Shown here: positions 1 to 64,000 of the stretch, piece by piece
Numbering within the stretch: the stretch's first letter is position 1
Layout: each line of letters begins with the position of its first letter
Assembly (NCBI GenBank): GCA_026414765.1
Contig: JAOAIJ010000043.1
Span: forward strand, 1-64,000
DNA from: Clostridia bacterium
Lineage (GTDB): Bacteria; Bacillota; Clostridia; Acetivibrionales; DSM-27016
DNA length: 64,000 bases
Direction: 5' to 3'
The notes under the pieces: model-generated
The model's input: only the letters and a program-made list of their open reading frames with translations
The model's database searches: none
What the model was told of the DNA's origin: nothing
Translations under genes and position numbers: made by a program

Positions 1-206
1 TTGCCATAATTATTCAGAAACATGCATATCCAAATTATTGTGGCAAATAATAGTATTATTAAATTCTTCAGGTATAAAGGTTATGGTAACCAGCTATAGC
101 TATTTATCAAAATAAATTTACACGAAATTTCTTATAGACCCACTAAATAAGGTAATCTATTGATATTCAAAAATCCTCAGGAGAAAACTCAAAACAGTAA
201 AATGTA

Positions 207-989
207 TTATTTAGTATATCGATATTGTTTCCAAATTGAACCGATAGGCTTATATGCATATCTTGTACCTACAAATTCGGATGTATAAGGTATTCTGCTA
301 ATACACTGTTTCCATTCCTCATATTTTGTTTCTTTATTATTAGAGAATACTTTAACATTAACTTTTTCGGTAGAACTAGCTGTAATGCTATAAGTAACTG
401 TACGATTATAGTTTATACCAACTTCAAAACCTACAGCTGCTTCAATATCTGATACAGTTAACCCCACAGTTGCTGTATATTTTGCTAAAAACCCTCTTTG
501 CTCTGATATACTAATGCTTGCAGGGCCGTCGTACCAGTCGCTATAGTCTGGGTTGTTTGGAAAATAACATTCTACAGGGTTTTCAACTGCATTTTTTGCA
601 TAATATGAATATATGGGTGGCAAAATAACTGCTTGAGTAATAGCTTGTGGATTGTCTGTAGAAGATGGCGGATCTTGTTTAGATGTTAAGTCTTCATCTT
701 CTGAATTCATGACTCCAATTTTTACCTCTACAAGCTTATAGCCTTCCGGTATTTCCGCGCCAGCCATAACATCAGGGTTTTTAAGCTCATCTTTATCAGT
801 TATAGTTGTAATTGTATAGCCATCCTTTTTTTCTACTTTAGCCTTCTTTAGCTTTAACTCTGTGCTAATGAATTTTTTTGTTAGAGTAATATCATCTTTA
901 AGTTCTGCTGATTCAGCAGCATTTACATTCAAAGCCATTAACATACTAAAGATTGTAGTAAAACATATTATTTTTCTAAAGTGTTTCAC
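207..989 (-). CDS. secreted protein of unknown function
   Basis: 260 residues starting at a GTG behind an ideal GGAGG (7-base-plus spacer). Residues 1-24 are a classical signal peptide (basic MKHFRK, hydrophobic core, ANA cleavage site), so the product is exported. The mature part begins with a charged, lysine-rich segment; the middle has a proline-rich stretch and the C-terminal half is rich in Tyr, Ser and Thr, as in beta-rich extracellular proteins. There are only two Cys in the mature part. I recognise no domain. It is a single-gene unit at the window edge with nothing readable downstream to position 1. Function unknown. Confidence 0.75.
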   Translation of the reverse strand: MKHFRKIICFTTIFSMLMALNVNAAESAELKDDITLTKKFISTELKLKKAKVEKKDGYTITTITDKDELKNPDVMAGAEIPEGYKLVEVKIGVMNSEDEDLTSKQDPPSSTDNPQAITQAVILPPIYSYYAKNAVENPVECYFPNNPDYSDWYDGPASISISEQRGFLAKYTATVGLTVSDIEAAVGFEVGINYNRTVTYSITASSTEKVNVKVFSNNKETKYEEWKQCISRIPYTSEFVGTRYAYKPIGSIWKQYRYTK

Positions 990-1187
990 AATAAAGATAC
1001 CTCCATATAATAATATTCTTTACCGTTATTTAATGTCACCCAGGAACAATATGTAACATATGTATATAAATGGATATAATTATTATACTAAGCATATTGA
1101 CATTTGTCAAAATTTATAATTATAATAATTTACAAATATAGTAAATGGAGATATGTAATATTGTTTATGAATATAAAGAGGTATTTT

Positions 1188-1433
1188 ATGTTTAGACTTG
1201 GTTTAGTATCATTATTTTTAACACTTACAAAACTTATGGCTATTATAATAATATACGATTTCTATAGTGTTTATAAGTTTAAAGCAGTATCATCTGGTCC
1301 CATATCCAACGGAATGAAACTCATACCCTCATTTTTATGGTATGTAATAATCACCGAAATCATAATTTCTGGTATTATTATAGTATTTGGCTTTAAGAAC
1401 TTTTATTTTGCAAATAATAAGAAAAACCAATGA
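1188..1433 (+). CDS. small membrane protein, two predicted helices
   Basis: The open frame extends back to a TTG at 1104, but the only start with a well-placed ribosome site is the ATG at 1188 (AGAGG six bases upstream), giving 81 residues. An ATG at 1167 has a poorly spaced GGAG. Two hydrophobic segments (about residues 4-25 and 50-72) flank a short polar loop, so a two-helix membrane protein is expected. The frame sits alone in very AT-rich DNA and is followed by a hairpin terminator. No family recognised; low sequence complexity leaves some doubt that it is expressed. Confidence 0.45.
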   Translation: MFRLGLVSLFLTLTKLMAIIIIYDFYSVYKFKAVSSGPISNGMKLIPSFLWYVIITEIIISGIIIVFGFKNFYFANNKKNQ

Positions 1434-1773
1434 TCATATTATGAGTAAAGAAAAAAGATAAAAATAGAAATAAAAAGCCTGGTATATATCAGGTTTTTTG
1501 TTAACAAAATTCTGTATAGAGTACATCCTACTAATATAGAATCTTATTCATAGATATATAAATACTTATTTTGTTAGCTTTGGGTGTTGTAACAATCCGA
1601 CTTAGCTTAATTTTCTCAACCCATAGTATTTATTTTATATATGGGTAATTTTTTGCATTAGGTACTAACAGTTATTAGAGCTCAATGGTAAGAAATAATA
1701 AATTGACAAATTTAAACATTGATGTAAAATATTATTATACTCGAATTTTTTCAATACATAAGGAGAAAATAAT
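1434..1773. other. intergenic region, AT-rich
   Basis: 340 bases between the small membrane gene and the secreted pair. It holds the rho-independent terminator at 1472-1500. The remainder is AT-rich and presumably contains the promoter of the secreted pair, but I cannot point to a clear -35/-10 pair. No convincing gene on either strand. Confidence 0.5.
1472..1500 (+). terminator. rho-independent terminator
   Basis: An A-run, then CCTG and CAGG arms around an AT-rich loop, then six T. The flanking A and T runs extend the stem. It ends the transcript of the small membrane gene. Confidence 0.6.
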
Positions 1774-2232
1774 ATGGATAAAAAATACTTAAGTAAAGTA
1801 ATTTTTACATTCATTGTAGGTGTCACCTTAGGAATAGGTACATTTACTGCATTTGCCGGTGTCGCAGAAGGGTCTTGGAAATATTATGGCCCAACAAATG
1901 GATACAGCTATAAGAACATAGCACGTGTTTATGTAAGCGATAATCCATCTAATGGCTATATGTATGCACAAACATATGCTGGAAAAGATGGGACAGGAAC
2001 TGTACCAACAGGCTATATAGGTGCCCAAGCAAGACTATATAGATATGATGCATTGGTGACATCTACAAATACAGTTTATAATTCATCAGCTGCTGAATAT
2101 TTATCTGTTTGCACCAGCACATCATATAATGGAGGAACAGGATCATATTATAGTAAAGGTACTTCGTATGCATATAACGGAAATGGATACACTTCTTATT
2201 CTACATACCAGAGTCCAAGTCAAACTTATTAG
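1774..2232 (+). CDS. secreted Tyr/Ser/Gly-rich protein
   Basis: 152 residues with start ATG behind AAGGAG. Residues 1-29 form a signal peptide (MDKKYLSK, hydrophobic core, cleavage near TAFAG). The mature protein is about 123 residues, extremely rich in Tyr, Ser, Gly and Thr, with one Cys and no long hydrophobic segment. Its last 40 residues consist of YYSKGTSYAYNGNGY and YQSPSQTY type motifs. I associate this kind of tail with small exported proteins of Bacillus, Paenibacillus and Clostridia of unknown role; that is memory, not a search. Its overall size and the GSW start of the mature part are superficially like lactococcin-972-type peptides, but I would not assign that family. Only 17 bases separate it from the next gene, so the two are co-transcribed. 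Confidence 0.8.
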   Translation: MDKKYLSKVIFTFIVGVTLGIGTFTAFAGVAEGSWKYYGPTNGYSYKNIARVYVSDNPSNGYMYAQTYAGKDGTGTVPTGYIGAQARLYRYDALVTSTNTVYNSSAAEYLSVCTSTSYNGGTGSYYSKGTSYAYNGNGYTSYSTYQSPSQTY

Positions 2233-2249
2233 TTAAGGAGGCAAATAAA

Positions 2250-2669
2250 ATGAACGTGAAAGTCATTTATAAGAAATCGGTATTTTTATTAATTCTGTTA
2301 GTTGGTATACTAGCAGGCTCTGCTGTTTACGCATCAATTAATATGATTAAGCAAAAAGATTATCCTAAAAATGAATCAGGTGAGACATATGGTTCTGCAC
2401 TGTATGCTGAAAACCAAGAAGATGAGCCAGACTTAATTAAAGCAATCGGTGTAGATGGAACAGTCGGATATGTAAAGTCATCTGACCTTACAGGGGATAA
2501 ACCAAAGTCTCCAAAGGAAGCCTTAGAGAAGCAAAATAAAATGCCATCAAAAAAAGAAATCAATCTATATGAAAGTGATGGGAGAACAATCATAGGTAAA
2601 TTTAAAATTGAGACTGGAGAAGCCGAAATCAAGGATAAAGATGGAAAAGTCGTTAAGACCACTAAATAA
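2250..2669 (+). CDS. membrane-anchored/exported partner protein
   Basis: 139 residues with start ATG behind GGAGG. A hydrophobic N-terminal segment (about residues 9-29) acts as a signal anchor or uncleaved signal. The extracellular part carries a recognisable block: ETYGSAL, a DEPDLI-A-G-DGT-GYV-SDL motif at about residues 63-85, then a KSPKEAL helix, and a C-terminal INLYESDGRTIIGKFKI segment. I have seen this block in proteins sometimes labelled M56/BlaR1-like, although there is no peptidase motif here. Encoded 17 bases after the Tyr-rich secreted protein. A role as that protein's accessory or immunity partner is only inference from the pairing. Confidence 0.8.
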   Translation: MNVKVIYKKSVFLLILLVGILAGSAVYASINMIKQKDYPKNESGETYGSALYAENQEDEPDLIKAIGVDGTVGYVKSSDLTGDKPKSPKEALEKQNKMPSKKEINLYESDGRTIIGKFKIETGEAEIKDKDGKVVKTTK

Positions 2670-2815
2670 TCTAAGAGAAAGAGGTAATTCATAAAATCTT
2701 TTGTAATTATATAGACTAATTAGTCTGTTTGAAGGTTTTAGTGCAATACAACTTATGTTATTTGAGTTACCAAAGGTTTATCGTGTTGACAATTACTAAT
2801 TAACTTGGCTCTCTA

Positions 2816-2845
2816 AACTCATAGTATTCTATGAGTTATTTTTTA
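2816..2845 (+). terminator. rho-independent terminator
   Basis: Nine-base-pair stem AACTCATAG / CTATGAGTT with a four-base loop, followed by TATTTTTT. It ends the secreted-pair transcript. Confidence 0.75.
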
Positions 2846-2937
2846 TGTGTTTTAAGATCAATGCCTATCTTGGTTCGAGAGAACTTATAATAATGGAAAT
2901 AGTATTGTGGATACTATCGTAATCGGGGTCCCACAGC

Positions 2938-2972
2938 CAAAAACCTCGTATTTCAAAATACGAGGTTTTTTA
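2938..2972. terminator. strong hairpin terminator
   Basis: Fourteen-base stem with arms AAAACCTCGTATTT and AAATACGAGGTTTT, tiny loop, T-run on the plus side and A-run on the other. It can work in both directions, so it probably also terminates the minus-strand zinc-ribbon gene that ends at 3002. The bases between 2670 and 3001 otherwise hold only the terminator at 2816 and no gene. Confidence 0.8.
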
Positions 2973-3001
2973 TTTACCTGATGATTTACATTTTAAGTAT
3001 A

Positions 3002-3148
3002 CTAATCTTTATAGTTAAAACCAAAATTGCATTTTAAACACATGAGACTTCTGGTTTTGTTATGCAAGTAAACTATATACATCGGTGCATGACAAATAGG
3101 GCATATATTAGCAGTTTTCTTATGATAAGCGTGAACTACTGTACTCAA
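3002..3148 (-). CDS. 48-residue zinc-ribbon protein
   Basis: A short minus-strand frame starting at TTG 3148 with GGAGG eight bases upstream; an upstream in-frame TTG at 3154 is only two bases from the Shine-Dalgarno and is less likely. The product carries CPIC at residues 16-19 and CLKC at residues 37-40, the spacing of a small zinc ribbon, with several His residues near the first pair. It ends just before the bidirectional hairpin at 2938-2972. No homologue recognised; the ribosome site, the Cys pairs and the terminator together make it credible. Possible role as a DNA/RNA- or protein-binding adaptor is inference. Confidence 0.6.
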   Translation of the reverse strand: MSTVVHAYHKKTANICPICHAPMYIVYLHNKTRSLMCLKCNFGFNYKD

Positions 3149-3358
3149 TTCCAATACCTCCAATCATTGATTTAGTAGCATGATTACGGTGAAACTGATT
3201 AATAATACTATTTTATGCAGATTCATAACTAAAAAACTGGTAAAGAATAACTTCAGTATTATTTTAGTTTATTTTCAATTAGTGGAAATATTGAAATGAG
3301 TTTGAGTGAAGTATATAATTCATGTATCGGATAAAATTGTTAATTTGGAGGTATCTTA

Positions 3359-3706
3359 ATGATAAGAAAAGCTGATGAGATGGTTAAAGAAATTAAAGAG
3401 CAAATGAGGGGTGGAAAAGGATCTGTTGAAATAACTCATATCTTCAAGCAGGATGAACTCACTGGAAAAGCAAGATTATGTGCAAAAATCACTATAAATC
3501 CAGGATGTTCTATAGGATTGCATGAGCATGTGAATGAGGAAGAAATATTCTATGTTATAAAAGGTAAAGGCATAATCGATGACAATGGCATCCAAAAAGA
3601 GGTATTTGAGGGTGATTCCATCCTAACCGGAGGTGGTGCGGCCCATTCGGTTGAGAATAATGGTACAGAGCCTTTAGAGATGCTTGCCGTTATTCTGCTT
3701 TTTTAA
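3359..3706 (+). CDS. cupin-domain protein
   Basis: 115 residues with start ATG behind GGAGG. A single cupin barrel fills residues 35-113. The first cupin motif reads GLHEHVNEEEIFYVIKGKG, with the two His and the Glu that normally hold a metal ion; the second reads GGAAHSVEN with the third His. Small single-domain cupins act as isomerases, dioxygenases or sensors, and the sequence does not say which. It stands alone, with a partly palindromic stretch (3714-3788) between it and the converging gene downstream. Confidence 0.85.
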   Translation: MIRKADEMVKEIKEQMRGGKGSVEITHIFKQDELTGKARLCAKITINPGCSIGLHEHVNEEEIFYVIKGKGIIDDNGIQKEVFEGDSILTGGGAAHSVENNGTEPLEMLAVILLF

Positions 3707-3786
3707 GAATCCAAAAATAGAGGGATATATTCATATAAGTCAGGATACTACTGTCAGAAAACCTGGGGTGTATCCCTTTACTCTAT

Positions 3787-4398
3787 TTAAGCAGCTGTTT
3801 TTTTAGCTAACTCCTCAATAAGGTAGTCAAGATTGTGGATATCCAGTTCCATATTTTGCTTATCAAGAACAGTAGGCAATAAATATCCAAGTTCCGTAAC
3901 AAGTTCATCCTTTTTTCTCAGTAGCTGAATATAATGCTTGTGCTCTTCCTCTTCATTGATTAATTGTACCGCTTTTGATTCCAGGCCATGCTCCCAATTT
4001 GTCAGGCGCTCGCGTATGAACCTGTTTTCGATCGCCAATTCGGATACTTCCAAATTTATATGTTTAATGAATATCTTGAGCTTTCGCTTTTCAATAAAGA
4101 ATTTTAGAGGGTATGATATTTGTTTAAGGTAAACGGGGTTTTTTGAAAAATTATACCACTCATTTATTCTGGTTGTTATTTCGTGATTTAAGGAAGTTAT
4201 CTTTTTTACATTGGTTTTGTATTTTTCAATTTCTTGCTGTACTTCACACCTGCTTTTATTCAAAAGGTTTGAGTAAAAGTCTCCAGAGTGTTTACCTATA
4301 GTACTATTAAGCTGTTCAAAGGAAGACACAGTACTTTTTAGCTCGTAAAGCAGTCTTATAACAAATTCAATTCTGTCTTTCATTGCTCTATCGCACAT
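3787..4398 (-). CDS. coiled-coil protein, unknown function
   Basis: 203 residues. The frame could start 20 codons earlier inside the upstream gene, but the ATG at 4398 has GGAGG seven bases away, that GGAGG being part of the last codons of the upstream gene, so translation is coupled. The product is nearly all helical, with many Glu, Lys and Leu heptads (about residues 25-80 and 105-180), no membrane segment and no signal peptide: a cytoplasmic coiled-coil protein. Its partner is probably the SH3/membrane protein encoded just before it. No family recognised. Confidence 0.8.
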   Translation of the reverse strand: MCDRAMKDRIEFVIRLLYELKSTVSSFEQLNSTIGKHSGDFYSNLLNKSRCEVQQEIEKYKTNVKKITSLNHEITTRINEWYNFSKNPVYLKQISYPLKFFIEKRKLKIFIKHINLEVSELAIENRFIRERLTNWEHGLESKAVQLINEEEEHKHYIQLLRKKDELVTELGYLLPTVLDKQNMELDIHNLDYLIEELAKKTAA

Positions 4399-4402
4399 AG
4401 CC

Positions 4403-5683
4403 TTACCTCCCGGCTTCTCTAAGCCATTTTGAATTAACCCAGCCTGAATACCCATCATGGGTGCTTACTAAATACCAAAGCCTTCCAGAAGTATCCTTTT
4501 GTGTTTGTCCGTGAAAACTTACTTTTGTGTTATGCTTTAAAGCGTGTTTTATTACTTTGGCAGAAGTGCCGTCAGGCTGCATTCTAAGGTTTAGGCCTTC
4601 CTTAGCTGTGACTGTATATAGTTTGCCTGTTTCAGATAATGGAGAGATTTCAGCTTCAGTAGTTTCAACAGTGTCAGTTTCTTCTATACCGATTATTGTC
4701 TTTGCTTCATTCCAGGCGAAAGAGAGAAAATCCTTTGCTGAATAATATGCGCTGCTTTGTATTTCTGACAGATCCGTTCCAGTGTATTTATATGTAAGTA
4801 TTTTTCCCGGCACTGTCAGTGCTAATAAGCAGTAACAAGCTAAAATTGCACTCAAAAATAGCATTTTGTGTCTGATAACCATTCTTAAAGGAGTAAAGAC
4901 TACATATAGAAGGCCTGCAACAATTTTCTTTAGGGAAGGATATTGCCGGGTATTATGTACATATAAACTTCTGGTTTTTGCTTTGGATTTTTTCTTATAT
5001 GACAGCTTATGCTTTAGTTCACGGCTAAAAGTGCTGAAATTATGCTTAATAAAGTGAAATATCCGGATGAGGATTTTTTTTGTGCATACGGTATAGAAGT
5101 TTTTGAGCGCTCTTGCAGTAATAAGAGGGAGATTTGCCAATAGTTTTTTATTAGTTGCGGATAAGTGAGAAAAGTAAGATTTAGTCCACTCTATAATCGA
5201 AAAGGGCATTTCAAAACTGATTTCATCATATTGCTTTATGCTGCTGTTGTCAAACTGTAGCTCCCTGAAGATAATGTCAGAAGTGAATTCGTATTTTATG
5301 GAAGTAGAATAGTCTTTTACTGTCAGCCTGAATATGTCATCAAGCTTTTCAGTACCGGAAAACTTGCTCAAAAGCTTGTGGCTTATAAATAAATCAATAT
5401 TCCACTTATGACTTATTGTTTTTATTGTCCAGGCAGCCAACTCTTTGTTAGGTTGACTTTCATAAGGTTCATCCATAATATCCTTTAAGATTTCAATGGA
5501 GTCTTTCAGCTTTAATTCATTTATTCTAAGAATAGCAAGACGTCTGATAAATTCATCAGGGCTTTTTAGGTAAAAACTCAGGTCTTTTACACTATTTAGC
5601 TTACCTATTGTATTTTTAGTTTGTTTTTCAAGCTTATACCAGTCAGGACACATATCCTGTATACACAATAAGTTTATGTGCAT
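4403..5683 (-). CDS. membrane protein with extracellular bacterial SH3 domain
   Basis: 426 residues. The N-terminal 130 residues are helical and resemble HEAT-like repeats (FIRRLAILRINELKLKDSI and following), suggesting a cytoplasmic protein-binding scaffold. A basic stretch at about 225-245 precedes one clear membrane helix (about 275-293, MLFLSAILACYCLLALTV). Outside lies a linker and then a bacterial SH3 domain (about residues 355-425: LNLRMQPDGTSAKVI, WYLVSTHDGYSGWVNSKWL), a fold that usually binds peptidoglycan. So it may link the cell wall to a cytoplasmic partner, plausibly the coiled-coil protein translated from the same mRNA with stop and start only 4 bases apart. Confidence 0.85.
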   Translation of the reverse strand: MHINLLCIQDMCPDWYKLEKQTKNTIGKLNSVKDLSFYLKSPDEFIRRLAILRINELKLKDSIEILKDIMDEPYESQPNKELAAWTIKTISHKWNIDLFISHKLLSKFSGTEKLDDIFRLTVKDYSTSIKYEFTSDIIFRELQFDNSSIKQYDEISFEMPFSIIEWTKSYFSHLSATNKKLLANLPLITARALKNFYTVCTKKILIRIFHFIKHNFSTFSRELKHKLSYKKKSKAKTRSLYVHNTRQYPSLKKIVAGLLYVVFTPLRMVIRHKMLFLSAILACYCLLALTVPGKILTYKYTGTDLSEIQSSAYYSAKDFLSFAWNEAKTIIGIEETDTVETTEAEISPLSETGKLYTVTAKEGLNLRMQPDGTSAKVIKHALKHNTKVSFHGQTQKDTSGRLWYLVSTHDGYSGWVNSKWLREAGR

Positions 5684-5980
5684 AAATACTCACCCTTTTT
5701 TAGTGCATTAATATACACTTTCCTAACAATATATTAACATTATAAATCAGAACAGTATCTAGTCTTTTTTGTCTAATATGCCTAGTATATCTGTATCATC
5801 ATATATGGGTAAAGGGGTTAAGAATACGGATGGTATATAGTACTAAAAGTCATATAAATAAGCATTTGCAATAAAAATCAACTAGCACTAGCGGCTGATT
5901 TAGATAATATTCATGTAGAATTACCACTTAAATAGTGCTATATTATAACTTATATAATTCGCAAAAACAGGGGGAAAAGA
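5684..5980. other. divergent intergenic region with paired inverted repeat
   Basis: Between the SH3 gene (minus) and the MFS gene (plus). An 8-bp perfect inverted repeat, TAGCACTA at 5883-5890 and TAGTGCTA at 5933-5940, lies just in front of a weak promoter candidate (TTACCA 5921, 17 bp, TATAAC 5944). It could be a pair of operator half-sites for the transporter. Nothing else seen. Confidence 0.35.
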
Positions 5981-7165
5981 ATGGTCAAGACATTGATAAG
6001 AAAGACAAAAAGCATGGAAAGAGACTTTCTCTTATTTCTTTTGGTTGGTGTTTTTCTAGGAATAGGTCAAAGTGTAGATAATTCTACATTAACAAATTTT
6101 TTAAAAGACAAGTTTCAGATTGATGTTATTCAGAGGACAGCCCTAGAAATTCCAAGGGAGCTTCCGGGGTTTTTAGTTTATTTAATAATTGGTTTTTTAT
6201 ATGCCTTTGGAGATATCAGAATAGCGGCCTTTGCAAATATTTGTGCTGCTGCAGGGATGTTACTGCTGGGGATTATCCCTTCCGAGTATTCACTGGTGCT
6301 AATATGTATTTTTGTTTACAGCACCGGACAGCATGTATATATGCCACTCTCAAACAGTATAGGTATGAATTTTGCCAAGGAAGGAAACCTGGGGAGAAAG
6401 CTGGGGCAGTTGAGTTCTTTTAATACAGCTTCCCTTGTAATAAGCAGCGCTGCTTTATGGCTTTTGATAAAAATATTTGATATAGGATATACAGTATCAT
6501 TTTCTATAGGGGCATTATCATTTACTGCTGCTGCTTTTCTTTTGCTGCTGATGAAAAAGGAGCAAAAGGAGAAATCTAAAACAAGGTTTGTTTTCCGAAA
6601 AGAGTATAAACTCTTTTATTGGCTGTGTATATTGTTTGGAGCCAGGAAACAGATATTTCTTACTTTCGGAACATGGGTTCTGGTTGATGTTTTTGAGCAG
6701 CAGCGGGCTACTATGACAATCCTGTTTTTCATTATAGCTTCTCTTGGGATATTTATTAAGCCGTTGATAGGACACATGGTAGATAAGATAGGTGAGAGGA
6801 TAGTGTTGGCAGGGGAGTCTGCGATATTATTCTTTGTATGCCTTGGTTATGCATTTTCAAACGATTTATTGAAAGGCAGTGCAGCTATATTTCTTGTCAG
6901 TGCATGTTATGTCCTGGATCAGTGTTCGAGTTCGGTCAGCATGGCAAGATCAACATATCTAAAGAAGATTGCAGTTTCACCCGAGGATGTATCCCCTACG
7001 CTTTCATTGGGAATCAGTATTGATCATATTGTATCAATGTTTTTACCGGTTTTGGGAGGAGTTGTCTGGCAAAGTGGGGGAGCAGACGGCTATAAATATG
7101 TTTTTATCGGAGGTGCTGTAATAGCTTTGATAAACTTTTTCTCAGCGAGAAGGATAAAGATATAA
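5981..7165 (+). CDS. MFS-type transporter
   Basis: 394 residues with about 11-12 hydrophobic segments spread evenly over the protein and the central basic cytoplasmic loop (about residues 188-205, KKEQKEKSKTRF) typical of major-facilitator carriers. Between helices 8 and 9 lies HMVDKIGERIVL, a variant of the MFS GxxxDRxGRR loop. Start ATG behind GGGGGA. The substrate cannot be told; the gene stands alone. Followed by a perfect hairpin at 7189-7212. Confidence 0.85.
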   Translation: MVKTLIRKTKSMERDFLLFLLVGVFLGIGQSVDNSTLTNFLKDKFQIDVIQRTALEIPRELPGFLVYLIIGFLYAFGDIRIAAFANICAAAGMLLLGIIPSEYSLVLICIFVYSTGQHVYMPLSNSIGMNFAKEGNLGRKLGQLSSFNTASLVISSAALWLLIKIFDIGYTVSFSIGALSFTAAAFLLLLMKKEQKEKSKTRFVFRKEYKLFYWLCILFGARKQIFLTFGTWVLVDVFEQQRATMTILFFIIASLGIFIKPLIGHMVDKIGERIVLAGESAILFFVCLGYAFSNDLLKGSAAIFLVSACYVLDQCSSSVSMARSTYLKKIAVSPEDVSPTLSLGISIDHIVSMFLPVLGGVVWQSGGADGYKYVFIGGAVIALINFFSARRIKI

Positions 7166-7188
7166 ACTAGTCCCCAAAAAAAATTGAT

Positions 7189-7212
7189 GTAGGGTTCCTT
7201 CCGGAACCCTAC
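7189..7212. terminator. hairpin after MFS gene
   Basis: Perfect ten-base stem GTAGGGTTCC / GGAACCCTAC with a four-base loop. There is no T-run on the plus side; an eight-A run lies on its left, so as a terminator it is better formed for minus-strand transcription. Perhaps an mRNA 3'-end stabiliser for the transporter. Confidence 0.5.
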
Positions 7213-7478
7213 CAAATTGGTTAAGAACAACAATTCAATTATATTTATCCGGGTAATTAAAGAGAGTCGTATCAATACGACAAGTGTTTTTATTATACTA
7301 ATGTTGGTGGTTAATGTCAATATGATTTTAGACCTATTTATTTCATACTATTGTTTCTTTGTTAAATGTACGAAATATTTTATAGGAGGTATCATATAAT
7401 TTCTATTATTCACATTTTGGTTGTCTGTTGACTAATCTGTATTATAGTAAAATAAACTACAGACGGGAGAGATCTCTA

Positions 7479-8855
7479 TTGAAGAAGACCTTTGTTCTTG
7501 ATACCAACGTTCTGTTGCAAACGCCTTTTGCATTATACTCATTTGAAGATAATATCATTATTTTACCAGAAGTAGTCTTGGAAGAGCTTGATAGGTTTAA
7601 AAGGGATAATACTGAACTTGGAGCCAATGCAAGGCATGTAGCAAGAATTATTGATGCACTTAGGGTAAAAGGAAATTTAAATGAAGGTGTAGAATTGGAA
7701 AACGGTAGTATTCTCCGTATTGAAATGAATTATAACCATGTGGAATTACCCAGTAGTTGGTCTGAAAGTAATAATGACAACAGGATTTTACAGGTATGTA
7801 AGGGACTGATGGAAAAAGGCGAAAAGGTATATCTTGTTACGAAGGATATTTTTGAGAGAATAAAAGCTGACATAATAGGTGTTATTGCTCAGGATTTTTT
7901 TGCAGAGCAGGTTCCCACTTTTGACGAACAGTATAAAGGGCGTGTGGATGTTTATACATCGGAAGAGAAGCTAAATGAGTTTTATAGTAAAGGCAAAATA
8001 AAACCTGAAGACATATACAGTTTTTCATCGGATTCAGGAGAAAAGATAGACATAAAGCTTGTTACAAATCAGTTTCTTATTGTTCATTCGTGCAGTAATG
8101 ATAAGCATACAGCTTTAGGGAGGTTTGACGGGAAAAGTATTGTAGTGCTGAAGTTTTTACAGGAAAGGCCATTTGGCGTAAATCCGAGGAATGCCGGCCA
8201 AAAATTCATGCAGGAAGCACTGATGCTGGATGCAGATAAAGCGCCTCTGGTGATTATAAAAGGGCCAGCAGGTACAGCAAAAACATTCTATTCACTTGCA
8301 GTAGGTCTCCATAAAATAATGACAGAGCAGAGCAGGCTTTACAGAAAAATTCTGGTATGCCGTCCAAACGTAAAGCTTGATGAGGATATAGGATTTCTGC
8401 CCGGTACTGAACAGGAGAAGATAGCTCCATTTCTACGGCCTGTTGTAGACAATCTGGAGGTTCTTATTGATAACGATGAGAATGAACGCTATAGAAGTGA
8501 GAAGGAATTGAAAGATAAGGTAGATGAGTTGTTTGACAGAAAGATTATTAATACGGAGGCTATTGCTTTTATAAGAGGACGTTCTATCGTAAAACAATGG
8601 GTTATTATTGATGAAGCTCAGAATCTGACACCAAAGCAGGTAAAGGGAATTATAACCCGTGCTGGTATGGGTACTAAAATAATATTGCTGGGTGATCCCG
8701 AACAGATCGATCATCCTTTTCTTGATATAAGAACCAATGGTCTGTGTTACGCGTCTGAAAAGATGAAAGGCAGCTCACTATGCTACCAGGTAACATTGAC
8801 CGATGAAGAATGTGAGCGTTCAGAACTGGCTTATGAAAGTGCTAAAAGAATGTAA
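7479..8855 (+). CDS. PIN-domain plus PhoH-family ATPase (YlaK/PhoH2 type)
   Basis: 458 residues from a TTG start with GGGAGAG upstream; the frame extends 17 codons further back but lacks a ribosome site there. Residues 1-145 form a PIN nuclease domain (LDTNVLLQTP with catalytic Asp8; further acidic residues in EELDRF and TKD). A PhoH ATPase domain follows: Walker A GPAGTAKT at 262-269, Walker B VIIDEAQNLTP, and the GDPEQID sensor loop. Proteins of this PhoH2 architecture are described as RNA helicase/ribonucleases. The length matches the family. Monocistronic, ended by the hairpin at 8900-8934. Confidence 0.93.
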   Translation: MKKTFVLDTNVLLQTPFALYSFEDNIIILPEVVLEELDRFKRDNTELGANARHVARIIDALRVKGNLNEGVELENGSILRIEMNYNHVELPSSWSESNNDNRILQVCKGLMEKGEKVYLVTKDIFERIKADIIGVIAQDFFAEQVPTFDEQYKGRVDVYTSEEKLNEFYSKGKIKPEDIYSFSSDSGEKIDIKLVTNQFLIVHSCSNDKHTALGRFDGKSIVVLKFLQERPFGVNPRNAGQKFMQEALMLDADKAPLVIIKGPAGTAKTFYSLAVGLHKIMTEQSRLYRKILVCRPNVKLDEDIGFLPGTEQEKIAPFLRPVVDNLEVLIDNDENERYRSEKELKDKVDELFDRKIINTEAIAFIRGRSIVKQWVIIDEAQNLTPKQVKGIITRAGMGTKIILLGDPEQIDHPFLDIRTNGLCYASEKMKGSSLCYQVTLTDEECERSELAYESAKRM

Positions 8856-8899
8856 ATTCAAGCTCACCTCGGGCTACTTCTTTAGAATGGAGAGTAAAA

Positions 8900-8934
8900 C
8901 CAAACCCCTTCTCAAAAAAAGCGAAGGGGTTTGG
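8900..8934. terminator. bidirectional terminator between phoH-like and GH57 genes
   Basis: Twelve-base stem CCAAACCCCTTC / GAAGGGGTTTGG. On the minus side it is followed by TTTT, on the plus side by GGTGGTTTT. It serves the two converging genes. Confidence 0.75.
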
Positions 8935-8941
8935 GGTGGTT

Positions 8942-10519
8942 TTATCTATAAATACTGTAATCCAGTTCAGGAAAAATATTATCCTTACTTTGGATATCAC
9001 GAAGCCATTCCTCATCTATGCTGTTTTCCTTGATATCGTGATATAGTTTGGTAAAACGGCTTACATGGTCCTTTGTCCGTTTTATTGCATAGGGTACAAC
9101 AGTACCTGCTTTCATTATAAAAGCCCAATCGCTGCTTTGAGCGAGCAGCAGTTCTCTGGCGGCCTGGTTTAAAGCATCTTTTTTTAGACCTTCTGCATAT
9201 AGGTTCGAATTTGCCAGCTCAACCATCCTGTCAGCTGATTTGTGTAAATGACGATAAATCCAGTCATTTGAAGTATTCAGCCATACTTCGTTATAGCCTT
9301 TATGCCCCCATGTAGACGGGCAAGGCGAGGATACCTGCATTACAGGATTTTCTGCCATGTATTCGCTTAAGGTTATAAGTTTAAATGTGTTCTGGTCATA
9401 ATATGTTTTTTTAAAAAGTGAATATAGCCAATAAGGGCCTTCATACCACCAGTGGCCGAACAATTCTGCATCATACGGACAAACTACAATTGGAGGTCTA
9501 TCCATTTTATCGCTTAGGAATTCAATCTGCTTTTGTCGGTTAAACATAAAATTGCTGGCATGGATATCTACCTTGTTATGTGCCCAGATTGGGTTATATG
9601 GCTGTTTTTGTCCGGTTTTGTCGGTTATCCTGAAGTATTTGATGCCTGTTTGAATTCTTTGACCGTCAGGAGAAATATAATCTTTAATATAGTCATAATC
9701 AAGCTCGTATCCTATATCCTTGTAGAACTCCCTATAATCAAAATCACCCGGATAACCTTCTGTCGCACTCCATACTTGCCTGGAAGATTCGATATCTCTT
9801 CCGAAAGCCACGATACCTGCAGGTGTGACTATAGGGGAATAAGTACCAAACACGGGTTTCGGATCTGCAAACAAAATTCCATGGGATTCAGTAATAAAGT
9901 ATTCAATGGCGTTTTCCTTCAGTATGTTTTCTACCATTGGAGTATAACCGCATTCAGGGAGCCATATCCCTTTGGGTTTACATCCGAAGTATTTCTCATA
10001 TACTTTTACACCTGTACTTACCTGAGCTCTAATTGCATTTGAATTTTCCATAAGAGGAAGGAATCCATGAGTAGCAGCTGATGCAATAAGTTCCAATTTC
10101 CCGGAATCCTGAAAACTTTTGAATACAGAAATCAAGTCGCGATTATATTTAGTAGTGAAAATGTATAAGTCATTTCTGTATTTATCATTATACATTTTTG
10201 CTAGCAAATTGAATTCCTGCTGTTCTTTAGTTCTTTCAATCTCTTTGTCTGTCAACGATATCAATTTTTCAAGATATCTTATGTACCTTTCCTGTAGGAG
10301 ACTGTCAGAAAGCATAGATAGTAAAGGTGGGGTAATAGACATGGTCACTTTGTAATCTACGCCTTCGTTTGAGAGAGATTCAAAGGTATTAAGTAAAGGG
10401 ATATATGTTTCAGAGATAGCTTCAAAAAGCCATCTTTCCTCTAAAAAATTATCATGTTCTGGGTGGCGTACATAAGGAAGATGGGCATGCAATACTAGTG
10501 CTACATATCCTTTGGCCAT
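8942..10519 (-). CDS. GH57 glycoside hydrolase (DUF1957), alpha-glucan branching type
   Basis: 525 residues. The N-terminus has the GH57 signature HAHLPYVRHPE; the catalytic nucleophile is Glu189 in GIWLPECGYTP and the acid is Asp350 in CPYDAELFGHWWYEG. These positions match the described archaeal GH57 branching enzymes. A DUF1957-type helical C-terminal domain follows, ending near QSSDWAFIMKAGT. Known members transfer alpha-1,4-glucan chains to make alpha-1,6 branches; some are only hydrolases. It follows the DUF4912 gene by 42 bases in one operon, and a GT4 glycosyltransferase is divergent, so the set probably builds a branched intracellular alpha-glucan. Confidence 0.93.
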   Translation of the reverse strand: MAKGYVALVLHAHLPYVRHPEHDNFLEERWLFEAISETYIPLLNTFESLSNEGVDYKVTMSITPPLLSMLSDSLLQERYIRYLEKLISLTDKEIERTKEQQEFNLLAKMYNDKYRNDLYIFTTKYNRDLISVFKSFQDSGKLELIASAATHGFLPLMENSNAIRAQVSTGVKVYEKYFGCKPKGIWLPECGYTPMVENILKENAIEYFITESHGILFADPKPVFGTYSPIVTPAGIVAFGRDIESSRQVWSATEGYPGDFDYREFYKDIGYELDYDYIKDYISPDGQRIQTGIKYFRITDKTGQKQPYNPIWAHNKVDIHASNFMFNRQKQIEFLSDKMDRPPIVVCPYDAELFGHWWYEGPYWLYSLFKKTYYDQNTFKLITLSEYMAENPVMQVSSPCPSTWGHKGYNEVWLNTSNDWIYRHLHKSADRMVELANSNLYAEGLKKDALNQAARELLLAQSSDWAFIMKAGTVVPYAIKRTKDHVSRFTKLYHDIKENSIDEEWLRDIQSKDNIFPELDYSIYR

Positions 10520-10561
10520 TTACAATCATCCTTTCCGGTGTTAACTCTATGTGTTCTGTTT

Positions 10562-11179
10562 TCATTTCAAAAAGGCCTCAGAGCTGATTCCAAAATGCTC
10601 TGAAATATTAATTCCGAATAACTCTGCAGAACTAATTCCAAAAGAAGCCTCTTCAAGGCCTATTCCCATCAATTCCGGTGAACTTATGCCAACCATGAAT
10701 TTTGAATGTGATTTAAAGTTGTAGGATTCATAGATGGTTTTCGTTTCCATATCAAGCTTGCCGTTTTTCAGGCTGTTATAGTTGATAAAATATGTTGCTG
10801 TATTTGTGCTTACACTATTTGACGGCGTTGAGACATAATTTGAACTGGCGAGGTTGATAAAAAACCTGTCAGCTACTTTTCTTCCCATTTCAACTACATA
10901 TAGCATATTGGCATCCGGTACATTTATATACCAGTTGTTGGAGAAATCATTTATTCGGATAAAAAAACTTGTGTTTTTTGACACGTTTATTACCTTAAGT
11001 ACAGGTACAGATTTTTCCCAAAGTTCATATCCGAACTCTCTTATGAATTCATCCTTTTTGGAGCCTGATATTTCCCAGTAAGCATATAGCCAATTCGGAT
11101 CCCTGGCTAACAAAGTTATTTTGCTTTCATCGTATCTTAAAGGCAAAAAATAATCACCTTGTATGTTTGCCCCAACCAT
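10562..11179 (-). CDS. DUF4912 protein with C-terminal repeats
   Basis: 205 residues. Residues 13-115 match the DUF4912 pattern (ITLLARDPNWLYAYWEIS, then a FFIRI-D-NNWYINV block and LYVVEMG), a carbohydrate-binding-like beta fold usually found beside GH57 and alpha-glucan enzymes. The last 45 residues contain three imperfect copies of an FGISSxELFGI motif (starting near residues 163, 180 and 196), which looks like a docking or multimerisation tail. First gene of the minus-strand operon with the GH57 enzyme. Probably a glucan-binding or scaffold subunit (inference). Confidence 0.85.
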   Translation of the reverse strand: MVGANIQGDYFLPLRYDESKITLLARDPNWLYAYWEISGSKKDEFIREFGYELWEKSVPVLKVINVSKNTSFFIRINDFSNNWYINVPDANMLYVVEMGRKVADRFFINLASSNYVSTPSNSVSTNTATYFINYNSLKNGKLDMETKTIYESYNFKSHSKFMVGISSPELMGIGLEEASFGISSAELFGINISEHFGISSEAFLK

Positions 11180-11770
11180 AAATAGTCCTCCTTGATAATA
11201 TTGATTAACAAAAATTGGTTTAAAAACAGTTTCAGTGGTATATAGTTGATTAAATCAGTTTATAGTTTACTTTTCCATTACAGAACTTAATCGGTAGTAT
11301 TAGTAATAAATACCTGCTACTGCATATCCAAGTGTAAGCTAAAGCTGCCAATGTACTAAAAGGGTATGTGCAAAATTATTATTTATTTACATTATAAATA
11401 ATTTTATGTATAAATAAATAGTAATATGAAGGATTTTTCCAGTATATGACGAAATATGGTATATTACTGTTTCATATTTGTAATTTCACCATAATATTTT
11501 TTCATAAACCGGATTATATTATTCAGGCGTAATCAATTAGAAAAATAGGTCAAAATTATATAAATAGAAAAGTAATTTGAATGAAATAATTGTTTAGCGT
11601 ATAAGATTTAAGCAGATAAATAATCTTTGAATATTGTTGCACAATATTGATATAGGCAAATAATATTATTATTAATCGGAAACAATAATGCGGGATTAAC
11701 TGGTATGATACAGATGGTATATGAACCATTTTAAGCGTCTTACTATTAAAATGCTTGAGAGGAGAATTCT
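11180..11770. other. 590-bp divergent intergenic region of the glucan module
   Basis: AT-rich region from which the DUF4912/GH57 operon (leftward) and the GT4 gene (rightward) diverge. A candidate sigma-A promoter for the GT4 gene is TTGCAC at 11637-11642 and TAATAT at 11661-11666 (18-bp spacer). No gene or strong repeat seen. Confidence 0.4.
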
Positions 11771-12979
11771 ATGCGTATACTTATGCTATCCTGGGAATAC
11801 CCTCCTAGAATAGTCGGTGGAATTTCCAGGGTTGTGCATGATTTAGCACAAAAGCTTGGGGAAAATGATAATGAAGTTCATGTTGTTACCTGTTGGGAGC
11901 CAGGCTCTAAAGAAGTTGAAATGGATAAAAAAGTTATGGTTCACAGGGTGCATACATATGATATTAATGCAGGTAATTTTATTAACTGGGTACTGCAGCT
12001 AAATTTTGCTTTAGTAGAATATTCCGTTAAGCTTATTAACGAATTTGGAAAGTTCGACATAATTCATGCTCATGACTGGATTGTTGCATTTGCTGCCAGA
12101 GCTATAAAACAATCTTATTCAATACCCCTTGTATCAACTATTCACGCAACTGAATACGGGAGGAATTGGGGTATACATAATGATATACAAAGCTATATCA
12201 GCAGTGTAGAATGGTGGCTTACCTATGAATCATGGAAAGTTATTGTAAATAGTGAGTATATGCGAAATGAAGTGAGAAATATCTTTCAGCTGCCCGAAGA
12301 TAAGATACACACAATACATAATGGTGTAGATTCTGACAAGTTTAAGGGTTATGAAAGAGATATTGGTTTCAGAAGAAACTTTGCAGCAGATAATGAAAAG
12401 ATTGTATTTTTTATTGGAAGGCTTGTTAATGAAAAGGGTGCTCATGTACTGATTGATTCAATACCCAAAATTGTTCAGTACTATAACGATGTTAAGTTTG
12501 TTATAGCAGGCAAAGGTCCTCAGTTTGAGTATTTAAAAGGGAAATCCTTGGCAATGGGTATTGCGCATAAAGTATATTTTACAGGATATATAAGCGATGA
12601 TGACTTGTGTAAATTATACAAATGTGCGGATGTTGCTGTGTTTCCAAGTTTATATGAGCCTTTTGGTATAGTAGCTCTTGAAGGAATGGTAGCGAATGTA
12701 CCGGTTGTAGTATCTGATACAGGTGGTTTGGGGGAAATTGTTAATCACGGTATTGACGGGATGAAATCATATTCGGGTAATGCAAATTCTCTAGCTGACA
12801 GTATTATGGAGATATTGTTCAATCCGGACAAGGCGGAAGAAATGAAAGAAAAGGCTTTGGAAAAGGTAAACAGGATATATAATTGGGACGTGATATCAAA
12901 ACAGACAATGGATGTATATAGCGAAGTACTGAAAGAAAGTAAGGGTGCTAACTGGAAGACTCCTGAAATCAAAGGCTAA
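11771..12979 (+). CDS. GT4 family glycosyltransferase (alpha-glucan synthesis)
   Basis: 402 residues, start ATG behind GAGGAG. It has the GT-B double Rossmann fold: N-terminal WEYPPRIVGGISRVVHDLA, the HAHDW motif at about 97-101 and the C-terminal GRLVNEKGAH donor-site motif, ending with the ExFGIVALE retaining-enzyme signature (EPFGIVALEGM). The closest described functions are bacterial glycogen or glucan synthases of family GT4, consistent with its divergent GH57/DUF4912 partners. It uses a nucleotide sugar, probably ADP- or UDP-glucose (inference). Confidence 0.9.
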   Translation: MRILMLSWEYPPRIVGGISRVVHDLAQKLGENDNEVHVVTCWEPGSKEVEMDKKVMVHRVHTYDINAGNFINWVLQLNFALVEYSVKLINEFGKFDIIHAHDWIVAFAARAIKQSYSIPLVSTIHATEYGRNWGIHNDIQSYISSVEWWLTYESWKVIVNSEYMRNEVRNIFQLPEDKIHTIHNGVDSDKFKGYERDIGFRRNFAADNEKIVFFIGRLVNEKGAHVLIDSIPKIVQYYNDVKFVIAGKGPQFEYLKGKSLAMGIAHKVYFTGYISDDDLCKLYKCADVAVFPSLYEPFGIVALEGMVANVPVVVSDTGGLGEIVNHGIDGMKSYSGNANSLADSIMEILFNPDKAEEMKEKALEKVNRIYNWDVISKQTMDVYSEVLKESKGANWKTPEIKG

Positions 12980-13445
12980 CTGAAGCGGGACTGAATGTTT
13001 TCAGAAGGGAGGCTGGGAAGATATTGAATAAGGCTATGTACTATTGTTTGACATTTATAGCCGTGTATCGATATGTTTGTAGGCCTCTTATTCCGAATAA
13101 CCCAATAAAAACCTATATTTAAAAAAAGATATTTGTTTTTATTGGAAATATGCTATAATAATAAAGTTGCATATAAACAGGGAATAGATGGATAATCGTC
13201 AGGCTGTTTTTCAGCTGATATATTGATATCAATATCTTTTATAATTTTGTACATATTTTATATGGTATTCTATAGTAACATTTCAGAAATATTGAATCAG
13301 ATATTTTACTCAACAGTAAACTAGGTGTAAAGTATAAGATTTAATTAGAATATTATTTATAGATATCAGAATTTATTTTACAAAAACGTACGGATAATCA
13401 GTTTTTTGTAAATGCATACATAAGAAAAAAATTGGAGGTTAAGAA
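12980..13445. promoter_or_regulatory. rnj upstream region with extended -10 promoter and long inverted repeat
   Basis: An extended -10 element, TGC plus TATAAT at 13154-13159, with a weak TTTGTT 16 bp upstream, lies about 290 bases before the RNase J start, implying a long 5' leader. An 11-bp perfect inverted repeat, CCAATAAAAAC at 13102-13112 and GTTTTTATTGG at 13135-13145, covers the -35 region. A self-complementary ATTGATATCAAT box lies inside the leader. No gene found. Confidence 0.45.
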
Positions 13446-15113
13446 GTGGCAAAGAACAAGAAAAAACTTAAAGTCATACCATTGGGCGGATTACAGGAAA
13501 TTGGTAAAAACATTACGGTTTTTGAGTATGGAGAGGATATAATTGTCATTGATTGCGGATTGGCATTTCCGGAAGATGAAATGCTTGGTATTGATTTAGT
13601 AATACCTGACACAACATATCTGAGTAAAAACAAGGAAAAGATCAAAGGCATTATACTTACACACGGACATGAGGATCACATAGGCGCATTACCGTATGTA
13701 CTAAAGGAAATAAACGTACCTGTCTACGGTACTAAACTTACACTGGGATTACTACAGTACAAACTTGAAGAACATGGAATGCTTTCTACTGTAACTTTGA
13801 GAAGAGTAGAACAGGGGCAGATAGTTGATTTCGGGGCTTTCAAAATTGAATTCATACGCTCTACACACAGTATTGCAGATGCTGTTGCATTAGCGATACA
13901 CACTCCTGTAGGAGTTGTAGTACACACATCCGACTTCAAGATAGACTATACACCTATAGAGGGACAGCCTATGGATTTGGCCCGTCTTGCCGAGTTGGGC
14001 AGAAAAGGCGTTTTGTTATTGATGTCTGACAGCACCAATGTAGAGCGTGAAGGGTATACTATGTCCGAAAGAACAGTAGGAGATACATTTGAAGAGATAT
14101 TTATGAATGCCAGAAACCGGATACTTGTTGCAACATTTGCTTCAAATGTACACAGGGTACAGCAAATCGTAAATGCAGCAGTTAAGTTTAACAGAAAAGT
14201 CTCAATTTGCGGCAGGAGTATGGTTAATGTTGTAAATGCTGCAATGGAACTTGGATACTTGCATGTACCTGAAGGCATAATGATTGATATAGACCATATG
14301 GACAGGTATAATCCTGAAAATGTAGTAATTATAACTACGGGAAGTCAGGGTGAACCAATGTCTGCCTTATCAAGAATGGCAGCATCAGAACACAAAAAAG
14401 TTGAAATTGTACCTGGAGACCTTGTCATAATATCAGCGACACCAATACCGGGCAATGAAAAGCTGGTATCAAGAGTAATAAATGAGTTGTTTAAAAAGGG
14501 TGCTGAAGTTATTTATGAAGCATTAGCGGATATCCATGTATCAGGACATGCGTGCCAGGAGGAACTAAAGCTGATTCAAAACCTTGTGAAGCCAAAATTC
14601 TTTATGCCTGTACACGGTGAATACAGACATCTCAAACAGCATGCCAACCTTGCTCATAAACTTGGAATGGCAAATGAAAACATATTCGTTATGGACATAG
14701 GCAAGGTTCTCGAGCTGACATCCGACAGCGCAAAAATCAATGGCAGCGTAACCTCCGGGAAAGTGCTGGTAGACGGTCTTGGGGTGGGCGATGTAGGCAA
14801 TATAGTTTTAAGGGATAGAAAACACTTGTCACAGGATGGTCTGATAGTTGTTGTAGTTACTATAGAAGGCGATTCGGGATGTGTCATTGCCGGGCCGGAT
14901 ATCATATCAAGAGGTTTTGTATATGTTCGAGAGTCTGAAGACTTGATGGACAATATGAGGGAAGTAGTAAAGAAAGCTCTGGAAAAATGTGAAGACAAGA
15001 AAAAGAGCGATTGGGCTGCAAAGAAAAATATTATAAAAGACTCCCTCAGGGACTATATATATGAAAAAACAAAACGGAAACCAATGATACTTCCGATTAT
15101 TATGGAGATATAA
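13446..15113 (+). CDS. rnj: ribonuclease J
   Basis: 555 residues from GTG with GGAGG upstream. A metallo-beta-lactamase core carries HGHEDH at residues 73-78 (the two-zinc site), followed by the beta-CASP insertion (residues 205-370, with TGSQGEPMSAL) and the HVSGHA motif. It ends with the RNase J C-terminal domain. RNase J is a 5'-3' exonuclease and endonuclease that matures rRNA and degrades mRNA; its length equals that of the B. subtilis enzymes. Only one copy is in view, so RNase J1 and J2 cannot be told apart. Confidence 0.97.
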   Translation: MAKNKKKLKVIPLGGLQEIGKNITVFEYGEDIIVIDCGLAFPEDEMLGIDLVIPDTTYLSKNKEKIKGIILTHGHEDHIGALPYVLKEINVPVYGTKLTLGLLQYKLEEHGMLSTVTLRRVEQGQIVDFGAFKIEFIRSTHSIADAVALAIHTPVGVVVHTSDFKIDYTPIEGQPMDLARLAELGRKGVLLLMSDSTNVEREGYTMSERTVGDTFEEIFMNARNRILVATFASNVHRVQQIVNAAVKFNRKVSICGRSMVNVVNAAMELGYLHVPEGIMIDIDHMDRYNPENVVIITTGSQGEPMSALSRMAASEHKKVEIVPGDLVIISATPIPGNEKLVSRVINELFKKGAEVIYEALADIHVSGHACQEELKLIQNLVKPKFFMPVHGEYRHLKQHANLAHKLGMANENIFVMDIGKVLELTSDSAKINGSVTSGKVLVDGLGVGDVGNIVLRDRKHLSQDGLIVVVVTIEGDSGCVIAGPDIISRGFVYVRESEDLMDNMREVVKKALEKCEDKKKSDWAAKKNIIKDSLRDYIYEKTKRKPMILPIIMEI

Positions 15114-15119
15114 AAGAGG

Positions 15120-15158
15120 TTCCTTGAAAGCAGATTTTTCAAATTTGTTTTCAAGGAA
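15120..15158. terminator. hairpin between rnj and tmcAL
   Basis: Ten-base stem TTCCTTGAAA / TTTCAAGGAA (inner G-T tolerance) between the converging genes, followed by TTATTATATT on the plus strand. A weak T-run but correctly placed. Confidence 0.55.
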
Positions 15159-15161
15159 TTA

Positions 15162-16418
15162 TTATATTATTACGATATTTTGTGTAAATTCCTGTCCTGC
15201 TTTTCTATATACGGGATTAGAGTATCCCATAACATACATATCAGTCGCTTGAGCTTCAATCTCAAGCATTCTTTTTAAAAGGGGGTTACAGGACCTTTTA
15301 TAATCTGCTGTTTTTATAATTGTGGGGAGAACAGCCTTGACTTTTATTTCAGACAATAACTTTCTGCCCCTCTGACTAAAACCCAGCACTCTTATATACT
15401 GTGGACCGTAATCCCTGACATATGCGTGCAGTTCAAATGCCTTTAATCCTGTCATAATACTGAATAATATTCTCTGTATCCGTGTCCTTGTGTATCTTTT
15501 GGTATTTATATTGGCAATAAGTTCTTCAAGACTTCCAGAGGAATCGGAAGCAGCTTTTATTCTGTTTTCCATTCCCTCGGATACGTAGGGGAGCAGGCCT
15601 ATCTCCTCAGCAGGCATTCTTCTGAGAAACGATAGAAGAGCAGTCTCAAAATTTTTCGGAAAAACCGGGCTGCGTCCTGCATCAGCTTCTTCTTTAAGGA
15701 TGGATAAACTTGTGTCAGGGAGAGTTTTTGACACTTCAGGGGTTAGAAGTCCGTCTGAAGTATGTAATATACTTTTTCTAATCGAAGTCGCACTTGACAC
15801 GCTTCCTGTAAGCTGTTCGGAATTATAGCTGTTGCATATACGTCCTATTGTAAGAGGTTTTATACTGCTACCTATCCGTTTTAACGCTTTCAGGTATTCG
15901 ATTCCTAAAATATTATTTGATGAGCCTATAATGGTACTGATATTAATATCCAAATCTAAATATTTAAAGTATTCTATCAGAGCAGCTTCTCTCGCTGATG
16001 GAAAAGACAAGCCCTGATTCAGTTTGCTTTTTAAAAAAAACTTATAGTTGTCAGGTTCCATATTCAGTGTTTCTGCTACTAAATCCAGTTCCGATATACT
16101 TCCGCTTTCACTTCCAAAACAAAGACTGTCAACTACGCCAAGACTGTCAAGGATGCTAACGGCACCATATGCGAAGTATTCCGCGCTTGCCATCGCATAT
16201 ACTACAGGTAATTCTATCACAAGATCGATACCGGATAGTAAGGCCATTTTTGCCCTTGCCCATTTGTTTACTAATGCCGGTTCACCGCGTTGTATAAAAT
16301 TTCCACTCATGATACATACAGTGTAATCTGCATCTGACAGTTTTTTTGACTGTTCAAGATGATATAGGTGCCCGTTATGAAAAGGGTTATATTCTACAAC
16401 TAAACCTGCAACCTTCAT
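15162..16418 (-). CDS. tmcAL: tRNA(Met) cytidine acetate ligase TmcAL
   Basis: 418 residues. The N-terminus is the nucleotidyltransferase domain with the family hallmark VVEYNPFHNGH, followed by SGNFIQRGEPA and DLVIELP. The C-terminal helical domain carries tRNA-binding basic residues. Described homologues (formerly YlbM) activate acetate with ATP and attach it to the wobble cytidine of elongator tRNA-Met (ac4C34). Three bases separate its start from the stop of the upstream methyltransferase gene, so the two are probably co-transcribed, although no functional link is obvious. Confidence 0.94.
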   Translation of the reverse strand: MKVAGLVVEYNPFHNGHLYHLEQSKKLSDADYTVCIMSGNFIQRGEPALVNKWARAKMALLSGIDLVIELPVVYAMASAEYFAYGAVSILDSLGVVDSLCFGSESGSISELDLVAETLNMEPDNYKFFLKSKLNQGLSFPSAREAALIEYFKYLDLDINISTIIGSSNNILGIEYLKALKRIGSSIKPLTIGRICNSYNSEQLTGSVSSATSIRKSILHTSDGLLTPEVSKTLPDTSLSILKEEADAGRSPVFPKNFETALLSFLRRMPAEEIGLLPYVSEGMENRIKAASDSSGSLEELIANINTKRYTRTRIQRILFSIMTGLKAFELHAYVRDYGPQYIRVLGFSQRGRKLLSEIKVKAVLPTIIKTADYKRSCNPLLKRMLEIEAQATDMYVMGYSNPVYRKAGQEFTQNIVII

Positions 16419-16421
16419 ATT

Positions 16422-17222
16422 TTAAGTATCCAACAAACCTTCCCTGAATTTCATTTGATATTCCATACAAAAATCATCAATTCCTAACAGTGCCTCGGCA
16501 GCATACAAGGAGGACATAAGCTTTTTATCCAGCGGATCCAGTATCCCGCTGTCTAAACCGGCAGATAAAGCTGCAACCAGGAAAGCTTGATTCATAAGCT
16601 TTCTTGCCGGGATGCCAAAGGATATATTGCTGATTCCACATGTAATGTGGGCACCGGGAAATTCCTTTTTCAACTTGCTTATGGATTCAAGTGCCATGAT
16701 ACCATGCTGTGAACCTGAGCCTATAGCCCTGACCATAGGGTCCAGATATATATCCTTCATAGGGATTCCGCTGTCAGAGAGTTTTCTGACAAGTCTATGA
16801 GCGATTTTTATACTTTCATCAACTGTTTCCGGCATTCCTGATTCATCCATACACAAAGCTATAACACCGGTTTTATATTTGACTGCAAGTGGGAGTAGGG
16901 AATCGTACCTGTCTTTTTCATCAGTTATTGAATTGACAATCGGTTGACCGTTTTGGTTTGCATTCAGTGCTTTTTCAAGGGCCTTAGGATTTGTAGTTGC
17001 TATGGAAAAAGGAATATCGATAACATTCTGTATAGTGCTGATAATCCATTCCAGTTTTTCCGGTTCATTATCTGAAAAAGTTCTTGCATTTATATCAATG
17101 TATGATGCACCTGCCTCATATTGCTTTTTTGCTATTTCCTGTATTTCTACGGAATTATTGCTTTCTATCAGGTGCTTTATTACCTTTAATGTACTGTTGA
17201 TTTTTTCACCGATAACAATCAT
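16422..17222 (-). CDS. methyltetrahydrofolate:corrinoid-type methyltransferase
   Basis: 266 residues forming one pterin-binding TIM barrel. Seen motifs: GEKINST near the N-terminus, the YIDINARTF strand, the IVNSITDE strand, YLDPMVRAIGS and CGISNISFGIPAR. This pattern fits AcsE/MetH-like methyltransferases that move the methyl of methyltetrahydrofolate to a cobalamin protein, rather than dihydropteroate synthase. No corrinoid protein is encoded nearby, so the methyl acceptor is unknown. First gene of a minus-strand pair with tmcAL, divergent from the ferritin-like gene. Confidence 0.88.
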   Translation of the reverse strand: MIVIGEKINSTLKVIKHLIESNNSVEIQEIAKKQYEAGASYIDINARTFSDNEPEKLEWIISTIQNVIDIPFSIATTNPKALEKALNANQNGQPIVNSITDEKDRYDSLLPLAVKYKTGVIALCMDESGMPETVDESIKIAHRLVRKLSDSGIPMKDIYLDPMVRAIGSGSQHGIMALESISKLKKEFPGAHITCGISNISFGIPARKLMNQAFLVAALSAGLDSGILDPLDKKLMSSLYAAEALLGIDDFCMEYQMKFREGLLDT

Positions 17223-17379
17223 TTTGAAACCTCCCTATTATAAAACATATTATAGCCTAATTTCCAGCCATTCACAATATATTTATTGCTTATGAATTTC
17301 CAAGCGTGAAAATGTCCGTATTATTCTTCTATTATATTGGCAAACTATACAAATAAATATACTTGGAGAAGGAGGATAT

Positions 17380-17826
17380 ATGGAAAATTTATCTTTAAAT
17401 AATCTGAATGACATGTTAAGAGGGGAAGAAATGGCTGTACAAGCCTATGAACACCTTATACAGGCCACAAAGGACGATAGGATAAAAAGTGAGCTTCAGA
17501 GTATACAAATACGACACAAAAATCATACCACAAAACTTGCTGAAAGAATTCAGAATTTGGGTGGAGTGCCTCAATACAGCACAGGTATTGGGGGGCTTAT
17601 GGCTAATATAAAAATGAACTTTGATAATATGGAAAAAAGAGGTGATGTAGAAATACTGAAAAAGGCATATGATGGAGAAGACCAGGGAATTGCCCTTGTA
17701 GAAGATTTGGCTAAGACGGATATCGGAAAGGATAGTATGGCATTAATAAATGAAATACTATCAAATGATCATGATCATTTGAAAAGAATGGCTAAGCTTA
17801 TTGGTGAATATGAAGAAAAACAATAG
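17380..17826 (+). CDS. ferritin-like DUF2383-type protein
   Basis: 148 residues with start ATG behind GGAGGA. An all-helical four-helix bundle: helix 1 with RGEEMAVQAYEHLI, helix 2 with IRHKNHTTKLAERI, helix 3 and helix 4 with NDHDHLKRMAKLI. The paired Glu/His positions suggest ferritin-like metal ligands. Homologues (PA2169/DUF2383-like) are of unknown function and often stress or spore related. Fourteen bases before the asparaginase start, so probably the same transcript. Confidence 0.8.
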   Translation: MENLSLNNLNDMLRGEEMAVQAYEHLIQATKDDRIKSELQSIQIRHKNHTTKLAERIQNLGGVPQYSTGIGGLMANIKMNFDNMEKRGDVEILKKAYDGEDQGIALVEDLAKTDIGKDSMALINEILSNDHDHLKRMAKLIGEYEEKQ

Positions 17827-17840
17827 GAGTTGTGAAACAG

Positions 17841-18842
17841 ATGCCTGTTAAGCTTGTAGAGGTGACAAGATCAAATTTGGTTGAAAGTATACATCGGGGA
17901 GATGTTGTTATAGCCAGATCTGACGGCAGCATATTGTACAGTCTCGGAGACCAGCACCGCCTGACCTTTCTTCGTTCTGCCTCCAAACCCATACAGGCAA
18001 TTGCAGCTTTGGAGGCTGGTATAGTAGAAAAATTCGGGTTGGATTTATGGGAAGTGGCCCTTATGACAGCATCACATAGCGGTGAGAAGCAGCATATAGA
18101 GGTGGCTGACTCAATAATGAAAAAAATTGGAATAGACGAGGAACAGTTAGAATGTGGTATTCATGAACCTTTGGGAAAGGAAGCAGCAAAGGAGCTGAGT
18201 GCAGCAGGTAAAGAGCCTTCAAAGCTTCACTGTAACTGTTCTGGGAAACATCTGGGAATTATTGCTGCTGCAATTGCAAAGGGATTACCCGTGAAGAATT
18301 ACAGCCAGGTTGACCATCCAATTCAGAAAGATGTAGAGAGAGTTGTTTCACATTTCAGTAGTGTAGAAGAAAATAAAATCATAAAGGGTAGTGACGGGTG
18401 TGGAATTACCGTTTATGGAATACCATTAATGAATATGGCTCTTGCGTACGCAAATCTTTGTGATAACGGTTTTATGGATGGTAAATATGCTAAATCCCAA
18501 AACTATGTACAAAGTTCTATGACAATGTATCCGGAAATGGTTTCAGGAGTTGGTAGGATTGATTATGAACTGATGAAGAATTTCGGTGATAGAGTAATCG
18601 GGAAGATAGGAGCAGAAGGTGTATATTGTGCAGGTATAATTGGAAAATCAATAGGTATTGCAATAAAGATAGATGATGGTAATAATAGAGCTGCAGGTCC
18701 TGCAATCCTTCAGGTTCTTCTCCAACTAAAGGTTATAAACAGTGAAGAAATTGAAAGATTAAAGGAATTTTACAACCCTGACATTGTAAATCATAAAGGG
18801 GAAAAGGTAGGAGAGATAAGAGCTGTGTTCAAGGTAAGATAA
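17841..18842 (+). CDS. asparaginase (asparaginase II family)
   Basis: 333 residues from ATG 17841; a GTG three codons earlier is too close to the GGAG. Family signature blocks: VEVTRSNLVESIHRGDVVI at the start, FLRSASKPIQA, TASHSGEKQH, LHCNCSGKHLG and the C-terminal NHKGEKVGEIR. This is the Rhizobium-type thermolabile asparaginase family, distinct from the AnsA/AnsB fold, converting asparagine to aspartate and ammonia. Cytoplasmic, no signal peptide. Its transcript ends at the perfect hairpin at 18855-18898. Confidence 0.92.
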   Translation: MPVKLVEVTRSNLVESIHRGDVVIARSDGSILYSLGDQHRLTFLRSASKPIQAIAALEAGIVEKFGLDLWEVALMTASHSGEKQHIEVADSIMKKIGIDEEQLECGIHEPLGKEAAKELSAAGKEPSKLHCNCSGKHLGIIAAAIAKGLPVKNYSQVDHPIQKDVERVVSHFSSVEENKIIKGSDGCGITVYGIPLMNMALAYANLCDNGFMDGKYAKSQNYVQSSMTMYPEMVSGVGRIDYELMKNFGDRVIGKIGAEGVYCAGIIGKSIGIAIKIDDGNNRAAGPAILQVLLQLKVINSEEIERLKEFYNPDIVNHKGEKVGEIRAVFKVR

Positions 18843-18854
18843 GTGGTAAGCGGA

Positions 18855-18898
18855 ATAAACAAAATAACCGGGAGACAGTCCCAGGTTATTTTGTTTAT
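18855..18898. terminator. strong bidirectional terminator
   Basis: Fifteen-base perfect stem ATAAACAAAATAACC / GGTTATTTTGTTTAT with an inner GGGA/TCCC extension. It serves the converging asparaginase and lipoprotein genes. Confidence 0.85.
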
Positions 18899-18912
18899 CT
18901 ATGAATTATGAG

Positions 18913-19959
18913 CTAACTCCCGCTGCCTGACTGACCACCCCCGGATTCACCACCTGATTCTCCGCCTCCCTGGTTGCCGCCTTCACTTCCGCCACCTTTT
19001 TCATTACCTTTCTGCATCCCTTTTTCTATAGCCTGCACATTTGTTAATGCAACCCTACCTTTTATATCAACTAGAGGTTGATTTTTTTCCTTAATAACTT
19101 TCTCAAGCTCATACAGGGAATAATCCAGCTTGTTGCAATTTTCCTGCTGATCTTTGCTAACTGTATTCTTAATCAGCGGCCAGGACGATTTTAAAGCATT
19201 TATATCACTTTCCGCCTGAGTCCAGTTTGCTGTCCAGGAATTTAGCATGGCATTTCTTGTATAATATTTTATCCTTTTTATTTCAGGAGACATTTCTGTC
19301 TTGTATAAGGAATAAAAGTCAGGTATATAGGCATAAAGATAGCTGGCTGCCATTAGTGTATTTGTCGAGTTTTTTCCGATAATAGTATTTGTCAGGCTAT
19401 TAAGAGCTTTGCTGAAACCATCCATGAGGTTTTTGCTTGCACCCTTTTGAGCTGCCATAGGCATATAGTTGTCCCATTGGTAATGCAGCTCATTAATTAC
19501 AGGAGCTACATTGGTCCATGGATCCTGCTTTGGCTGTTTTACCTGCTGGCCTGCTTGAGCTTGTTGTTTGTCCTGATTTTCTTTCTCACCGCCACCCTGC
19601 TGTCCGCCTTTTTCGTCAGTACCGCCGCCTTGTTCTTTATTTTCCTGTCCGCCTTCGCCTTGCTGCCCGCCTTCCTGATCCTGTGACTGTTTTTTGTCAG
19701 TTTCCTGTTCGTCCTTTCCTCCACCTTTTTTTTCTTCCATTACTGTAGCAGGGCCTTTAAACTCTTTAAATATTTTTTCTATATTGTCTTCCAGTGAAGT
19801 CAGCTGATCAGGAACTTTCTCCGATTTTTCCTCGTTTTCAAGTGACTGCATTTTAGTTTCGGGATTTTGTTTCTTTTGTCCGCTGCATCCTGTGGCAGTA
19901 AAACAAAGTATTATCATAACAGGTAATAATATTCTTAAAAACAGTATATTTCTTTTCAT
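18913..19959 (-). CDS. low-complexity lipoprotein
   Basis: 348 residues. A lipoprotein signal (hydrophobic core, lipobox TATGC with Cys at residue 25) anchors it to the outer face of the membrane. Residues 75-145 are a Gln/Gly/Glu/Lys-rich disordered spacer; a helical domain of about 170 residues follows (DPWTNVAPVINELHYQWDNYMP to NQPLVDIKGRVALTN). The C-terminus is a Gly/Ser/Glu repeat tail. The helical part resembles no family I can name. Monocistronic. Possibly a wall-spanning sensor or scaffold; function unknown. Confidence 0.82.
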   Translation of the reverse strand: MKRNILFLRILLPVMIILCFTATGCSGQKKQNPETKMQSLENEEKSEKVPDQLTSLEDNIEKIFKEFKGPATVMEEKKGGGKDEQETDKKQSQDQEGGQQGEGGQENKEQGGGTDEKGGQQGGGEKENQDKQQAQAGQQVKQPKQDPWTNVAPVINELHYQWDNYMPMAAQKGASKNLMDGFSKALNSLTNTIIGKNSTNTLMAASYLYAYIPDFYSLYKTEMSPEIKRIKYYTRNAMLNSWTANWTQAESDINALKSSWPLIKNTVSKDQQENCNKLDYSLYELEKVIKEKNQPLVDIKGRVALTNVQAIEKGMQKGNEKGGGSEGGNQGGGESGGESGGGQSGSGS

Positions 19960-20402
19960 CTTAATCTTGCAGTTAATAGGGATACCCTAAAATTTATTGA
20001 ATACCTTTCGAAAATCTGTAGTATAAAATTTAGCACATCCCCAATCCTGCTTAACCTCCATCTTGAATTTTAGTATGTTTCTCTTATTTGTATTATTTCA
20101 AGATAAAATGATAAAAATACTCCAGCGATTCATATAGCCCAAATTAGCATTTGCAAAATAGAATTCTCTAACATGCCAAGAAAAAATTACATAAAGGTAT
20201 TTATGTAAATATACCGAATATAGTAATGTAGCGTATTATCATGTATTAATCGGAACTGTCAAGCATTTACGGTTTGCTGGGGAAAGATCTACATTTGCCT
20301 GGAGTATGCGGGACAGGTATATGGGTTAACCCCTCAGTGGGAGTTAATCATTACAGTTACCCGGTAATGACACTGCGCACTATTTTAAGAGGAGGCAATA
20401 TA
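19960..20402 (+). promoter_or_regulatory. intergenic region with operator-like repeat and structured RNA leader
   Basis: Two items stand out. A perfect 9-bp inverted repeat, TTACATAAA (20187-20195) and TTTATGTAA (20200-20208), looks like an operator. From about 20262 to 20375 the plus strand can fold into nested stems: TGCCTG 20296-20301 with CAGGTA 20314-20319; the palindrome GGGTTAACCC 20323-20332; CAGTG 20335-20339 with CACTG 20371-20375, enclosing TCATTAC 20348-20354 with GTAATGA 20364-20370. The apical loop AGTTACCCG could pair with GGGTTAA to form a pseudoknot. It ends 15 bases before the GGAGG of the next gene. No known riboswitch consensus recognised. Confidence 0.5.
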
Positions 20403-20705
20403 ATGTCAATTGCTGTTAACTTATGGTCTAAAAGAACTGGTGAAATCAAAAGGTTTTTGGAAAGCTATTATGAAAAGAATATTATTATGGATGATGACGT
20501 CGACCAGTGGATATACATATATAACAAGCCGCTGGATGCAATTGATATGATAAGTGCTGTAATGGATAATAATGATAAATACGAAATTTGTATGTGCATA
20601 CAGGTAGATAAGGGAGATTTGCATCCTGTCACTTATGAAAACCATAATGATATTATTAAAGGGATATTGTATTTATTTTATACAGAAAATGTTGAAGCGG
20701 TGTAA
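20403..20705 (+). CDS. conserved-looking small cytoplasmic protein, unknown
   Basis: 100 residues from ATG 20403 with GAGGAGG upstream. The frame is open back to 20274, but that part is the structured leader, not coding. The product is acidic and mixed alpha/beta: LWSKRTGEIKRFLESYY, a DDDVDQWIYIYNKP turn, then ICMCIQVDKGDLHPVTYENHNDIIKGIL. No membrane segment or signal, no known domain recognised. The excellent ribosome site and codon use make it a real gene. Probably controlled by the leader RNA. Confidence 0.75.
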   Translation: MSIAVNLWSKRTGEIKRFLESYYEKNIIMDDDVDQWIYIYNKPLDAIDMISAVMDNNDKYEICMCIQVDKGDLHPVTYENHNDIIKGILYLFYTENVEAV

Positions 20706-20832
20706 ATATACCGGTATCGATACATAGCAGACTCCATTCGAATAATCAATCCACTTCTTTTTCCTGCCCGGTATCAAAAATAACAATAAGGAAATACTTT
20801 TTTATATGACTCATTATAAAGGAGTGTTTTTC

Positions 20833-21135
20833 ATGGAGAGTTTTGATATTAGCGTGGAGAAAAGGAATGATACTGGTAAAAGTGCAATGAGGAAGTTGAA
20901 AAATGAAGGAATGGTGCCGGGAATAATATATAATCAAGGTGCTGGTATCCCTATTATTCTGGAAGAACATGAATTGAGAAATATCTTAGATAAAAAAGGT
21001 GAAGGTATCATTTTAAATTTTGAACTAAACGGAACAAAGGTGAGTGCTAAGGTTAAGGAAGTACAGAGAGACCCTATTAACCAGGACATACAGCATATTG
21101 ATCTGATGCCCCTGGACGGTGGAATACTGCATTAA
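20833..21135 (+). CDS. rplY: ribosomal protein L25-domain protein (short Ctc)
   Basis: 100 residues from ATG 20833, preceded by AAAGGAG. It matches the L25 domain: FDISVEKRNDTGKSAMRKLKNEGMVPGIIY, then VKEVQRDPINQDIQHIDLMPL, which in the family binds 5S rRNA. It stops straight after the L25 domain, whereas Bacillus-type Ctc proteins carry a further TL5-like C-terminal domain of about 100 residues. It is therefore the short E. coli-like form or a C-terminally shortened copy. A proper terminator follows at 21171. Monocistronic. Confidence 0.88.
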   Translation: MESFDISVEKRNDTGKSAMRKLKNEGMVPGIIYNQGAGIPIILEEHELRNILDKKGEGIILNFELNGTKVSAKVKEVQRDPINQDIQHIDLMPLDGGILH

Positions 21136-21170
21136 TAATACGCCAATTAATGACTATACTAATAAACAGC

Positions 21171-21211
21171 AAGCCTCTGACGGTATAAATTCACCGTGAG
21201 AGGCTTTAAAA
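21171..21211 (+). terminator. rho-independent terminator
   Basis: Stem AAGCCTCT / AGAGGCTT with inner CGGT/ACCG pairing, followed by TAAAATTT. It ends the L25 transcript. The rest of the gap to 21465 holds a candidate extended -10 (TGG plus TATAAT at 21353-21358) and no clear gene. Confidence 0.65.
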
Positions 21212-21465
21212 TTTACGAGCTGTTTACAAATTATCTATTATATTTATGAAATAATCGGGGTTAAACAACAAAAAAAGGCTATGATACTAAATGTTTCCGG
21301 AGGTTATTAACTTACAGTGATCATAAAGTTATTTCATTATATGGATATGTGGTATAATATAACATAACAGATAAAGAATCAGCAAAGCTTAACCTGGAGG
21401 TTTTGAAAAAGTGTGCAGGTTAATTTTACAGAGTAGGACAAGCTAAAAATACAGGTGATAAGACA

Positions 21466-22065
21466 ATGAAAAAACCTCATTTGATAATTTTGATTATAAC
21501 TGCAATAATGGCGTTGTTTTCAGCGTATTCGCTTGCAGCGATAAATCAGGTATATAACGTTGAATTTGAGTGGTTCTCACAATATAATAACAGTTTCAGA
21601 AATGACGTGCGCGATACTTCATATGATAAGTGGTATTCAGCGGAGCATCCTGAGGAGATGAAGCTGACTGTAATCAGGAATTATTTGGATTATCTGTCTT
21701 TTGAAAAAGAGATGGGTGGCCGTATGGAGCAGTCTGTCATGAAAAGGATAATGACCGAAGACTATGAAAAATATATCACTATATGTTGTTCTTTAGGTAA
21801 TGTCGAATCTCTGGAATATAGAGTGAAGATTGATGAAATTGCCCAAAGGGGTAATGTTGTGGAAGTAAAAGTCAGTATGAACAGTCCGGTTAAGGAGGAA
21901 AAAAAGGGTGATGGGGAAAAAGGCCTGATAGAGCAGGTCACATATAAGCCGATGGATTTGGTCAGGATAAATAAAGAGGCTTTAGCATCCAAAGGAGGCT
22001 TGTATTTCATCTTCAAAAATCAGTCAGGAAAGCAGATTGATGAACAGTATTACGACATAAAATAA
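21466..22065 (+). CDS. exported protein of unknown function
   Basis: 199 residues. The N-terminal 26 residues are a signal peptide or anchor (KKPHLIILIITAIMALFSAYSLAA). The mature part is charged and mixed alpha/beta with WFSQYNNSF, DTSYDKWYSAEHPEE and a C-terminal GGLYFIFKNQSGKQIDEQYYDIK. No Cys pair or catalytic motif that I recognise. The ribosome site is modest (AGGTGAT). Monocistronic, ended by a hairpin shared with the converging spermidine-synthase-like gene. Function unknown. Confidence 0.75.
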   Translation: MKKPHLIILIITAIMALFSAYSLAAINQVYNVEFEWFSQYNNSFRNDVRDTSYDKWYSAEHPEEMKLTVIRNYLDYLSFEKEMGGRMEQSVMKRIMTEDYEKYITICCSLGNVESLEYRVKIDEIAQRGNVVEVKVSMNSPVKEEKKGDGEKGLIEQVTYKPMDLVRINKEALASKGGLYFIFKNQSGKQIDEQYYDIK

Positions 22066-22068
22066 AGA

Positions 22069-22113
22069 AGCCGGATCAAAACAGCTCAATACCTGGCTTC
22101 TCAATTTTTTAAA
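22069..22113. terminator. hairpin terminator between converging genes
   Basis: AGAAGCC and GGCTTCT arms with a long loop, then CAATTTTTT on the plus strand. The stem is short and the loop large, but the position is right. Confidence 0.5.
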
Positions 22114-22116
22114 GAC

Positions 22117-23727
22117 TCAGCTGTTGGAAATCATGTCGAAAATTCCCTTTATCCCGTTTCCGGAGGATTTCAGCTGCTGCTTAAAGTACTCAAGCTCGCT
22201 GCCCACAACATCATCCAGCATTTTTTGTCCCATCAGTTCGACAGGAGCTATATCGTCGGTAAAAATATGGTTTGCTTCAGATATCTCTACCAGATTTGAC
22301 TTAACAGAATTCGAAATCTTAAATAAGGGATCTGATTCACTTAGAATACTGATATTATTTTTATAGTTTTCAATGCAGTTTTTATCGTCAGATGCAAAAA
22401 CCAGTGTATTTGTACCGGTCTGTAAGTCATATTTGTATACTTTATTCATTACATGCTTCACTGTCTGAGTAAGATAATCCGTAATCTCATTATTCTTTTC
22501 AGAGCGCATGTTTATATTGATTAATATAACACCATTATCCCTCAGATGTTCTTTAACCTGTCTGAAAAATTCTACAGTTGACATATGAAAGGGTATGGTG
22601 ATGTCATGGTATGCATCTACCATTATCAGGTCGTATCTTTTTGCTTCCTTGCTCATTAGAAATGTTCTTCCGTCATTTACATATATTTTGGCTTCGTTTT
22701 CCTTGAGTTCGAAATATTGCTTGGACAGATCAACGATTTTCTGGTCGATTTCCACACCATCAGTACTGCTGTTAGGGAAATAGCGCTTGCACTGCTTGGC
22801 ATAGGTGCCAGTCCCCAGTCCGAGGATCAATACATTCAGCTTTTTGTCAAAGCTTGTATCCCTGATGAAGAATGGAGCCATCAGTCCATAATCATAATAG
22901 TATCCGGAAAGCGTATTATTTTTTTTGTATATTGACTGAACACCAAATGCAACATTAGTTGAAAGAATGACAGAGTCTTTGTATTCGGTCACTTTCAGGT
23001 AGTTGTACATGGATTCTCCCTCATAAACTATATTTTTCTCCCAAAATGCATAGGAACTGTTCAGTGGCGCAAGAGCCAATGTAATTATTATTAAGGTTGT
23101 TATTACGGAACGGATGATTTTTCTTTTATTTGTCACAAAATAATATAGGGATATCAGGTTCAGGATAATTGCAAATACAAAAAATGTCTTACTTGTACCC
23201 AGAGTCGGGATAGTGACAAATGTTGGTACAAACGTACCTATTATGCTTCCAATAGTAGATAATGCATATATTTCACCGGCTGTTTTTCCAGAGTTGCTTA
23301 TATCCTTCAGTCCAAGCTTTACAAGGTATGGAGACACCATTCCCATAATAACCAGAGGGAATGAGAAAATTATCAGGCATGAGGTGATGGAGCCTGCTAC
23401 GATCAGGTTTTCCGGAAGTATAAATACAAAGATGGCTGCTGATAATACAGTGACATATTTTCCGATTACGGGAATAATTGCTATCCAAACTGAAGCAATA
23501 CCAATCATGAAATACAGCTTGTCTGCGTTTTTCTGCTTATCTGCGGACCTGCCTCCTATCACATTTCCTATACTAAGTGAAATCATTATAAGACCGATAA
23601 CTATTGTATATATGATCGAAGAAGAACTGAAAGTGGTAGCAAGCATTCTGGTTGCGCTAAGTTCAACTGCCATTACGGACATGCCGCAGAAGAAGGATGT
23701 CATGTATACAAAGAAGTTCTTTTTCAT
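22117..23727 (-). CDS. membrane-fused spermidine-synthase-like protein
   Basis: 536 residues. The first ~215 residues carry about seven membrane helices (MTSFFCGMSVMAVELSATRM is the usual start of this family). The C-terminal ~300 residues are a Rossmann aminopropyl/methyltransferase-like domain: VLILGLGTGTYAKQ, DGVEIDQKIVDLSKQYF, NDGRTFL and DLIMVDAYHDITIPFHMST. The family is usually called fused MFS/spermidine synthase; a true polyamine role is not proven for most members. In speE the catalytic Asp lies in the VDAY region, present here. No speD or speA neighbour, so the substrate is open. Confidence 0.88.
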   Translation of the reverse strand: MKKNFFVYMTSFFCGMSVMAVELSATRMLATTFSSSSIIYTIVIGLIMISLSIGNVIGGRSADKQKNADKLYFMIGIASVWIAIIPVIGKYVTVLSAAIFVFILPENLIVAGSITSCLIIFSFPLVIMGMVSPYLVKLGLKDISNSGKTAGEIYALSTIGSIIGTFVPTFVTIPTLGTSKTFFVFAIILNLISLYYFVTNKRKIIRSVITTLIIITLALAPLNSSYAFWEKNIVYEGESMYNYLKVTEYKDSVILSTNVAFGVQSIYKKNNTLSGYYYDYGLMAPFFIRDTSFDKKLNVLILGLGTGTYAKQCKRYFPNSSTDGVEIDQKIVDLSKQYFELKENEAKIYVNDGRTFLMSKEAKRYDLIMVDAYHDITIPFHMSTVEFFRQVKEHLRDNGVILININMRSEKNNEITDYLTQTVKHVMNKVYKYDLQTGTNTLVFASDDKNCIENYKNNISILSESDPLFKISNSVKSNLVEISEANHIFTDDIAPVELMGQKMLDDVVGSELEYFKQQLKSSGNGIKGIFDMISNS

Positions 23728-23924
23728 TAGTTTGTTTCCCCCGTTACAATAATGATAAACGCAGTATTTAGTAATTTATTTACAAAGAAAGTTTATTTAT
23801 AAAAGAATGGACTAAAGATAGTTTATACTAAAAAGCAGGTTTTGTGAAGCGAATAAATAATTACTTTGATTTATAAGAGACAATGCATTAGTATATAAAT
23901 ATAATCGTTTATGGAAGGATTGAT

Positions 23925-24485
23925 ATGAGGTCTGAGTATTCTTTGTATTTGTTGTATTTGTTCGTTGTAATATTACTTTTTAGCCTTTTTTTGTTTTTTT
24001 TATTTAGAAAAAAGCATAAAGGTAATAGGACAGAAAACAGGAAGAGTTTCTCAATAGCATCAGGTAACATAAGTATTTTTTTTGATAAACAGGAGAATGT
24101 TACGATAATTGCATATACTGCCGATATATTCAGAGTAGGAAGAGCTACAGGTAATCCTGTTTTTCTTAACTCTCCATATAGCAGTGAAATGCTCGGACAG
24201 GCAGCAAGAAATGCAATGTCTCTAAGCAATAAAGGATTAGTGTGTTCAGATGTGGACTTAATGAAAATGCTGGGCTCCAGGGAGTGGAAAGATTTTTCCC
24301 GAGGCAGGAGGAATATTTCCATGCACTATAAAAACGGGCACGGTGTGGTCCTGAACTCGACTGTAAGAAAATCTGATGGTTCATATCAATTCAACCATAT
24401 GGGGTTTGAAAAAGTTATTTCGCCGGATGTCTCAGACATTGAACTGGGTAAAACAATAAAGGAATTACTTCAACGATGCAGATAA
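23925..24485 (+). CDS. single-pass membrane protein with small cytoplasmic domain
   Basis: 186 residues. A strong hydrophobic N-terminal helix (residues 7-27) is followed by basic KKHKGNR and a soluble domain of about 140 residues that is rich in charged residues, ending with ISMHYKNGHGVVLNSTVRKSDG and DIELGKTIKELLQRCR. The layout of this C-terminal part faintly recalls CdiI/DUF1436 immunity proteins, but the match is from memory and weak. Start ATG behind GGAAGG. Monocistronic. Function unknown. Confidence 0.7.
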   Translation: MRSEYSLYLLYLFVVILLFSLFLFFLFRKKHKGNRTENRKSFSIASGNISIFFDKQENVTIIAYTADIFRVGRATGNPVFLNSPYSSEMLGQAARNAMSLSNKGLVCSDVDLMKMLGSREWKDFSRGRRNISMHYKNGHGVVLNSTVRKSDGSYQFNHMGFEKVISPDVSDIELGKTIKELLQRCR

Positions 24486-24827
24486 AATAGCTAAAGAGAA
24501 AAATTTAGCTGGCATAACATGTCAATTTATTATATTATATATATCAAATGCCCGGATATTGATTTGAAAAGGACTGCGTATAAAGGCAGCATAGACAGAA
24601 TTTATACAGAATTATGATGAATTAGTGAGTACAATGAAGTCCTCCTTAGATATAAGGGGGATTTTCTGTGTAAAAAAGCGGCTCATGTTTTCGAAGCGGG
24701 TAATTGACTCAGTTTTACTCATTTAATATAATACTAATAGTTTTTAGATTATTTGGACAATAAATAAGTCAATAAATCCAAGTTTAAATACAATTTAGCC
24801 GTTTGTTGGAGAATAGGAGGAAAAGCA
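24486..24827. other. intergenic region before gatCAB
   Basis: Contains a hairpin at 24638-24663 and AT-rich DNA before the gatC ribosome site. I looked for a T-box (a TGGNACCGCG-type box) because the downstream operon makes charged tRNA, and found none. Confidence 0.4.
24638..24668 (+). terminator. rho-independent terminator
   Basis: Eleven-position stem AGTCCTCCTTA / TAAGGGGGATT with G-T pairs and a four-base loop, then TTT. It probably ends the upstream membrane-protein transcript. Confidence 0.5.
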
Positions 24828-25115
24828 GTGAGAATAACAAGGGAAACCATTGAACATGTTGCAAATCTTGCAAGACTGAATCTTTCCGAACAGGAAAAGG
24901 AAAAACTTACTTCAGAGATGGGTAATATTATTGCATATGTGGACAAGTTGAATGAACTTGATACCGGGAGTATACAACCGACATCACATGTTTTACCTGT
25001 CAAGAATGTTTTCAGAGAAGATAAAACAGAAAAATCATATGACAGGGAAAAAATCCTGGCTAACGCGCCATCTCAGGAGGATGGATGTTTTAAAGTACCA
25101 AAAGTAGTAGAGTAG
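24828..25115 (+). CDS. gatC: Asp-tRNA(Asn)/Glu-tRNA(Gln) amidotransferase subunit C
   Basis: 95 residues from GTG with TAGGAGG upstream. Typical GatC: ETIEHVANLARLNLSEQEKE at the start, LNELDTGSIQPTSHVLP in the middle and FKVPKVVE at the end, the belt that wraps around GatA and GatB. First gene of gatCAB. The complex converts Glu-tRNA-Gln and Asp-tRNA-Asn to the amides, which implies that the cell misacylates at least one of these tRNAs. Confidence 0.96.
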   Translation: MRITRETIEHVANLARLNLSEQEKEKLTSEMGNIIAYVDKLNELDTGSIQPTSHVLPVKNVFREDKTEKSYDREKILANAPSQEDGCFKVPKVVE

Positions 25116-25130
25116 ATTGGAGGAGATAAA

Positions 25131-26591
25131 GTGGAACTATATCAACTGACAGCCCATGAATTGGGGGATATGCTGAAAAACAGAAAGGTAAGCGCTGTTG
25201 AACTTACCCGGTCTTTACTGGATAGAATAGAAAAGATAGATCCTGGTGTAGGAAGTTACATAACATTATGCGGGGATGAGGCTATAAAAAGATCCCAGGA
25301 AGTACAGGGCAAAATAGACAGGGGAGAGGCTAAATCTCCACTTGCGGGTATACCTATGGCTTTGAAGGACAATATGTGTACTGAGGGGATAAAAACTACA
25401 TGCGGATCGAAGATGCTTCACAACTTTGTACCCCCTTATAACGCTACAGTGGCTAAAAAACTCTATGATGCTGATACTGTTCTTTTAGGGAAGCTTAATA
25501 TGGATGAATTTGCTATGGGTGGTTCTACAGAAAACTCGTACTTTAAAAAGACAAAAAATCCATGGGATTTGGAGAGAGTCCCGGGAGGATCAAGCGGTGG
25601 TTCGGCAGCATCTGTTGCAGCGGATGAAGTTATTTTTTCATTAGGGTCGGATACAGGTGGATCTATCAGACAGCCTGCATCATTCTGCGGTACTGTTGGA
25701 ATGAAACCAACCTATGGAGCAGTTTCACGGTTTGGTTTGGTAGCATTTGCATCTTCGCTTGATCAGATAGGGCCTTTGACTAAGGATGTGACGGACTGTG
25801 CGCTGGTAATGAATGAAATTGCAGGACATGATGTTATGGATTCGACTTCAGCCGATATAAACTATCCCGATTATACAAAGGCACTTGTTAACGACATCAA
25901 GGGAATGAAAATTGGTATACCAAAGGAGTATCTAGGGCAAGGCTTGAATGAAGAAGTCAGGAAGTCTGTGCTGGATGCAGCTGAAATTTTCAAAAAACTG
26001 GGAGCCGAAGTAGAGGAGTTTCCACTTCCTATCAATGAATATGCCATTCCGGCATACTACTTGATCGCATGTGCGGAGGCCAGCTCCAATCTTGCCAGAT
26101 ATGATGGCATTAAGTACGGATATAGGGCAGAGAAATTTTCTGATCTTCTTGATCTTTATAAGCAGTCAAGAAGTGAAGGTTTCGGAGAAGAAGTAAAAAG
26201 AAGAATAATGCTCGGAACATATGCACTTAGCTCAGGATATTATGATGCTTATTACAAGAAGGCACTTCAGGTAAGGACACTTATAAAGAACGGATTCGAT
26301 GAAGCTTTTAAAAAGTATGATTTGGTTTTAGGACCTACTGCGCCTACTACAGCGTTTAAAGTAGGTGAAAAGACAGATAACCCGCTGGAAATGTATCTTG
26401 TGGATATCTACACTGTTTCTGTAAATATTGCCGGTTTACCTGGGTTGGTAGTACCTTGCGGATTTGACAGCAGCAACCTTCCTATAGGTATGCAGCTGAT
26501 AGGAAAGCCATTTGACGAAAGTACACTACTTAAAGTAGGCTATACATTTGAACAGAATACAGATTTTCATAAAAGAAAACCGGTACTTTAA
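25131..26591 (+). CDS. gatA: Asp/Glu-tRNA amidotransferase subunit A
   Basis: 486 residues from GTG behind GGAGGAG, 15 bases after gatC. It is an amidase-signature enzyme: Lys79 (MALKDN), cis-Ser in GGSSGGSAA (Ser154 and Ser155) and Ser178 (GSDTGGSIR) form the Ser-cisSer-Lys triad at the same numbers as in the Staphylococcus enzyme. It releases ammonia from glutamine and channels it to GatB. Full length, no defects. Confidence 0.97.
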
Positions 26592-26687
26592 GAAAAATGT
26601 TGAAGTATTTAAGCTGAGTGTTTAGGCTTACACATATAAAGTAATGTTTTACATCAGCTTTGAACTGAAGAATATGAGGTGAGAATA

Positions 26688-28121
26688 ATGGAATATGAAA
26701 TAGTCATAGGGTTGGAGGTACATGCAGAACTTGCAACCAAGTCTAAAATATACTGTACGTGCACTACCGAATTTGGAGGAGAACCGAATACGCACTGTTG
26801 TCCGATCTGTACAGGTATGCCCGGAGTGTTGCCGGTATTGAACAGGAATGTTGTTGAGTATGCAGTAAAGGCAGGTCTCGCTACAAACTGTACGGTTGCA
26901 GACTTCAGCAAACAGGACAGGAAAAACTACTTTTATCCTGATCTTCCAAAAGCATATCAGACTTCTCAATACGATCTTCCGCTGTGCAAAAATGGTTTTG
27001 TGGATATAGAATTGAATGGCGGGAAGAAAAGAATAGGTATTACCAGGATTCATATAGAAGAGGACGCAGGAAAACTGATGCATGATGAGTGGGAAACCGG
27101 AACTCTGGTTGACTATAACAGGTGTGGCGTACCATTGATCGAAATAGTAAGTGAACCTGATATACGTTCTGCTGAGGAAGCAAAAGTATATCTTGAAAAT
27201 CTGAAAGCAATTCTGGAATATACAGAGGTTTCGGACTGTAAAATGCAGGAAGGGTCTTTGAGGGCTGATGTAAACCTTTCGGTAAGACCAAAGGGACAGA
27301 AGGAGTTTGGAACCAGAACGGAAATGAAGAACTTGAACTCGTTCAGGGGAATAGTAAGAGCTATTGAGGCTGAGGCTCAGAGGCAGATAAATGAGATAGA
27401 ATCCGGAGGCGTTATTGTACAGGAAACCAGAAGATGGGATGATAACAAAGGCATAAGCTATGCTATGAGGAGCAAGGAAGAAGCCCATGATTACAGGTAT
27501 TTTCCTGAGCCGGATCTGGTGCCGATTATAGTAGACGATGAGTGGTTTCAAAGGATAAAGGCTTCACTTCCTGAACTTCCCGATGCCAGGAGAAAGAGAT
27601 ATATTTCCGGATTTGGACTCCCGGAATATGATGCGGCAATGATTACATCTTCGAAAGTTCTTGCAGACTTCTTTGAGGAAGCAGTAAGCAAAAGTAATAA
27701 TGCAAAAGCGGTTAGCAATTGGGTAATGGGAGACCTTATGAGAATCCTTAAGGAAAAGGGAATGGAAGTGGAAGAGATTCCTTTTCCGGCAGAATATCTC
27801 GCAAAGCTGATCGGATTGATAGATAAAGGTACGATCAGTGGTACTATCGCAAAGAAGGTTTTTGACAAAATGTTTGAGTCTGGGAAAAATCCGGAACTCA
27901 TTGTCAAAGAGGAAGGCATGGAGGTAGTAAGTGATGAGGGTGCTCTTGTAGCTGTAGTTAAAAAGATTCTGGACAGTAATCCTCAGTCTGTATCCGATTA
28001 TAAGAGTGGAAAAGAAAAGGCCTTCGGCTTCCTTGTGGGTCAGGCCATGAAGGAAACAAGAGGAAAAGCAAATCCGCAGGTTATTAATAAAATACTGAAG
28101 GATGAATTGGACAACATATAA
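26688..28121 (+). CDS. gatB: Asp/Glu-tRNA amidotransferase subunit B
   Basis: 477 residues from ATG 26688 with GAGGTGAG upstream (a GTG three codons earlier lies inside the Shine-Dalgarno). GatB hallmarks: [12 protein letters not shown], the zinc cysteines [10 protein letters not shown]...[23 protein letters not shown], and a C-terminal YqeY/helical domain ([12 protein letters not shown]). It phosphorylates and amidates the mischarged tRNA. The 96-base gap to gatA shows no terminator, so it belongs to the same operon, which ends at the hairpin at 28125. Confidence 0.97.
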
Positions 28122-28124
28122 ATA

Positions 28125-28152
28125 AAAGGCGGCTTAAAGCCGCCTTTCTTTA
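28125..28152. terminator. terminator of gatCAB (and of ilvE on the other strand)
   Basis: Perfect nine-base stem AAAGGCGGC / GCCGCCTTT plus TT/AA closing pairs, followed by CTTTAT on the plus strand. Confidence 0.85.
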
Positions 28153-28158
28153 TACATT

Positions 28159-29229
28159 TTATATAACTTTTACAGTCCAGTTAAGCTTATCTTCAAGCTT
28201 TCCGCTTTGTATGCCGGTAATGGAATCATACAGTTTCTGGGAAATCTCACCTATTTTGAAATCGTTTACTGTTATTTTGTTATCATTCCAGTTGAGTTCG
28301 CCGACAGGGGAGACAACTGCAGCCGTACCTGTTCCAAAAACTTCTTCAAGTGCTCCATTTGCGTGAGCATCATAAACTTCCTGAATGGTTATGCGCTTTT
28401 CTGTGACTTTAACACCCCAGGATTTTAAAAGCTGGATAACGGAATCCCGTGTTATACCTGGTAAAATGCTTCCTTCCAGTGAAGGAGTAATGATCTCCCC
28501 GTTTATTTTGAAGAAGATATTCATAGCTCCTACTTCTTCAATATATTTTCTTTCTACACCATCAAGCCACAAGACTTGAATATAACCTTTTTGAGAAGCT
28601 TCCGACTGAGCTTTCAGACTTGCAGCATAGTTTCCACAAGTTTTTGCAAACCCTGTTCCGCCTTTTACTGCTCTCACATATTCGCTCTCGACAAAAATCT
28701 TTACGGGACTGAGTCCTGTGGGGTAGTATGCACCCACTGGGGATAGAATAACGATGAACTTATATGTGTGGGAAGGATGAACACCAAGAAAAGGATCTAC
28801 TGCAAAAATAAAAGGTCTTATATAAAGTGAAGTACCGGGAGCAGAAGGTATCCAATCACTGTCTAGTTTTACAAGGGTCTTTATTGCTTCTATACAGAAT
28901 TCTACATCTATCTGAGGCATACACATTCTTTCATTTGTAGAATTTATTCTGTCCATGTTTTTACCAGGTCTGAAAAGAAGTATCCTTCCATCTTCTGTTT
29001 TATATGCCTTCAGCCCCTCAAAAATGGATTGACCATAGTGCAATGCAGCAGTCGCAGGGTCGAGTTCCAAAGGACCATATGGGATTATTCTGGCATCATG
29101 CCATCCCTTACCTTCCGTATAGTCCATAATAAACATATGATCCGTAAAATACTTTCCAAATCCGAGGCTATTTGGGTCAGGCTTTTGTTTTGGATTTTTG
29201 TTTTTTTCAATTCTAATCTCTAAAGACAT
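28159..29229 (-). CDS. ilvE: branched-chain amino acid aminotransferase
   Basis: 356 residues, fold-type IV PLP aminotransferase of the longer BCAT type. Motifs: LHYGQSIFEGLKAYK, INSTNERMCMP, YIRPFIFAVDPFLGVHPS, the PLP lysine Lys196 in GFAKTCGNYAAS, and GTGTAAVVSPVGEL near the end. It makes or degrades Leu, Ile and Val using glutamate/2-oxoglutarate. Monocistronic; no leader peptide or T-box recognised upstream. Confidence 0.96.
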   Translation of the reverse strand: MSLEIRIEKNKNPKQKPDPNSLGFGKYFTDHMFIMDYTEGKGWHDARIIPYGPLELDPATAALHYGQSIFEGLKAYKTEDGRILLFRPGKNMDRINSTNERMCMPQIDVEFCIEAIKTLVKLDSDWIPSAPGTSLYIRPFIFAVDPFLGVHPSHTYKFIVILSPVGAYYPTGLSPVKIFVESEYVRAVKGGTGFAKTCGNYAASLKAQSEASQKGYIQVLWLDGVERKYIEEVGAMNIFFKINGEIITPSLEGSILPGITRDSVIQLLKSWGVKVTEKRITIQEVYDAHANGALEEVFGTGTAAVVSPVGELNWNDNKITVNDFKIGEISQKLYDSITGIQSGKLEDKLNWTVKVI

Positions 29230-29681
29230 AGTTTAAACCCCTTTCAATTTGAATTTTAAATAAGGAATGCAATTGAAGCCGATACTAGCAATCATCTACA
29301 ATACCAATGCCAGCAACAACCATAACCGTTTAAAATTCTCTGCGTTTTCTTATTCATTTTATTATGCAACTTTTTGTTGGAAAAATCCAGACCTTTTTCA
29401 TCAAATTTTCTGGTTTTGATTGGTTTGCGGTATAAATCGCATATATAAATGCTTATCCTTGTTCCCAGATGGATTCTATCGAATAAATGCTTGAGCATTT
29501 CTTATGATATTTACCCCTTTTATCCAAAAGTTCCGGTACTTATTGCTATAAACAGCTTATTTTGTTATTATTATGAACAGGATTATTATATTTTAGATGA
29601 TTCCTTTTTTTTCACATGATTTTGTAAATCATTTTTGCTTTTTTTCACAAAATATTAGTAAAATATTTTTGGAGGATACAC
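29230..29681. other. intergenic region between ilvE and yqeG
   Basis: 452 bases from which ilvE (left) and yqeG (right) diverge. A T-rich direct repeat (T-run plus CACA near 29604 and near 29642) flanks a palindrome ATGATTT-TGT-AAATCAT at 29616-29632. A 68-codon minus-strand frame (29292-29498) has no properly spaced ribosome site and I do not call it. Confidence 0.35.
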
Positions 29682-30191
29682 ATGTTTAAAAAATTATACC
29701 CTGATCTGATTGTTGACAGGATACAGGATATAGAGCTGGAAACCTTGATCAAAAAGAATATAAAAGGCTTGATCCTGGATATAGACAATACTTTGGTACC
29801 CCAACATATGAAGGAAGCTGATGAAAATGCAGTCAGATGGATTGAAAAGGTCCGTAAGGCAGGTTTTAAGACATGTATAGTTTCAAATGCTTCAGAAAAA
29901 AGAGTAATTAAGTTTAATGAAAGACTTAAGGTTTTTGCAATACATAGGGCTTCAAAGCCGGGAACAAAAGCATTTATGAGAGCTGCAAGACTTATGGATA
30001 TAAAAATAAGCGAAGCAGCTGTTATAGGAGATCAGATTTTTACAGACGTGTATGGGGGAAATAAAGCGGGGGCTTTTACCGTACTTGTAAAGCCTATAGA
30101 TAAGAAGGAGTTTGTTTTTGTCAGATTTAAGAGGATTTTTGAAAAGCCTGTATTGATGAGCTACAGGAGGAAATACCATAAAAAGCGTTAA
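29682..30191 (+). CDS. yqeG: YqeG-family HAD phosphatase
   Basis: 169 residues with start ATG behind GGAGG. A small HAD-superfamily IIIA hydrolase: catalytic Asp pair in LILDIDNTLVP, motif II SNASEKR, Lys in SKPGTKAF and the acidic VIGDQIFTDVYGGNK loop. Clostridial and Bacillus YqeG proteins stand next to aroE as here; related enzymes dephosphorylate phosphatidylglycerophosphate in other lineages, but the substrate in Firmicutes is not settled. Twenty-four bases before aroE, so same operon. Confidence 0.92.
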   Translation: MFKKLYPDLIVDRIQDIELETLIKKNIKGLILDIDNTLVPQHMKEADENAVRWIEKVRKAGFKTCIVSNASEKRVIKFNERLKVFAIHRASKPGTKAFMRAARLMDIKISEAAVIGDQIFTDVYGGNKAGAFTVLVKPIDKKEFVFVRFKRIFEKPVLMSYRRKYHKKR

Positions 30192-30215
30192 AGAAATCAA
30201 AAAAGTGAGGAAAAG

Positions 30216-31100
30216 ATGATAGTAGATAAAAGAGTATCAGGTAAGACACGGATTATGGGCGTATTAGGTAATCCGGTTGAGCATTCCATATCACCTCAGC
30301 TTCATAACACGCTCAGTACAAGACTGGGAATTGATACGGTATATGTTCCTTTCAGAGTGGAAAAAGCTGACCTTGATAATGCAGTAAAAGGCTTAAAAGC
30401 ATTAAATGTTTTGGGCTTTAATGTTACTATCCCATATAAAAAGGATATTATGAAATTCATAGATGATAACACGAAGGAGGCCCTGTTAATGGGAGCTGTA
30501 AATACCGTGAAAAACATTGATGGAAGGCTATATGGGTATAATACGGATGCAGAGGGTTTTTCAAGGTCTTTTAAAGAGGAGTCGGGAGCCACTTTCAAAG
30601 GTAAAAATATCCTTATCATAGGTGCAGGTGGTGTTTCAAGGGCTATTGCAGTGAAGACTGCCATTGAGGGTGCAAAACATATCTCTTTAGTGAACAGGAC
30701 AATTTCCAAAGCATTGGATATTGCCGGAATAATAGAGAATAATTATGAAACAGGTATCAGGTGTTTAGACTCTGAAGACAAAAAATACAAAGATGCATTT
30801 AGTGAAGCCGATATAGTTATTAATACCACGTCTGTAGGGATGTATCCGGAAATAGAAGGATGTCCTGTTGATAAGAAAATAAACTTTATGAGTCATCAGA
30901 TCATATATGATGTCATATATAACCCGGCTAAAAGCAAATTATTAAAAAAAGCTGAAAAGTCAGGCTGTAAGGCTATGAACGGTCTGGGAATGTTGTTTTA
31001 TCAAGGGATTTATGCCTATGAAATATGGACAGGCATAAAACTCTCAGAGGATATTATTAAGGAAATATACAAATCTTTTGTAAATATTTTAAAAAATTAA
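30216..31100 (+). CDS. aroE: shikimate dehydrogenase
   Basis: 294 residues. N-terminal substrate domain with GNPVEHSISPQLHN, the catalytic Lys/Asp blocks NVTIPYKKDI and NTDAEGF, then the NADP-binding GAGGVSRAIAVK and NGLGMLFYQG at the end. It reduces 3-dehydroshikimate to shikimate. Another step, aroQ, lies 2 kb downstream with a prepilin peptidase, comFB and an endonuclease-like gene between them. Confidence 0.96.
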   Translation: MIVDKRVSGKTRIMGVLGNPVEHSISPQLHNTLSTRLGIDTVYVPFRVEKADLDNAVKGLKALNVLGFNVTIPYKKDIMKFIDDNTKEALLMGAVNTVKNIDGRLYGYNTDAEGFSRSFKEESGATFKGKNILIIGAGGVSRAIAVKTAIEGAKHISLVNRTISKALDIAGIIENNYETGIRCLDSEDKKYKDAFSEADIVINTTSVGMYPEIEGCPVDKKINFMSHQIIYDVIYNPAKSKLLKKAEKSGCKAMNGLGMLFYQGIYAYEIWTGIKLSEDIIKEIYKSFVNILKN

Positions 31101-31160
31101 AGGTTTTATAGCTAAATTGACGAATAATATAATAAGAAAAATTATTTTAGAGTTGAAAAT

Positions 31161-31973
31161 ATGACGATATTATCTTTCGTAGTTTTATATTTTTTTGTTT
31201 TTTTAATGGGAACCATTTTCGGATCTTTTCTGAATGTATGCATCTACCGTATGCCTCGTGAGGAATCGATAATAATGCCGCCTTCTCACTGTACAGGCTG
31301 CGGGTCAAGGCTGAAAGCTCCGGATCTTGTTCCAGTATTCAGTTTTGTATTCTTGAAGGGTAAATGCAGGCATTGCGGAGTCCGGATTTCACCCCGGTAT
31401 CCCCTGATAGAACTTCTTACTGCAACTGTATTTATGATATTATTCTATAAATACTTTATTTCAGTAGAATTTATTGCGGCAGCTTATCTGATGGCAATCC
31501 TGATTGCTGTGTTTTTTATTGATCTTGATCATAAAATAATACCTGACCAGCTTGTTGTTGCCGGACTTGCAGGTGCTTTACCACTTACAGTCTACAATTT
31601 TTTCAAACCGGTTCAGATATTTGGGGAGACCTATTGGCTAAATCGATTACTGGGGCTTCTGCCTGGGACAGGAACACTTTTTCTTATAGCAGTTATCGGT
31701 TTAATAATTTATAAGACTGATGATGCCATGGGTATGGGAGATGTCAAACTTTTTGCGCCAATCGGTATTTTTCTTGGATGGAAGCTTTGTCTGCTTACTC
31801 TCATGTTGTCCGTAGTATTAGCCGGGGTAACCAGTATCATACTTATTCTTACAAAGATAAAAAGCAGGAAGGATACAATCCCTTTCGGACCTTTCATAGT
31901 TATCGGAACCTTTATAGCCATAGTGTGGGGAACAGATATTATAAACTGGTATATGAATTCAATCAGTAATTAA
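31161..31973 (+). CDS. prepilin leader peptidase / N-methylase (A24A)
   Basis: 270 residues with about eight membrane helices. After helix 1 the cytoplasmic loop has the zinc ribbon CTGCG...CRHCG; the two catalytic aspartates are in FFIDLDHKIIPDQ and MGMGDVKLF (the GxGDxK motif). It removes and N-methylates type IV prepilin leaders. No pilin or assembly-ATPase gene is visible, but comFB follows by 25 bases. The ribosome site is weak, which suggests coupling or low expression. Confidence 0.93.
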   Translation: MTILSFVVLYFFVFLMGTIFGSFLNVCIYRMPREESIIMPPSHCTGCGSRLKAPDLVPVFSFVFLKGKCRHCGVRISPRYPLIELLTATVFMILFYKYFISVEFIAAAYLMAILIAVFFIDLDHKIIPDQLVVAGLAGALPLTVYNFFKPVQIFGETYWLNRLLGLLPGTGTLFLIAVIGLIIYKTDDAMGMGDVKLFAPIGIFLGWKLCLLTLMLSVVLAGVTSIILILTKIKSRKDTIPFGPFIVIGTFIAIVWGTDIINWYMNSISN

Positions 31974-31998
31974 TAATTAATTGTGGGAGGATAAAGCT

Positions 31999-32265
31999 AT
32001 GCCGCAGATCAAAAATTATATGGAAGAAATCGTATTTAACCTAATGAGGGAAGTGCTTACAGACATCAATATGTGTACTTGTGAGAAGTGCATACTTGAT
32101 ATTGCTGCTATTGCATTGAATGATTTACCGCCCAAGTACATAGTAAGTGAAAAAGGTGAATTGTATTCCAAGATTGATTCTCTCAGGCAGCAATTTGAAG
32201 TGGATGTTATTTCGGCAATAACTAAAGCAGCTGTAATGGTAAAAAGGAAACCAAGACATGAATAG
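31999..32265 (+). CDS. comFB: late-competence ComFB-family protein
   Basis: 88 residues from ATG 31999 behind GGGAGG. ComFB pattern: NYMEEIVFNLMREVLTD, MCTCEKCILDIAAIALNDLPPKYIV and a C-terminal AITKAA-V-KRKPRH. The CTCEKC pair is the conserved zinc-like site. In cyanobacteria ComFB proteins have been described as cyclic-dinucleotide receptors controlling pili; the role in Clostridia is open. Next to the prepilin peptidase, which fits a pilus/competence link. Ends before the hairpin at 32312. Confidence 0.9.
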   Translation: MPQIKNYMEEIVFNLMREVLTDINMCTCEKCILDIAAIALNDLPPKYIVSEKGELYSKIDSLRQQFEVDVISAITKAAVMVKRKPRHE

Positions 32266-32311
32266 GGTAGTGCAAGCTTATGAATGATGAATCGGGACAA
32301 CGGACTAAATC

Positions 32312-32350
32312 AGGAGGGAACTTCTTTTGAAGTTAACCTCCTTTTATTTT
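32312..32350 (+). terminator. rho-independent terminator
   Basis: AGGAGG / CCTCCT outer stem and GAACTTC / GAAGTT inner stem with a TTTT loop, followed by TTTATTTTT. It ends the yqeG-aroE-pilD-comFB transcript. Confidence 0.7.
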
Positions 32351-32399
32351 TGCTTATTTATGTATATAATAATAAAAAAGTAACAGGCAGGAAATACAT

Positions 32400-33260
32400 A
32401 TGATAAGGTTTGGACCGTCAGGCAATTCGGAAAGTTTTTATGAACAGGGAAATAAATCATCCGTGCAAATGCCCGCATGGTTGAAGGAAATGGGACTAAG
32501 TGCATATGAATACCAGTGCAGCAGAGGGTTCAATATTAAAGAATCAACTGCAAGGATGATAGGAAAACAAGCTGAAATCTACGATATTTTTGTCAGCATA
32601 CATGCACCATATTACATAAATATGGCCAGCTCCGAGGAGGATAAAAGGGAAAATTCTATATTCTATATACTAGAGACAATGAAAGTTGCCAGATGGATGG
32701 GTGCAAAGAGAATAGTTGTCCATACGGGAGCCTGCAGTAAAGTTTGCAGGGATTTAGCTCTCGGAACTGCTATGGAAGTCCTGAAAAAAGCAATACAAAA
32801 AGTGGATGAAATGGGGTATTCGGATATAGCTATTTGTCCAGAAGTATTGGGGAAAATAAATCAACTCGGATCTCTTGATGAGATTCTGGAAATGTGTAAA
32901 ATAGACGAGAGGCTTATCCCCACAATTGACTTCGGACATCTTCATGCCAGAGGAATGGGATGCCTCAACACAGTAGGTGATTTTGAAAAAGTAATTGATA
33001 AGATAGAAGGAGCTTTAGGATACGACAGACTGAAAAAAATTCACAGTCATTTCAGTAGAATAGAGTTTACTGACGGTGGAGAAAAAAAGCACTGGACTAT
33101 TTCTGACGTGCAGTACGGTCCTGACTTTGAGCCATTGGCAGAAGTTCTATACAGAAAGAATATGGAGCCGGTAATTATTTGTGAGTCAAGGAGTAATATG
33201 GCAGAAGATGCCCTAAAATTAAAAAAGATATATGAAAAGATTGAAAAGGGGGATAAATGA
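32400..33260 (+). CDS. TIM-barrel AP-endonuclease (Nfo/endonuclease IV-like)
   Basis: 286 residues. Xylose-isomerase/endonuclease IV type barrel: IRFGPSGNS at strand 1, [50 protein letters not shown] and ICESRSN. These carry the His, Glu and Asp metal ligands of Nfo. Classic Nfo cuts DNA at abasic sites; clostridial versions of this length are annotated as deoxyribonuclease IV but few are tested. Overlaps aroQ by 4 bases. Confidence 0.85.
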
Positions 33261-33691
33261 ATATGAAGAGGATTTTAATTATAAACGGTCCGAATTTGAA
33301 TTTGTTAGGTACGAGAGAAAAAGGTGTATATGGTGTAGAAACTTTGGAGGAAATAGCCAGGAGAGTGATGGCAGAAGCAATAAAACTGAATGTTGAAGTG
33401 GATTTTGTGCAATCAAACCACGAGGGTGAAATTATAGATAAAATCCATGATGCAAGAGAAAAATATGATGTCCTGATAATTAACCCGGGAGCATATACTC
33501 ACTACAGCATAGCTATAAGGGATGCTGTAAAAGCTGTAGAAATTCCTACTATTGAAGTGCACCTGTCTAACATACACTCCAGGGAGGAGTTCCGAAGCAA
33601 ATCTGTTATTGCTCCTGTATGTAAAGGCCAGATAAGTGGCTTTGGGGGGAACAGCTATCTGGTTGCACTGAATGCAGCCGTATTATTATAA
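33257..33691 (+). CDS. aroQ: type II 3-dehydroquinate dehydratase
   Basis: 144 residues, overlapping the upstream gene by ATGA and preceded by AAGGGGG. Signature [18 protein letters not shown] (with the flexible-loop Arg/Tyr), NPGAYTHYS and [14 protein letters not shown] with the catalytic His. It dehydrates 3-dehydroquinate to 3-dehydroshikimate, the step before AroE. The subunit length is normal for the dodecameric family. Confidence 0.96.
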
Positions 33692-33730
33692 ATAATGATT
33701 TTCACAGTCAGTGGTAATAGGAGTGACGAT

Positions 33731-34810
33731 ATGGACTCAATAATCTTAGAAAGAATAATCAGACTGCGCGAAGAGTTAATGAAAAAGGATATAGAAGCTG
33801 CACTTGTATGTAAAAAGGAAAACTGTACATATATGTCCGGTTTTAACGGCGGGGAAGCCTACCTGATAATTACCCAGGATGAAGCTGTTCTGGTAACTGA
33901 CTCCAGATATACAGAACAGGCTGCCACGCAGGCGATACTCTACAAAATTATCCAATTTGAGGGCAGTTTGCTCGTTACGCTGGATGATGTTCTCAAATCC
34001 CGCGGTGTAAGCAGATTGGGTTTTGAGGAAAACTACGTAACATTTGACGATTATTCTTCGTACAAAGCAGAACTTGGTATAAGTGAGTTAATACCACTAG
34101 GTGGTATTATTGAAAACTTAAGGATAGTAAAAGACCGGGGCGAAATTGATATTATCAGAAAAGCTGTTGAAATAGCAGATAATTCTTTTTCAGACATACT
34201 TAATTTTATAAAGCCGGGAGTAAAAGAGCTTGAACTGGCAGCAGAACTGGAATACAGTATGAAAAGACAGGGTGCTAAGGGATCGTCTTTTGAAATTATT
34301 GTAGCATCCGGTGAACGCTCGTCCATGCCCCACGGTACTGCAGATGAGAGGGTGCTCAGGTTGGGCGATGCCATAACTATAGATTTTGGAGCAATATATA
34401 AAGATTATTGCTCAGATATGACAAGAACTGTTTTTTTAGGTCAGCCGGAAGATGAACTGAAAAAAGTATACAGTATAGTTTTGGAAGCACAGGTCAGGGC
34501 TATGGAAAGTGCAAAGAGAGGTTTGACTGGAAAGGAAATAGATGCAGTTGCCAGAAGTATAATAAAGGAAGCCGGTTATGAGAAAAATTTCGGACACGGG
34601 CTGGGACATGGTGTAGGACTTGAAATTCACGAAGAACCGAGATTGTCTCCCAAAGGGAATAAAAAAATGGAGGACGGAATGGTTGTTACTGTAGAGCCTG
34701 GTATATATATTCCAGGTCTTGGCGGTGTAAGGATAGAGGATATAATTGTGATAGACGGTGAAAAACCTGTTGTATTGACCAGTTCTACAAAGGAAATGAT
34801 AATTATATAA
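33731..34810 (+). CDS. M24 Xaa-Pro aminopeptidase
   Basis: 359 residues from ATG 33731 with TAGGAGTGA upstream (the frame extends 12 codons further but lacks a ribosome site). Creatinase-like N-terminal domain followed by the pita-bread M24 domain: TIDFGAIYKDYCSDMTRT (two Asp), GHGLGHGVGLEIHEEP (His), VTVEPGIYIPG (Glu) and VRIEDIIV (Glu) complete the dinuclear metal site. It cleaves dipeptides or peptides with Pro in second position. Followed by efp, the usual clostridial order; EF-P rescues Pro-Pro stalls. Confidence 0.94.
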   Translation: MDSIILERIIRLREELMKKDIEAALVCKKENCTYMSGFNGGEAYLIITQDEAVLVTDSRYTEQAATQAILYKIIQFEGSLLVTLDDVLKSRGVSRLGFEENYVTFDDYSSYKAELGISELIPLGGIIENLRIVKDRGEIDIIRKAVEIADNSFSDILNFIKPGVKELELAAELEYSMKRQGAKGSSFEIIVASGERSSMPHGTADERVLRLGDAITIDFGAIYKDYCSDMTRTVFLGQPEDELKKVYSIVLEAQVRAMESAKRGLTGKEIDAVARSIIKEAGYEKNFGHGLGHGVGLEIHEEPRLSPKGNKKMEDGMVVTVEPGIYIPGLGGVRIEDIIVIDGEKPVVLTSSTKEMIII

Positions 34811-35107
34811 ATTTCATTAATTATTTGATTATCAGGGGAAAAATATATAATAAAAGAAAATTTTTCTTGAAATAAGTAAAATTTTATTTTAATATAATCT
34901 AGGAGATAATATTCAAATATTCCAGTCAACAGCTTTAGTTAGGAAATATTACGTTGAAGCTGTTAAGAATAGGTAATTGGCAATTGTATATATAGAGTGT
35001 TATGGGTGATTAGTGACTGGCAAACCTGTAAGAGGGAAGTATATATTTTTTTGATTGTCAATTGTCAGGTGTCAATTGCCAATTAATTTAGTGGAGGGAG
35101 ATAATTA
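34811..35107 (+). promoter_or_regulatory. efp leader region
   Basis: A TATAAT (34893-34898) in T-rich DNA with TTGAAA about 20 bp upstream is a weak promoter candidate. Downstream lies a hairpin, AACAGCTT 34928-34935 with AAGCTGTT 34957-34964, then the inverted-repeat element at 34974-35085, then GGAGGGAG of efp. Confidence 0.35.
34974..35085. repeat. 112-bp MITE-like inverted-repeat element
   Basis: Perfect 13-bp terminal inverted repeats: TAATTGGCAATTG at 34974-34986 and CAATTGCCAATTA at 35073-35085. Inside the right end the unit is partly reiterated (GTCAATTGTCAGGTG). No coding frame. Size and perfect ends fit a miniature inverted-repeat element or a short interspersed repeat family. Confidence 0.45.
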
Positions 35108-35665
35108 ATGATAGTAGCTGGAGATTTTAGAAACGGTGTTACCTTTGAGTTGGACGGGCAGATATTCCAGATAGTTGAATTCCAGCATGTTAAGCCTGGA
35201 AAGGGAGCTGCATTTGTTAGAACAAGATTAAAGAATATAATTACCGGCGCAACAGTTGAAAGAACTTTTAATCCTACTGACAAAATGCCGAAGGCTCATA
35301 TTGAAAGAAAAGACATGCAATACCTTTATAATGACGGGGATTTGTATTATTTCATGGATGTTGAGACATACGAGCAGTTACCGATAAACGCCAGTCAAAT
35401 AGGTGATACACTTAAGTTCGTTAAGGAAAATATGGTATGTAAGATACTATCTCATAAAGGAAATGTTTTCGGTATAGAGCCTCCAACTTTCGTTGAGCTG
35501 GAAATAACCGAAACGGAACCAGGCTTTAAAGGCGATACGGCAACAGGTGCTACAAAACCTGCAACCTTAGAAACAGGTGCGGTTGTAAAAGTTCCATTAT
35601 TTGTAAATCAGGGCGATGTTGTCAGAATAGATACGAGAACCGGAGAATATATGGAAAGAGTTTAA
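35108..35665 (+). CDS. efp: translation elongation factor P
   Basis: 185 residues, start ATG behind GGAGGGAG. Three beta-barrel domains; the tip loop [12 protein letters not shown] has Lys32 at the usual modification site, and the C-terminal domain ends [20 protein letters not shown] helps the ribosome form bonds in polyproline stretches. No earP or epmABC partner nearby; the modification, if any, is unknown. Confidence 0.97.
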
Positions 35666-35748
35666 TGACTAGAATAGTCACGGGTTGGAGAAACTAGCAT
35701 ATGTTAGCTTTTCCAGCTCAATTTATTTTATGAAATGGAGGTTGCGAT

Positions 35749-36183
35749 ATGAGTTATATGAAAGAGCGGGTTGCATATCTGAGAGGGCTTGCTGAAGGAA
35801 TGCAGATAAGTGATGCAACAAATGAAGGAAAGCTGCTGAAGGCGATTATAGAAGTACTTGATGATATTGCATTGGCAGTTGATGATATCGAAGAAGTTCA
35901 GGAACAACTGAGCGAACAGGTTGACAGCATGGATGAGGATTTGGCTGAAGTAGAAAGAGTTATTTTCGATGAAGAAGATGAAGAAGATGAAGAAGATGAT
36001 TATTTTTATGAAAGTGAAATAGAATGTCCCTACTGTAATGAAAAAATTGATATTGACGAAGATATAATAGATGATGAAACCAGTACGATAAAGTGTCCGA
36101 ACTGCCATAAGGAAATTGAGATAGACTGGGAGTGTGGCTGTGAGGATTGCTGTGATCATGACGAAGGTAAGTCTTCAAGATAA
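35749..36183 (+). CDS. CD1247-type protein with zinc ribbons and acidic linker
   Basis: 144 residues with start ATG behind GGAGG. Residues 1-65 are the conserved N-terminal helical domain (MKERVAYLRGLAEGMQI...) known from Clostridioides CD1247 and relatives. An acidic run of Glu/Asp (about 74-88) follows, then a zinc ribbon CPYC...CPNC and a second Cys cluster CGCEDCC. Often found after efp in Clostridia. Cytoplasmic; possibly a nucleic-acid or ribosome-associated regulator, but the function is unknown. Strong terminator at 36194. Confidence 0.88.
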   Translation: MSYMKERVAYLRGLAEGMQISDATNEGKLLKAIIEVLDDIALAVDDIEEVQEQLSEQVDSMDEDLAEVERVIFDEEDEEDEEDDYFYESEIECPYCNEKIDIDEDIIDDETSTIKCPNCHKEIEIDWECGCEDCCDHDEGKSSR

Positions 36184-36193
36184 TATTAAGAAT

Positions 36194-36226
36194 AAAATGC
36201 CCCAAAGTTAAACTTTGGGGCATTTT
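36194..36226. terminator. bidirectional terminator
   Basis: Sixteen-base perfect stem AAAATGCCCCAAAGTT / AACTTTGGGGCATTTT between converging genes. Confidence 0.9.
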
Positions 36227-36241
36227 CGTATTTAAAGCCAT

Positions 36242-37417
36242 TTACTTAAACTCTTTTGCCAAGGCCTCAAAAGCCGGTAGTGAGTTTTTTATCTGATCCA
36301 GGCTTACGCAGTAAGCCAGTCTGAAGTAACCCGGGCGACCAAAATTGCTGCCTGGTACAATCAGTATATTATGCTTGAGAGCGCGGTTTTTAAATTCAAT
36401 ATCATCAGGTATTAAAGCTTTGGGAAACAGATAAAACGCTCCCTCAGGTTTAACACATTCAAATCCTATACTGGTCAAGTGATTATAGAGTACATCGCGT
36501 CTTTCCTGATATACGGCTATATCTATCGATTCACCGACAGTTTCGCCGACTACTTTTTGAAATAGAGCCGGAGCGTTTACGTATCCAAGAGTGCGGTTAC
36601 AAAATATGAGTCCTCCTATAAGTTCTTTGATATCTTCTGCGGCAGGATTCACTGCAATATATCCGATTCTCTCTCCGGGTAAAGCCAAGGACTTGCTGTA
36701 TGAATTCACTATAATAGAATTTTTGAATATTTTCAGCACACTGGGTATCTTAATTCCATCATACACAAGCTTGGTATAGGGTTCATCAGATAACACGTAT
36801 ATTGTAGTACCATATTCCTTCTCTTTTTCAGCGAGTACCTGTGACAACTGTTTTAATATTTTTTCGCTATAAACTACTCCTGTAGGGTTGTTTGGAGTAT
36901 TAATGATTATTGCTTTAGTGTTTGGTGTAATACTTTGACTTAACTTTTCGGGGTTAGGTTCAAAATTACTTTCATCAGTCTGGCATACTACGGTTTTACC
37001 ACCATGATTATCTATGTAAAAACCATATTCTACAAAGTATGGTGCAAACACAATTACTTCTTCATCTGGATTGAGGAGGGTTTTTAAAACGACGTTCAAG
37101 CCTCCAGCAGCTCCGCATGTCATGATAATATTTTCGAAAGGTAGAGTTACATCAGTTTCTTTTGTTATCTGCTCAGCCAGTTTTTCTCTTACATCATTAT
37201 AGCCGGCATTAGGCATATATTTATGTATGCCTTGTATGTCAAGAAGTCTTTTCATGGTATCCTTTACAGACTGGGGAGGTTCAGGATCCGGATTGCCAAG
37301 TGAGAAATCAAATACTTTATCGGCTCCATATATTTTACGGAGTTTTTCTCCTTCTTCAAACATTGCTCTGATCATTGATCCGTTCTTCACATTAGTGCTT
37401 ATTTTTTGAGAAATCAT
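36242..37417 (-). CDS. class I/II PLP-dependent aminotransferase (aspartate-aminotransferase type)
   Basis: 391 residues, fold type I. Seen: DFSLGNPDPEPP, NTPNNPTGVVYS, the PLP-binding Asp211 (SDEPYTKL) and Lys242 in NSYSKSLALPGERIGY. The GERIGY block and length fit the aspartate/aromatic aminotransferase subfamily Ib; the precise substrate cannot be told. Divergent from the chemotaxis cluster. Confidence 0.93.
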   Translation of the reverse strand: MISQKISTNVKNGSMIRAMFEEGEKLRKIYGADKVFDFSLGNPDPEPPQSVKDTMKRLLDIQGIHKYMPNAGYNDVREKLAEQITKETDVTLPFENIIMTCGAAGGLNVVLKTLLNPDEEVIVFAPYFVEYGFYIDNHGGKTVVCQTDESNFEPNPEKLSQSITPNTKAIIINTPNNPTGVVYSEKILKQLSQVLAEKEKEYGTTIYVLSDEPYTKLVYDGIKIPSVLKIFKNSIIVNSYSKSLALPGERIGYIAVNPAAEDIKELIGGLIFCNRTLGYVNAPALFQKVVGETVGESIDIAVYQERRDVLYNHLTSIGFECVKPEGAFYLFPKALIPDDIEFKNRALKHNILIVPGSNFGRPGYFRLAYCVSLDQIKNSLPAFEALAKEFK

Positions 37418-37656
37418 TTAAAAAACCTCCTGATATATTAATTATATATTTAATATGATACAATAATAAATATATTAGTATCAAAAGCAGCAACTTTGCT
37501 TTCCAGAATTATCTTATTTCAATGTTACATTAAAAGATTTGTGTGGTCAACATGAAATGATTCAAATTATTTGGAATGATACAGAGATTATCAATTAACA
37601 GGCGCAACAGTTTAGTTTAGTTGTTGGTTATGAAAATTAGTGGTCTAAGACAATGG

Positions 37657-37683
37657 TGTCGAAAAGTGTCGAATAATAGCGAA
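37657..37683 (+). promoter_or_regulatory. triple Spo0A-like box array
   Basis: Two exact TGTCGAA boxes at 37657-37663 and 37667-37673 and a near copy TAGCGAA at 37677-37683, all in the same direction and exactly 10 bp apart, so they face the same side of the helix. TGTCGAA is the described Spo0A binding core. The last box ends three bases before the -35 hexamer. Confidence 0.65.
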
Positions 37684-37686
37684 TTG

Positions 37687-37715
37687 TTGCATTTCTCCAG
37701 ATTATTATGTATAAT
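37687..37715 (+). promoter_or_regulatory. sigma-A-type promoter of the che cluster
   Basis: TTGCAT at 37687-37692, 17-bp spacer, consensus TATAAT at 37710-37715. It lies about 210 bases before cheY in an otherwise gene-free stretch (37418-37925) and directly behind the Spo0A-like boxes. The rest of that 508-bp gap shows no gene. Confidence 0.7.
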
Positions 37716-37925
37716 AAAGTTGTAATACCTATATAAGCAGTTCATATTATTATTCCATGTTTAAACTTCTTTTCAATTCGAGTAAGTACCATTTTTAAAT
37801 GAAAATAATGGATAAAGTTGTTATTTACTTGTTTGCTGTATGCAAACACTTTGGTAATTAATGCTTTGATTTATTTATTCTTTTTTCCCAGCTTGTGAAA
37901 ATTATCTATGGAAGGGTGACGTAAA

Positions 37926-38279
37926 TTGAAAAATGTATTAGTAGTTGATGATGCTGCGTTTATGAGGGGTTCTCTAAGAATCATGCTGGAAAGAAATGGG
38001 TATAATGTAGTGGGTGAGGCTGAAAACGGCATGGTAGCTGTAAAAAAGTATAAGGAATTACAGCCTGATATAGTAACAATGGATATCACTATGCCTGAAA
38101 TGGATGGTTTAGAGGCACTTAAGACAATAAGAGCCTTTGACCCTAATTCAAAAATTGTTATGATTTCTGCACTTGGACAGGAAAACAACGTAAAACAGGC
38201 TGTATTATCAGGTGCAAAAGGATTTATAGTCAAGCCATTTAAAGAAGAACATGTTGTTAAGACTTTAAGCAAGCTATAA
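37926..38279 (+). CDS. cheY: chemotaxis response regulator CheY
   Basis: 117 residues from TTG behind AAGGGTGA. A single receiver domain: acidic pair Asp8-Asp9, phosphorylation site Asp53 (TMDITMPEMDG), Ser in MISALG and Lys in FIVKPF. No output domain, so it acts by protein-protein contact on a motor or other target after phosphorylation by CheA. First gene of the cluster, 238 bases before cheA. Confidence 0.94.
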   Translation: MKNVLVVDDAAFMRGSLRIMLERNGYNVVGEAENGMVAVKKYKELQPDIVTMDITMPEMDGLEALKTIRAFDPNSKIVMISALGQENNVKQAVLSGAKGFIVKPFKEEHVVKTLSKL

Positions 38280-38517
38280 CCGGTGCATGTGAATATAAAA
38301 GCAATCATTATTCAATTTGTTTATGGTATAAACGACCTGACTTAAAGTTATTGATTTATAAGTATACATAAATTAGTAATTATGGGTTTGTTTTTACATA
38401 TATCGAAGCATATCAGTCATCTATTCTTAGTTAATCTTTTTTATGTATGTAAACTTATAAATACAAATTTTATATACATTAAGAAATTGAATAATCAATA
38501 AACAGGAGTGATTTCCA

Positions 38518-40581
38518 ATGGGTAATAGTTATAGCAGGGAACCTATGCTTGAGATGTTTATATTCGAAACATATCAACTTCTGGAGCAGTTGGAGCAATC
38601 AATCATAAACTCAGAAAAAAATGGCGGTTTCCACTCTTCTATAAATGAAATCTTCAGAATAATGCACACTATTAAAGGATCTTCAGCTATGATGCTCTTT
38701 AATAACATAGCTGCTACAGCACATGCAATAGAAGACCTCTTTTACTATCTCAGGGAGGAAAAGCCTGACAAGGTTGATTATTCAAGATTGAGTGATATTG
38801 TCCTTGAAGGGGTGGATTTCATAAAATGCGAGACTGCCAAAATTGACAGTGGTCTGAATGCAGATGGAAATTCAGAAGAACTTATAAATGTAATCAAAGC
38901 ATATTTGACTAATCTAAGAATTGAGAATAATTCACCTTCCAAAGGAAATGAGAATAATAACAGCAATTCCGAACAGAAATTCTATATCTCACCGGAAAGA
39001 ACTATGATTTCTACATCAGGTACATCAAACAAATACAAAGCAATCATTTTTTTTGAGGATGGTTGCGAAATGGAGAATATAAGGGCTTTTACTGTAGTAC
39101 ATAATCTAAAGGAAATTGCAGATGAACTGCAATTTGCACCTGAAGATATAATGGAAAATGATGATAGCATTGAGGTTATAAGGCAGGAAGGCTTTAAGGT
39201 TGTTTTCAATACAGGAAAGAGTTTTGATGAGGTAAGGGATATATTACAGCAGACGATTTTCTTAAGAGATTTGGATTTAGTTTGTTTGGAAGAGAATAAC
39301 ACTGACCGGCCTGAAGCAAGAGTTAAAAGGGAAATAAATCTTGATAAGCCTGTAGATGAGTTTATTGACAAAGACAGATCAAAGGAAATTCAAAAAGAAA
39401 ATACCTCAACATCTTCAAAACAAGGAATAATAAGTGTTAATATTACAAAGCTTGATAAACTGATGGACCTTGTAGGAGAGCTGGTAATCTCTGAAGCGAT
39501 GGTTACGGGAAATCCGGATTTGAAAGGATTACAGCTTGACAACTTTTATAAATCAGCGAGGCAGCTTCACAAAATCACAAGCGAGCTTCAGGATATTGTA
39601 ATGTCTATCCGGATGGTTCCACTTTCAATGACCTTTCAGAAAATGAACCGCATTGTCAGAGATATGAGCAAAAAGCTTAATAAGGATGTAGAACTTGAAA
39701 TAATAGGAGAAGAGACTGAAGTAGATAAAAACATAATTGAAAGCATATCTGACCCATTGATGCATCTTATACGTAATTCCATTGACCATGGCATAGAATC
39801 TGCGGTGGACAGACTGGAAAAAGGCAAGCCTGAAGCCGGCAAAGTAACTCTTGAGGCCAAGAGTGCAGGGGGAGATGTGTGGATTATCGTAAAAGATGAT
39901 GGACGAGGGTTGAACAAGGAAAAGATTTTAAAAAAGGCGTTGGAGAACGGATTGGTTTATAAGCCTGAGAGTGAGCTGACAGACAGGGAGATATATTCAT
40001 TTATTTTCTTACCGGGATTTTCAACTAAAGAAAAGGTTACTGAGTTTTCCGGCAGAGGTGTGGGCATGGATGTAGTTACCAAGAATATTGAGAAGGTAGG
40101 GGGAACTGTACTGGTAGATAGTAAACCAGATACAGGGACTACTATTTCGATAAAGATACCGCTGACGCTTGCCATTATAGATGGTATGACAATAAAAGTA
40201 GGGAATTCAAGGTATACCGTCCCTATGACTTCAATAAAGGAATCAATGCGCGTAACCGAAAGGGACGTGATAACAGATCCGGACGGTAATGAAATGATTC
40301 TTATAAGAGGCCAGTGTCACCCTATACTAAGGCTTCACGAAATCTACAAAGTTAAAACTGACACTTTGAAAATACATGAAGGAATAATCATGATGGTGGA
40401 AGATGAAGATAAAAGTATCTGCATTTTTGCAGATGAACTACTTGGGGAGCAGCAGGTAGTAGTAAAAGCTTTGCCATCATATTTAAAAAAGGTAGGAGGG
40501 ATAGCAGGGTGTACCTTACTGGGAGATGGCAGTATAAGCTTGATTCTGGATGTAGTAGGGTTAATGGGAGTAGATAGATAA
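38518..40581 (+). CDS. cheA: chemotaxis histidine kinase CheA
   Basis: 687 residues, start ATG behind CAGGAGTG. Domains: HPt (P1) with phospho-acceptor His50 (IMHTIKGSSAMM); a P2-like response-regulator-binding domain (about 173-262, FFEDGCEMENIRAF); P3 dimer helices from about 303 (ITKLDKLMDLVGELV); ATPase with N box LMHLIRNSIDHGI, G1 VKDDGRGLN and G2 GRGVGMDVV; CheW-like P5 from about 550. All catalytic parts are intact. It senses MCP signals through CheW and phosphorylates CheY and CheB. Confidence 0.97.
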   Translation: MGNSYSREPMLEMFIFETYQLLEQLEQSIINSEKNGGFHSSINEIFRIMHTIKGSSAMMLFNNIAATAHAIEDLFYYLREEKPDKVDYSRLSDIVLEGVDFIKCETAKIDSGLNADGNSEELINVIKAYLTNLRIENNSPSKGNENNNSNSEQKFYISPERTMISTSGTSNKYKAIIFFEDGCEMENIRAFTVVHNLKEIADELQFAPEDIMENDDSIEVIRQEGFKVVFNTGKSFDEVRDILQQTIFLRDLDLVCLEENNTDRPEARVKREINLDKPVDEFIDKDRSKEIQKENTSTSSKQGIISVNITKLDKLMDLVGELVISEAMVTGNPDLKGLQLDNFYKSARQLHKITSELQDIVMSIRMVPLSMTFQKMNRIVRDMSKKLNKDVELEIIGEETEVDKNIIESISDPLMHLIRNSIDHGIESAVDRLEKGKPEAGKVTLEAKSAGGDVWIIVKDDGRGLNKEKILKKALENGLVYKPESELTDREIYSFIFLPGFSTKEKVTEFSGRGVGMDVVTKNIEKVGGTVLVDSKPDTGTTISIKIPLTLAIIDGMTIKVGNSRYTVPMTSIKESMRVTERDVITDPDGNEMILIRGQCHPILRLHEIYKVKTDTLKIHEGIIMMVEDEDKSICIFADELLGEQQVVVKALPSYLKKVGGIAGCTLLGDGSISLILDVVGLMGVDR

Positions 40582-40626
40582 ACAGGCATTGTGGAGTAAA
40601 GTGTTTATAAAGGAGGAGATGGTAAA

Positions 40627-41118
40627 ATGACTGAAGTTTTGGAAAACGTAATGGAATTTGAGGATACGCAGAAAGATAAGTATCTGACTTTCGTTTTAGG
40701 CAGTGAGGAATACGGAATAGACATAAAATATGTGACAGAAATTATTGGACTGCAATCTATAACACAAGTACCTGAAATGCCTGAATACATAAAGGGTATT
40801 ATTAATTTGAGAGGGAAAATCATTCCGGTGCTTGATGTCAGGTTGAGATTCAAGAAGGAATCCAGGGAGTATAACGACAGGACATGTACAATTGTAGTAG
40901 ATATGGAGAATACATCTGTGGGATTGATTGTGGATTCAGTATCTGAAGTGTTATCAATACCTGAAACTGAAATAGTACCGCCTCCACAGTTGAACTCAGG
41001 TTATCATCAGAGGTATATAAAAGGCATAGGTAAGGTTGGAACTAACGTGAAGCTGTTGCTGGACTGCAACAAGCTTTTGAATGATGATGAGATACAGGAA
41101 ATTATGAACCTTTCATAA
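40627..41118 (+). CDS. cheW: chemotaxis adaptor CheW
   Basis: 163 residues, start ATG behind AAAGGAGGAG. Two intertwined SH3-like barrels of the CheW family: YLTFVLGSEEYGIDIKYVTEI, MPEYIKGIINLRGKIIPVLDVR and GLIVDSVSEVLSI. It couples the MCPs to CheA. 45 bases after cheA, same operon. Confidence 0.96.
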   Translation: MTEVLENVMEFEDTQKDKYLTFVLGSEEYGIDIKYVTEIIGLQSITQVPEMPEYIKGIINLRGKIIPVLDVRLRFKKESREYNDRTCTIVVDMENTSVGLIVDSVSEVLSIPETEIVPPPQLNSGYHQRYIKGIGKVGTNVKLLLDCNKLLNDDEIQEIMNLS

Positions 41119-41258
41119 TGGGAAAACTATATTGTATTAATTACTCTTTATTATGTTATCCAGGTTTGTACAACTAGTTAAAGTAATGAATTATAGTTAG
41201 GCTGGTTTTCTCCTGAATTGTCACAGCGGGTTAAAGTATACATAAAGGAGGAGTTAAT

Positions 41259-42965
41259 ATGAATTGGTATTATAACTTAAAAATTGCTTCTAAACTAATA
41301 ACTGCCTTTATACTGGTTGCTCTTATTGCAGGTGTGGTAGGGGTGACAGGGATTATTAATATCAATAATATTACAACTCAGGATAAAGTCCTGTATGAGT
41401 TGAACACAGTTCCAATTAGCCAAATATCACAAGTAGCCTTGTCATACCAGAAGTCACGTGTTGCCATGAGGGATATGGTTGTAGACAGAGATGCAGACAG
41501 GTTGGCTGAGTATGAAAAGAGTGTAAAAGAAGATATAGCAAATATGAGGGTTAACCTAGATAAATTTGGAAAGACCCTTCAGACAACAGAAGGAATACAG
41601 TTGGTTGAAAAGCTGAAGGTGGCAATTGACAAGTATGAACCGTACATAGGCGAATTGGTTGGAATGATAAAAAACAACAATGCGGATGGGGCATATGCCA
41701 GGATGAAGGGTGAAGGCATAATTCTGGCAAAGGAAATAGATGAAACTATAAACAGGCTTACAACCCTTAAAGTGGTTATTGCGGGAGAAAAGGCGGAAGA
41801 TAATCAGGCAACTGCCAGAAATTCGGTAATAATGATGATTGCTTTTGTCACTGCAGGAATGCTGACAGCTATAGTTCTTGGCATTTTTATAGCACGGATA
41901 ATCAGTAAATCAATGAATAAGCTTGTAACAGCTGCACAGAAAATAGCAGGCGGGGATCTGAATGTTGAAGTGGAAGTGAACACAAAAGATGAGGTGGGAA
42001 TGCTGGCACAGGCATTTGATACTATGGCTAACAACATAAATGAAGTAATGACAAACATAAATGCTTCTGCAGAACAGGTAGCTGCAGGTTCCAAGCAGGT
42101 ATCGGATTCTGGACAGGCTTTATCCCAGGGGTCTACAGAACAGGCAAGCTCTATAGAAGAAATCACATCCTCAATTACCGAGGTTGCAGCTCAGACCAAA
42201 CAAAACGCAATCAACGCAAATCAGGCGAATGAACTTGCCTTGTCCGTAAGAGAAAAGGCAGCCCAGGGAAATGAGCAAATGAAGCAAATGCAGAAGGCTA
42301 TGCAGGATATAAATGTTTCATCTTCAAACATATCAAAAATAATAAAGGTTATAGACGAAATCGCATTCCAGACAAATATACTTGCGCTTAATGCTGCCGT
42401 AGAAGCAGCCAGGGCAGGGCAGCACGGAAAAGGTTTTGCTGTAGTAGCCGAGGAAGTAAGAAATCTGGCTGCCAGAAGTGCAAATGCAGCAAAAGAAACG
42501 ACAGAGATGATCGAAGGTTCCATACGAAAGGTTGAAGCGGGAACAAAAATAGCAAATGATACGGCAGAAGCTCTGAACGAAATAGTCAATGGAGTGGCAA
42601 AAGCTGCAACACTCGTTGGAGAGATTGCTGTTGCGTCAAATGAACAGGCAACAGGTATATCACAAGTAAACCAGGCTCTGGAACAGGTAGCGCAGGTAGT
42701 ACAGACCAATTCGGCGACAGCGGAGGAAAGTGCAGCTGCAAGCGAAGAACTGTCCAGTCAGGCAGAAGTGCTGAAGGATGCCGTACTAAAATTCAAATTA
42801 AAAAGAAGTGATTTTAAAGGTATTGACAATCTAAACCCTGAAGTTGTCCGAATGCTGGAAGGAATGGTGAGCAAAAAGCAAAGTAATGGCGGTAAAACAA
42901 ATAAGAAAGAAATGTTCTCCAAAGCGAAGATTATGCTTGAAGACAATGAATTTGGCAAGTATTAA
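41259..42965 (+). CDS. methyl-accepting chemotaxis protein 1
   Basis: 568 residues. Membrane helix 1 (about 10-30), an extracellular four-helix-bundle sensor (about 31-188), helix 2 (about 190-212), HAMP, then the long cytoplasmic coiled coil whose tip carries [18 protein letters not shown]. The protein ends in LEDNEFGKY, a tail also present in the next MCP. No classical NWETF CheR-docking pentapeptide. The ligand is unknown; a 4HB sensor can bind small molecules directly. Confidence 0.95.
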
Positions 42966-43105
42966 TCAATAATTGTATCATTGCATTATCCTGATAGCGT
43001 CAGCACGTAGAAGTGAGCGACATATAATGTCTGCTGAAGCAACGTATTCGATTAAGAGAGATATACCAAACTATCCTACATCTAAAAAACGGAGGAGCAA
43101 ATCAT

Positions 43106-44944
43106 ATGAAATGGTTTCGTAATTTGAAGATACTGGTAAAGCTTCTGGCCTCATTTATTATTGTCGCTTTAATAGCTGGTGTTGTCGGAATCGTCGGGGT
43201 AATCAATTTAAGGAAAATTGATACTGAATATACTACTTTATATAAGGATTTCGGAGTAGCAGTAGGTGATGTAGGAAATGTATCTATAGCCTACCAGCGT
43301 ATCAGGGTAAACTTAAGGGAATTGATAATTGACAAGGGAAGCTCGGAACGTAGTACATATACAGAGAAAATAAAGGGTTATGATAAGATTATTAACGATG
43401 AATTGGCAGAATTTCAGAAGTCTTTACATACTGAAGAAGCTAAAAATGAGTATTCAAGGCTGGTTGCCGCAATAAACGAATACCAGCCAATAAAGCAAAA
43501 AATCATTGATCTGTCCCTTTCTAACAGGGAAGAAGAAGCTTTGAAATTTCTGCGTGTGGATGGAGCAAAGCTGGCTAACGAGATAAATGATACTATTGAT
43601 AAACTGATGGAACTTAAGATAAAGGGTGGAAATGAAAGGTCAGATGAATATTCTGTTACCACAGACAACACGGTTATGACCATGGTAATTGTTGTGATTT
43701 TTGCTGTTTTGGTAGCTGTAGGCTTGGGTATTTATGTAGCCCGTATTTTAAGCAACCCGGTAAAAAATATGGTTTCAGCTGCCAATAAACTTGCTGTAGG
43801 AGATGTAAATGTCAGTGTTGAAGCAGATACAAAGGATGAAATAGGAGAATTGATGGGAGCCTTTGGCAGAATGATAAAAAACGTACGAGAACAGGCTCTT
43901 GCAGTAGAAAAGATAGCATCCGGCGATCTGACAGTAGAAGTAACCGTTAAGTCGGAGAATGATCTTCTGGGCAAAAAACTCAGTGAGATGATACAAAAGA
44001 ATAATGAGGTACTGATTAATATTAATTCAGCATCTGAGCAGGTGGCTGCAGGTTCCAGACAGGTTTCGGCATCAAGCCAGGCATTGTCCCAGGGGGCTAC
44101 CGAGCAGGCAAGCTCCATAGAGGAAATCACTTCATCAATGACTGAAGTTGCTGCCCAGACAAAACAGAATGCAATAAATGCAAATCAGGCCAGCGAGCTT
44201 GCATTGGCTGTAAAAGAAAAAGCCGAACAAGGAAATGACCAGATGAAGGAAATGGTAAAAGCGATGCAGGACATAAACCAGTCTTCCTCCAATATATCAA
44301 AAATAATAAAGGTTATAGACGAGATTGCTTTCCAGACAAATATACTGGCACTAAACGCAGCTGTAGAAGCAGCCAGGGCGGGACAGCACGGAAAGGGCTT
44401 TGCTGTAGTGGCTGAAGAAGTAAGAAACCTGGCTGCCAGAAGTGCAAATGCTGCAAAAGAAACAACCGATATGATAGAAGGTTCCATTAAAAATGTTGAG
44501 GTAGGCACAAAAATAGCAAGCAACACGGCCAGTGCCTTGAGCGAGATAGTTGGAGGTGTGGCTAAGGCAGCATCTTTAGTAAGTGAGATAGCAATTGCAT
44601 CGAATGAACAGGCAACGGGAATATCGCAGGTAAATCAGGCTCTTGAACAGGTTGCACAGGTTGTACAGACCAACTCTGCAACTGCCGAGGAAAGTGCAGC
44701 AGCAAGTGAAGAGCTGTCTGGTCAGGCAGACTTACTGAAAGAATCTGTAAGAAGGTTCAGACTGAAAGATATGAAAAATACCGGCTTTGACAGTTTCAAC
44801 CCTGATGTTATTAATATGATTGAGAGCATGATGAGCAAAAAGCACTATTTAAATACTGTAAGCAGAGGAAACCAGGAAAATGCAGCTTCTGTGCACCCTA
44901 AATCTCAAATATCTCTTGAAAGTAATGAATTTGGCAAATACTAA
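43106..44944 (+). CDS. methyl-accepting chemotaxis protein 2
   Basis: 612 residues, a paralogue of the MCP just upstream: the same N-terminal [15 protein letters not shown] start, 4HB-type sensor and two membrane helices, but with about 44 additional residues after the HAMP that form a second HAMP-like unit ([20 protein letters not shown]). The signalling tip is nearly identical to MCP 1. It ends in LESNEFGKY. The gap before it holds an imperfect hairpin (TCAGCA / TGCTGA, 43000-43036). The two genes arose by tandem duplication (inference from the near-identical signalling domains). Confidence 0.95.
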
Positions 44945-44969
44945 AGCATAACTATGGAGGTTGAGTATT

Positions 44970-45785
44970 TTGGACATTTCGGATAAGGAATTCGAACGTC
45001 TTGCAACATATATGAAGGCGAATTACGGCATAAATATGACCGAAAAGAAAAAAACACTTGTTATGGGACGCTTGCATAATGTCCTTATACAAAATAACTT
45101 TAAAAGCTTTTCAGAGTATTACGAGTACATAATTTCCGATAAGACGGGGGATGCCGTTACCACCCTCATAAACAAGCTTACAACCAATCATACTTTTTTT
45201 ATGAGGGAGTCCCAGCATTTTGATTATCTAAAAAAGAATGTGCTTCCCTATCTTGCGGAAAAAGAGAAAAGCAGGAAGGATTTAAGGATATGGAGTGCCG
45301 GGTGTTCGACAGGTGAAGAGCCTTATACGCTTGCAATGATTTTATCCGATTTTTTCGGTTTGGAAAAACCTCAGTGGGATACCAAGGTATTGGCTACGGA
45401 TATTTCTTCAAAGGTATTGAATGCTGCAGATAAGGGGATTTATTCCAATGAGCACATAGCTTCCTTGCCTGACTATTGGAAAAGGAACTATTTCAGGCCA
45501 CATGACACTGAAAACTCCATAGTTGCGGATAGAATAAAAAGTGAAGTCATTTTCAGATTATTCAATCTGATGACGAATTATTTTCCGTTTAAGAGACAGT
45601 TTCATGTAATATTCTGCAGAAATGTGATGATATATTTTGACGCTGAAACGAAAAGGGAATTGGTAAACAAATTCTATGACAGTACAGAACCGGGGGGGTA
45701 TTTGTTCATTGGACATTCGGAATCACTTAACCGCAGCGAAAGCGGATATAAATATATTCTGCCTGCTGTTTACAGAAAAGAATGA
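44970..45785 (+). CDS. cheR: chemotaxis protein methyltransferase CheR
   Basis: 271 residues from the TTG at 44970, nine bases after GGAGG; a TTG at 44961 abuts the Shine-Dalgarno and is unlikely. N-terminal helical domain, then the SAM-binding domain: LRIWSAGCSTGEEPYTLAM, ILATDIS-like VLATDISSKVL and VIFCRNVMIYFDAETKRE. It methylates MCP glutamates. No TPR or other extension. Followed by cheB. Confidence 0.95.
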   Translation: MDISDKEFERLATYMKANYGINMTEKKKTLVMGRLHNVLIQNNFKSFSEYYEYIISDKTGDAVTTLINKLTTNHTFFMRESQHFDYLKKNVLPYLAEKEKSRKDLRIWSAGCSTGEEPYTLAMILSDFFGLEKPQWDTKVLATDISSKVLNAADKGIYSNEHIASLPDYWKRNYFRPHDTENSIVADRIKSEVIFRLFNLMTNYFPFKRQFHVIFCRNVMIYFDAETKRELVNKFYDSTEPGGYLFIGHSESLNRSESGYKYILPAVYRKE

Positions 45786-45825
45786 ATTGTTATAAGATAT
45801 AAAAGAAAAGATTGCGGAGGTAAGA

Positions 45826-46878
45826 GTGTTTATTAAACGCAAGATAAAGGTTTTGATTGTAGATGATTCGCTTTTGTTCAGGGAAACTTTGGCAAGAGGC
45901 ATTACTTCCGATCCTGGTATCGAGGTAGTGGCAACTGCACCGGACCCATATACAGCCAGCGAAAAAATAATTGAATTTGAGCCTGATGTAATGACGCTGG
46001 ATGTAGAAATGCCCAGAATGAACGGTATTGAATTCCTTCGCAGGCTTATGCCCCAATACCCTATACCTGTAGTTGTAGTGAGTGCCGTCAGTGAAAATGT
46101 TTTTGATGCCTTGAATGCCGGTGCGGTAGATTTTGTTACAAAGTCCGCACCGGGCAATCCTAAAGGAATGGACTCATTGATAAATGAGCTTATAGTGAAA
46201 ATAAAAATAGCGTCTACAGCCAAGGTGGGACACTTGAAAGGGGCTGGGCTGCCAGGAGGATTATCAGGAAGAAATAATCCGAAGAGCGAAATATCAGACC
46301 TTACGGAACGTATAATTGCAATTGGAGCATCCACTGGGGGAACTGAGGCTATTTATCAAGTTATAAAATCCCTTCCGAGGGAAATTCCCGGAATGGTGAT
46401 AGTGCAGCATATGCCTCCGGTATTTACAAGGATGTATGCGGAAAGGCTGAATAATTCATGCTCTCTGGAGGTAAGAGAGGCAAAGGACGGGGACAAGGTA
46501 TTGCCGGGGCGTGTCCTTATTGCTCCGGGGGATTTCCATATGAGATTGAAAAAGTTCGGGGGATCATATCAAGTCGAATGCTTTAAGGGTGAAAGAGTTA
46601 ATGGTCACTGTCCTTCCGTAGATATACTTTTTGAGTCCGTAGCTAAGGAAGCTGGAAGAAATGCAATAGGTGTCATACTTACAGGTATGGGATATGATGG
46701 GGCCAAGGGAATGCTGTCGATGAGAAAAAACGGTGCAAGGACTATTGGACAGGATGAACATTCATGTGTCGTATATGGTATGCCTAAGGTTGCATACGAT
46801 ATTGGAGCAGTTGAAAAACAGGTAGCGCTGGACAATATTGCACAGGTTGTGTTTTCTGTAATTAATGGGAAGTTGTAA
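45826..46878 (+). CDS. cheB: CheB methylesterase / glutamine deamidase
   Basis: 350 residues from GTG, GGAGG five bases upstream. Receiver domain (VDDSLLFRETL, phospho-Asp in TLDVEMPRMNG, KSA in place of KP), linker, then the esterase with Ser (IGASTGGTEAIYQ), His (VQHMPPVFTRMYAERLN) and Asp (GMGYDGAKGM). It removes methyl groups and may deamidate receptors; CheA phosphorylates it. CheC and CheD, common in Firmicutes, are absent from the cluster. Confidence 0.95.
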   Translation: MFIKRKIKVLIVDDSLLFRETLARGITSDPGIEVVATAPDPYTASEKIIEFEPDVMTLDVEMPRMNGIEFLRRLMPQYPIPVVVVSAVSENVFDALNAGAVDFVTKSAPGNPKGMDSLINELIVKIKIASTAKVGHLKGAGLPGGLSGRNNPKSEISDLTERIIAIGASTGGTEAIYQVIKSLPREIPGMVIVQHMPPVFTRMYAERLNNSCSLEVREAKDGDKVLPGRVLIAPGDFHMRLKKFGGSYQVECFKGERVNGHCPSVDILFESVAKEAGRNAIGVILTGMGYDGAKGMLSMRKNGARTIGQDEHSCVVYGMPKVAYDIGAVEKQVALDNIAQVVFSVINGKL

Positions 46879-46916
46879 CCGGATACTGTGAAAAGGAATT
46901 CAGAAGGGGGCAGGAT

Positions 46917-49616
46917 ATGCAAAACGACAGGCAGTTCACCAAAGGGAAAAAGGCTGAAAGGGAGTTTCTGTCGATTGCCCTTGAAAGTATAGGGGATGGT
47001 GTAATAACCACTGATGAAAACGGCAGGGTAGTATTTATGAATGAAGCAGCCGAGGAACTTACCGGATGGAGCCGTACTGATGCAGACGGAAAGAGGCTGG
47101 AAGAAGTATTTGTAATTATTGACAAAAAAAGCGGCTCTTTATTGGAGAGCCCTTTTACCGTGACATTAAGGAAGGGAAGTAAAAGCGGACTTAAGAATCA
47201 TACAGTACTGATATCAAAGCACGGTACAGAAAGCTATATATCAGCCAGCAGTGCGCCCATAAAAGAATGCGATGGGGAAATAATCGGTGTAGTAGTAGTT
47301 TTCAGAGACATAACAAGAATCAAGCAAGCCGAAGAAGAAGTGGCAAATGAACAAAAAAACCTGAAGGCTATTTTTGAATCTTCACCTGTAGGGATGCTGC
47401 TATTAGATGAGAATATGATCATATGCAGAATCAATGATTCTGCATTGAAGATATTGAAAAGAGGGTTTGAGGATGTAATAAGCAGACGGATTGGTATCGG
47501 ATTTAACTGTATAAACTGTATCAGAGGCAACAATGGTTGCGGCTTTAGTATCGAGTGTGACAATTGTCTTTTCTGGAGTATTGTTTCTGTTGCCTTTGAT
47601 TCGGGAGAGCCGATAAAAGGTATGGAAATATCCCATTATATATTCGTGGACGGAAAAGAGGAAAACATATGGCTGAAAATGAGTGCTGTCCCGGTAGTAT
47701 TGGATGGCAGAATATATGTAGTGCTGGCTATTGAAGATATCACTGAGAACAAGAGGAATGAGGAAGGGCTTAAAAGGTACCAGATACTATCAGAAAAAGC
47801 CCGTGATATAATTTACTTTATCGATACCGATGGAAATATCCTGGAGGCAAATGATGCCGCATTCAAGGCATATGGATATACCAGAGAAGAGCTTTTGAGC
47901 AAGAGTGTATTTGAACTTAGAAACAATGAAGAAATTCCGCAGGTTGCAAAACAGCTTAAGATAGCTGATGCAGAAGGAACGCTTTTTGAAACTGAGCATA
48001 TACGCAAGGACGGAAGTGTGTTTCCGGTAGAGGTAAGTGCCCAGGGAACTACTATCGGAAATAAGAGAGTAATACTGAGTATAATAAGAGATATTACAGA
48101 GAGGAAGAAGGCAGAACGGGAACTGCAGCTTGCCATGGAAGCTGCCGAAACAGCAAGCAGGGCGAAAAGTGAATTTTTGGCCAATATGAGCCACGAAATA
48201 CGTACTCCGCTAAATGGAATAATAGGTATGACTGATCTGACTTTGCTTACTGAACTGACAAAAGACCAAAAAGAAAACTTAGTCACAATAAAAACGTGTG
48301 CCGATACATTGCATAGGGTAATCAACGATATACTGGATCTTTCTAAAATCGAGGCGGGAAAAATGCTTATAGAGAGTATTCAATTCGATATAAGAGAATT
48401 AATAGAAAAAACAGTTAAGCCTCATTATACAAATGCCAGGCTAAAAGGGCTCAAATTCATACATAACGTGAATAAAGAAGTACCTGAAACCCTGATGGGT
48501 GACCCTACACGATTGCAGCAGATACTGAACAACCTTATAGGGAATGCAGTAAAATTTACCGAAGCAGGTGAGATAAACATACAGGTGGATAATTACCTGA
48601 TAATTGATTCTAGGGCATATATGAAGTTCTCTATATCAGATACGGGTATAGGGATTGCCCAGGAAGAAATGAGCCAGTTATTCAAAAATTTCAGTCAGGT
48701 AGATGGTTCAATAACAAGGAAGTATGGAGGAACAGGACTGGGCTTGGCCATATCCAAACATCTTGTAGAAATGATGGGTGGTACTATATGGCTAAAGAGT
48801 GAAAAAGGTAAAGGCAGTACGTTTTACTTTACTATAGAATTCAGTGTAGGTAGTATGGCAGCAAGGGCAGGAAGCATTTCCGGAATAAACAGCTTGTTGG
48901 AAAAGACGGAAAACACACTGGAGATTCTAATGGCGGAAGATGACAAGGTTAACCAGATACTTACTACTCAAATACTTGAAAAAAAAGGTCATAGAGTGGA
49001 TATTGCCAATAATGGGGCAGAAGCATTGAAAAAACTGAGTGAAAAAAACTATGATGCAATTCTGATGGATATCCAGATGCCTGAATTGGACGGTATTGAG
49101 ACAACCAGGAGGATAAGGGCTGCAGAAGAGGGTACTGACAGGCATGTTCCAATAATAGCACTAACGGCATTTGCTCTCGAAGGTGACAGAGAGAGATTCA
49201 TTTCTGCAGGCATGGACTATTATGTTTCCAAGCCTGTAAGCATGGAAGAGCTGTTAAAGCCACTGGAACAGTTGGGAGAATCGAAATACGGAGACAATGC
49301 CCAAACAGTAGTTTTGGGGAACAATAATGCAGGTAGCAGGATAAAAAACATAGAGAACAAGCTTAAAGAGCATAAAAAGCTGTTTATCCATGATATACGG
49401 CTGCATATGAAAAGACTTAGGGTGGCATGTGAGAAACATGAGAGTATACAGATAGAGCGGTATGCTCATCTCATAAAGATTTCAGCTTCAGGTGCAGAAG
49501 AAAACACTATTAAGAATATTGCTTTTAAGATAGAACTGGCTGCCAGAAAAGAAGATTGGGTACAGATAGGTGTGCTGTTGATAAATTTGGAAGAAGAAAC
49601 TGGAAAAATAATATGA
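46917..49616 (+). CDS. three-PAS hybrid sensor histidine kinase with receiver and HPt-like end
   Basis: 899 residues, soluble (no membrane helix). PAS 1 (about 17-130), PAS 2 (140-280; it contains a Cys-rich insert CINCIRGNNGCGFSIECDNC at about 200-219), PAS 3 (285-400), HisKA with His426 (MSHEIRTPLNG), HATPase (N, G1 and G2 boxes present), receiver with Asp718 (ILMDIQMPELDG), and a C-terminal HPt-like helical bundle with His851 in AHLIKISA, where the usual HxxKG Gly is Ile. The Cys cluster in PAS 2 could hold metal or sense redox state. Twenty-five bases before a receiver-only gene. Confidence 0.93.
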   Translation: MQNDRQFTKGKKAEREFLSIALESIGDGVITTDENGRVVFMNEAAEELTGWSRTDADGKRLEEVFVIIDKKSGSLLESPFTVTLRKGSKSGLKNHTVLISKHGTESYISASSAPIKECDGEIIGVVVVFRDITRIKQAEEEVANEQKNLKAIFESSPVGMLLLDENMIICRINDSALKILKRGFEDVISRRIGIGFNCINCIRGNNGCGFSIECDNCLFWSIVSVAFDSGEPIKGMEISHYIFVDGKEENIWLKMSAVPVVLDGRIYVVLAIEDITENKRNEEGLKRYQILSEKARDIIYFIDTDGNILEANDAAFKAYGYTREELLSKSVFELRNNEEIPQVAKQLKIADAEGTLFETEHIRKDGSVFPVEVSAQGTTIGNKRVILSIIRDITERKKAERELQLAMEAAETASRAKSEFLANMSHEIRTPLNGIIGMTDLTLLTELTKDQKENLVTIKTCADTLHRVINDILDLSKIEAGKMLIESIQFDIRELIEKTVKPHYTNARLKGLKFIHNVNKEVPETLMGDPTRLQQILNNLIGNAVKFTEAGEINIQVDNYLIIDSRAYMKFSISDTGIGIAQEEMSQLFKNFSQVDGSITRKYGGTGLGLAISKHLVEMMGGTIWLKSEKGKGSTFYFTIEFSVGSMAARAGSISGINSLLEKTENTLEILMAEDDKVNQILTTQILEKKGHRVDIANNGAEALKKLSEKNYDAILMDIQMPELDGIETTRRIRAAEEGTDRHVPIIALTAFALEGDRERFISAGMDYYVSKPVSMEELLKPLEQLGESKYGDNAQTVVLGNNNAGSRIKNIENKLKEHKKLFIHDIRLHMKRLRVACEKHESIQIERYAHLIKISASGAEENTIKNIAFKIELAARKEDWVQIGVLLINLEEETGKII

Positions 49617-49641
49617 TAAATATTTACAAGGGGGTAGCAAA

Positions 49642-50037
49642 ATGAAAATTTTAATTGCAGAAGACGACCTTGCCAGCAGAAAGTTTATTTACAAGTTTCT
49701 TTCTTCGTATGGGGATTGTGATGTGACCGTAGATGGTATAGAAGCTGTAGAAGCATTTATGCTTGCATGGGATGAAGGTAATCCTTATGAGCTTGTATGT
49801 CTTGACATAATGATGCCTAAACTGGATGGTTTAAAAGCATTAAAAGCCATACGTGATATTGAAAAACAAAAATCGGTCGAGGCTTCACACCGTGCCAAAA
49901 TAATTATGACAACTGCACTAAATGATACAAGGGACGTATACGGTGCATTTGAAACCGGCTGTGAAGCATATGCTGCCAAACCAATAAATACCGAGAAGTT
50001 AATTGAAGTTATGAAAAAGCTTGAATTAATAAAATAA
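49642..50037 (+). CDS. CheY-like single-domain response regulator
   Basis: 131 residues, start ATG behind AAGGGGG. Receiver with Asp8-Asp9, Asp55 (CLDIMMPKLDG), Thr in TTAL and Lys in AAKPI. There is no output domain. Twenty-five bases after the hybrid kinase, so probably its phosphotransfer partner through the HPt-like end, or a phosphate sink for CheA. Last gene of the cluster, ended by the hairpin at 50031. Confidence 0.93.
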   Translation: MKILIAEDDLASRKFIYKFLSSYGDCDVTVDGIEAVEAFMLAWDEGNPYELVCLDIMMPKLDGLKALKAIRDIEKQKSVEASHRAKIIMTTALNDTRDVYGAFETGCEAYAAKPINTEKLIEVMKKLELIK

Positions 50038-50060
50038 TCCTGCATTTGCAGGATTATTTT
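50031..50060. terminator. bidirectional terminator
   Basis: Thirteen-base perfect stem AAAATAATCCTGC / GCAGGATTATTTT with an ATTT loop. It overlaps the ends of both converging genes. Confidence 0.85.
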
Positions 50061-51819
50061 ATGTTCTGAGTTTGTTTACGGTTTCCTCATCAGGTGTTAC
50101 TATCATTGTTTTAAAATTGTCATAAATAACCATACCGGGTTTTGCACCGCTGGGTTTTTTTACATTTTTTACTGCGGTATAGTCAACAGGTACGCCTGAA
50201 GACATCTTTGCCTTACTATGATAGGCTGCTAACATACCGGCTTCTTCAAGGGTTCTGCCGGGTATTTCATGCTGGAGCTTTTTTATGATAACATGAGAAC
50301 CAGGTATGTTTTTTGTATGAAGCCAAATATCATTTGATGAAGATAATTTTAATGTTAGCTGGTCATTTTGTTTGTTGTTTTTTCCTACAAATATGTCAAA
50401 ACCGTCACTTGATTTGAAGTGTAGGGGTTCAGAACCTGATTGGCGTTTCTTGCTATTTTGCTTTCTTTTTAAAGAGTAATATCCTTGTTCTATAAGTTCT
50501 TCCCGGATCTCTTCAATTTCCTGTAGAGAGTTGCAGTTATCTAAAAGCAACAACACGCTTTCCAGGTAATCAAGTTCACCCCGGGTATCTTCCATCAGCT
50601 TGCTGGTATAGCTATAAGCACTTTTGGCTTTTGTATACTGCCTGTAATACCTTTGTGCATTTTGCTGTGCTGAGAGATTTTCATCAAGTTTTATTTCCAG
50701 ATATTCACTGTCTTGGCTGTAATAGTTCAGAAGCGAAACTTTATCGGTATTCGCCGGAATACAGTAAATGTTTGCGGTTATGAGTTCACCATATAGTTTC
50801 AAATTTTCTCTGTCTGACACTTCTCTGAGCTTTTCCTGCTGCAGGGCAAGTTTTTTATTACACCGATCCATATTATTATTAAGCACTTTGTACAAATCGG
50901 CTTTTTTATGCTTCTGCCTTTCAATATTGTCCCTTGTAGAATAAAAAATATCAAGTGTTTTGCTTATAGAGTCAATATACTTTATATTTGGATGTTGCTT
51001 TATCGGCAGACAATGAAAATCAATAGGTTTGCCTGGGGCGGCTGCACCATCCATAATTATACATGGTGAAAAGTTGTCTTGTTTTATTTCGTCGATTATA
51101 TCGCTGAGTACAGATTCCAGCCTTGAAACTTCTTCTGCTAAAAGCCTGTTAATACTATTTTTCCCATCTACGCATGAACGGTAGCAGACTTCAGAGCACA
51201 GAAGGGGACTGAATCCCTTGAGATTGTTAAGCAGATACTTTTCAATGCTTACTAAAGGAGTCTCAGCGCTAATCCTAAAAAACTTATCAGTATCAAGCTC
51301 CAGAGGATTGGTCTTATTCTGGGACGGTGGCAATACATAAGTTCTGGCAGGCATTACTTCCCTTACGCTGCTGACTTCATTATCAACATGTTTGATGGAA
51401 TCGATTATTCTATCCTCACTTGTGGTGAGTATAATATTGCTGTGCCTTCCCATTATTTCAATAATAAGCTTCTTGACCGACAGATCTCCTAACTCATTCA
51501 TTGCTTCTATATTAATGGTAATTATCCGCTCAAAATCATGAAAATCAATACCTACAATTCTTCCCCCCGAAAGATGCTTCCTTAAGAGCATGCAGAATAC
51601 AGGAGGATTAGCCGGATTTTCCTTTGAAACCCAGGTAATATGTACCCTGGGATAGTTTGCATTTGCACTGAGAAGAAGTTTTAGGTTTTGGCCTTGCGCT
51701 CTTATATTCATTAAGATTTCATCTTTTTCAGGCTGAAATATTTTTTCTATCCGGCTGCCGACAAGGGTATCTGATAGTTCCTTTGATATACATTTAGTAA
51801 CTATTCCGTCAAAAGGCAA
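50059..51819 (-). CDS. rqcH: ribosome quality-control protein RqcH (NFACT family)
   Basis: 586 residues with the NFACT layout: NFACT-N (MPFDGIVTKCISKEL to EIMGRHSNII), a central coiled coil (about 270-420) and the C-terminal NFACT-R domain (FDIFVGKNNKQNDQLTLK, DIWLHTKNIPGSHVII, VDYTAVKNVKKPSGAKPGMV). RqcH binds split 50S subunits with peptidyl-tRNA and adds Ala tails. The described catalytic Asp97-Arg98 pair reads Glu97-Arg98 here (DFERII), a change seen in some relatives. Monocistronic. Confidence 0.94.
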   Translation of the reverse strand: MPFDGIVTKCISKELSDTLVGSRIEKIFQPEKDEILMNIRAQGQNLKLLLSANANYPRVHITWVSKENPANPPVFCMLLRKHLSGGRIVGIDFHDFERIITINIEAMNELGDLSVKKLIIEIMGRHSNIILTTSEDRIIDSIKHVDNEVSSVREVMPARTYVLPPSQNKTNPLELDTDKFFRISAETPLVSIEKYLLNNLKGFSPLLCSEVCYRSCVDGKNSINRLLAEEVSRLESVLSDIIDEIKQDNFSPCIIMDGAAAPGKPIDFHCLPIKQHPNIKYIDSISKTLDIFYSTRDNIERQKHKKADLYKVLNNNMDRCNKKLALQQEKLREVSDRENLKLYGELITANIYCIPANTDKVSLLNYYSQDSEYLEIKLDENLSAQQNAQRYYRQYTKAKSAYSYTSKLMEDTRGELDYLESVLLLLDNCNSLQEIEEIREELIEQGYYSLKRKQNSKKRQSGSEPLHFKSSDGFDIFVGKNNKQNDQLTLKLSSSNDIWLHTKNIPGSHVIIKKLQHEIPGRTLEEAGMLAAYHSKAKMSSGVPVDYTAVKNVKKPSGAKPGMVIYDNFKTMIVTPDEETVNKLRT

Positions 51820-52029
51820 TTTTTACACCCTTTCTAAATAACGCACACTTGTGTGCTCAGATGTGAAGCTATGCTTCGTTTTATAGTATAGCATTTAGAG
51901 CCTTATATATCAAAGGGAAGTTAGAGATATAAATTTATTTGTATTGTTTATCGGCTTTTTAGATGATAAAATTATAAAATCCCGGTTTAAACTATAAAGT
52001 CGGGCTTGATTCATAAAATGAGGTGTTTT

Positions 52030-52320
52030 ATGGTTATAGGTGTCTGCAGGATAGTATTGCATATGGATGAGGTTTTTTCATTAAAGGAAAAAAGGCATAT
52101 TGTCAAAAGTATAGTTGAAAGGCTTAAGTCCAGATTTAATGCATCTGTGGCTGAGGTTGACATGAATGACACATGGAATAAAGCTGTTATAGGTGTTTCA
52201 TGTGTATCAAACGAAGCTGGGCATGCAGACAGTATGATGTCAAGTATTGTAAATTTCGTGGAAAATGACGGACGGGCAGTGCTTGTTGATTATTCTACAG
52301 AGACAATACATGTTGATTGA
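52030..52320 (+). CDS. DUF503 protein
   Basis: 96 residues from ATG 52030 with a TGAGGTG site (the frame extends 8 codons further without one). DUF503 pattern: MVIGVCRIVLHMDEVFSLKEKRHIVKSIVERL, then SVAEVDMNDTWNKAVIGVSCVSN. Related to YlxP, which lies next to infB in other Firmicutes and may act near RbfA; here the gene stands alone before the tRNA region. Function not established. Confidence 0.88.
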   Translation: MVIGVCRIVLHMDEVFSLKEKRHIVKSIVERLKSRFNASVAEVDMNDTWNKAVIGVSCVSNEAGHADSMMSSIVNFVENDGRAVLVDYSTETIHVD

Positions 52321-52413
52321 AAAGATTTTTATTGACTCTTAATTTGAAAATATATTAAAATATAATAGTTGGGTTGCATTATTTTTAATATAGGAAATAT
52401 CGGATTAATATAT

Positions 52414-52462
52414 GGGGCTATAGTGCAGCTGGGAGAACACTAACGCTGTAACTACAGCCCCA
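52414..52462 (+). other. tRNA-like mini-unit A (49 nt)
   Basis: Begins GGGGCTATAG like a tRNA-Ala 5' half with a D-arm-like stretch (GTGC AGCTGGGA GAAC) and ends CTACAGCCCCA, closing a 6-bp acceptor-like stem GGGGCT / AGCCCC with an A where the discriminator base would be. The T arm and most of the anticodon arm are missing. Probably a tRNA deletion derivative. A related unit is at 54763. Confidence 0.45.
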
Positions 52463-52527
52463 AAGATAATTGAAAAGCAGGTAATAATAAAAATTGCATA
52501 AGTCCCCGGAAATGGGGAAATTTGGGG
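52431..52527 (+). repeat. 97-bp duplicated spacer, copy 1
   Basis: Identical in length and 93 of 97 bases to 54778-54874, from the middle of the mini-unit to the first four G of the full tRNA. It includes a small hairpin, TCCCC / GGGGA, just upstream of the tRNA. Confidence 0.8.
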
Positions 52528-52598
52528 GTATAACTCAGTGGGAGAGTGCAACACTGGCAGTGTTGAAGTCGAGGGTTCAAGTCCCTCTATCTCCACCA
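52524..52598 (+). tRNA. tRNA-Ala(GGC)
   Basis: 75 nt, full cloverleaf: acceptor GGGGGTA / TATCTCC with the alanine identity pair G3-U70, D arm ACTC-AGTGGGA-GAGT, anticodon arm CAACA-CTGGCAG-TGTTG (anticodon GGC), T arm GAGGG-TTCAAGT-CCCTC, discriminator A and encoded CCA. Followed by a terminator at 52608. Confidence 0.92.
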
Positions 52599-52607
52599 AA
52601 TAAAATG

Positions 52608-52650
52608 AAACAGAAGGAATGAACTCGCAAGGTTTAAGTCCTTCTGTTTT
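52608..52650 (+). terminator. terminator of tRNA-Ala
   Basis: Stem AAACAGAAGGA / TCCTTCTGTTT with a 20-base loop, then TT and GCC. Placed 10 bases after the tRNA CCA end. Confidence 0.65.
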
Positions 52651-52704
52651 GCCATTTTTATAACATTCTTAGCACGAGTAATTATTAAAATGAGAAGGAT
52701 AAAA

Positions 52705-53460
52705 ATGAATGATATCTTAGCAGAGGCTTTTTGGGCTTTTGATCATATTTTAATATCTAAGGGCTATGATAACCCAGCACCACACAGGCATCTTGCCAAA
52801 CATTTGATTTTCAGTGTTAACAATAAATTTGAATGCGTGGTAGAAAACGCAAGCTTTTATTGCAAAGGCGTGTGCATTGATTCAAATGTCGAGCATACAA
52901 TAGGTCGAAATGATGGGAATATACTTGTATTTCTGTTTGATGAAACAAGTGTACTGGCAAGGGAATTAAGTGTTAACTATCTAATGGGTAAGCCTTTTTG
53001 TGTATTGGATGAAAAACTATCTTCTAAAGTAAGTACGGTTTGGGAAGAAACCCATAAAGATTCAAAGAAGCTGGATGAAGCTATCTTGTCAGTTTGTCAG
53101 TTAAAGCGGAGTTGTCGTATAAAATACGATCATAGAATTCACCAACTACTGGAATCGGTTTCACAAATGGAAGGCATATATCAGAATGCAATCAGTACAC
53201 TTTGTGATGTAGTTTATCTGTCCCGGAGCAGACTGTCTCATCTGTTCAAACAACAGGTCGGTGTCTCGCTAAGTAGTTATTTGGTGTTTGAAAAAATGAG
53301 AAAAGCGTACACGTACGTTGCAACAGGCGAAAATATTACCATCGCAAGCGTTCGTGCAGGCTTTGACAGTCCTTCACACTTTTCAGCTGTTTGTAAAAGA
53401 ATGTTTGGGTTGTCATTTACAGATTTCAGAAAAATGACTTTACTTAAAGAGGTAATGTAG
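52705..53460 (+). CDS. AraC-family transcriptional regulator
   Basis: 251 residues from ATG 52705 behind AGAAGGA. The N-terminal ~145 residues are a cupin-like sensor (PHRHLAKHLIFSV near residues 26-38). The C-terminal ~100 residues form the double helix-turn-helix of AraC: LSRSRLSHLFKQQVGVSLSSYL and AGFDSPSHFSAVCKRMFGLSFTDFRK. It is 69 bases before the alpha/beta hydrolase gene, which it probably regulates. It follows the intact tRNA-Ala. Confidence 0.9.
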   Translation: MNDILAEAFWAFDHILISKGYDNPAPHRHLAKHLIFSVNNKFECVVENASFYCKGVCIDSNVEHTIGRNDGNILVFLFDETSVLARELSVNYLMGKPFCVLDEKLSSKVSTVWEETHKDSKKLDEAILSVCQLKRSCRIKYDHRIHQLLESVSQMEGIYQNAISTLCDVVYLSRSRLSHLFKQQVGVSLSSYLVFEKMRKAYTYVATGENITIASVRAGFDSPSHFSAVCKRMFGLSFTDFRKMTLLKEVM

Positions 53461-53529
53461 CATCTATTTGAAAGTTTTTCATATTACCACAAAGTATAAT
53501 TAGGTAAAAGCTTGTGGAGGATATTAATT

Positions 53530-54708
53530 ATGAAAAACGATAAAATAGAGTTCAAAATTGGATCATACAATTTAAACTCGCAGTCGAATTTAAATTATCA
53601 ATTGAACCGTACAATTATGTGGGGGGGCGGGGAACTTAGCGATATTGAGGAAATTGCTCATGGCATATATGATAGTATAGCTTGGAAACGGGAACTCATA
53701 GCTATTGGCGATAAAGCATTTTCTGAGGGTAGAATCAGGGAAGCCATCGCATATTACCGTATGAGTGAATTTTTTATGTATGATGGAGATGCAGATAAAC
53801 AGAAATATTACAGTCTTGCTACAGAATTGTTTTATGACTATTACAAGAACTTCTTTGTTGATAGTACCGTTGTAAGTTATGAAGTACCCTTTGAAAATAT
53901 TACACTTCCCGTAATGTATGCAAAAGCAAAGGGGATGAAAAAAGATACCATTCTATTGCATGGTGGAAATGACTCATATTTTGAGGAGTTTTTCTTGCCG
54001 ATGCTGTATTTAGCGGAAAATGGTTTTGAGGTTTATCTCTTTGAAGGGCCTGGACAAGGTGGTGTTATGAGAATACAAGGAAGACACTTTTCCTATCAAT
54101 GGGAGAAACCTGTGAAAGCAATCCTTGACTTTTTTAGGCTAGACGATGTAACGATTATTGGAGCATCTCTCGGGGGAATGCTTGCACCCCGTGCGGCAGC
54201 ATTTGAGAAAAGGATTAATCGGGTTATAGCATGGTCCGTCTTCCCTAACTTTATGGACATCCTTATATCTACTCAACCACCTAGATTACAAAAATTCCTT
54301 AATTTTTTAGTCAAGATGAGACTTGGGTTTGTGATTAATACAGTATTTAATTTTAAGCTGAAAAGGGGAGATGAATTGGTAAAATGGGGACTACGGCATG
54401 GAATGTATGCTTATGAGGCAAAAACACCTTGCGAATATATTTTTAAAATGAGCCAATACCAAATGATAGATATTGCTCCGCTTATTGAACAGGATATGCT
54501 AATTATTGGTGCCAACAAAGACCACTTTATTGATTACCATATGGTCAGTAAAGAAATCGATGTGCTGAAAAACGTTAAATCCCTTACTGTACGAATATTT
54601 ACTGACAAGGAAACCGCGGGGGCTCATTGTAATGTGGGGAATGTTAAGTTGATTTTAGATACAGTTATGAGTTGGGTTGCAGGGGTGAAAGATAGAGTAA
54701 GTGGATAA
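53530..54708 (+). CDS. alpha/beta hydrolase
   Basis: 392 residues from ATG 53530 with GGAGG upstream. An N-terminal helical extension of about 120 residues is followed by the alpha/beta hydrolase core: oxyanion region LLHGGNDSYFEE, nucleophile elbow GASLGGM (Ser), Asp in IGANKDHFID and His in AGAHCNVGN. The large N-terminal part fits the FrsA/pigment-hydrolase-like group of esterases. No signal peptide, so cytosolic. Substrate unknown. Probably a pair with the upstream AraC regulator. Confidence 0.88.
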   Translation: MKNDKIEFKIGSYNLNSQSNLNYQLNRTIMWGGGELSDIEEIAHGIYDSIAWKRELIAIGDKAFSEGRIREAIAYYRMSEFFMYDGDADKQKYYSLATELFYDYYKNFFVDSTVVSYEVPFENITLPVMYAKAKGMKKDTILLHGGNDSYFEEFFLPMLYLAENGFEVYLFEGPGQGGVMRIQGRHFSYQWEKPVKAILDFFRLDDVTIIGASLGGMLAPRAAAFEKRINRVIAWSVFPNFMDILISTQPPRLQKFLNFLVKMRLGFVINTVFNFKLKRGDELVKWGLRHGMYAYEAKTPCEYIFKMSQYQMIDIAPLIEQDMLIIGANKDHFIDYHMVSKEIDVLKNVKSLTVRIFTDKETAGAHCNVGNVKLILDTVMSWVAGVKDRVSG

Positions 54709-54762
54709 AACGGGGATTGCTGTTAAGTATACGCAAATCATAAAATTAACAAGGAAAAATTA

Positions 54763-54806
54763 GGATGATTACTCAGTGGGAGAACACTAACGCTGTAACT
54801 ACATCC
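54763..54806 (+). other. tRNA-like mini-unit B
   Basis: Same core as mini-unit A from GGGAGAACAC onward, but the 5' end reads GGATGATTACTCAG and the 3' end ACTACATCC, so the outer stem is GGATG / CATCC instead of GGGGCT / AGCCCC. Both sides of the stem differ between copies while pairing is kept. Confidence 0.4.
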
Positions 54807-54874
54807 CCAAAGATAATTGAAAAACAGGTAATAATTAAAATTGCATAAGTCCCCAGAAATGGGGAAATTTGGGG
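54778..54874 (+). repeat. 97-bp duplicated spacer, copy 2
   Basis: Four substitutions and no gaps relative to 52431-52527. It ends on the first four G of the decayed tRNA-Ala copy. Confidence 0.8.
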
Positions 54875-54946
54875 CTATAGTGCAGTTGGGAGAGCACCAC
54901 AATGGCATTGTGGAGGCCGAGAGTCTGAGCCTCTTCGTCTCCACCA
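54871..54946 (+). pseudogene. decayed tRNA-Ala(GGC), copy 2
   Basis: 76 nt with anticodon arm CCACA-ATGGCAT-TGTGG (anticodon GGC) and CCA end, but the acceptor GGGGCTA / CGTCTCC has two mismatches (positions 5 and 7), the D stem has one, and the T loop reads TCTGAGC in place of the canonical TTCRANN, losing the T55-C56 contacts. The 5' half resembles mini-unit A and the 3' half a different tRNA: a chimera. A terminator follows. Confidence 0.65.
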
Positions 54947-54950
54947 AAAC

Positions 54951-54981
54951 AAAAAACTTGTCGAAAATGTCGAGTTTTTTT
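54951..54981 (+). terminator. terminator behind tRNA-Ala copy 2
   Basis: Ten-base stem AAAAAACTTG / CGAGTTTTTT (one T-G pair) ending in a T-run, five bases after the CCA. Confidence 0.7.
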
Positions 54982-55055
54982 GTTATAATTTTTATTATCA
55001 TAATTATTAATTGTTCTGTTTGAAGACCATACTTGATAAAATCTGGGGGTAAAGC

Positions 55056-55877
55056 ATGTTTGATGTTGTATATAAATTACATTCTCCTCATAAACTTTTA
55101 AAACCATATATACATAGGATTTGGATATTCGAAAGCAAATATGGAATTCCTAATGATGATATGAAAATGATAACCCCCAATGGAGAAGTAAAATTAATCA
55201 TCATGTACAGGAGTAATGTGAATTGCAGAATTGAAAATTATTCATGGGATTTTTCAGAACATTCATTTGCTATTATAGGACAAACAACAAAACCTGCAAT
55301 CATTGACCCGCAAGGCTGTTTTGGAACGATTGGAGTAGAATTTAGACCATTTGGAGCTGTTAATTTCTTCAGTATACCACTTTATGAACTCACAAACCAG
55401 TTTTATCACGCAGATGAAGTTTTAAACAGGATTGGCTGTGAACTTCAGAAGAGAATTGCAGATTCGAAATCCGTGGAAGAAAAAATATTTATTCTCGAAA
55501 GCTTCCTGCTTAATCAGCTGTTTTCATCTAGGAAAGCTGCTTCCTTTATCGAGTATGCAGCAAATCAGATCACCTTGAAAAATGGGGTAATCAATATTAG
55601 CGAATTGATTACCGATACAGGTTACTCAAAACGTCATTTTGACAGAAAATTTAAGGAACACATAGGGGTAAGCCCAAAGGAACTTGCAAGGGTTCTCAGA
55701 TTCCAAGCGTTTTATAGCAAGATTGCTATGAATAAAAATGATATTCGAGATCAAATGTATGATTTTTATTATGATCAGTCCCACTTTATCAAAGAATTTA
55801 AAAGGTTTACAGGATTGACTCCTAAGGAATATTTCAAACAGGATAACAATTTTGCAAAAACGTTTTTTGAAGGTTGA
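55056..55877 (+). CDS. AraC-family regulator with DUF6597-like N-terminus
   Basis: 273 residues, start ATG behind GGGGG. The N-terminal ~150 residues follow the pattern of AraC proteins with a DUF6597-like sensor (KPYIHRIWIFESK, MITPNGEVKLIIMY, GTIGVEFRPFGAVNFF). The C-terminal HTH reads DTGYSKRHFDRKFKEHIGVSPKEL and DFYYDQSHFIKEFKRFTGLTPKEY. It leads the DUF5655 and YciI genes, which are its likely targets, and follows the second tRNA-Ala copy. Confidence 0.9.
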   Translation: MFDVVYKLHSPHKLLKPYIHRIWIFESKYGIPNDDMKMITPNGEVKLIIMYRSNVNCRIENYSWDFSEHSFAIIGQTTKPAIIDPQGCFGTIGVEFRPFGAVNFFSIPLYELTNQFYHADEVLNRIGCELQKRIADSKSVEEKIFILESFLLNQLFSSRKAASFIEYAANQITLKNGVINISELITDTGYSKRHFDRKFKEHIGVSPKELARVLRFQAFYSKIAMNKNDIRDQMYDFYYDQSHFIKEFKRFTGLTPKEYFKQDNNFAKTFFEG

Positions 55878-55956
55878 AATGTCCCTTTTTTACAATTTTT
55901 TAAGAGAAATTTGTGGTAAATTTATTTTATCTTTAAAGAAAAGGGGTCAGAATATA

Positions 55957-56511
55957 GTGGATAAAAAAACGGAAGATACTATGATTGAAAACTTATATAA
56001 GAACACAGGAAAGACAATAGAAGAATGGGTAATAATTATAAATGAAAACAAGTCTCCGAAGCATAGTCAATCAGTACAATTCCTTAAGGAACAATTCGGA
56101 TTAGGGACTTTCTATGCAGACTTAGTTGTGCATAAAGCCAATGGAACAGATTCTGGTTCTGTTGATTCGGAAACACTTATCGAAAATCAGTATAAAGGTA
56201 AAGAAAACTTAAAACCTATTTATGATGAGTTGCTATTAAGAATAATGAACTTTGGTGACGATATAGAGATTGTGCCCAAAAATACATATGTCAGCCTTCG
56301 CAGGAAGAAACAATTCTGCTGTTTGAAACCGGCAACAAAAACTAGATTTGAAATTGAGTTGATTATTAAAGGTCAAGAACCTCATGGTATTCTTGAATTG
56401 ATATCAGGAGCAGGTGCCATGTGCACACATAAGATAAAAATAGAATCACTAAGTCAAATAACAGAAGAAGTTGTTAATTGGATAAAAGTCGCTTATTCAA
56501 AAGCAGCTTGA
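55957..56511 (+). CDS. DUF4287/DUF5655-type protein
   Basis: 184 residues from the GTG at 55957 with AAAGGGG ten bases upstream; the frame continues upstream into the AraC gene without a ribosome site, and an ATG at 55981 is a second choice. N-terminal DUF4287-like segment (NLYKNTGKTIEEWVIIINE, LKEQFGLGTFYADLVV), C-terminal DUF5655 segment (YDELLLRIMNFGDDIEIVPKNTYVSLRRKKQF). Cytosolic. Such proteins often sit beside AraC or YciI-type genes as accessory cargo; biochemical role unknown. Confidence 0.8.
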   Translation: MDKKTEDTMIENLYKNTGKTIEEWVIIINENKSPKHSQSVQFLKEQFGLGTFYADLVVHKANGTDSGSVDSETLIENQYKGKENLKPIYDELLLRIMNFGDDIEIVPKNTYVSLRRKKQFCCLKPATKTRFEIELIIKGQEPHGILELISGAGAMCTHKIKIESLSQITEEVVNWIKVAYSKAA

Positions 56512-56576
56512 AAAGTAGCTACAGAGAATTAGAAATATTTTGTTAAGAATAAAAAATGAAGGAGAGTGCATTTTAG

Positions 56577-56879
56577 ATGCAAAAATCAAGTGAATTCATT
56601 TATCTCTTTAAACCCAAGCGGGAGAACTTTTTGCAGACTATGACACAGGAAGAAATGGCAGCTTTTGGAGGACACTCAGAATATACGGAAAAATTATTTG
56701 CAGAGGGAAAGGTTATTCTAATGGGCGGATGCCTTGACGGTGCATATGGAATAGTTATCTTTAGGGCTGAATCAACTGAAGAAGCTCAACAAATTTTTAA
56801 AAATGACCCAGCAGTAAAAGCAGGAATAGTTCATGCCGAACTGCATCCTTACCAGGTTACAGCAAGGCAAGGTTGTTAG
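56577..56879 (+). CDS. YciI-family protein
   Basis: 100 residues, start ATG behind AAGGAGAG. YciI-like dimeric ferredoxin-fold: EFIYLFKPKRENFLQTMTQEE, LFAEGKVILMGGCLDGAYGI, FRAESTEEAQQIFKNDPAVKAG and ELHPY at the end. The catalytic His/Asp pair of dehydrochlorinase relatives is only partly visible (HAELHPY). Probably co-transcribed with the DUF5655 gene 65 bases upstream. Confidence 0.87.
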   Translation: MQKSSEFIYLFKPKRENFLQTMTQEEMAAFGGHSEYTEKLFAEGKVILMGGCLDGAYGIVIFRAESTEEAQQIFKNDPAVKAGIVHAELHPYQVTARQGC

Positions 56880-56904
56880 AAGAAAATTATCATAAGTAAA
56901 AAAT

Positions 56905-56979
56905 GGGATACAATACCAGAGGGAGCGCATCACACTGGCAGTGTGGGGGTCAGGGGTTCGAATCCCCTTAGCTCCACCA
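56905..56979 (+). pseudogene. decayed tRNA-Ala(GGC), copy 3
   Basis: 75 nt in the same register as the intact copy. The 3' half is sound: anticodon arm TCACA-CTGGCAG-TGTGG (GGC), T arm AGGGG-TTCGAAT-CCCCT, acceptor 3' strand TAGCTCC, A and CCA. The 5' half is broken: acceptor GGGATAC mismatches at positions 4, 6 and 7, and the D stem (TACC / GCGC) does not pair. It looks as if a foreign 5' end replaced the original. Confidence 0.6.
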
Positions 56980-56990
56980 TACTTTAAGGG

Positions 56991-57017
56991 ACTCGTCGGA
57001 AACGGCGAGTTTTTTTA
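56991..57017 (+). terminator. terminator behind tRNA-Ala copy 3
   Basis: Stem ACTCGTCG / CGGCGAGT with a GAAA tetraloop, then seven T. Confidence 0.85.
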
Positions 57018-57046
57018 TTGACAATATGTTTTGACTAGTGTATAAA
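57018..57046 (+). promoter_or_regulatory. sigma-A promoter of the PadR gene
   Basis: TTGACA at 57018-57023, 17-bp spacer, TATAAA at 57041-57046. An AT-rich imperfect dyad GTATA / TATAC (57040-57059) overlaps the -10, a plausible PadR self-operator. Confidence 0.65.
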
Positions 57047-57102
57047 TATAGTAGTATACATTTATAGTGTTGCACTATTATAGTAAGAATAAAGGAGGAT
57101 AT

Positions 57103-57687
57103 ATGTTACCTAAAGTTAGTGTCTTAATATTAGGTATTATTGATGAAAAGCCAATTAATCCTTATGAAATTAATAAACTCCTAAACGCAATCAATATCAA
57201 AAAATGGTTCCCTGTGGCACCTTCTTCTGTTTACGCTACTATTAGAAACCTTCAAAAGAGCGGATTAATTGCAGGAGAGGCAAGAAAGGAAGGTAATACA
57301 CCGGAGAAAACTATTTATTCGATTTCTGAGGAAGGGAGGAGGGTTTTAAAAGATTCTATCAGGGAATATCTTGCTAGTACCGAATTGGATCATATAAAGG
57401 ATAATATTGCCTGTATGATGATATGCCACTTACCGAAGGATGAAGCCTATGCCATACTTAAGCAAAAACATGAAAAATTGAAATATGGCTTATTGGGTTT
57501 GAAAAAACAGATTGATGGTTTTTCTCAAAGTTTGGAGCTTCCTCCTGTAGCGATTTTAGTTCAAAAATACAATATAGGACTTATTGATAATGAACTCAAA
57601 TTGGTTGGGGAACTTTTATCATATATTGAACATAGCCAAAACTGGAACCACTACCTGGCCTTGGATTTGAAGAATAATTTGGAATGA
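57103..57687 (+). CDS. PadR-family transcriptional regulator
   Basis: 194 residues from ATG 57103 behind AAAGGAGG (the frame extends 12 codons further without a site). Winged helix of the PadR type: LPKVSVLILGIIDEKPINPYEI, SSVYATIRNLQKSGLIAG and TIYSISEEGRRVLKD; the C-terminal half is the helical dimerisation domain (Vir_act_alpha_C-like). Sixteen bases before the CPBP-like gene, so it probably controls itself and that gene. Confidence 0.92.
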   Translation: MLPKVSVLILGIIDEKPINPYEINKLLNAINIKKWFPVAPSSVYATIRNLQKSGLIAGEARKEGNTPEKTIYSISEEGRRVLKDSIREYLASTELDHIKDNIACMMICHLPKDEAYAILKQKHEKLKYGLLGLKKQIDGFSQSLELPPVAILVQKYNIGLIDNELKLVGELLSYIEHSQNWNHYLALDLKNNLE

Positions 57688-57702
57688 AAGGGGTTATACA
57701 TT

Positions 57703-58461
57703 ATGTTAAAAACTAAACATAACAGGTTGTTTGCTTTAGATATTCATAAAGAAACAGTATTTGCTTTTATTCTGGGACTAGCGGCAATTGTTGCCGGAAT
57801 ACTTGTGAGATTTTCGGACTCAATATTGATGTGGTCAATCATTAGGGATGTCTTGCAGATTTCCATCATTGGTATAGTCCTTCCGTTTACGATAATGGCT
57901 AAGAATAAATCGAATTTTTTTAGTTCAGGAATACGTTTTGACAGGCCACTTAAATACCTTCTAATCAGTCTTATCCTTGGAGGACTTTTAGCAATTAATT
58001 TTATCACAAAAGCATCGGGAGAAATGAGTACGTTGTTTAGTAATGAGAAACTGATACTAATGTTATACATAATGATTGTTAACATTTTTGAGGTGTTATT
58101 TTTTGCAGCATTTCTAAGGTATTATTTTGAAAAAGCATTAGGAATAATACCGTCAGTTATTTTGTCAGCAGCCTTCTACAGCTTGCATCATGCGGGTTTT
58201 CAACCTGAGTTTGTCGAGCTATTTATTATAGGTATCGTTTTTATATCCATCTTCAGAATAGCAAATCATTGGCTCATATGCTTTCCAATGTGGTGGGTCG
58301 GAGGTGTCGGAGATGTTTTAATTTCTTCAGCAGACTCTGTAAATGTTTCCAATACTGCTTGGTGGAGAGGTATTATTATTCTGATTGTAATTTGTACTAT
58401 GTTTTATTTGAAGTATCCATTTGGAAAGAAAGAAATTGAACATCCAAGTATGAAGACATGA
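57703..58461 (+). CDS. CPBP-like intramembrane protease family protein
   Basis: 252 residues with about seven membrane helices. The CPBP/Abi core is partly visible: FEVLFFAAFLRYYFEKALG stands in place of the EExxxR motif (one of the two Glu is missing), and AAFYSLHHAGF supplies the His motif. Family members are intramembrane proteases or, in bacteriocin clusters, self-immunity proteins. The missing second Glu may mean altered activity. Paired with PadR. Confidence 0.78.
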   Translation: MLKTKHNRLFALDIHKETVFAFILGLAAIVAGILVRFSDSILMWSIIRDVLQISIIGIVLPFTIMAKNKSNFFSSGIRFDRPLKYLLISLILGGLLAINFITKASGEMSTLFSNEKLILMLYIMIVNIFEVLFFAAFLRYYFEKALGIIPSVILSAAFYSLHHAGFQPEFVELFIIGIVFISIFRIANHWLICFPMWWVGGVGDVLISSADSVNVSNTAWWRGIIILIVICTMFYLKYPFGKKEIEHPSMKT

Positions 58462-58647
58462 TTTCTGAAATATATACTTTTTTCTAGTAAAACACTTTAT
58501 TAAACAAGTGAAGGTTTAAATAACCTTCTGCATAGCAATAAATTGAGTATATGTACCAAAAAGCACGAGGGGGGTACTCCTTTAGAAGTAAGCATATTGA
58601 GCTTGGTAGGTGAAACCCTGAGAGTATACTTAGAGAGATATTAGATA

Positions 58648-58669
58648 CCATGCGACAAAAGTCGCATGG
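58648..58669. terminator. hairpin without T-run
   Basis: Nine-base perfect stem CCATGCGAC / GTCGCATGG with an AAAA loop, followed by CATTAGCC. The stem is strong, but there is no T-run, so termination is uncertain. Confidence 0.4.
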
Positions 58670-58813
58670 CATTAGCCTTTTAGGGGTTTTAACCATCGTA
58701 TTTTTGTCCCTCGGTAACATAGATGCCATCGAGCATTTTTGACATACTTTTTCTTATAGTAACTTTATCCCTATGATCTTTACTGGCTAATAGAAAAGAT
58801 ATAAAATATCCTC

Positions 58814-58842
58814 TTGACAGTGTAAAAATATGGTAGTATCAT
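58814..58842 (+). promoter_or_regulatory. sigma-A promoter of the MarR operon
   Basis: TTGACA at 58814-58819, 17-bp spacer, TATCAT at 58837-58842. Confidence 0.7.
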
Positions 58843-58847
58843 ATAGT

Positions 58848-58867
58848 TAGTTCATATAAACGAACTA
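58848..58867. promoter_or_regulatory. palindromic operator, probable MarR site
   Basis: TAGTTC-N8-GAACTA, perfect 6-bp arms, starting five bases after the -10, where a bound repressor would block initiation. The size and dyad suit a MarR dimer. Confidence 0.6.
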
Positions 58868-58895
58868 TTTATACTTTTACGGGAGATAATATACT

Positions 58896-59360
58896 ATGCA
58901 GAGTAACTTTACAGTAAAAGAAATAATTTCAAGGCTAACACAATACTTTGTAGAAAGTGATACCGAAATAAAAAAGGAATATATTTTTGCTGATATGTCA
59001 ATGAAACAAATATACTACATTGATATAATCAATCAGTTAGGAAGGCCTACGTTTAGTGAGCTTACTAAGGCATTGGGATTAAGCAAGCCATCAATTACAG
59101 CAATAGTAGAAAAACTGGTAAATGCCGGATATGTAAGAAAAGAAAAATCACCGGAGGATAAACGATCATTTTATATTAGCTTAACTGAAAAAGGCCGAAG
59201 GGTTTGTAAAATGCATGATGAAATGCATGAAAGAATTATCGGTAGTTTTAGACTTTATATTAATGACACTGAATTTATTCAATTAATGTCAATACTCAAT
59301 AAAATTACATTCGGCATAATGAATGAGAAAGGAGGGAGAAATGCTCCGGAAGGAGAGTAA
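58896..59360 (+). CDS. MarR-family transcriptional regulator
   Basis: 154 residues. MarR winged helix: QIYYIDIINQLGRPTFSELTKALGLSKPSITAIVEKL and the wing VRKEKSPEDKRSFYISLTEKGRRV. Start ATG behind GGGAGA. Its stop is two bases before the ATG of the flavodoxin-ferredoxin gene, so it leads a three-gene operon; the palindrome in its promoter points to self-control. Confidence 0.92.
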   Translation: MQSNFTVKEIISRLTQYFVESDTEIKKEYIFADMSMKQIYYIDIINQLGRPTFSELTKALGLSKPSITAIVEKLVNAGYVRKEKSPEDKRSFYISLTEKGRRVCKMHDEMHERIIGSFRLYINDTEFIQLMSILNKITFGIMNEKGGRNAPEGE

Positions 59361-59362
59361 GT

Positions 59363-60208
59363 ATGAGGGATATAGTTATTATTTATTTTTCCGGAACAGG
59401 GAATACCAAATACGTATCCGAGGAAATCTGCAATTCGTTTATAAAGCAGGGTTATACTGTATCATTAATTTCTGCTGAAGATAAGGAAATGCTTGAAAAG
59501 CAGAATTATAATGGTAGTCTTGTCGGTATTGGTTTTCCTTGTTATGCTTTGAATTATCCGGATATTATTGCCAATGCCATACGAGAGTTACCATTCTATA
59601 CAAATGCCGTTCCTGCTTTTATTTTTTCTACCAAAGGCTGGAGCACGGGTAACAGCATGAAAAATCTAGCTGTACTTATGAGAATGCATAATTTATTAAC
59701 CATAAAAACAGGCAGCTTTATCTGCCCTAATAATGGTTGGATTACTCTCTTTTCCCCCAATTTTATTTTGTGCCGTAATATGAAATTCGATAATAAATTA
59801 CTGGAGAAAATCGCTAACTATGCAGAAGATGTTATAAACCTACTTGCTGTGTATGATAAAAAACAGTTTTGCATAAGTACGGTAAGTAACCCGATTATGA
59901 CACTTTTAAGTTGGTTGCTGGTAAAGATGGAAGGGCAGGTGATGAAATATTATAGAGTTGAATCTGATAAATGTACAGGATGCGGATTATGTGTACGAAA
60001 ATGCCCTGACCATAATATTAAGTTTGATGAAAATCAAAGGGTAGTATTTGTAAATCCCAATAAATGCACTTGGTGCGTAAGGTGTATAAGTGACTGTCCT
60101 AAAGATGCTATCAGGCTGGGGCGGCCTTTAACCGGTAAAGGTTGGTATACAAAAAGCTTGCGCAATGAATTTCTAAAAAAAATCAATAAGGAGGTCAACC
60201 GTGAATAG
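59363..60208 (+). CDS. EFR1-type flavodoxin-ferredoxin fusion
   Basis: 281 residues. The N-terminal flavodoxin domain has the FMN phosphate loop YFSGTGNTKYVSEE and FPCYALNYP; the C-terminal part has two [4Fe-4S] ferredoxin motifs, CTGCGLCVRKCPDH and CTWCVRCISDCPKDA. Proteins of this EFR1 class are soluble electron carriers or reductases of unknown partner. Middle gene of the MarR operon; overlaps the membrane-protein gene by 8 bases. Confidence 0.92.
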   Translation: MRDIVIIYFSGTGNTKYVSEEICNSFIKQGYTVSLISAEDKEMLEKQNYNGSLVGIGFPCYALNYPDIIANAIRELPFYTNAVPAFIFSTKGWSTGNSMKNLAVLMRMHNLLTIKTGSFICPNNGWITLFSPNFILCRNMKFDNKLLEKIANYAEDVINLLAVYDKKQFCISTVSNPIMTLLSWLLVKMEGQVMKYYRVESDKCTGCGLCVRKCPDHNIKFDENQRVVFVNPNKCTWCVRCISDCPKDAIRLGRPLTGKGWYTKSLRNEFLKKINKEVNRE

Positions 60209-60845
60209 TACATTATATGTGGATATGTGTGAATATAATAAAAAGGTTTTCCCAGCACAGATTATTATGGTTTTTATTGGTACTGCATCTTCATTATTCC
60301 TGTTTCTTAATCCGGGTAAAATATCACTTTTGTATTCTCTATTTTCGATAGTGCTATTCTATTTATGGGTTGGTATTACATATCCTTTTCTTTTCAAAGG
60401 TCTACTTAAAAGAAGCAAAGTCATGATAATTGTTGTTTTTATAAACCTTATTCTAGGTATTTTGCTAGCAGCTGATATATTTTTTCTAAGGGGTAATGGA
60501 GTCTTTGTTTTAAAACAGGTAGATACCTTGAAGATTAGTATTTCCGTTGGACTGGTAATATGGGGTATATTGATTCATCCGATTGAAGGAGTTATATTAA
60601 GAGGTCATAAATATGCAGCTTATCTTGGTGTGTATACTTGTCCGACCGCTCCTTATGCAATTGGGATATTGTCGGCAGTTCATTCCAATTCATTAGAATC
60701 TATTGTCCTTATAGTAATATCATGTATAGCTATAGCTACAGGAATTACAGCAGGACTGTTTGGGATGAAGAAGGAAAAAATATACGAAGATATTGTATTA
60801 ATACCAGTGGGTTTATATGGTTTGTTGAGTGTATTTATAATGTGA
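60201..60845 (+). CDS. multi-pass membrane protein, unknown
   Basis: 214 residues from GTG behind AAGGAGG, overlapping the upstream gene by 8 bases (translational coupling). Six to seven hydrophobic helices; a loop with EGVILRGHKYAAYLGVYTCPTAPYAIG is the most distinctive part and faintly recalls DUF6064 membrane proteins, an uncertain match. It may be the membrane partner of the electron-carrying EFR1 protein (inference from the overlap). Confidence 0.8.
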   Translation: MNSTLYVDMCEYNKKVFPAQIIMVFIGTASSLFLFLNPGKISLLYSLFSIVLFYLWVGITYPFLFKGLLKRSKVMIIVVFINLILGILLAADIFFLRGNGVFVLKQVDTLKISISVGLVIWGILIHPIEGVILRGHKYAAYLGVYTCPTAPYAIGILSAVHSNSLESIVLIVISCIAIATGITAGLFGMKKEKIYEDIVLIPVGLYGLLSVFIM

Positions 60846-61433
60846 ATACAGTAAGCAAAACCTTCGAGGCTATGCTTCTGCCACTTTCCTTGCCTTCAAT
60901 TTTTGAACGATACTTGCAGCCTTATCCTGCACACTCGGATAGCTACGGATGAGCTTAATGATGTATTAGAATTTGTGAAAATAAAAAGGAGCTTGTCTGA
61001 TAGTAGTTTGGCATCTGTATTCATATAAATTTCCATGTACGAAAGGCTTGCTATAACAGCAAGCTTTTTTTGTATTTAGCACAGTTTTAATAATAGCATG
61101 TTTGGGCTTATGCAATTATCGCAATTTGTGCCATAGACAAACTTTATAAGTCACTAGAAAGTAAATTATTAAGATGGATATCACCATACATTGAGTATTT
61201 AGTTCGGGGTTTACCGATTATTTTACCGACACATACATAACATGCCATAAAATATTTTAGTGGTAAAAAGTGGGAAATAACATAAAGATTATTATAATCT
61301 AAATTATAAAAAATAAGTAACTATATCGATATATTAGGCCTATTACATATTTAAAATGGACGAAAAATATTTCCTTTAATACTTCTTGCAAACATCGCCT
61401 AGGGTTATTATCTATAAAGGAAGTGAACAACCA
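60846..61433. other. 588-bp intergenic region with terminator and possible remnant
   Basis: Apart from the terminator at 61046 it holds a minus-strand stretch (about 60870-60963) whose reading ...IRSYPSVQDKAASIVQKLKARKVAEA ends in a stop and looks like the C-terminus of a lost gene. The right half is AT-rich with no gene. Confidence 0.35.
61046..61070 (+). terminator. rho-independent terminator
   Basis: Seven-base stem GCTTGCT / AGCAAGC, five-base loop, then seven T. It probably ends the MarR operon. Confidence 0.8.
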
Positions 61434-62141
61434 ATGAAAGTAACGGCATTTAACGGGAGTCCAAGAGGGCCCGAAGGCAATACTGAAGTAATGGTACGCA
61501 GTCTTTTAAATGGTGCAGCTGATTCAGGAGCTGAAGTTGAAAATATTTTTTTATCTCAAATGACGATTAATCATTGCCGAGGATGCCGTAAGTGCGTGGG
61601 ATTGGGTGGTCAGTGTGTTATTCAAGATGATATGCAGATATTGATTCATAAATATATTGGATCAGATATTGCCGTAATTGCAACTCCACTAATGATTGAT
61701 AATATATCTGGTATGTTAAAGGTATTTTTTGACCGCACTTTTTGCCTTGGTAATCTTCGATTAGAAAAGGATGAAACTGGAGATTGCAGAAGATCACGCT
61801 CAAAACTTTTTGAACATTGTGTAATGCCAAAAATTGTTGTGATGGCAAATAGCGGCTATCCAGAAAGAGGAAATTTTCTAGCAATCAAGCAATTAATGAA
61901 CAGGACTGCACGAAACTTTGGTATGAAAGTAATTGCAGAAATATATAAATCACAGGGTGTTTTGTTAAGTACTGGTATTAAAAGGTTGCGTCCAAAGATA
62001 GAAGAGTATAGTAAGCTATTATATAGGGCAGGAGAAGAAATTGTAAAATACTCGAAGCTTCTGCCTGAGACAGAGACTGCACTAACAGAAGATTTTATGT
62101 CTAACGAAGATTATTATAGATTAATAAATATGCTGAATTAA
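61434..62141 (+). CDS. iron-sulfur-flavoprotein-like NAD(P)H/FMN reductase
   Basis: 235 residues from ATG 61434 behind AAAGGAAGTG (the frame extends 16 codons upstream without a site). Flavodoxin fold: VTAFNGSPRGPEGNTEVMV for FMN phosphate, then CRGCRKCVGLGGQCVIQDDM, a compact CX2CX2CX6C cluster like that binding [4Fe-4S] in archaeal Isf proteins. The last 50 residues are a helical extension. It stands 42 bases before the BtrH-like gene and is probably co-transcribed, perhaps as a redox step of that pathway. Confidence 0.87.
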   Translation: MKVTAFNGSPRGPEGNTEVMVRSLLNGAADSGAEVENIFLSQMTINHCRGCRKCVGLGGQCVIQDDMQILIHKYIGSDIAVIATPLMIDNISGMLKVFFDRTFCLGNLRLEKDETGDCRRSRSKLFEHCVMPKIVVMANSGYPERGNFLAIKQLMNRTARNFGMKVIAEIYKSQGVLLSTGIKRLRPKIEEYSKLLYRAGEEIVKYSKLLPETETALTEDFMSNEDYYRLINMLN

Positions 62142-62183
62142 GATAAAGACACCGCATAAAAAGTGTAAAGGAAGAGATCTGTT

Positions 62184-63215
62184 ATGTCAACAAAAGCTGT
62201 ATATCCGTATTTTAGAGAAATCTACCCTGGTGCTGCTGCAAATTGCTTCACTGGTAGTTTATGTGAAGTTATGCGCCTGACTGGCAGTGAAATACAAGAG
62301 TATATTATATACTTATTAGGAAACGGATTCAGATTCTATGCGGCTATAGATGATTTTGGCGATCCCAAATTATTTACGGAACTTACTAAAACAGTTGATA
62401 TATTTTGTGAAAAATATGGGGTTGGCCTAAATTATAAGGATATCGATCAGATAAACACAAAAAAGCAGATTTTAAATGTACTTGAAAATGAACATATTAT
62501 TGTATGGTTAAACTCAAAACACCTGAAATATTCGGATTTCTACTATTCGCAGGAAGAAGGTTATTTACATGCTATTGCTATAGAAAGGGAAATAAATCCT
62601 GGATTAGTACGCATAATAGACAGTCTTATAGTAAGTGCTCCCGTTGTAAACTGCATTGCTGATTTTGAACTTGAATATTTAGAAAAAGCATTATTAGATA
62701 AAATTGAAAAACCTGAGATTACTAATGTGACGAAAAAAATAATAACCTTATCCAGAAGAGAATCAATGCCAACATCTCTTGAGAATACAATATTACGCAG
62801 TAGTCTATATAGTAACAGTGCTGAAATTCTTAAAGATTACTGTAAAGAAAAAAAATCGCCTGTTATGGAATTTTGTAGATACTGCCAGGAAGCCTTAGAA
62901 GAAGGTAATGAAAAGAGAAAGGTATGGCTGCTTCAAAGAATTAATAGGATAATCAAAACTCTTTGGGTAATCCCGAATCGTAAACTTCTACATGCTATTA
63001 TACCTGATTTGAATCTTGCAAAATATGAAGAAGATACATTAGTAAATAGTTTGGATGACATGATAAACAATTGGTTAGTGCTATCCAGTTGTTGCTTAAA
63101 ATGCTCTGTTCAGATACGCAAAGTAGATATGCTGGAGGAATACTTTATAGATGCTGACAAAGGCGAAGAATCTTTTTGGCGGCAAGTTAGTGATACCCTG
63201 AAAAAATACGTTTGA
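62184..63215 (+). CDS. BtrH-N/C39-like protein
   Basis: 343 residues. The first ~165 residues have the order of a papain/C39-like fold as in the BtrH N-terminal domain: PGAAANCFTGSLCEVM (candidate nucleophile Cys21), LLGNGFRFYAAID, EEGYLHAIAIERE (candidate His) and VRIIDSLI (candidate Asp). The C-terminal half is helical with several Cys. BtrH moves an acyl group from a carrier protein during butirosin synthesis, but relatives vary. The ribosome site is weak (AAGGAAGAG). No carrier-protein gene is visible before the window ends. Confidence 0.6.
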   Translation: MSTKAVYPYFREIYPGAAANCFTGSLCEVMRLTGSEIQEYIIYLLGNGFRFYAAIDDFGDPKLFTELTKTVDIFCEKYGVGLNYKDIDQINTKKQILNVLENEHIIVWLNSKHLKYSDFYYSQEEGYLHAIAIEREINPGLVRIIDSLIVSAPVVNCIADFELEYLEKALLDKIEKPEITNVTKKIITLSRRESMPTSLENTILRSSLYSNSAEILKDYCKEKKSPVMEFCRYCQEALEEGNEKRKVWLLQRINRIIKTLWVIPNRKLLHAIIPDLNLAKYEEDTLVNSLDDMINNWLVLSSCCLKCSVQIRKVDMLEEYFIDADKGEESFWRQVSDTLKKYV

Positions 63216-63338
63216 TATGAATATTGTGAGTGGTAATCAAAAATTAAGCCTGTTTTTAAATATTAAAGGGAAATTCAGTAAGATATACCAATAATAACAT
63301 AATTAAAGATATAAATTATAGTGAGGAGGTATGCTGAT

Positions 63339-64000
63339 TTGGATATAACGAGCGAACAGACAAGAAAACTATTGCCTAGAGTAAATCCTTCTTTACAGAC
63401 ATTCGCAGGAGTCACACATACACTTTCTATTCTTGAAAGTTTTGAAAAAGAAACAAAGCCATGGCGTATGGAGAATTATATAGTTCTTCAGGCAAACGTC
63501 ATTAAAGCATTCGGGGGTCAGGTTTTCATGAATTTTTATACCCTACCGAATTTATTTGACCATGGTAATCCGGAGATTCAAGCAAGAAACTATTATTGCC
63601 CATATTTCAATGTTTATAGTATTCCTATAAAAGATTACGCTGAAAAAGTATTCAATCCGGTAATCGGATCAATTATCAATTTTATTGATGACGGCTGCTA
63701 TGTAGAACTACCAATTGACTTATTTGCTATAGAGAGGTTTAATATGCCGGGTCACTTTCTTCATACTCCGTTGATTTATGGTTATGACAAGAATGAGCAA
63801 GTGTTTTACATGAGTGATTTTGCAAATGAAAAGAAATATGAAGAAATGATCTGTACATTTGAAGAAATTGAGGATGCTTTTAATTCAGGTTTGAACATGG
63901 CAAAGAATAATACGGATCCTCTTACAGTCAGTATATTTGCAAAAAGCATTAATATTGTAAAGTACCATCCTTATAATCATGAATTTGATATCAAGCGATT
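63339..64000 (+). CDS. second C39/BtrH-like protein, cut by window end
   Basis: At least 220 residues from the TTG at 63339, nine bases after GGAGG; the frame runs off the right edge. Pattern of the same superfamily: SLQTFAGVTHTLSILESF at the N-terminus, VFMNFYTLPNLFDH, and GHFLHTPLIYGYDKNEQVFYMSDF (His and Asp positions). The nucleophile position near residue 24-27 has no Cys (FAGVTH), so this copy may be a non-catalytic, substrate-binding version. Such proteins are often encoded in peptide or polyketide gene sets (from memory). Confidence 0.6.
   Translation, partial: MDITSEQTRKLLPRVNPSLQTFAGVTHTLSILESFEKETKPWRMENYIVLQANVIKAFGGQVFMNFYTLPNLFDHGNPEIQARNYYCPYFNVYSIPIKDYAEKVFNPVIGSIINFIDDGCYVELPIDLFAIERFNMPGHFLHTPLIYGYDKNEQVFYMSDFANEKKYEEMICTFEEIEDAFNSGLNMAKNNTDPLTVSIFAKSINIVKYHPYNHEFDIKR

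Follow-up and report, generated by a model that had tools for sequence, protein, structure and literature searches.

A tRNA-Ala(GGC) gene split at its D-loop by probable tandem islands that carry a replacement tRNA and no visible integrase

In the window, a stretch of 64,000 nucleotides from a Clostridia bacterium, the two halves of a tRNA-Ala(GGC) gene lie apart (Table 1), and we consider it probable that tandem islands lacking an integrase entered its D-loop, each carrying a replacement tRNA. Mobile DNA would enter the D-loop of the resident gene site-specifically, at a GGGAG core, and would bring with it, in order, a left arm (the tail), a spacer of ~60 nt, a complete foreign tRNA-Ala(GGC) and the cargo. 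Two such units appear to stand in tandem within the window, so that 4.5 kb now separates the two resident half-genes. The resident promoter would stand shortly upstream of the imported tRNA and probably drives its transcription. A large serine recombinase, acting in trans or since lost, probably made the insertion.

Table 1 Features of the split tRNA-Ala(GGC) locus, in positions of the window
Feature	Position	Strand	Basis or remark
NFACT-type gene	50059-51819	-	with DUF503 marks left flank of tRNA-Ala(GGC)
DUF503 protein	52006-52320	+	PF04456 on 52033-52320; left-flank marker of tRNA-Ala(GGC)
Promoter-like site TTGACT-18-TAAAAT, 10/12	52332-52361	+	upstream of split tRNA; pattern scan
5' half of resident-type tRNA-Ala(GGC), acceptor 5' strand and D-arm to GGGAG	52414-52435	+	left half of junction, putative attB half-site
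Foreign tail, type I left arm (LE), right half of first junction	52436-52461	+	model R2, 51.2 bits; the model includes both tails of the window
Spacer with small hairpin at its end, 5 nt before tRNA	52462-52523	+	
Complete replacement tRNA-Ala(GGC), imported-looking (copy 1)	52524-52598	+	ARAGORN; RF00005, 64.7 bits
Cargo 1: AraC-type regulator	52690-53460	+	PF12833
Cargo 1: alpha/beta hydrolase	53512-54708	+	PF00561
Second hybrid junction, left half: decayed 5' half	54762-54782	+	like copy 1; repeat family D4
Second type I tail (LE)	54783-54808	+	model R2 (as above), 43.2 bits
Second tRNA-Ala, decayed (copy 2)	54871-54946	+	5' half like the resident type; 3' half at 91% identity to the G017 one
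Cargo 2: AraC-type regulator with DUF6597	55056-55877	+	
Cargo 2: DUF4287/DUF5655 protein	55957-56511	+	
Cargo 2: YCII-domain protein	56577-56879	+	
Sequence left of right-hand GGGAG	56899-56920	+	weakly like tRNA 5' half
Core and displaced 3' half of resident-type tRNA-Ala(GGC)	56921-56979	+	pairing; 93% to 3' part of intact G032 tRNA

The mini-unit at 52414-52461 is a hybrid: the resident tRNA-Ala(GGC) contributes its 5' half, severed at the D-loop GGGAG, and a foreign tail follows. The matching resident 3' half, 4.5 kb away, has the same orientation as its split partner, which is the orientation looked for in islands. Combining 52414-52435 with 56926-56979 forms all acceptor (7/7) and D-stem (4/4) pairs, as do 3 of the 15 half combinations, this one included, and the joined halves match the intact tRNA of a relative (G014) at 73 of 76 positions. 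ARAGORN calls a tRNA in 8 of the 15 combinations, so that an ARAGORN call is not enough by itself to pick out the resident pair, and the 5' half of copy 2 pairs with the third tRNA copy (56907-56976) as well as that of the mini-unit does. The original prediction, which described one intact and two decayed tRNA copies, stands for copy 1 and for the low RF00005 scores of the others (28.2 bits for copy 2 over 54871-54943, just below the 29-bit cut-off, and 21.3 bits for copy 3), but copy 3 holds the resident-type 3' half. The mini-unit is no decayed tRNA copy, being half resident-type tRNA and half foreign tail. We rejected decay of tRNA copies as the whole story, since the second half of the mini-unit has a non-tRNA sequence that turns up again in other families. 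Matches to tmRNA and antisense RNA models near 56942-57087 scored under the gathering thresholds and were taken as likeness to a tRNA 3' end.

The family of the first tail is also found in four other genomes (G011, G019, G030 and G034), and within the window the second tail and spacer are identical to the first at 84 of 88 positions. The near-identical spacer reported earlier was reproduced: from the GGGAG of the mini-unit to the base before the tRNA, 89 of 93 positions agree without gaps, and with the four bases that come next, GGGG in both units, this becomes 93/97. The 97 bases directly preceding copies 1 and 2 match at 90/97, whereas among about 20,000 randomly drawn window pairs no match exceeded 47/97, and the repeat was classed as family D1. 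The claimed exchange of 5' halves is real as well, with 21/22 identities between the first mini-unit and copy 2 and 16/21 between copy 1 and the second mini-unit; the 5' half of the latter pairs fully in no half combination and is accepted by ARAGORN with the 3' half of copy 1. Each copy had also been credited with its own terminator. These can be read by eye, but the pattern scan placed none directly after any of the three, and the hairpin and T-run following copies 2 and 3 form a shared repeat (family D6). Under the insertion reading, the resident-like 5' half of copy 2 needs a later conversion, which counts against that reading. The exchanged 5' halves would suit an explanation by homology only, in which horizontally acquired, tRNA-bearing fragments recombine or convert at tRNA-Ala copies without a site-specific enzyme; so would the failure to find a recombinase, the duplications of terminator plus flank in G040 and G670, and a hybrid 3' tRNA in G040, the latter two seen by eye. 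We regard homology alone as quite improbable: it would not be expected to yield foreign tails of near-constant length common to distant families, nor inverted copies of them at four right ends with a fixed spacing.

Judged by its sequence, the working tRNA at 52524-52598 looks to have been acquired from elsewhere. It is identical at 75 of 75 positions to tRNAs of G028 and G043, both of other families; the locus has therefore not simply copied and mixed itself, as had been proposed. Of the 55 tRNA matches above the cut-off in the assembly, it alone is a tRNA-Ala, and since no other was found, the insertion would be harmful without the imported gene. The promoter-like site upstream of the split tRNA comes from a pattern scan that gave 22 sites in the region versus 18.6 in shuffles, and the scan as a whole is thus not above chance. 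The next plus-strand site listed lies only at 53160, so that the imported tRNA is probably transcribed from the resident promoter.

Junction units are present in 10 of the 58 genomes of the order, the genome of the window counted, and are rare elsewhere in the class, where the counts are lower bounds because in some scans of the class few candidates were scored in each genome (14 to 27). Model matches to a tRNA 5' half only (about 17-24 bits) were not counted as units; G017 was excluded from the unit alignments for its short tail, and the second unit of G049, which has a third tail type, from the tail models and the folding test. Among the 11 genomes of genus g5, four unoccupied and four occupied ones share the resident 5' half and diverge soon past GGGAG, with two changes in the shared half in G043. 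With an intact g5 tRNA as query, parts 1-26 and 31-99 were found 1.46 kb apart in G040. Cargo varies between loci. Sixteen related loci, of which 12 contain a 3' half resembling tRNA-Ala, gave no homologues (E 1e-8) of the five cargo proteins of the window, and in four of these loci (L033, L155, L156 and L147) DUF503 stands beside tRNA-Ala. Defence cargo is frequent in the related inserts (Wadjet III and type I RM; AbiLi/AriA-like; Phd/ParE), some units have no clear cargo, and G599 contains bare 117-bp tandems. This comparison, in which the window cargo proteins have no counterpart in the 16 related loci, supports the idea of a gene-capture hotspot at a tRNA that shows no integrase. Hairpin-like junctions were noted at units, and a motif, GGACACTTGATAAA, follows several tRNA-Ala genes and is perhaps an IS3-type end.

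An inverted copy of the tail was recognised at four of the seven right ends examined, in three genomes (G049 twice, G026 and G011; 0/300 shuffles each). The right arms of G040 and G001 were not recognised as inverted tails, nor was that of the window, whose tail score is reached by 25/300 shuffles and which matches the resident 5' half at 13/22 positions, a value reached by 609 of 20,000 shuffles. Pseudo-palindromic attP arms around a short core are present at the same four of seven ends and not in the window itself. The related genomes hence show a defined D-loop GGGAG site with inverted arms where mere recombination at tRNA sequences had been proposed, and for this reason the recombination seems to be site-specific and not just a matter of homology. 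Measured from the dyad centre, the outer GGGG starts at 26 nt in the four right arms versus 21 nt in five resident-type 5' halves. The spacing in G026, where the right-end core is GGGGA, assumes that this core is equivalent to GGGAG, and the type of copy 1, with a D-loop one base shorter, would give 20 nt rather than 21. Among 18 LE tails, CCCC ends at 26 or 27 nt in 10 and CCC at 25 or 26 in 4; the tails of G049m1, G051, G371 and G011 have neither at those positions. For large serine recombinases, attP has its outer motif 5 bp farther from the centre than attB does (PMC3783163), and the sites measured here show the same shift. Taken together, the inverted arms, the short core and the 5-bp shift suggest that a large serine recombinase probably made the insertion. 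A decayed frame adjoining the tRNA 3' end in G290, which by eye resembles the C-terminus of an integrase, would fit a junction made by a tyrosine integrase with the D-arm as core site. This family comprises most tRNA-targeting integrases (PMC4383910), yet the available text of that survey has no D-loop among its tRNA subsites, and inverted arms at ~26-29 nt from the centre with a 5-bp attP/attB shift fit serine integrases; we consider a tyrosine integrase unlikely.

The likeness of the arms can also be read as RNA structure. The mini-unit may be a functional RNA whose tail pairs the orphan 5' half, forming an insulator hairpin against misfolding of the downstream tRNA, whatever moved the mini-unit. 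The first unit of the window folds at -25.1 kcal/mol (z -4.76), 19 units compared with shuffled tails have a mean z of -1.48, and own tails perform better than swapped tails (p 0.033). Against this, in several units the fold is no better than that of shuffles, permutation within tail types gives p 0.084, and a single enzyme binding both half-sites would in any case make the arms alike. Such a role seems improbable to us and, given these p values, was rejected as the sole explanation; it is compatible with insertion.

As predicted, no integrase is present among the open reading frames between the copies, and no recombinase gene was seen in these or the other inserts, the frames of the latter being read by eye. 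PF07508 gave 112 matches in 14 genomes. The 70 loci or regions around part of these contained no D-loop arm above 17.2 bits in a scan that is insensitive to unseen type I tails: the tails of the window, left out of the model, scored 9.8 bits, below noise, and left-out type II ends 24.7 and 30.2. Tail patterns found no true att in viral contigs (one pattern gave a single match, judged unrelated from its genes, and another none), and with looser palindrome patterns the tail scores of the matches listed there were all negative. BLAST of a type II unit against phages and plasmids listed places that all fell in the tRNA part or in a few adjoining bases. The recombinase of G012 was rejected as the actor, as it overlaps the tRNA 3' end and the palindromes of its viral relatives (L250 and L251, by eye) lie at TGGAG, not GGGAG. 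The scans of viral contigs and PF07508 regions revealed no helper element for the site.

The insertion reading may extend beyond the window to small integrase-less cassettes of Clostridia, often with defence or toxin-antitoxin genes, which would use a serine-recombinase-type site in the D-loop of the tRNA-Ala(GGC) gene, place a whole replacement tRNA under the resident promoter, and form tandem stacks moved in trans, in an integron-like manner with the tRNA as obligatory first gene. We offer this extension tentatively, as a possibility that we lean slightly against. The related insertions, with their frequent anti-phage defence genes, suggest a little-known route of bacterial gene collection. 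If the insertion reading is right, island finders that require an integrase and a minimum length would overlook such insertions, the D-loop would join the list of integration subsites, and the cassettes would help account for tRNA gene swaps between bacterial families and offer a handle on the spread of integrase-less defence cassettes.

Islander-type islands split a tRNA gene, leave a complete tRNA and have the displaced fragment as the mark of their far end; both tandem arrays and some cases with a 5' fragment have been described (PMC4383910). The locus in the window shares the split gene, the complete tRNA and the displaced fragment. According to the available text of that source, Islander-type islands restore the split gene from an attP-borne fragment and carry an integrase, whereas the window has a whole replacement tRNA and no integrase was seen in it; their subsites are the anticodon loop, the T loop and the T/acceptor junction, whereas the crossover here is the D-loop GGGAG. 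The Dehalococcoides ssrA islands stand in tandem at one essential RNA gene, use the serine recombinase DsiB, and in many cases have no integration module (PMC3146451). The window resembles them in the tandem arrangement at an essential RNA gene and the missing module. The ssrA islands cut a tmRNA at its T-loop and have 20-bp direct repeats; in the window a tRNA-Ala is the target and is split at the D-loop, and the insert, in which no module was found, brings a full replacement tRNA. CIMEs, which are att-flanked and accreted beside other islands (PMC3146451), are alike in missing integration genes; for the window-type site no helper was found, and mobility is putative. Serine recombinases can use tRNA genes, if rarely, as with Mycobacterium AICEs in tRNA-Leu and phage phiRSM1 in tRNA-Ser (PMC3218068). 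The available text of this source gives no D-loop case among such elements, and phiRSM1 uses the tRNA 3' end, in contrast to the D-loop cut seen here. Finally, the MabA1 mycobacterial prophages, which have a tyrosine integrase according to a cluster-level statement, rebuild the 5' end of a tRNA and not the 3' end (PMC8092301). As described there, MabA1 supplies the 5' end only, whereas the insert in the window carries a complete tRNA.

The window, part of contig C43 in genome G000, carries three tRNA-Ala(GGC)-like stretches (copies 1 to 3), and mini-units were found upstream of copies 1 and 2 (mini-1 and mini-2, respectively). From GGGAG to the base preceding the tRNA, the two mini-units agree at 89 of 93 positions without gaps, against 47/97 for the best of about 20,000 random window pairs, which bears out the original observation of near-identical spacers before copies 1 and 2. 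The mini-unit is in part tRNA: the first 22 bases of mini-1 form a standard tRNA-Ala 5' half, ending at the D-loop GGGAG, and the remainder is non-tRNA. We refer to such a 5' half, its foreign tail (left arm) and a spacer of about 60 nt before a tRNA as a unit, of type I or II according to the tail. A small hairpin about 5-7 nt before the tRNA, at 52497-52523 in the window, is present in most, not all, of 11 folded spacers.

tRNA-Ala(GGC)-related features of the window
Feature	Position	Remark
tRNA-Ala(GGC), copy 1	52524-52598	single tRNA gene of the window by ARAGORN and Rfam gathering scores
tRNA-like stretch, copy 2	54871-54943	slightly below the Rfam cut-off
tRNA-like stretch, copy 3	56907-56976	weak
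tRNA 3' half matching the mini-1 5' half	56926-56979	

When five 5' halves were combined with three 3' halves, the full seven acceptor and four D-stem pairs formed in 3 of the 15 combinations: mini-1 with copy 3, copy 1 with itself, and the copy 2 5' half with copy 3. The copy 2 5' half is itself resident-like, being identical to mini-1 at 21/22 positions. Mini-1 joined to the copy 3 3' half is identical at 73/76 positions to the intact tRNA-Ala(GGC) of a compared genome, G014. From this pairing and identity, a resident-type tRNA-Ala gene looks to have been cut at the D-loop, with its parts now 4.5 kb apart. ARAGORN accepts the mini-1/copy 3 combination and also 7 of the other 14, so that its call alone is little proof of the pair; it made no tRNA call when copy 3 kept the 5' arm that precedes it.

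Judged from its sequence, the working tRNA, copy 1, looks imported. It is identical over 75/75 bases to the tRNA-Ala of G028 and of G043, from two other families, and G001, from the same family as the window genome (G000), carries a different tRNA-Ala. Further exact identities across families join the G040 tRNA to those of G001 and G034, and the G026 tRNA to that of G012. Copy 1 is the only tRNA-Ala among 55 over-cut-off tRNA matches in the G000 assembly, re-read with ARAGORN; a UGC isoacceptor may lie in unassembled rRNA operons. A promoter-like site (10/12, a kind equally common in shuffles) is located at 52332-52361 and the next on the same strand only at 53160, so the imported tRNA is probably transcribed from the resident promoter.

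Units elsewhere were counted with a separate sequence model for each of the two tail types, leaving out partial tRNA-only matches. Of the 58 genomes of the order, 10 carry full units, the window genome among them (type I in G000, G011, G019, G030 and G034; type II in G019, G026, G040, G043, G049 and G051). The larger scans scored a limited number of candidates for each genome, which makes their counts lower bounds: type II was found in at least 5 of 391 genomes class-wide, three of them outside the order, in at least 5/295 genomes of the order of G290 (at least 1/200 in its family) and in at least 1/22 of the order of G371. Type I was seen, among the candidates scored in the 391 genomes, in the window genome only. 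In the type II matches with flanks read, the start of a tRNA-Ala stands about 60 nt beyond the tail. In G599, G670, G019 and G645 it is preceded by further units or, for G645, by a truncated tRNA. Within one genus of the order, g5 (8 of 11 genomes read), the gene is uninterrupted in four genomes and occupied in the other four; both groups have a common resident 5' half (two changes in G043) and diverge just past GGGAG.

Several arrangements were observed alongside. Within the first 600 bases of contig G645:C17 (L238), three different mini-units and the truncated tRNA form a tandem array ahead of tRNA-Ala(GGC), uninterrupted by genes. A tandem pair of nearly identical 117-bp units, bare of cargo, is present in G599. 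In G670 the native tRNA-Ala is intact, and 5 kb further along come two units with a second tRNA-Ala and then defence-like and conjugation genes (G599 and G670: loci L235 and L236). The motif GGACACTTGATAAA, or close variants, lies some 60-100 bases after tRNA-Ala genes in several genera (window, about 55025-55042; loci L005, L006, L012, L019 and L022), and may be the end of an IS3-type element close to the terminator. In G049 (L532, L541), the tmRNA gene and a displaced tRNA-Ala 3' half are followed by the same terminator and flank.

At the far end of the inserts, bases 1-26 and 31-99 of an intact g5 tRNA query matched 1.46 kb apart in G040. The tRNA 3' halves found with this query in G049, G026 and G011 have an inverted tail in front of them. 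A fourth inverted tail, in G049, is flanked by a further unit and, on the opposite side, by Wadjet and toxin-antitoxin genes. The score of the four inverted arms was reached by 0/300 shuffles. Three right ends have no recognisable inverted tail, their scores being reached by 44/300 (G040), 58/300 (G001) and 25/300 (window) shuffles. The right arm of the window only weakly resembles a tRNA 5' half (13/22, a level attained in 609 of 20,000 shuffles) and, as read here, is evidence against a clean picture at that locus.

The cargo between the window copies consists of an AraC-type regulator with an alpha/beta hydrolase, and of an AraC-DUF6597 regulator with a DUF4287/DUF5655 protein and a YCII protein. 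It includes no recognisable defence genes, and the five proteins had no homologue in 16 related loci. DUF503 adjoins tRNA-Ala in 4 of these 16, and an NFACT gene is present in 12, of which 7 were fetched with that gene. Defence genes neighbour individual units elsewhere: a Wadjet type III system and a Phd/ParE pair (G049), a type I restriction system, with a Phd antitoxin after the right end (G026), an AbiLi/AriA-like ATPase to the left of the right arm and, past that arm, a type IV restriction enzyme (G011), and a KAP NTPase together with an SpbK-like TIR protein (G670). The G040 unit adjoins a DUF4062 protein. In G001, probably Anaerobacterium chartisolvens (L033, reverse, about 12,440-13,300), a Phd/ParE pair separates tRNA-Ala(GGC) from a second tRNA-Ala without its first bases.

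Distances were taken from the dyad centre, set at the A/G step of GGGAG. The outer GGGG begins 26 nt from it in all four inverted arms; among 18 tails, 10 have a CCCC that ends at 26 or 27 nt. In five resident-type tRNA 5' halves the GGGG distance is 21 nt, and it would be 20 for the copy 1 type, which is shorter by one base. For serine integrases, Rutherford and colleagues describe a zinc-domain motif that is 5 bp closer to the centre in attB than in attP (PMC3783163). Set beside this shift, the arm spacing of 26 versus 21 nt points to a large serine recombinase as the responsible enzyme. Among 70 loci or regions around PF07508 genes, no serine recombinase was found at a GGGAG site (best arm ≤17.2 bits), in a scan blind to unseen type I tails. 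Large serine recombinases do adjoin tRNA genes in these genomes (G012, G000). A 498-aa serine recombinase (Pfam domains) among phage-like genes in G012 (L155:9237-10733) overlaps the tRNA-Ala(GGC) 3' end with its own end. In two viral relatives, L250 and L251, a palindrome around TGGAG can be read by eye just past the gene. In G000:C52 (L593:1881-3421), an opposite-strand large serine recombinase overlaps the tRNA-Leu(TAG) 3' end by 22 bases, and another recombinase gene lies near tRNA-Gln(CTG) (L286).

A literature search of titles and abstract openings, covering few subscription papers, returned no match for a D-loop split with a replacement tRNA. The tRNA islands of Islander have an integrase and use the anticodon loop, the T loop and the T/acceptor junction as subsites, with a 5' fragment in 159/3919 islands; the same work held in 2014 that use of tRNA genes by serine integrases was not known (PMC4383910). 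Such use by serine recombinases had already been reported, as rare (PMC3218068), and archaeal attB sites can, according to a review, reach over the D-loop (PMC8371274). The closest parallel to the insertions in the window is found in the Dehalococcoides ssrA islands (PMC3146451).
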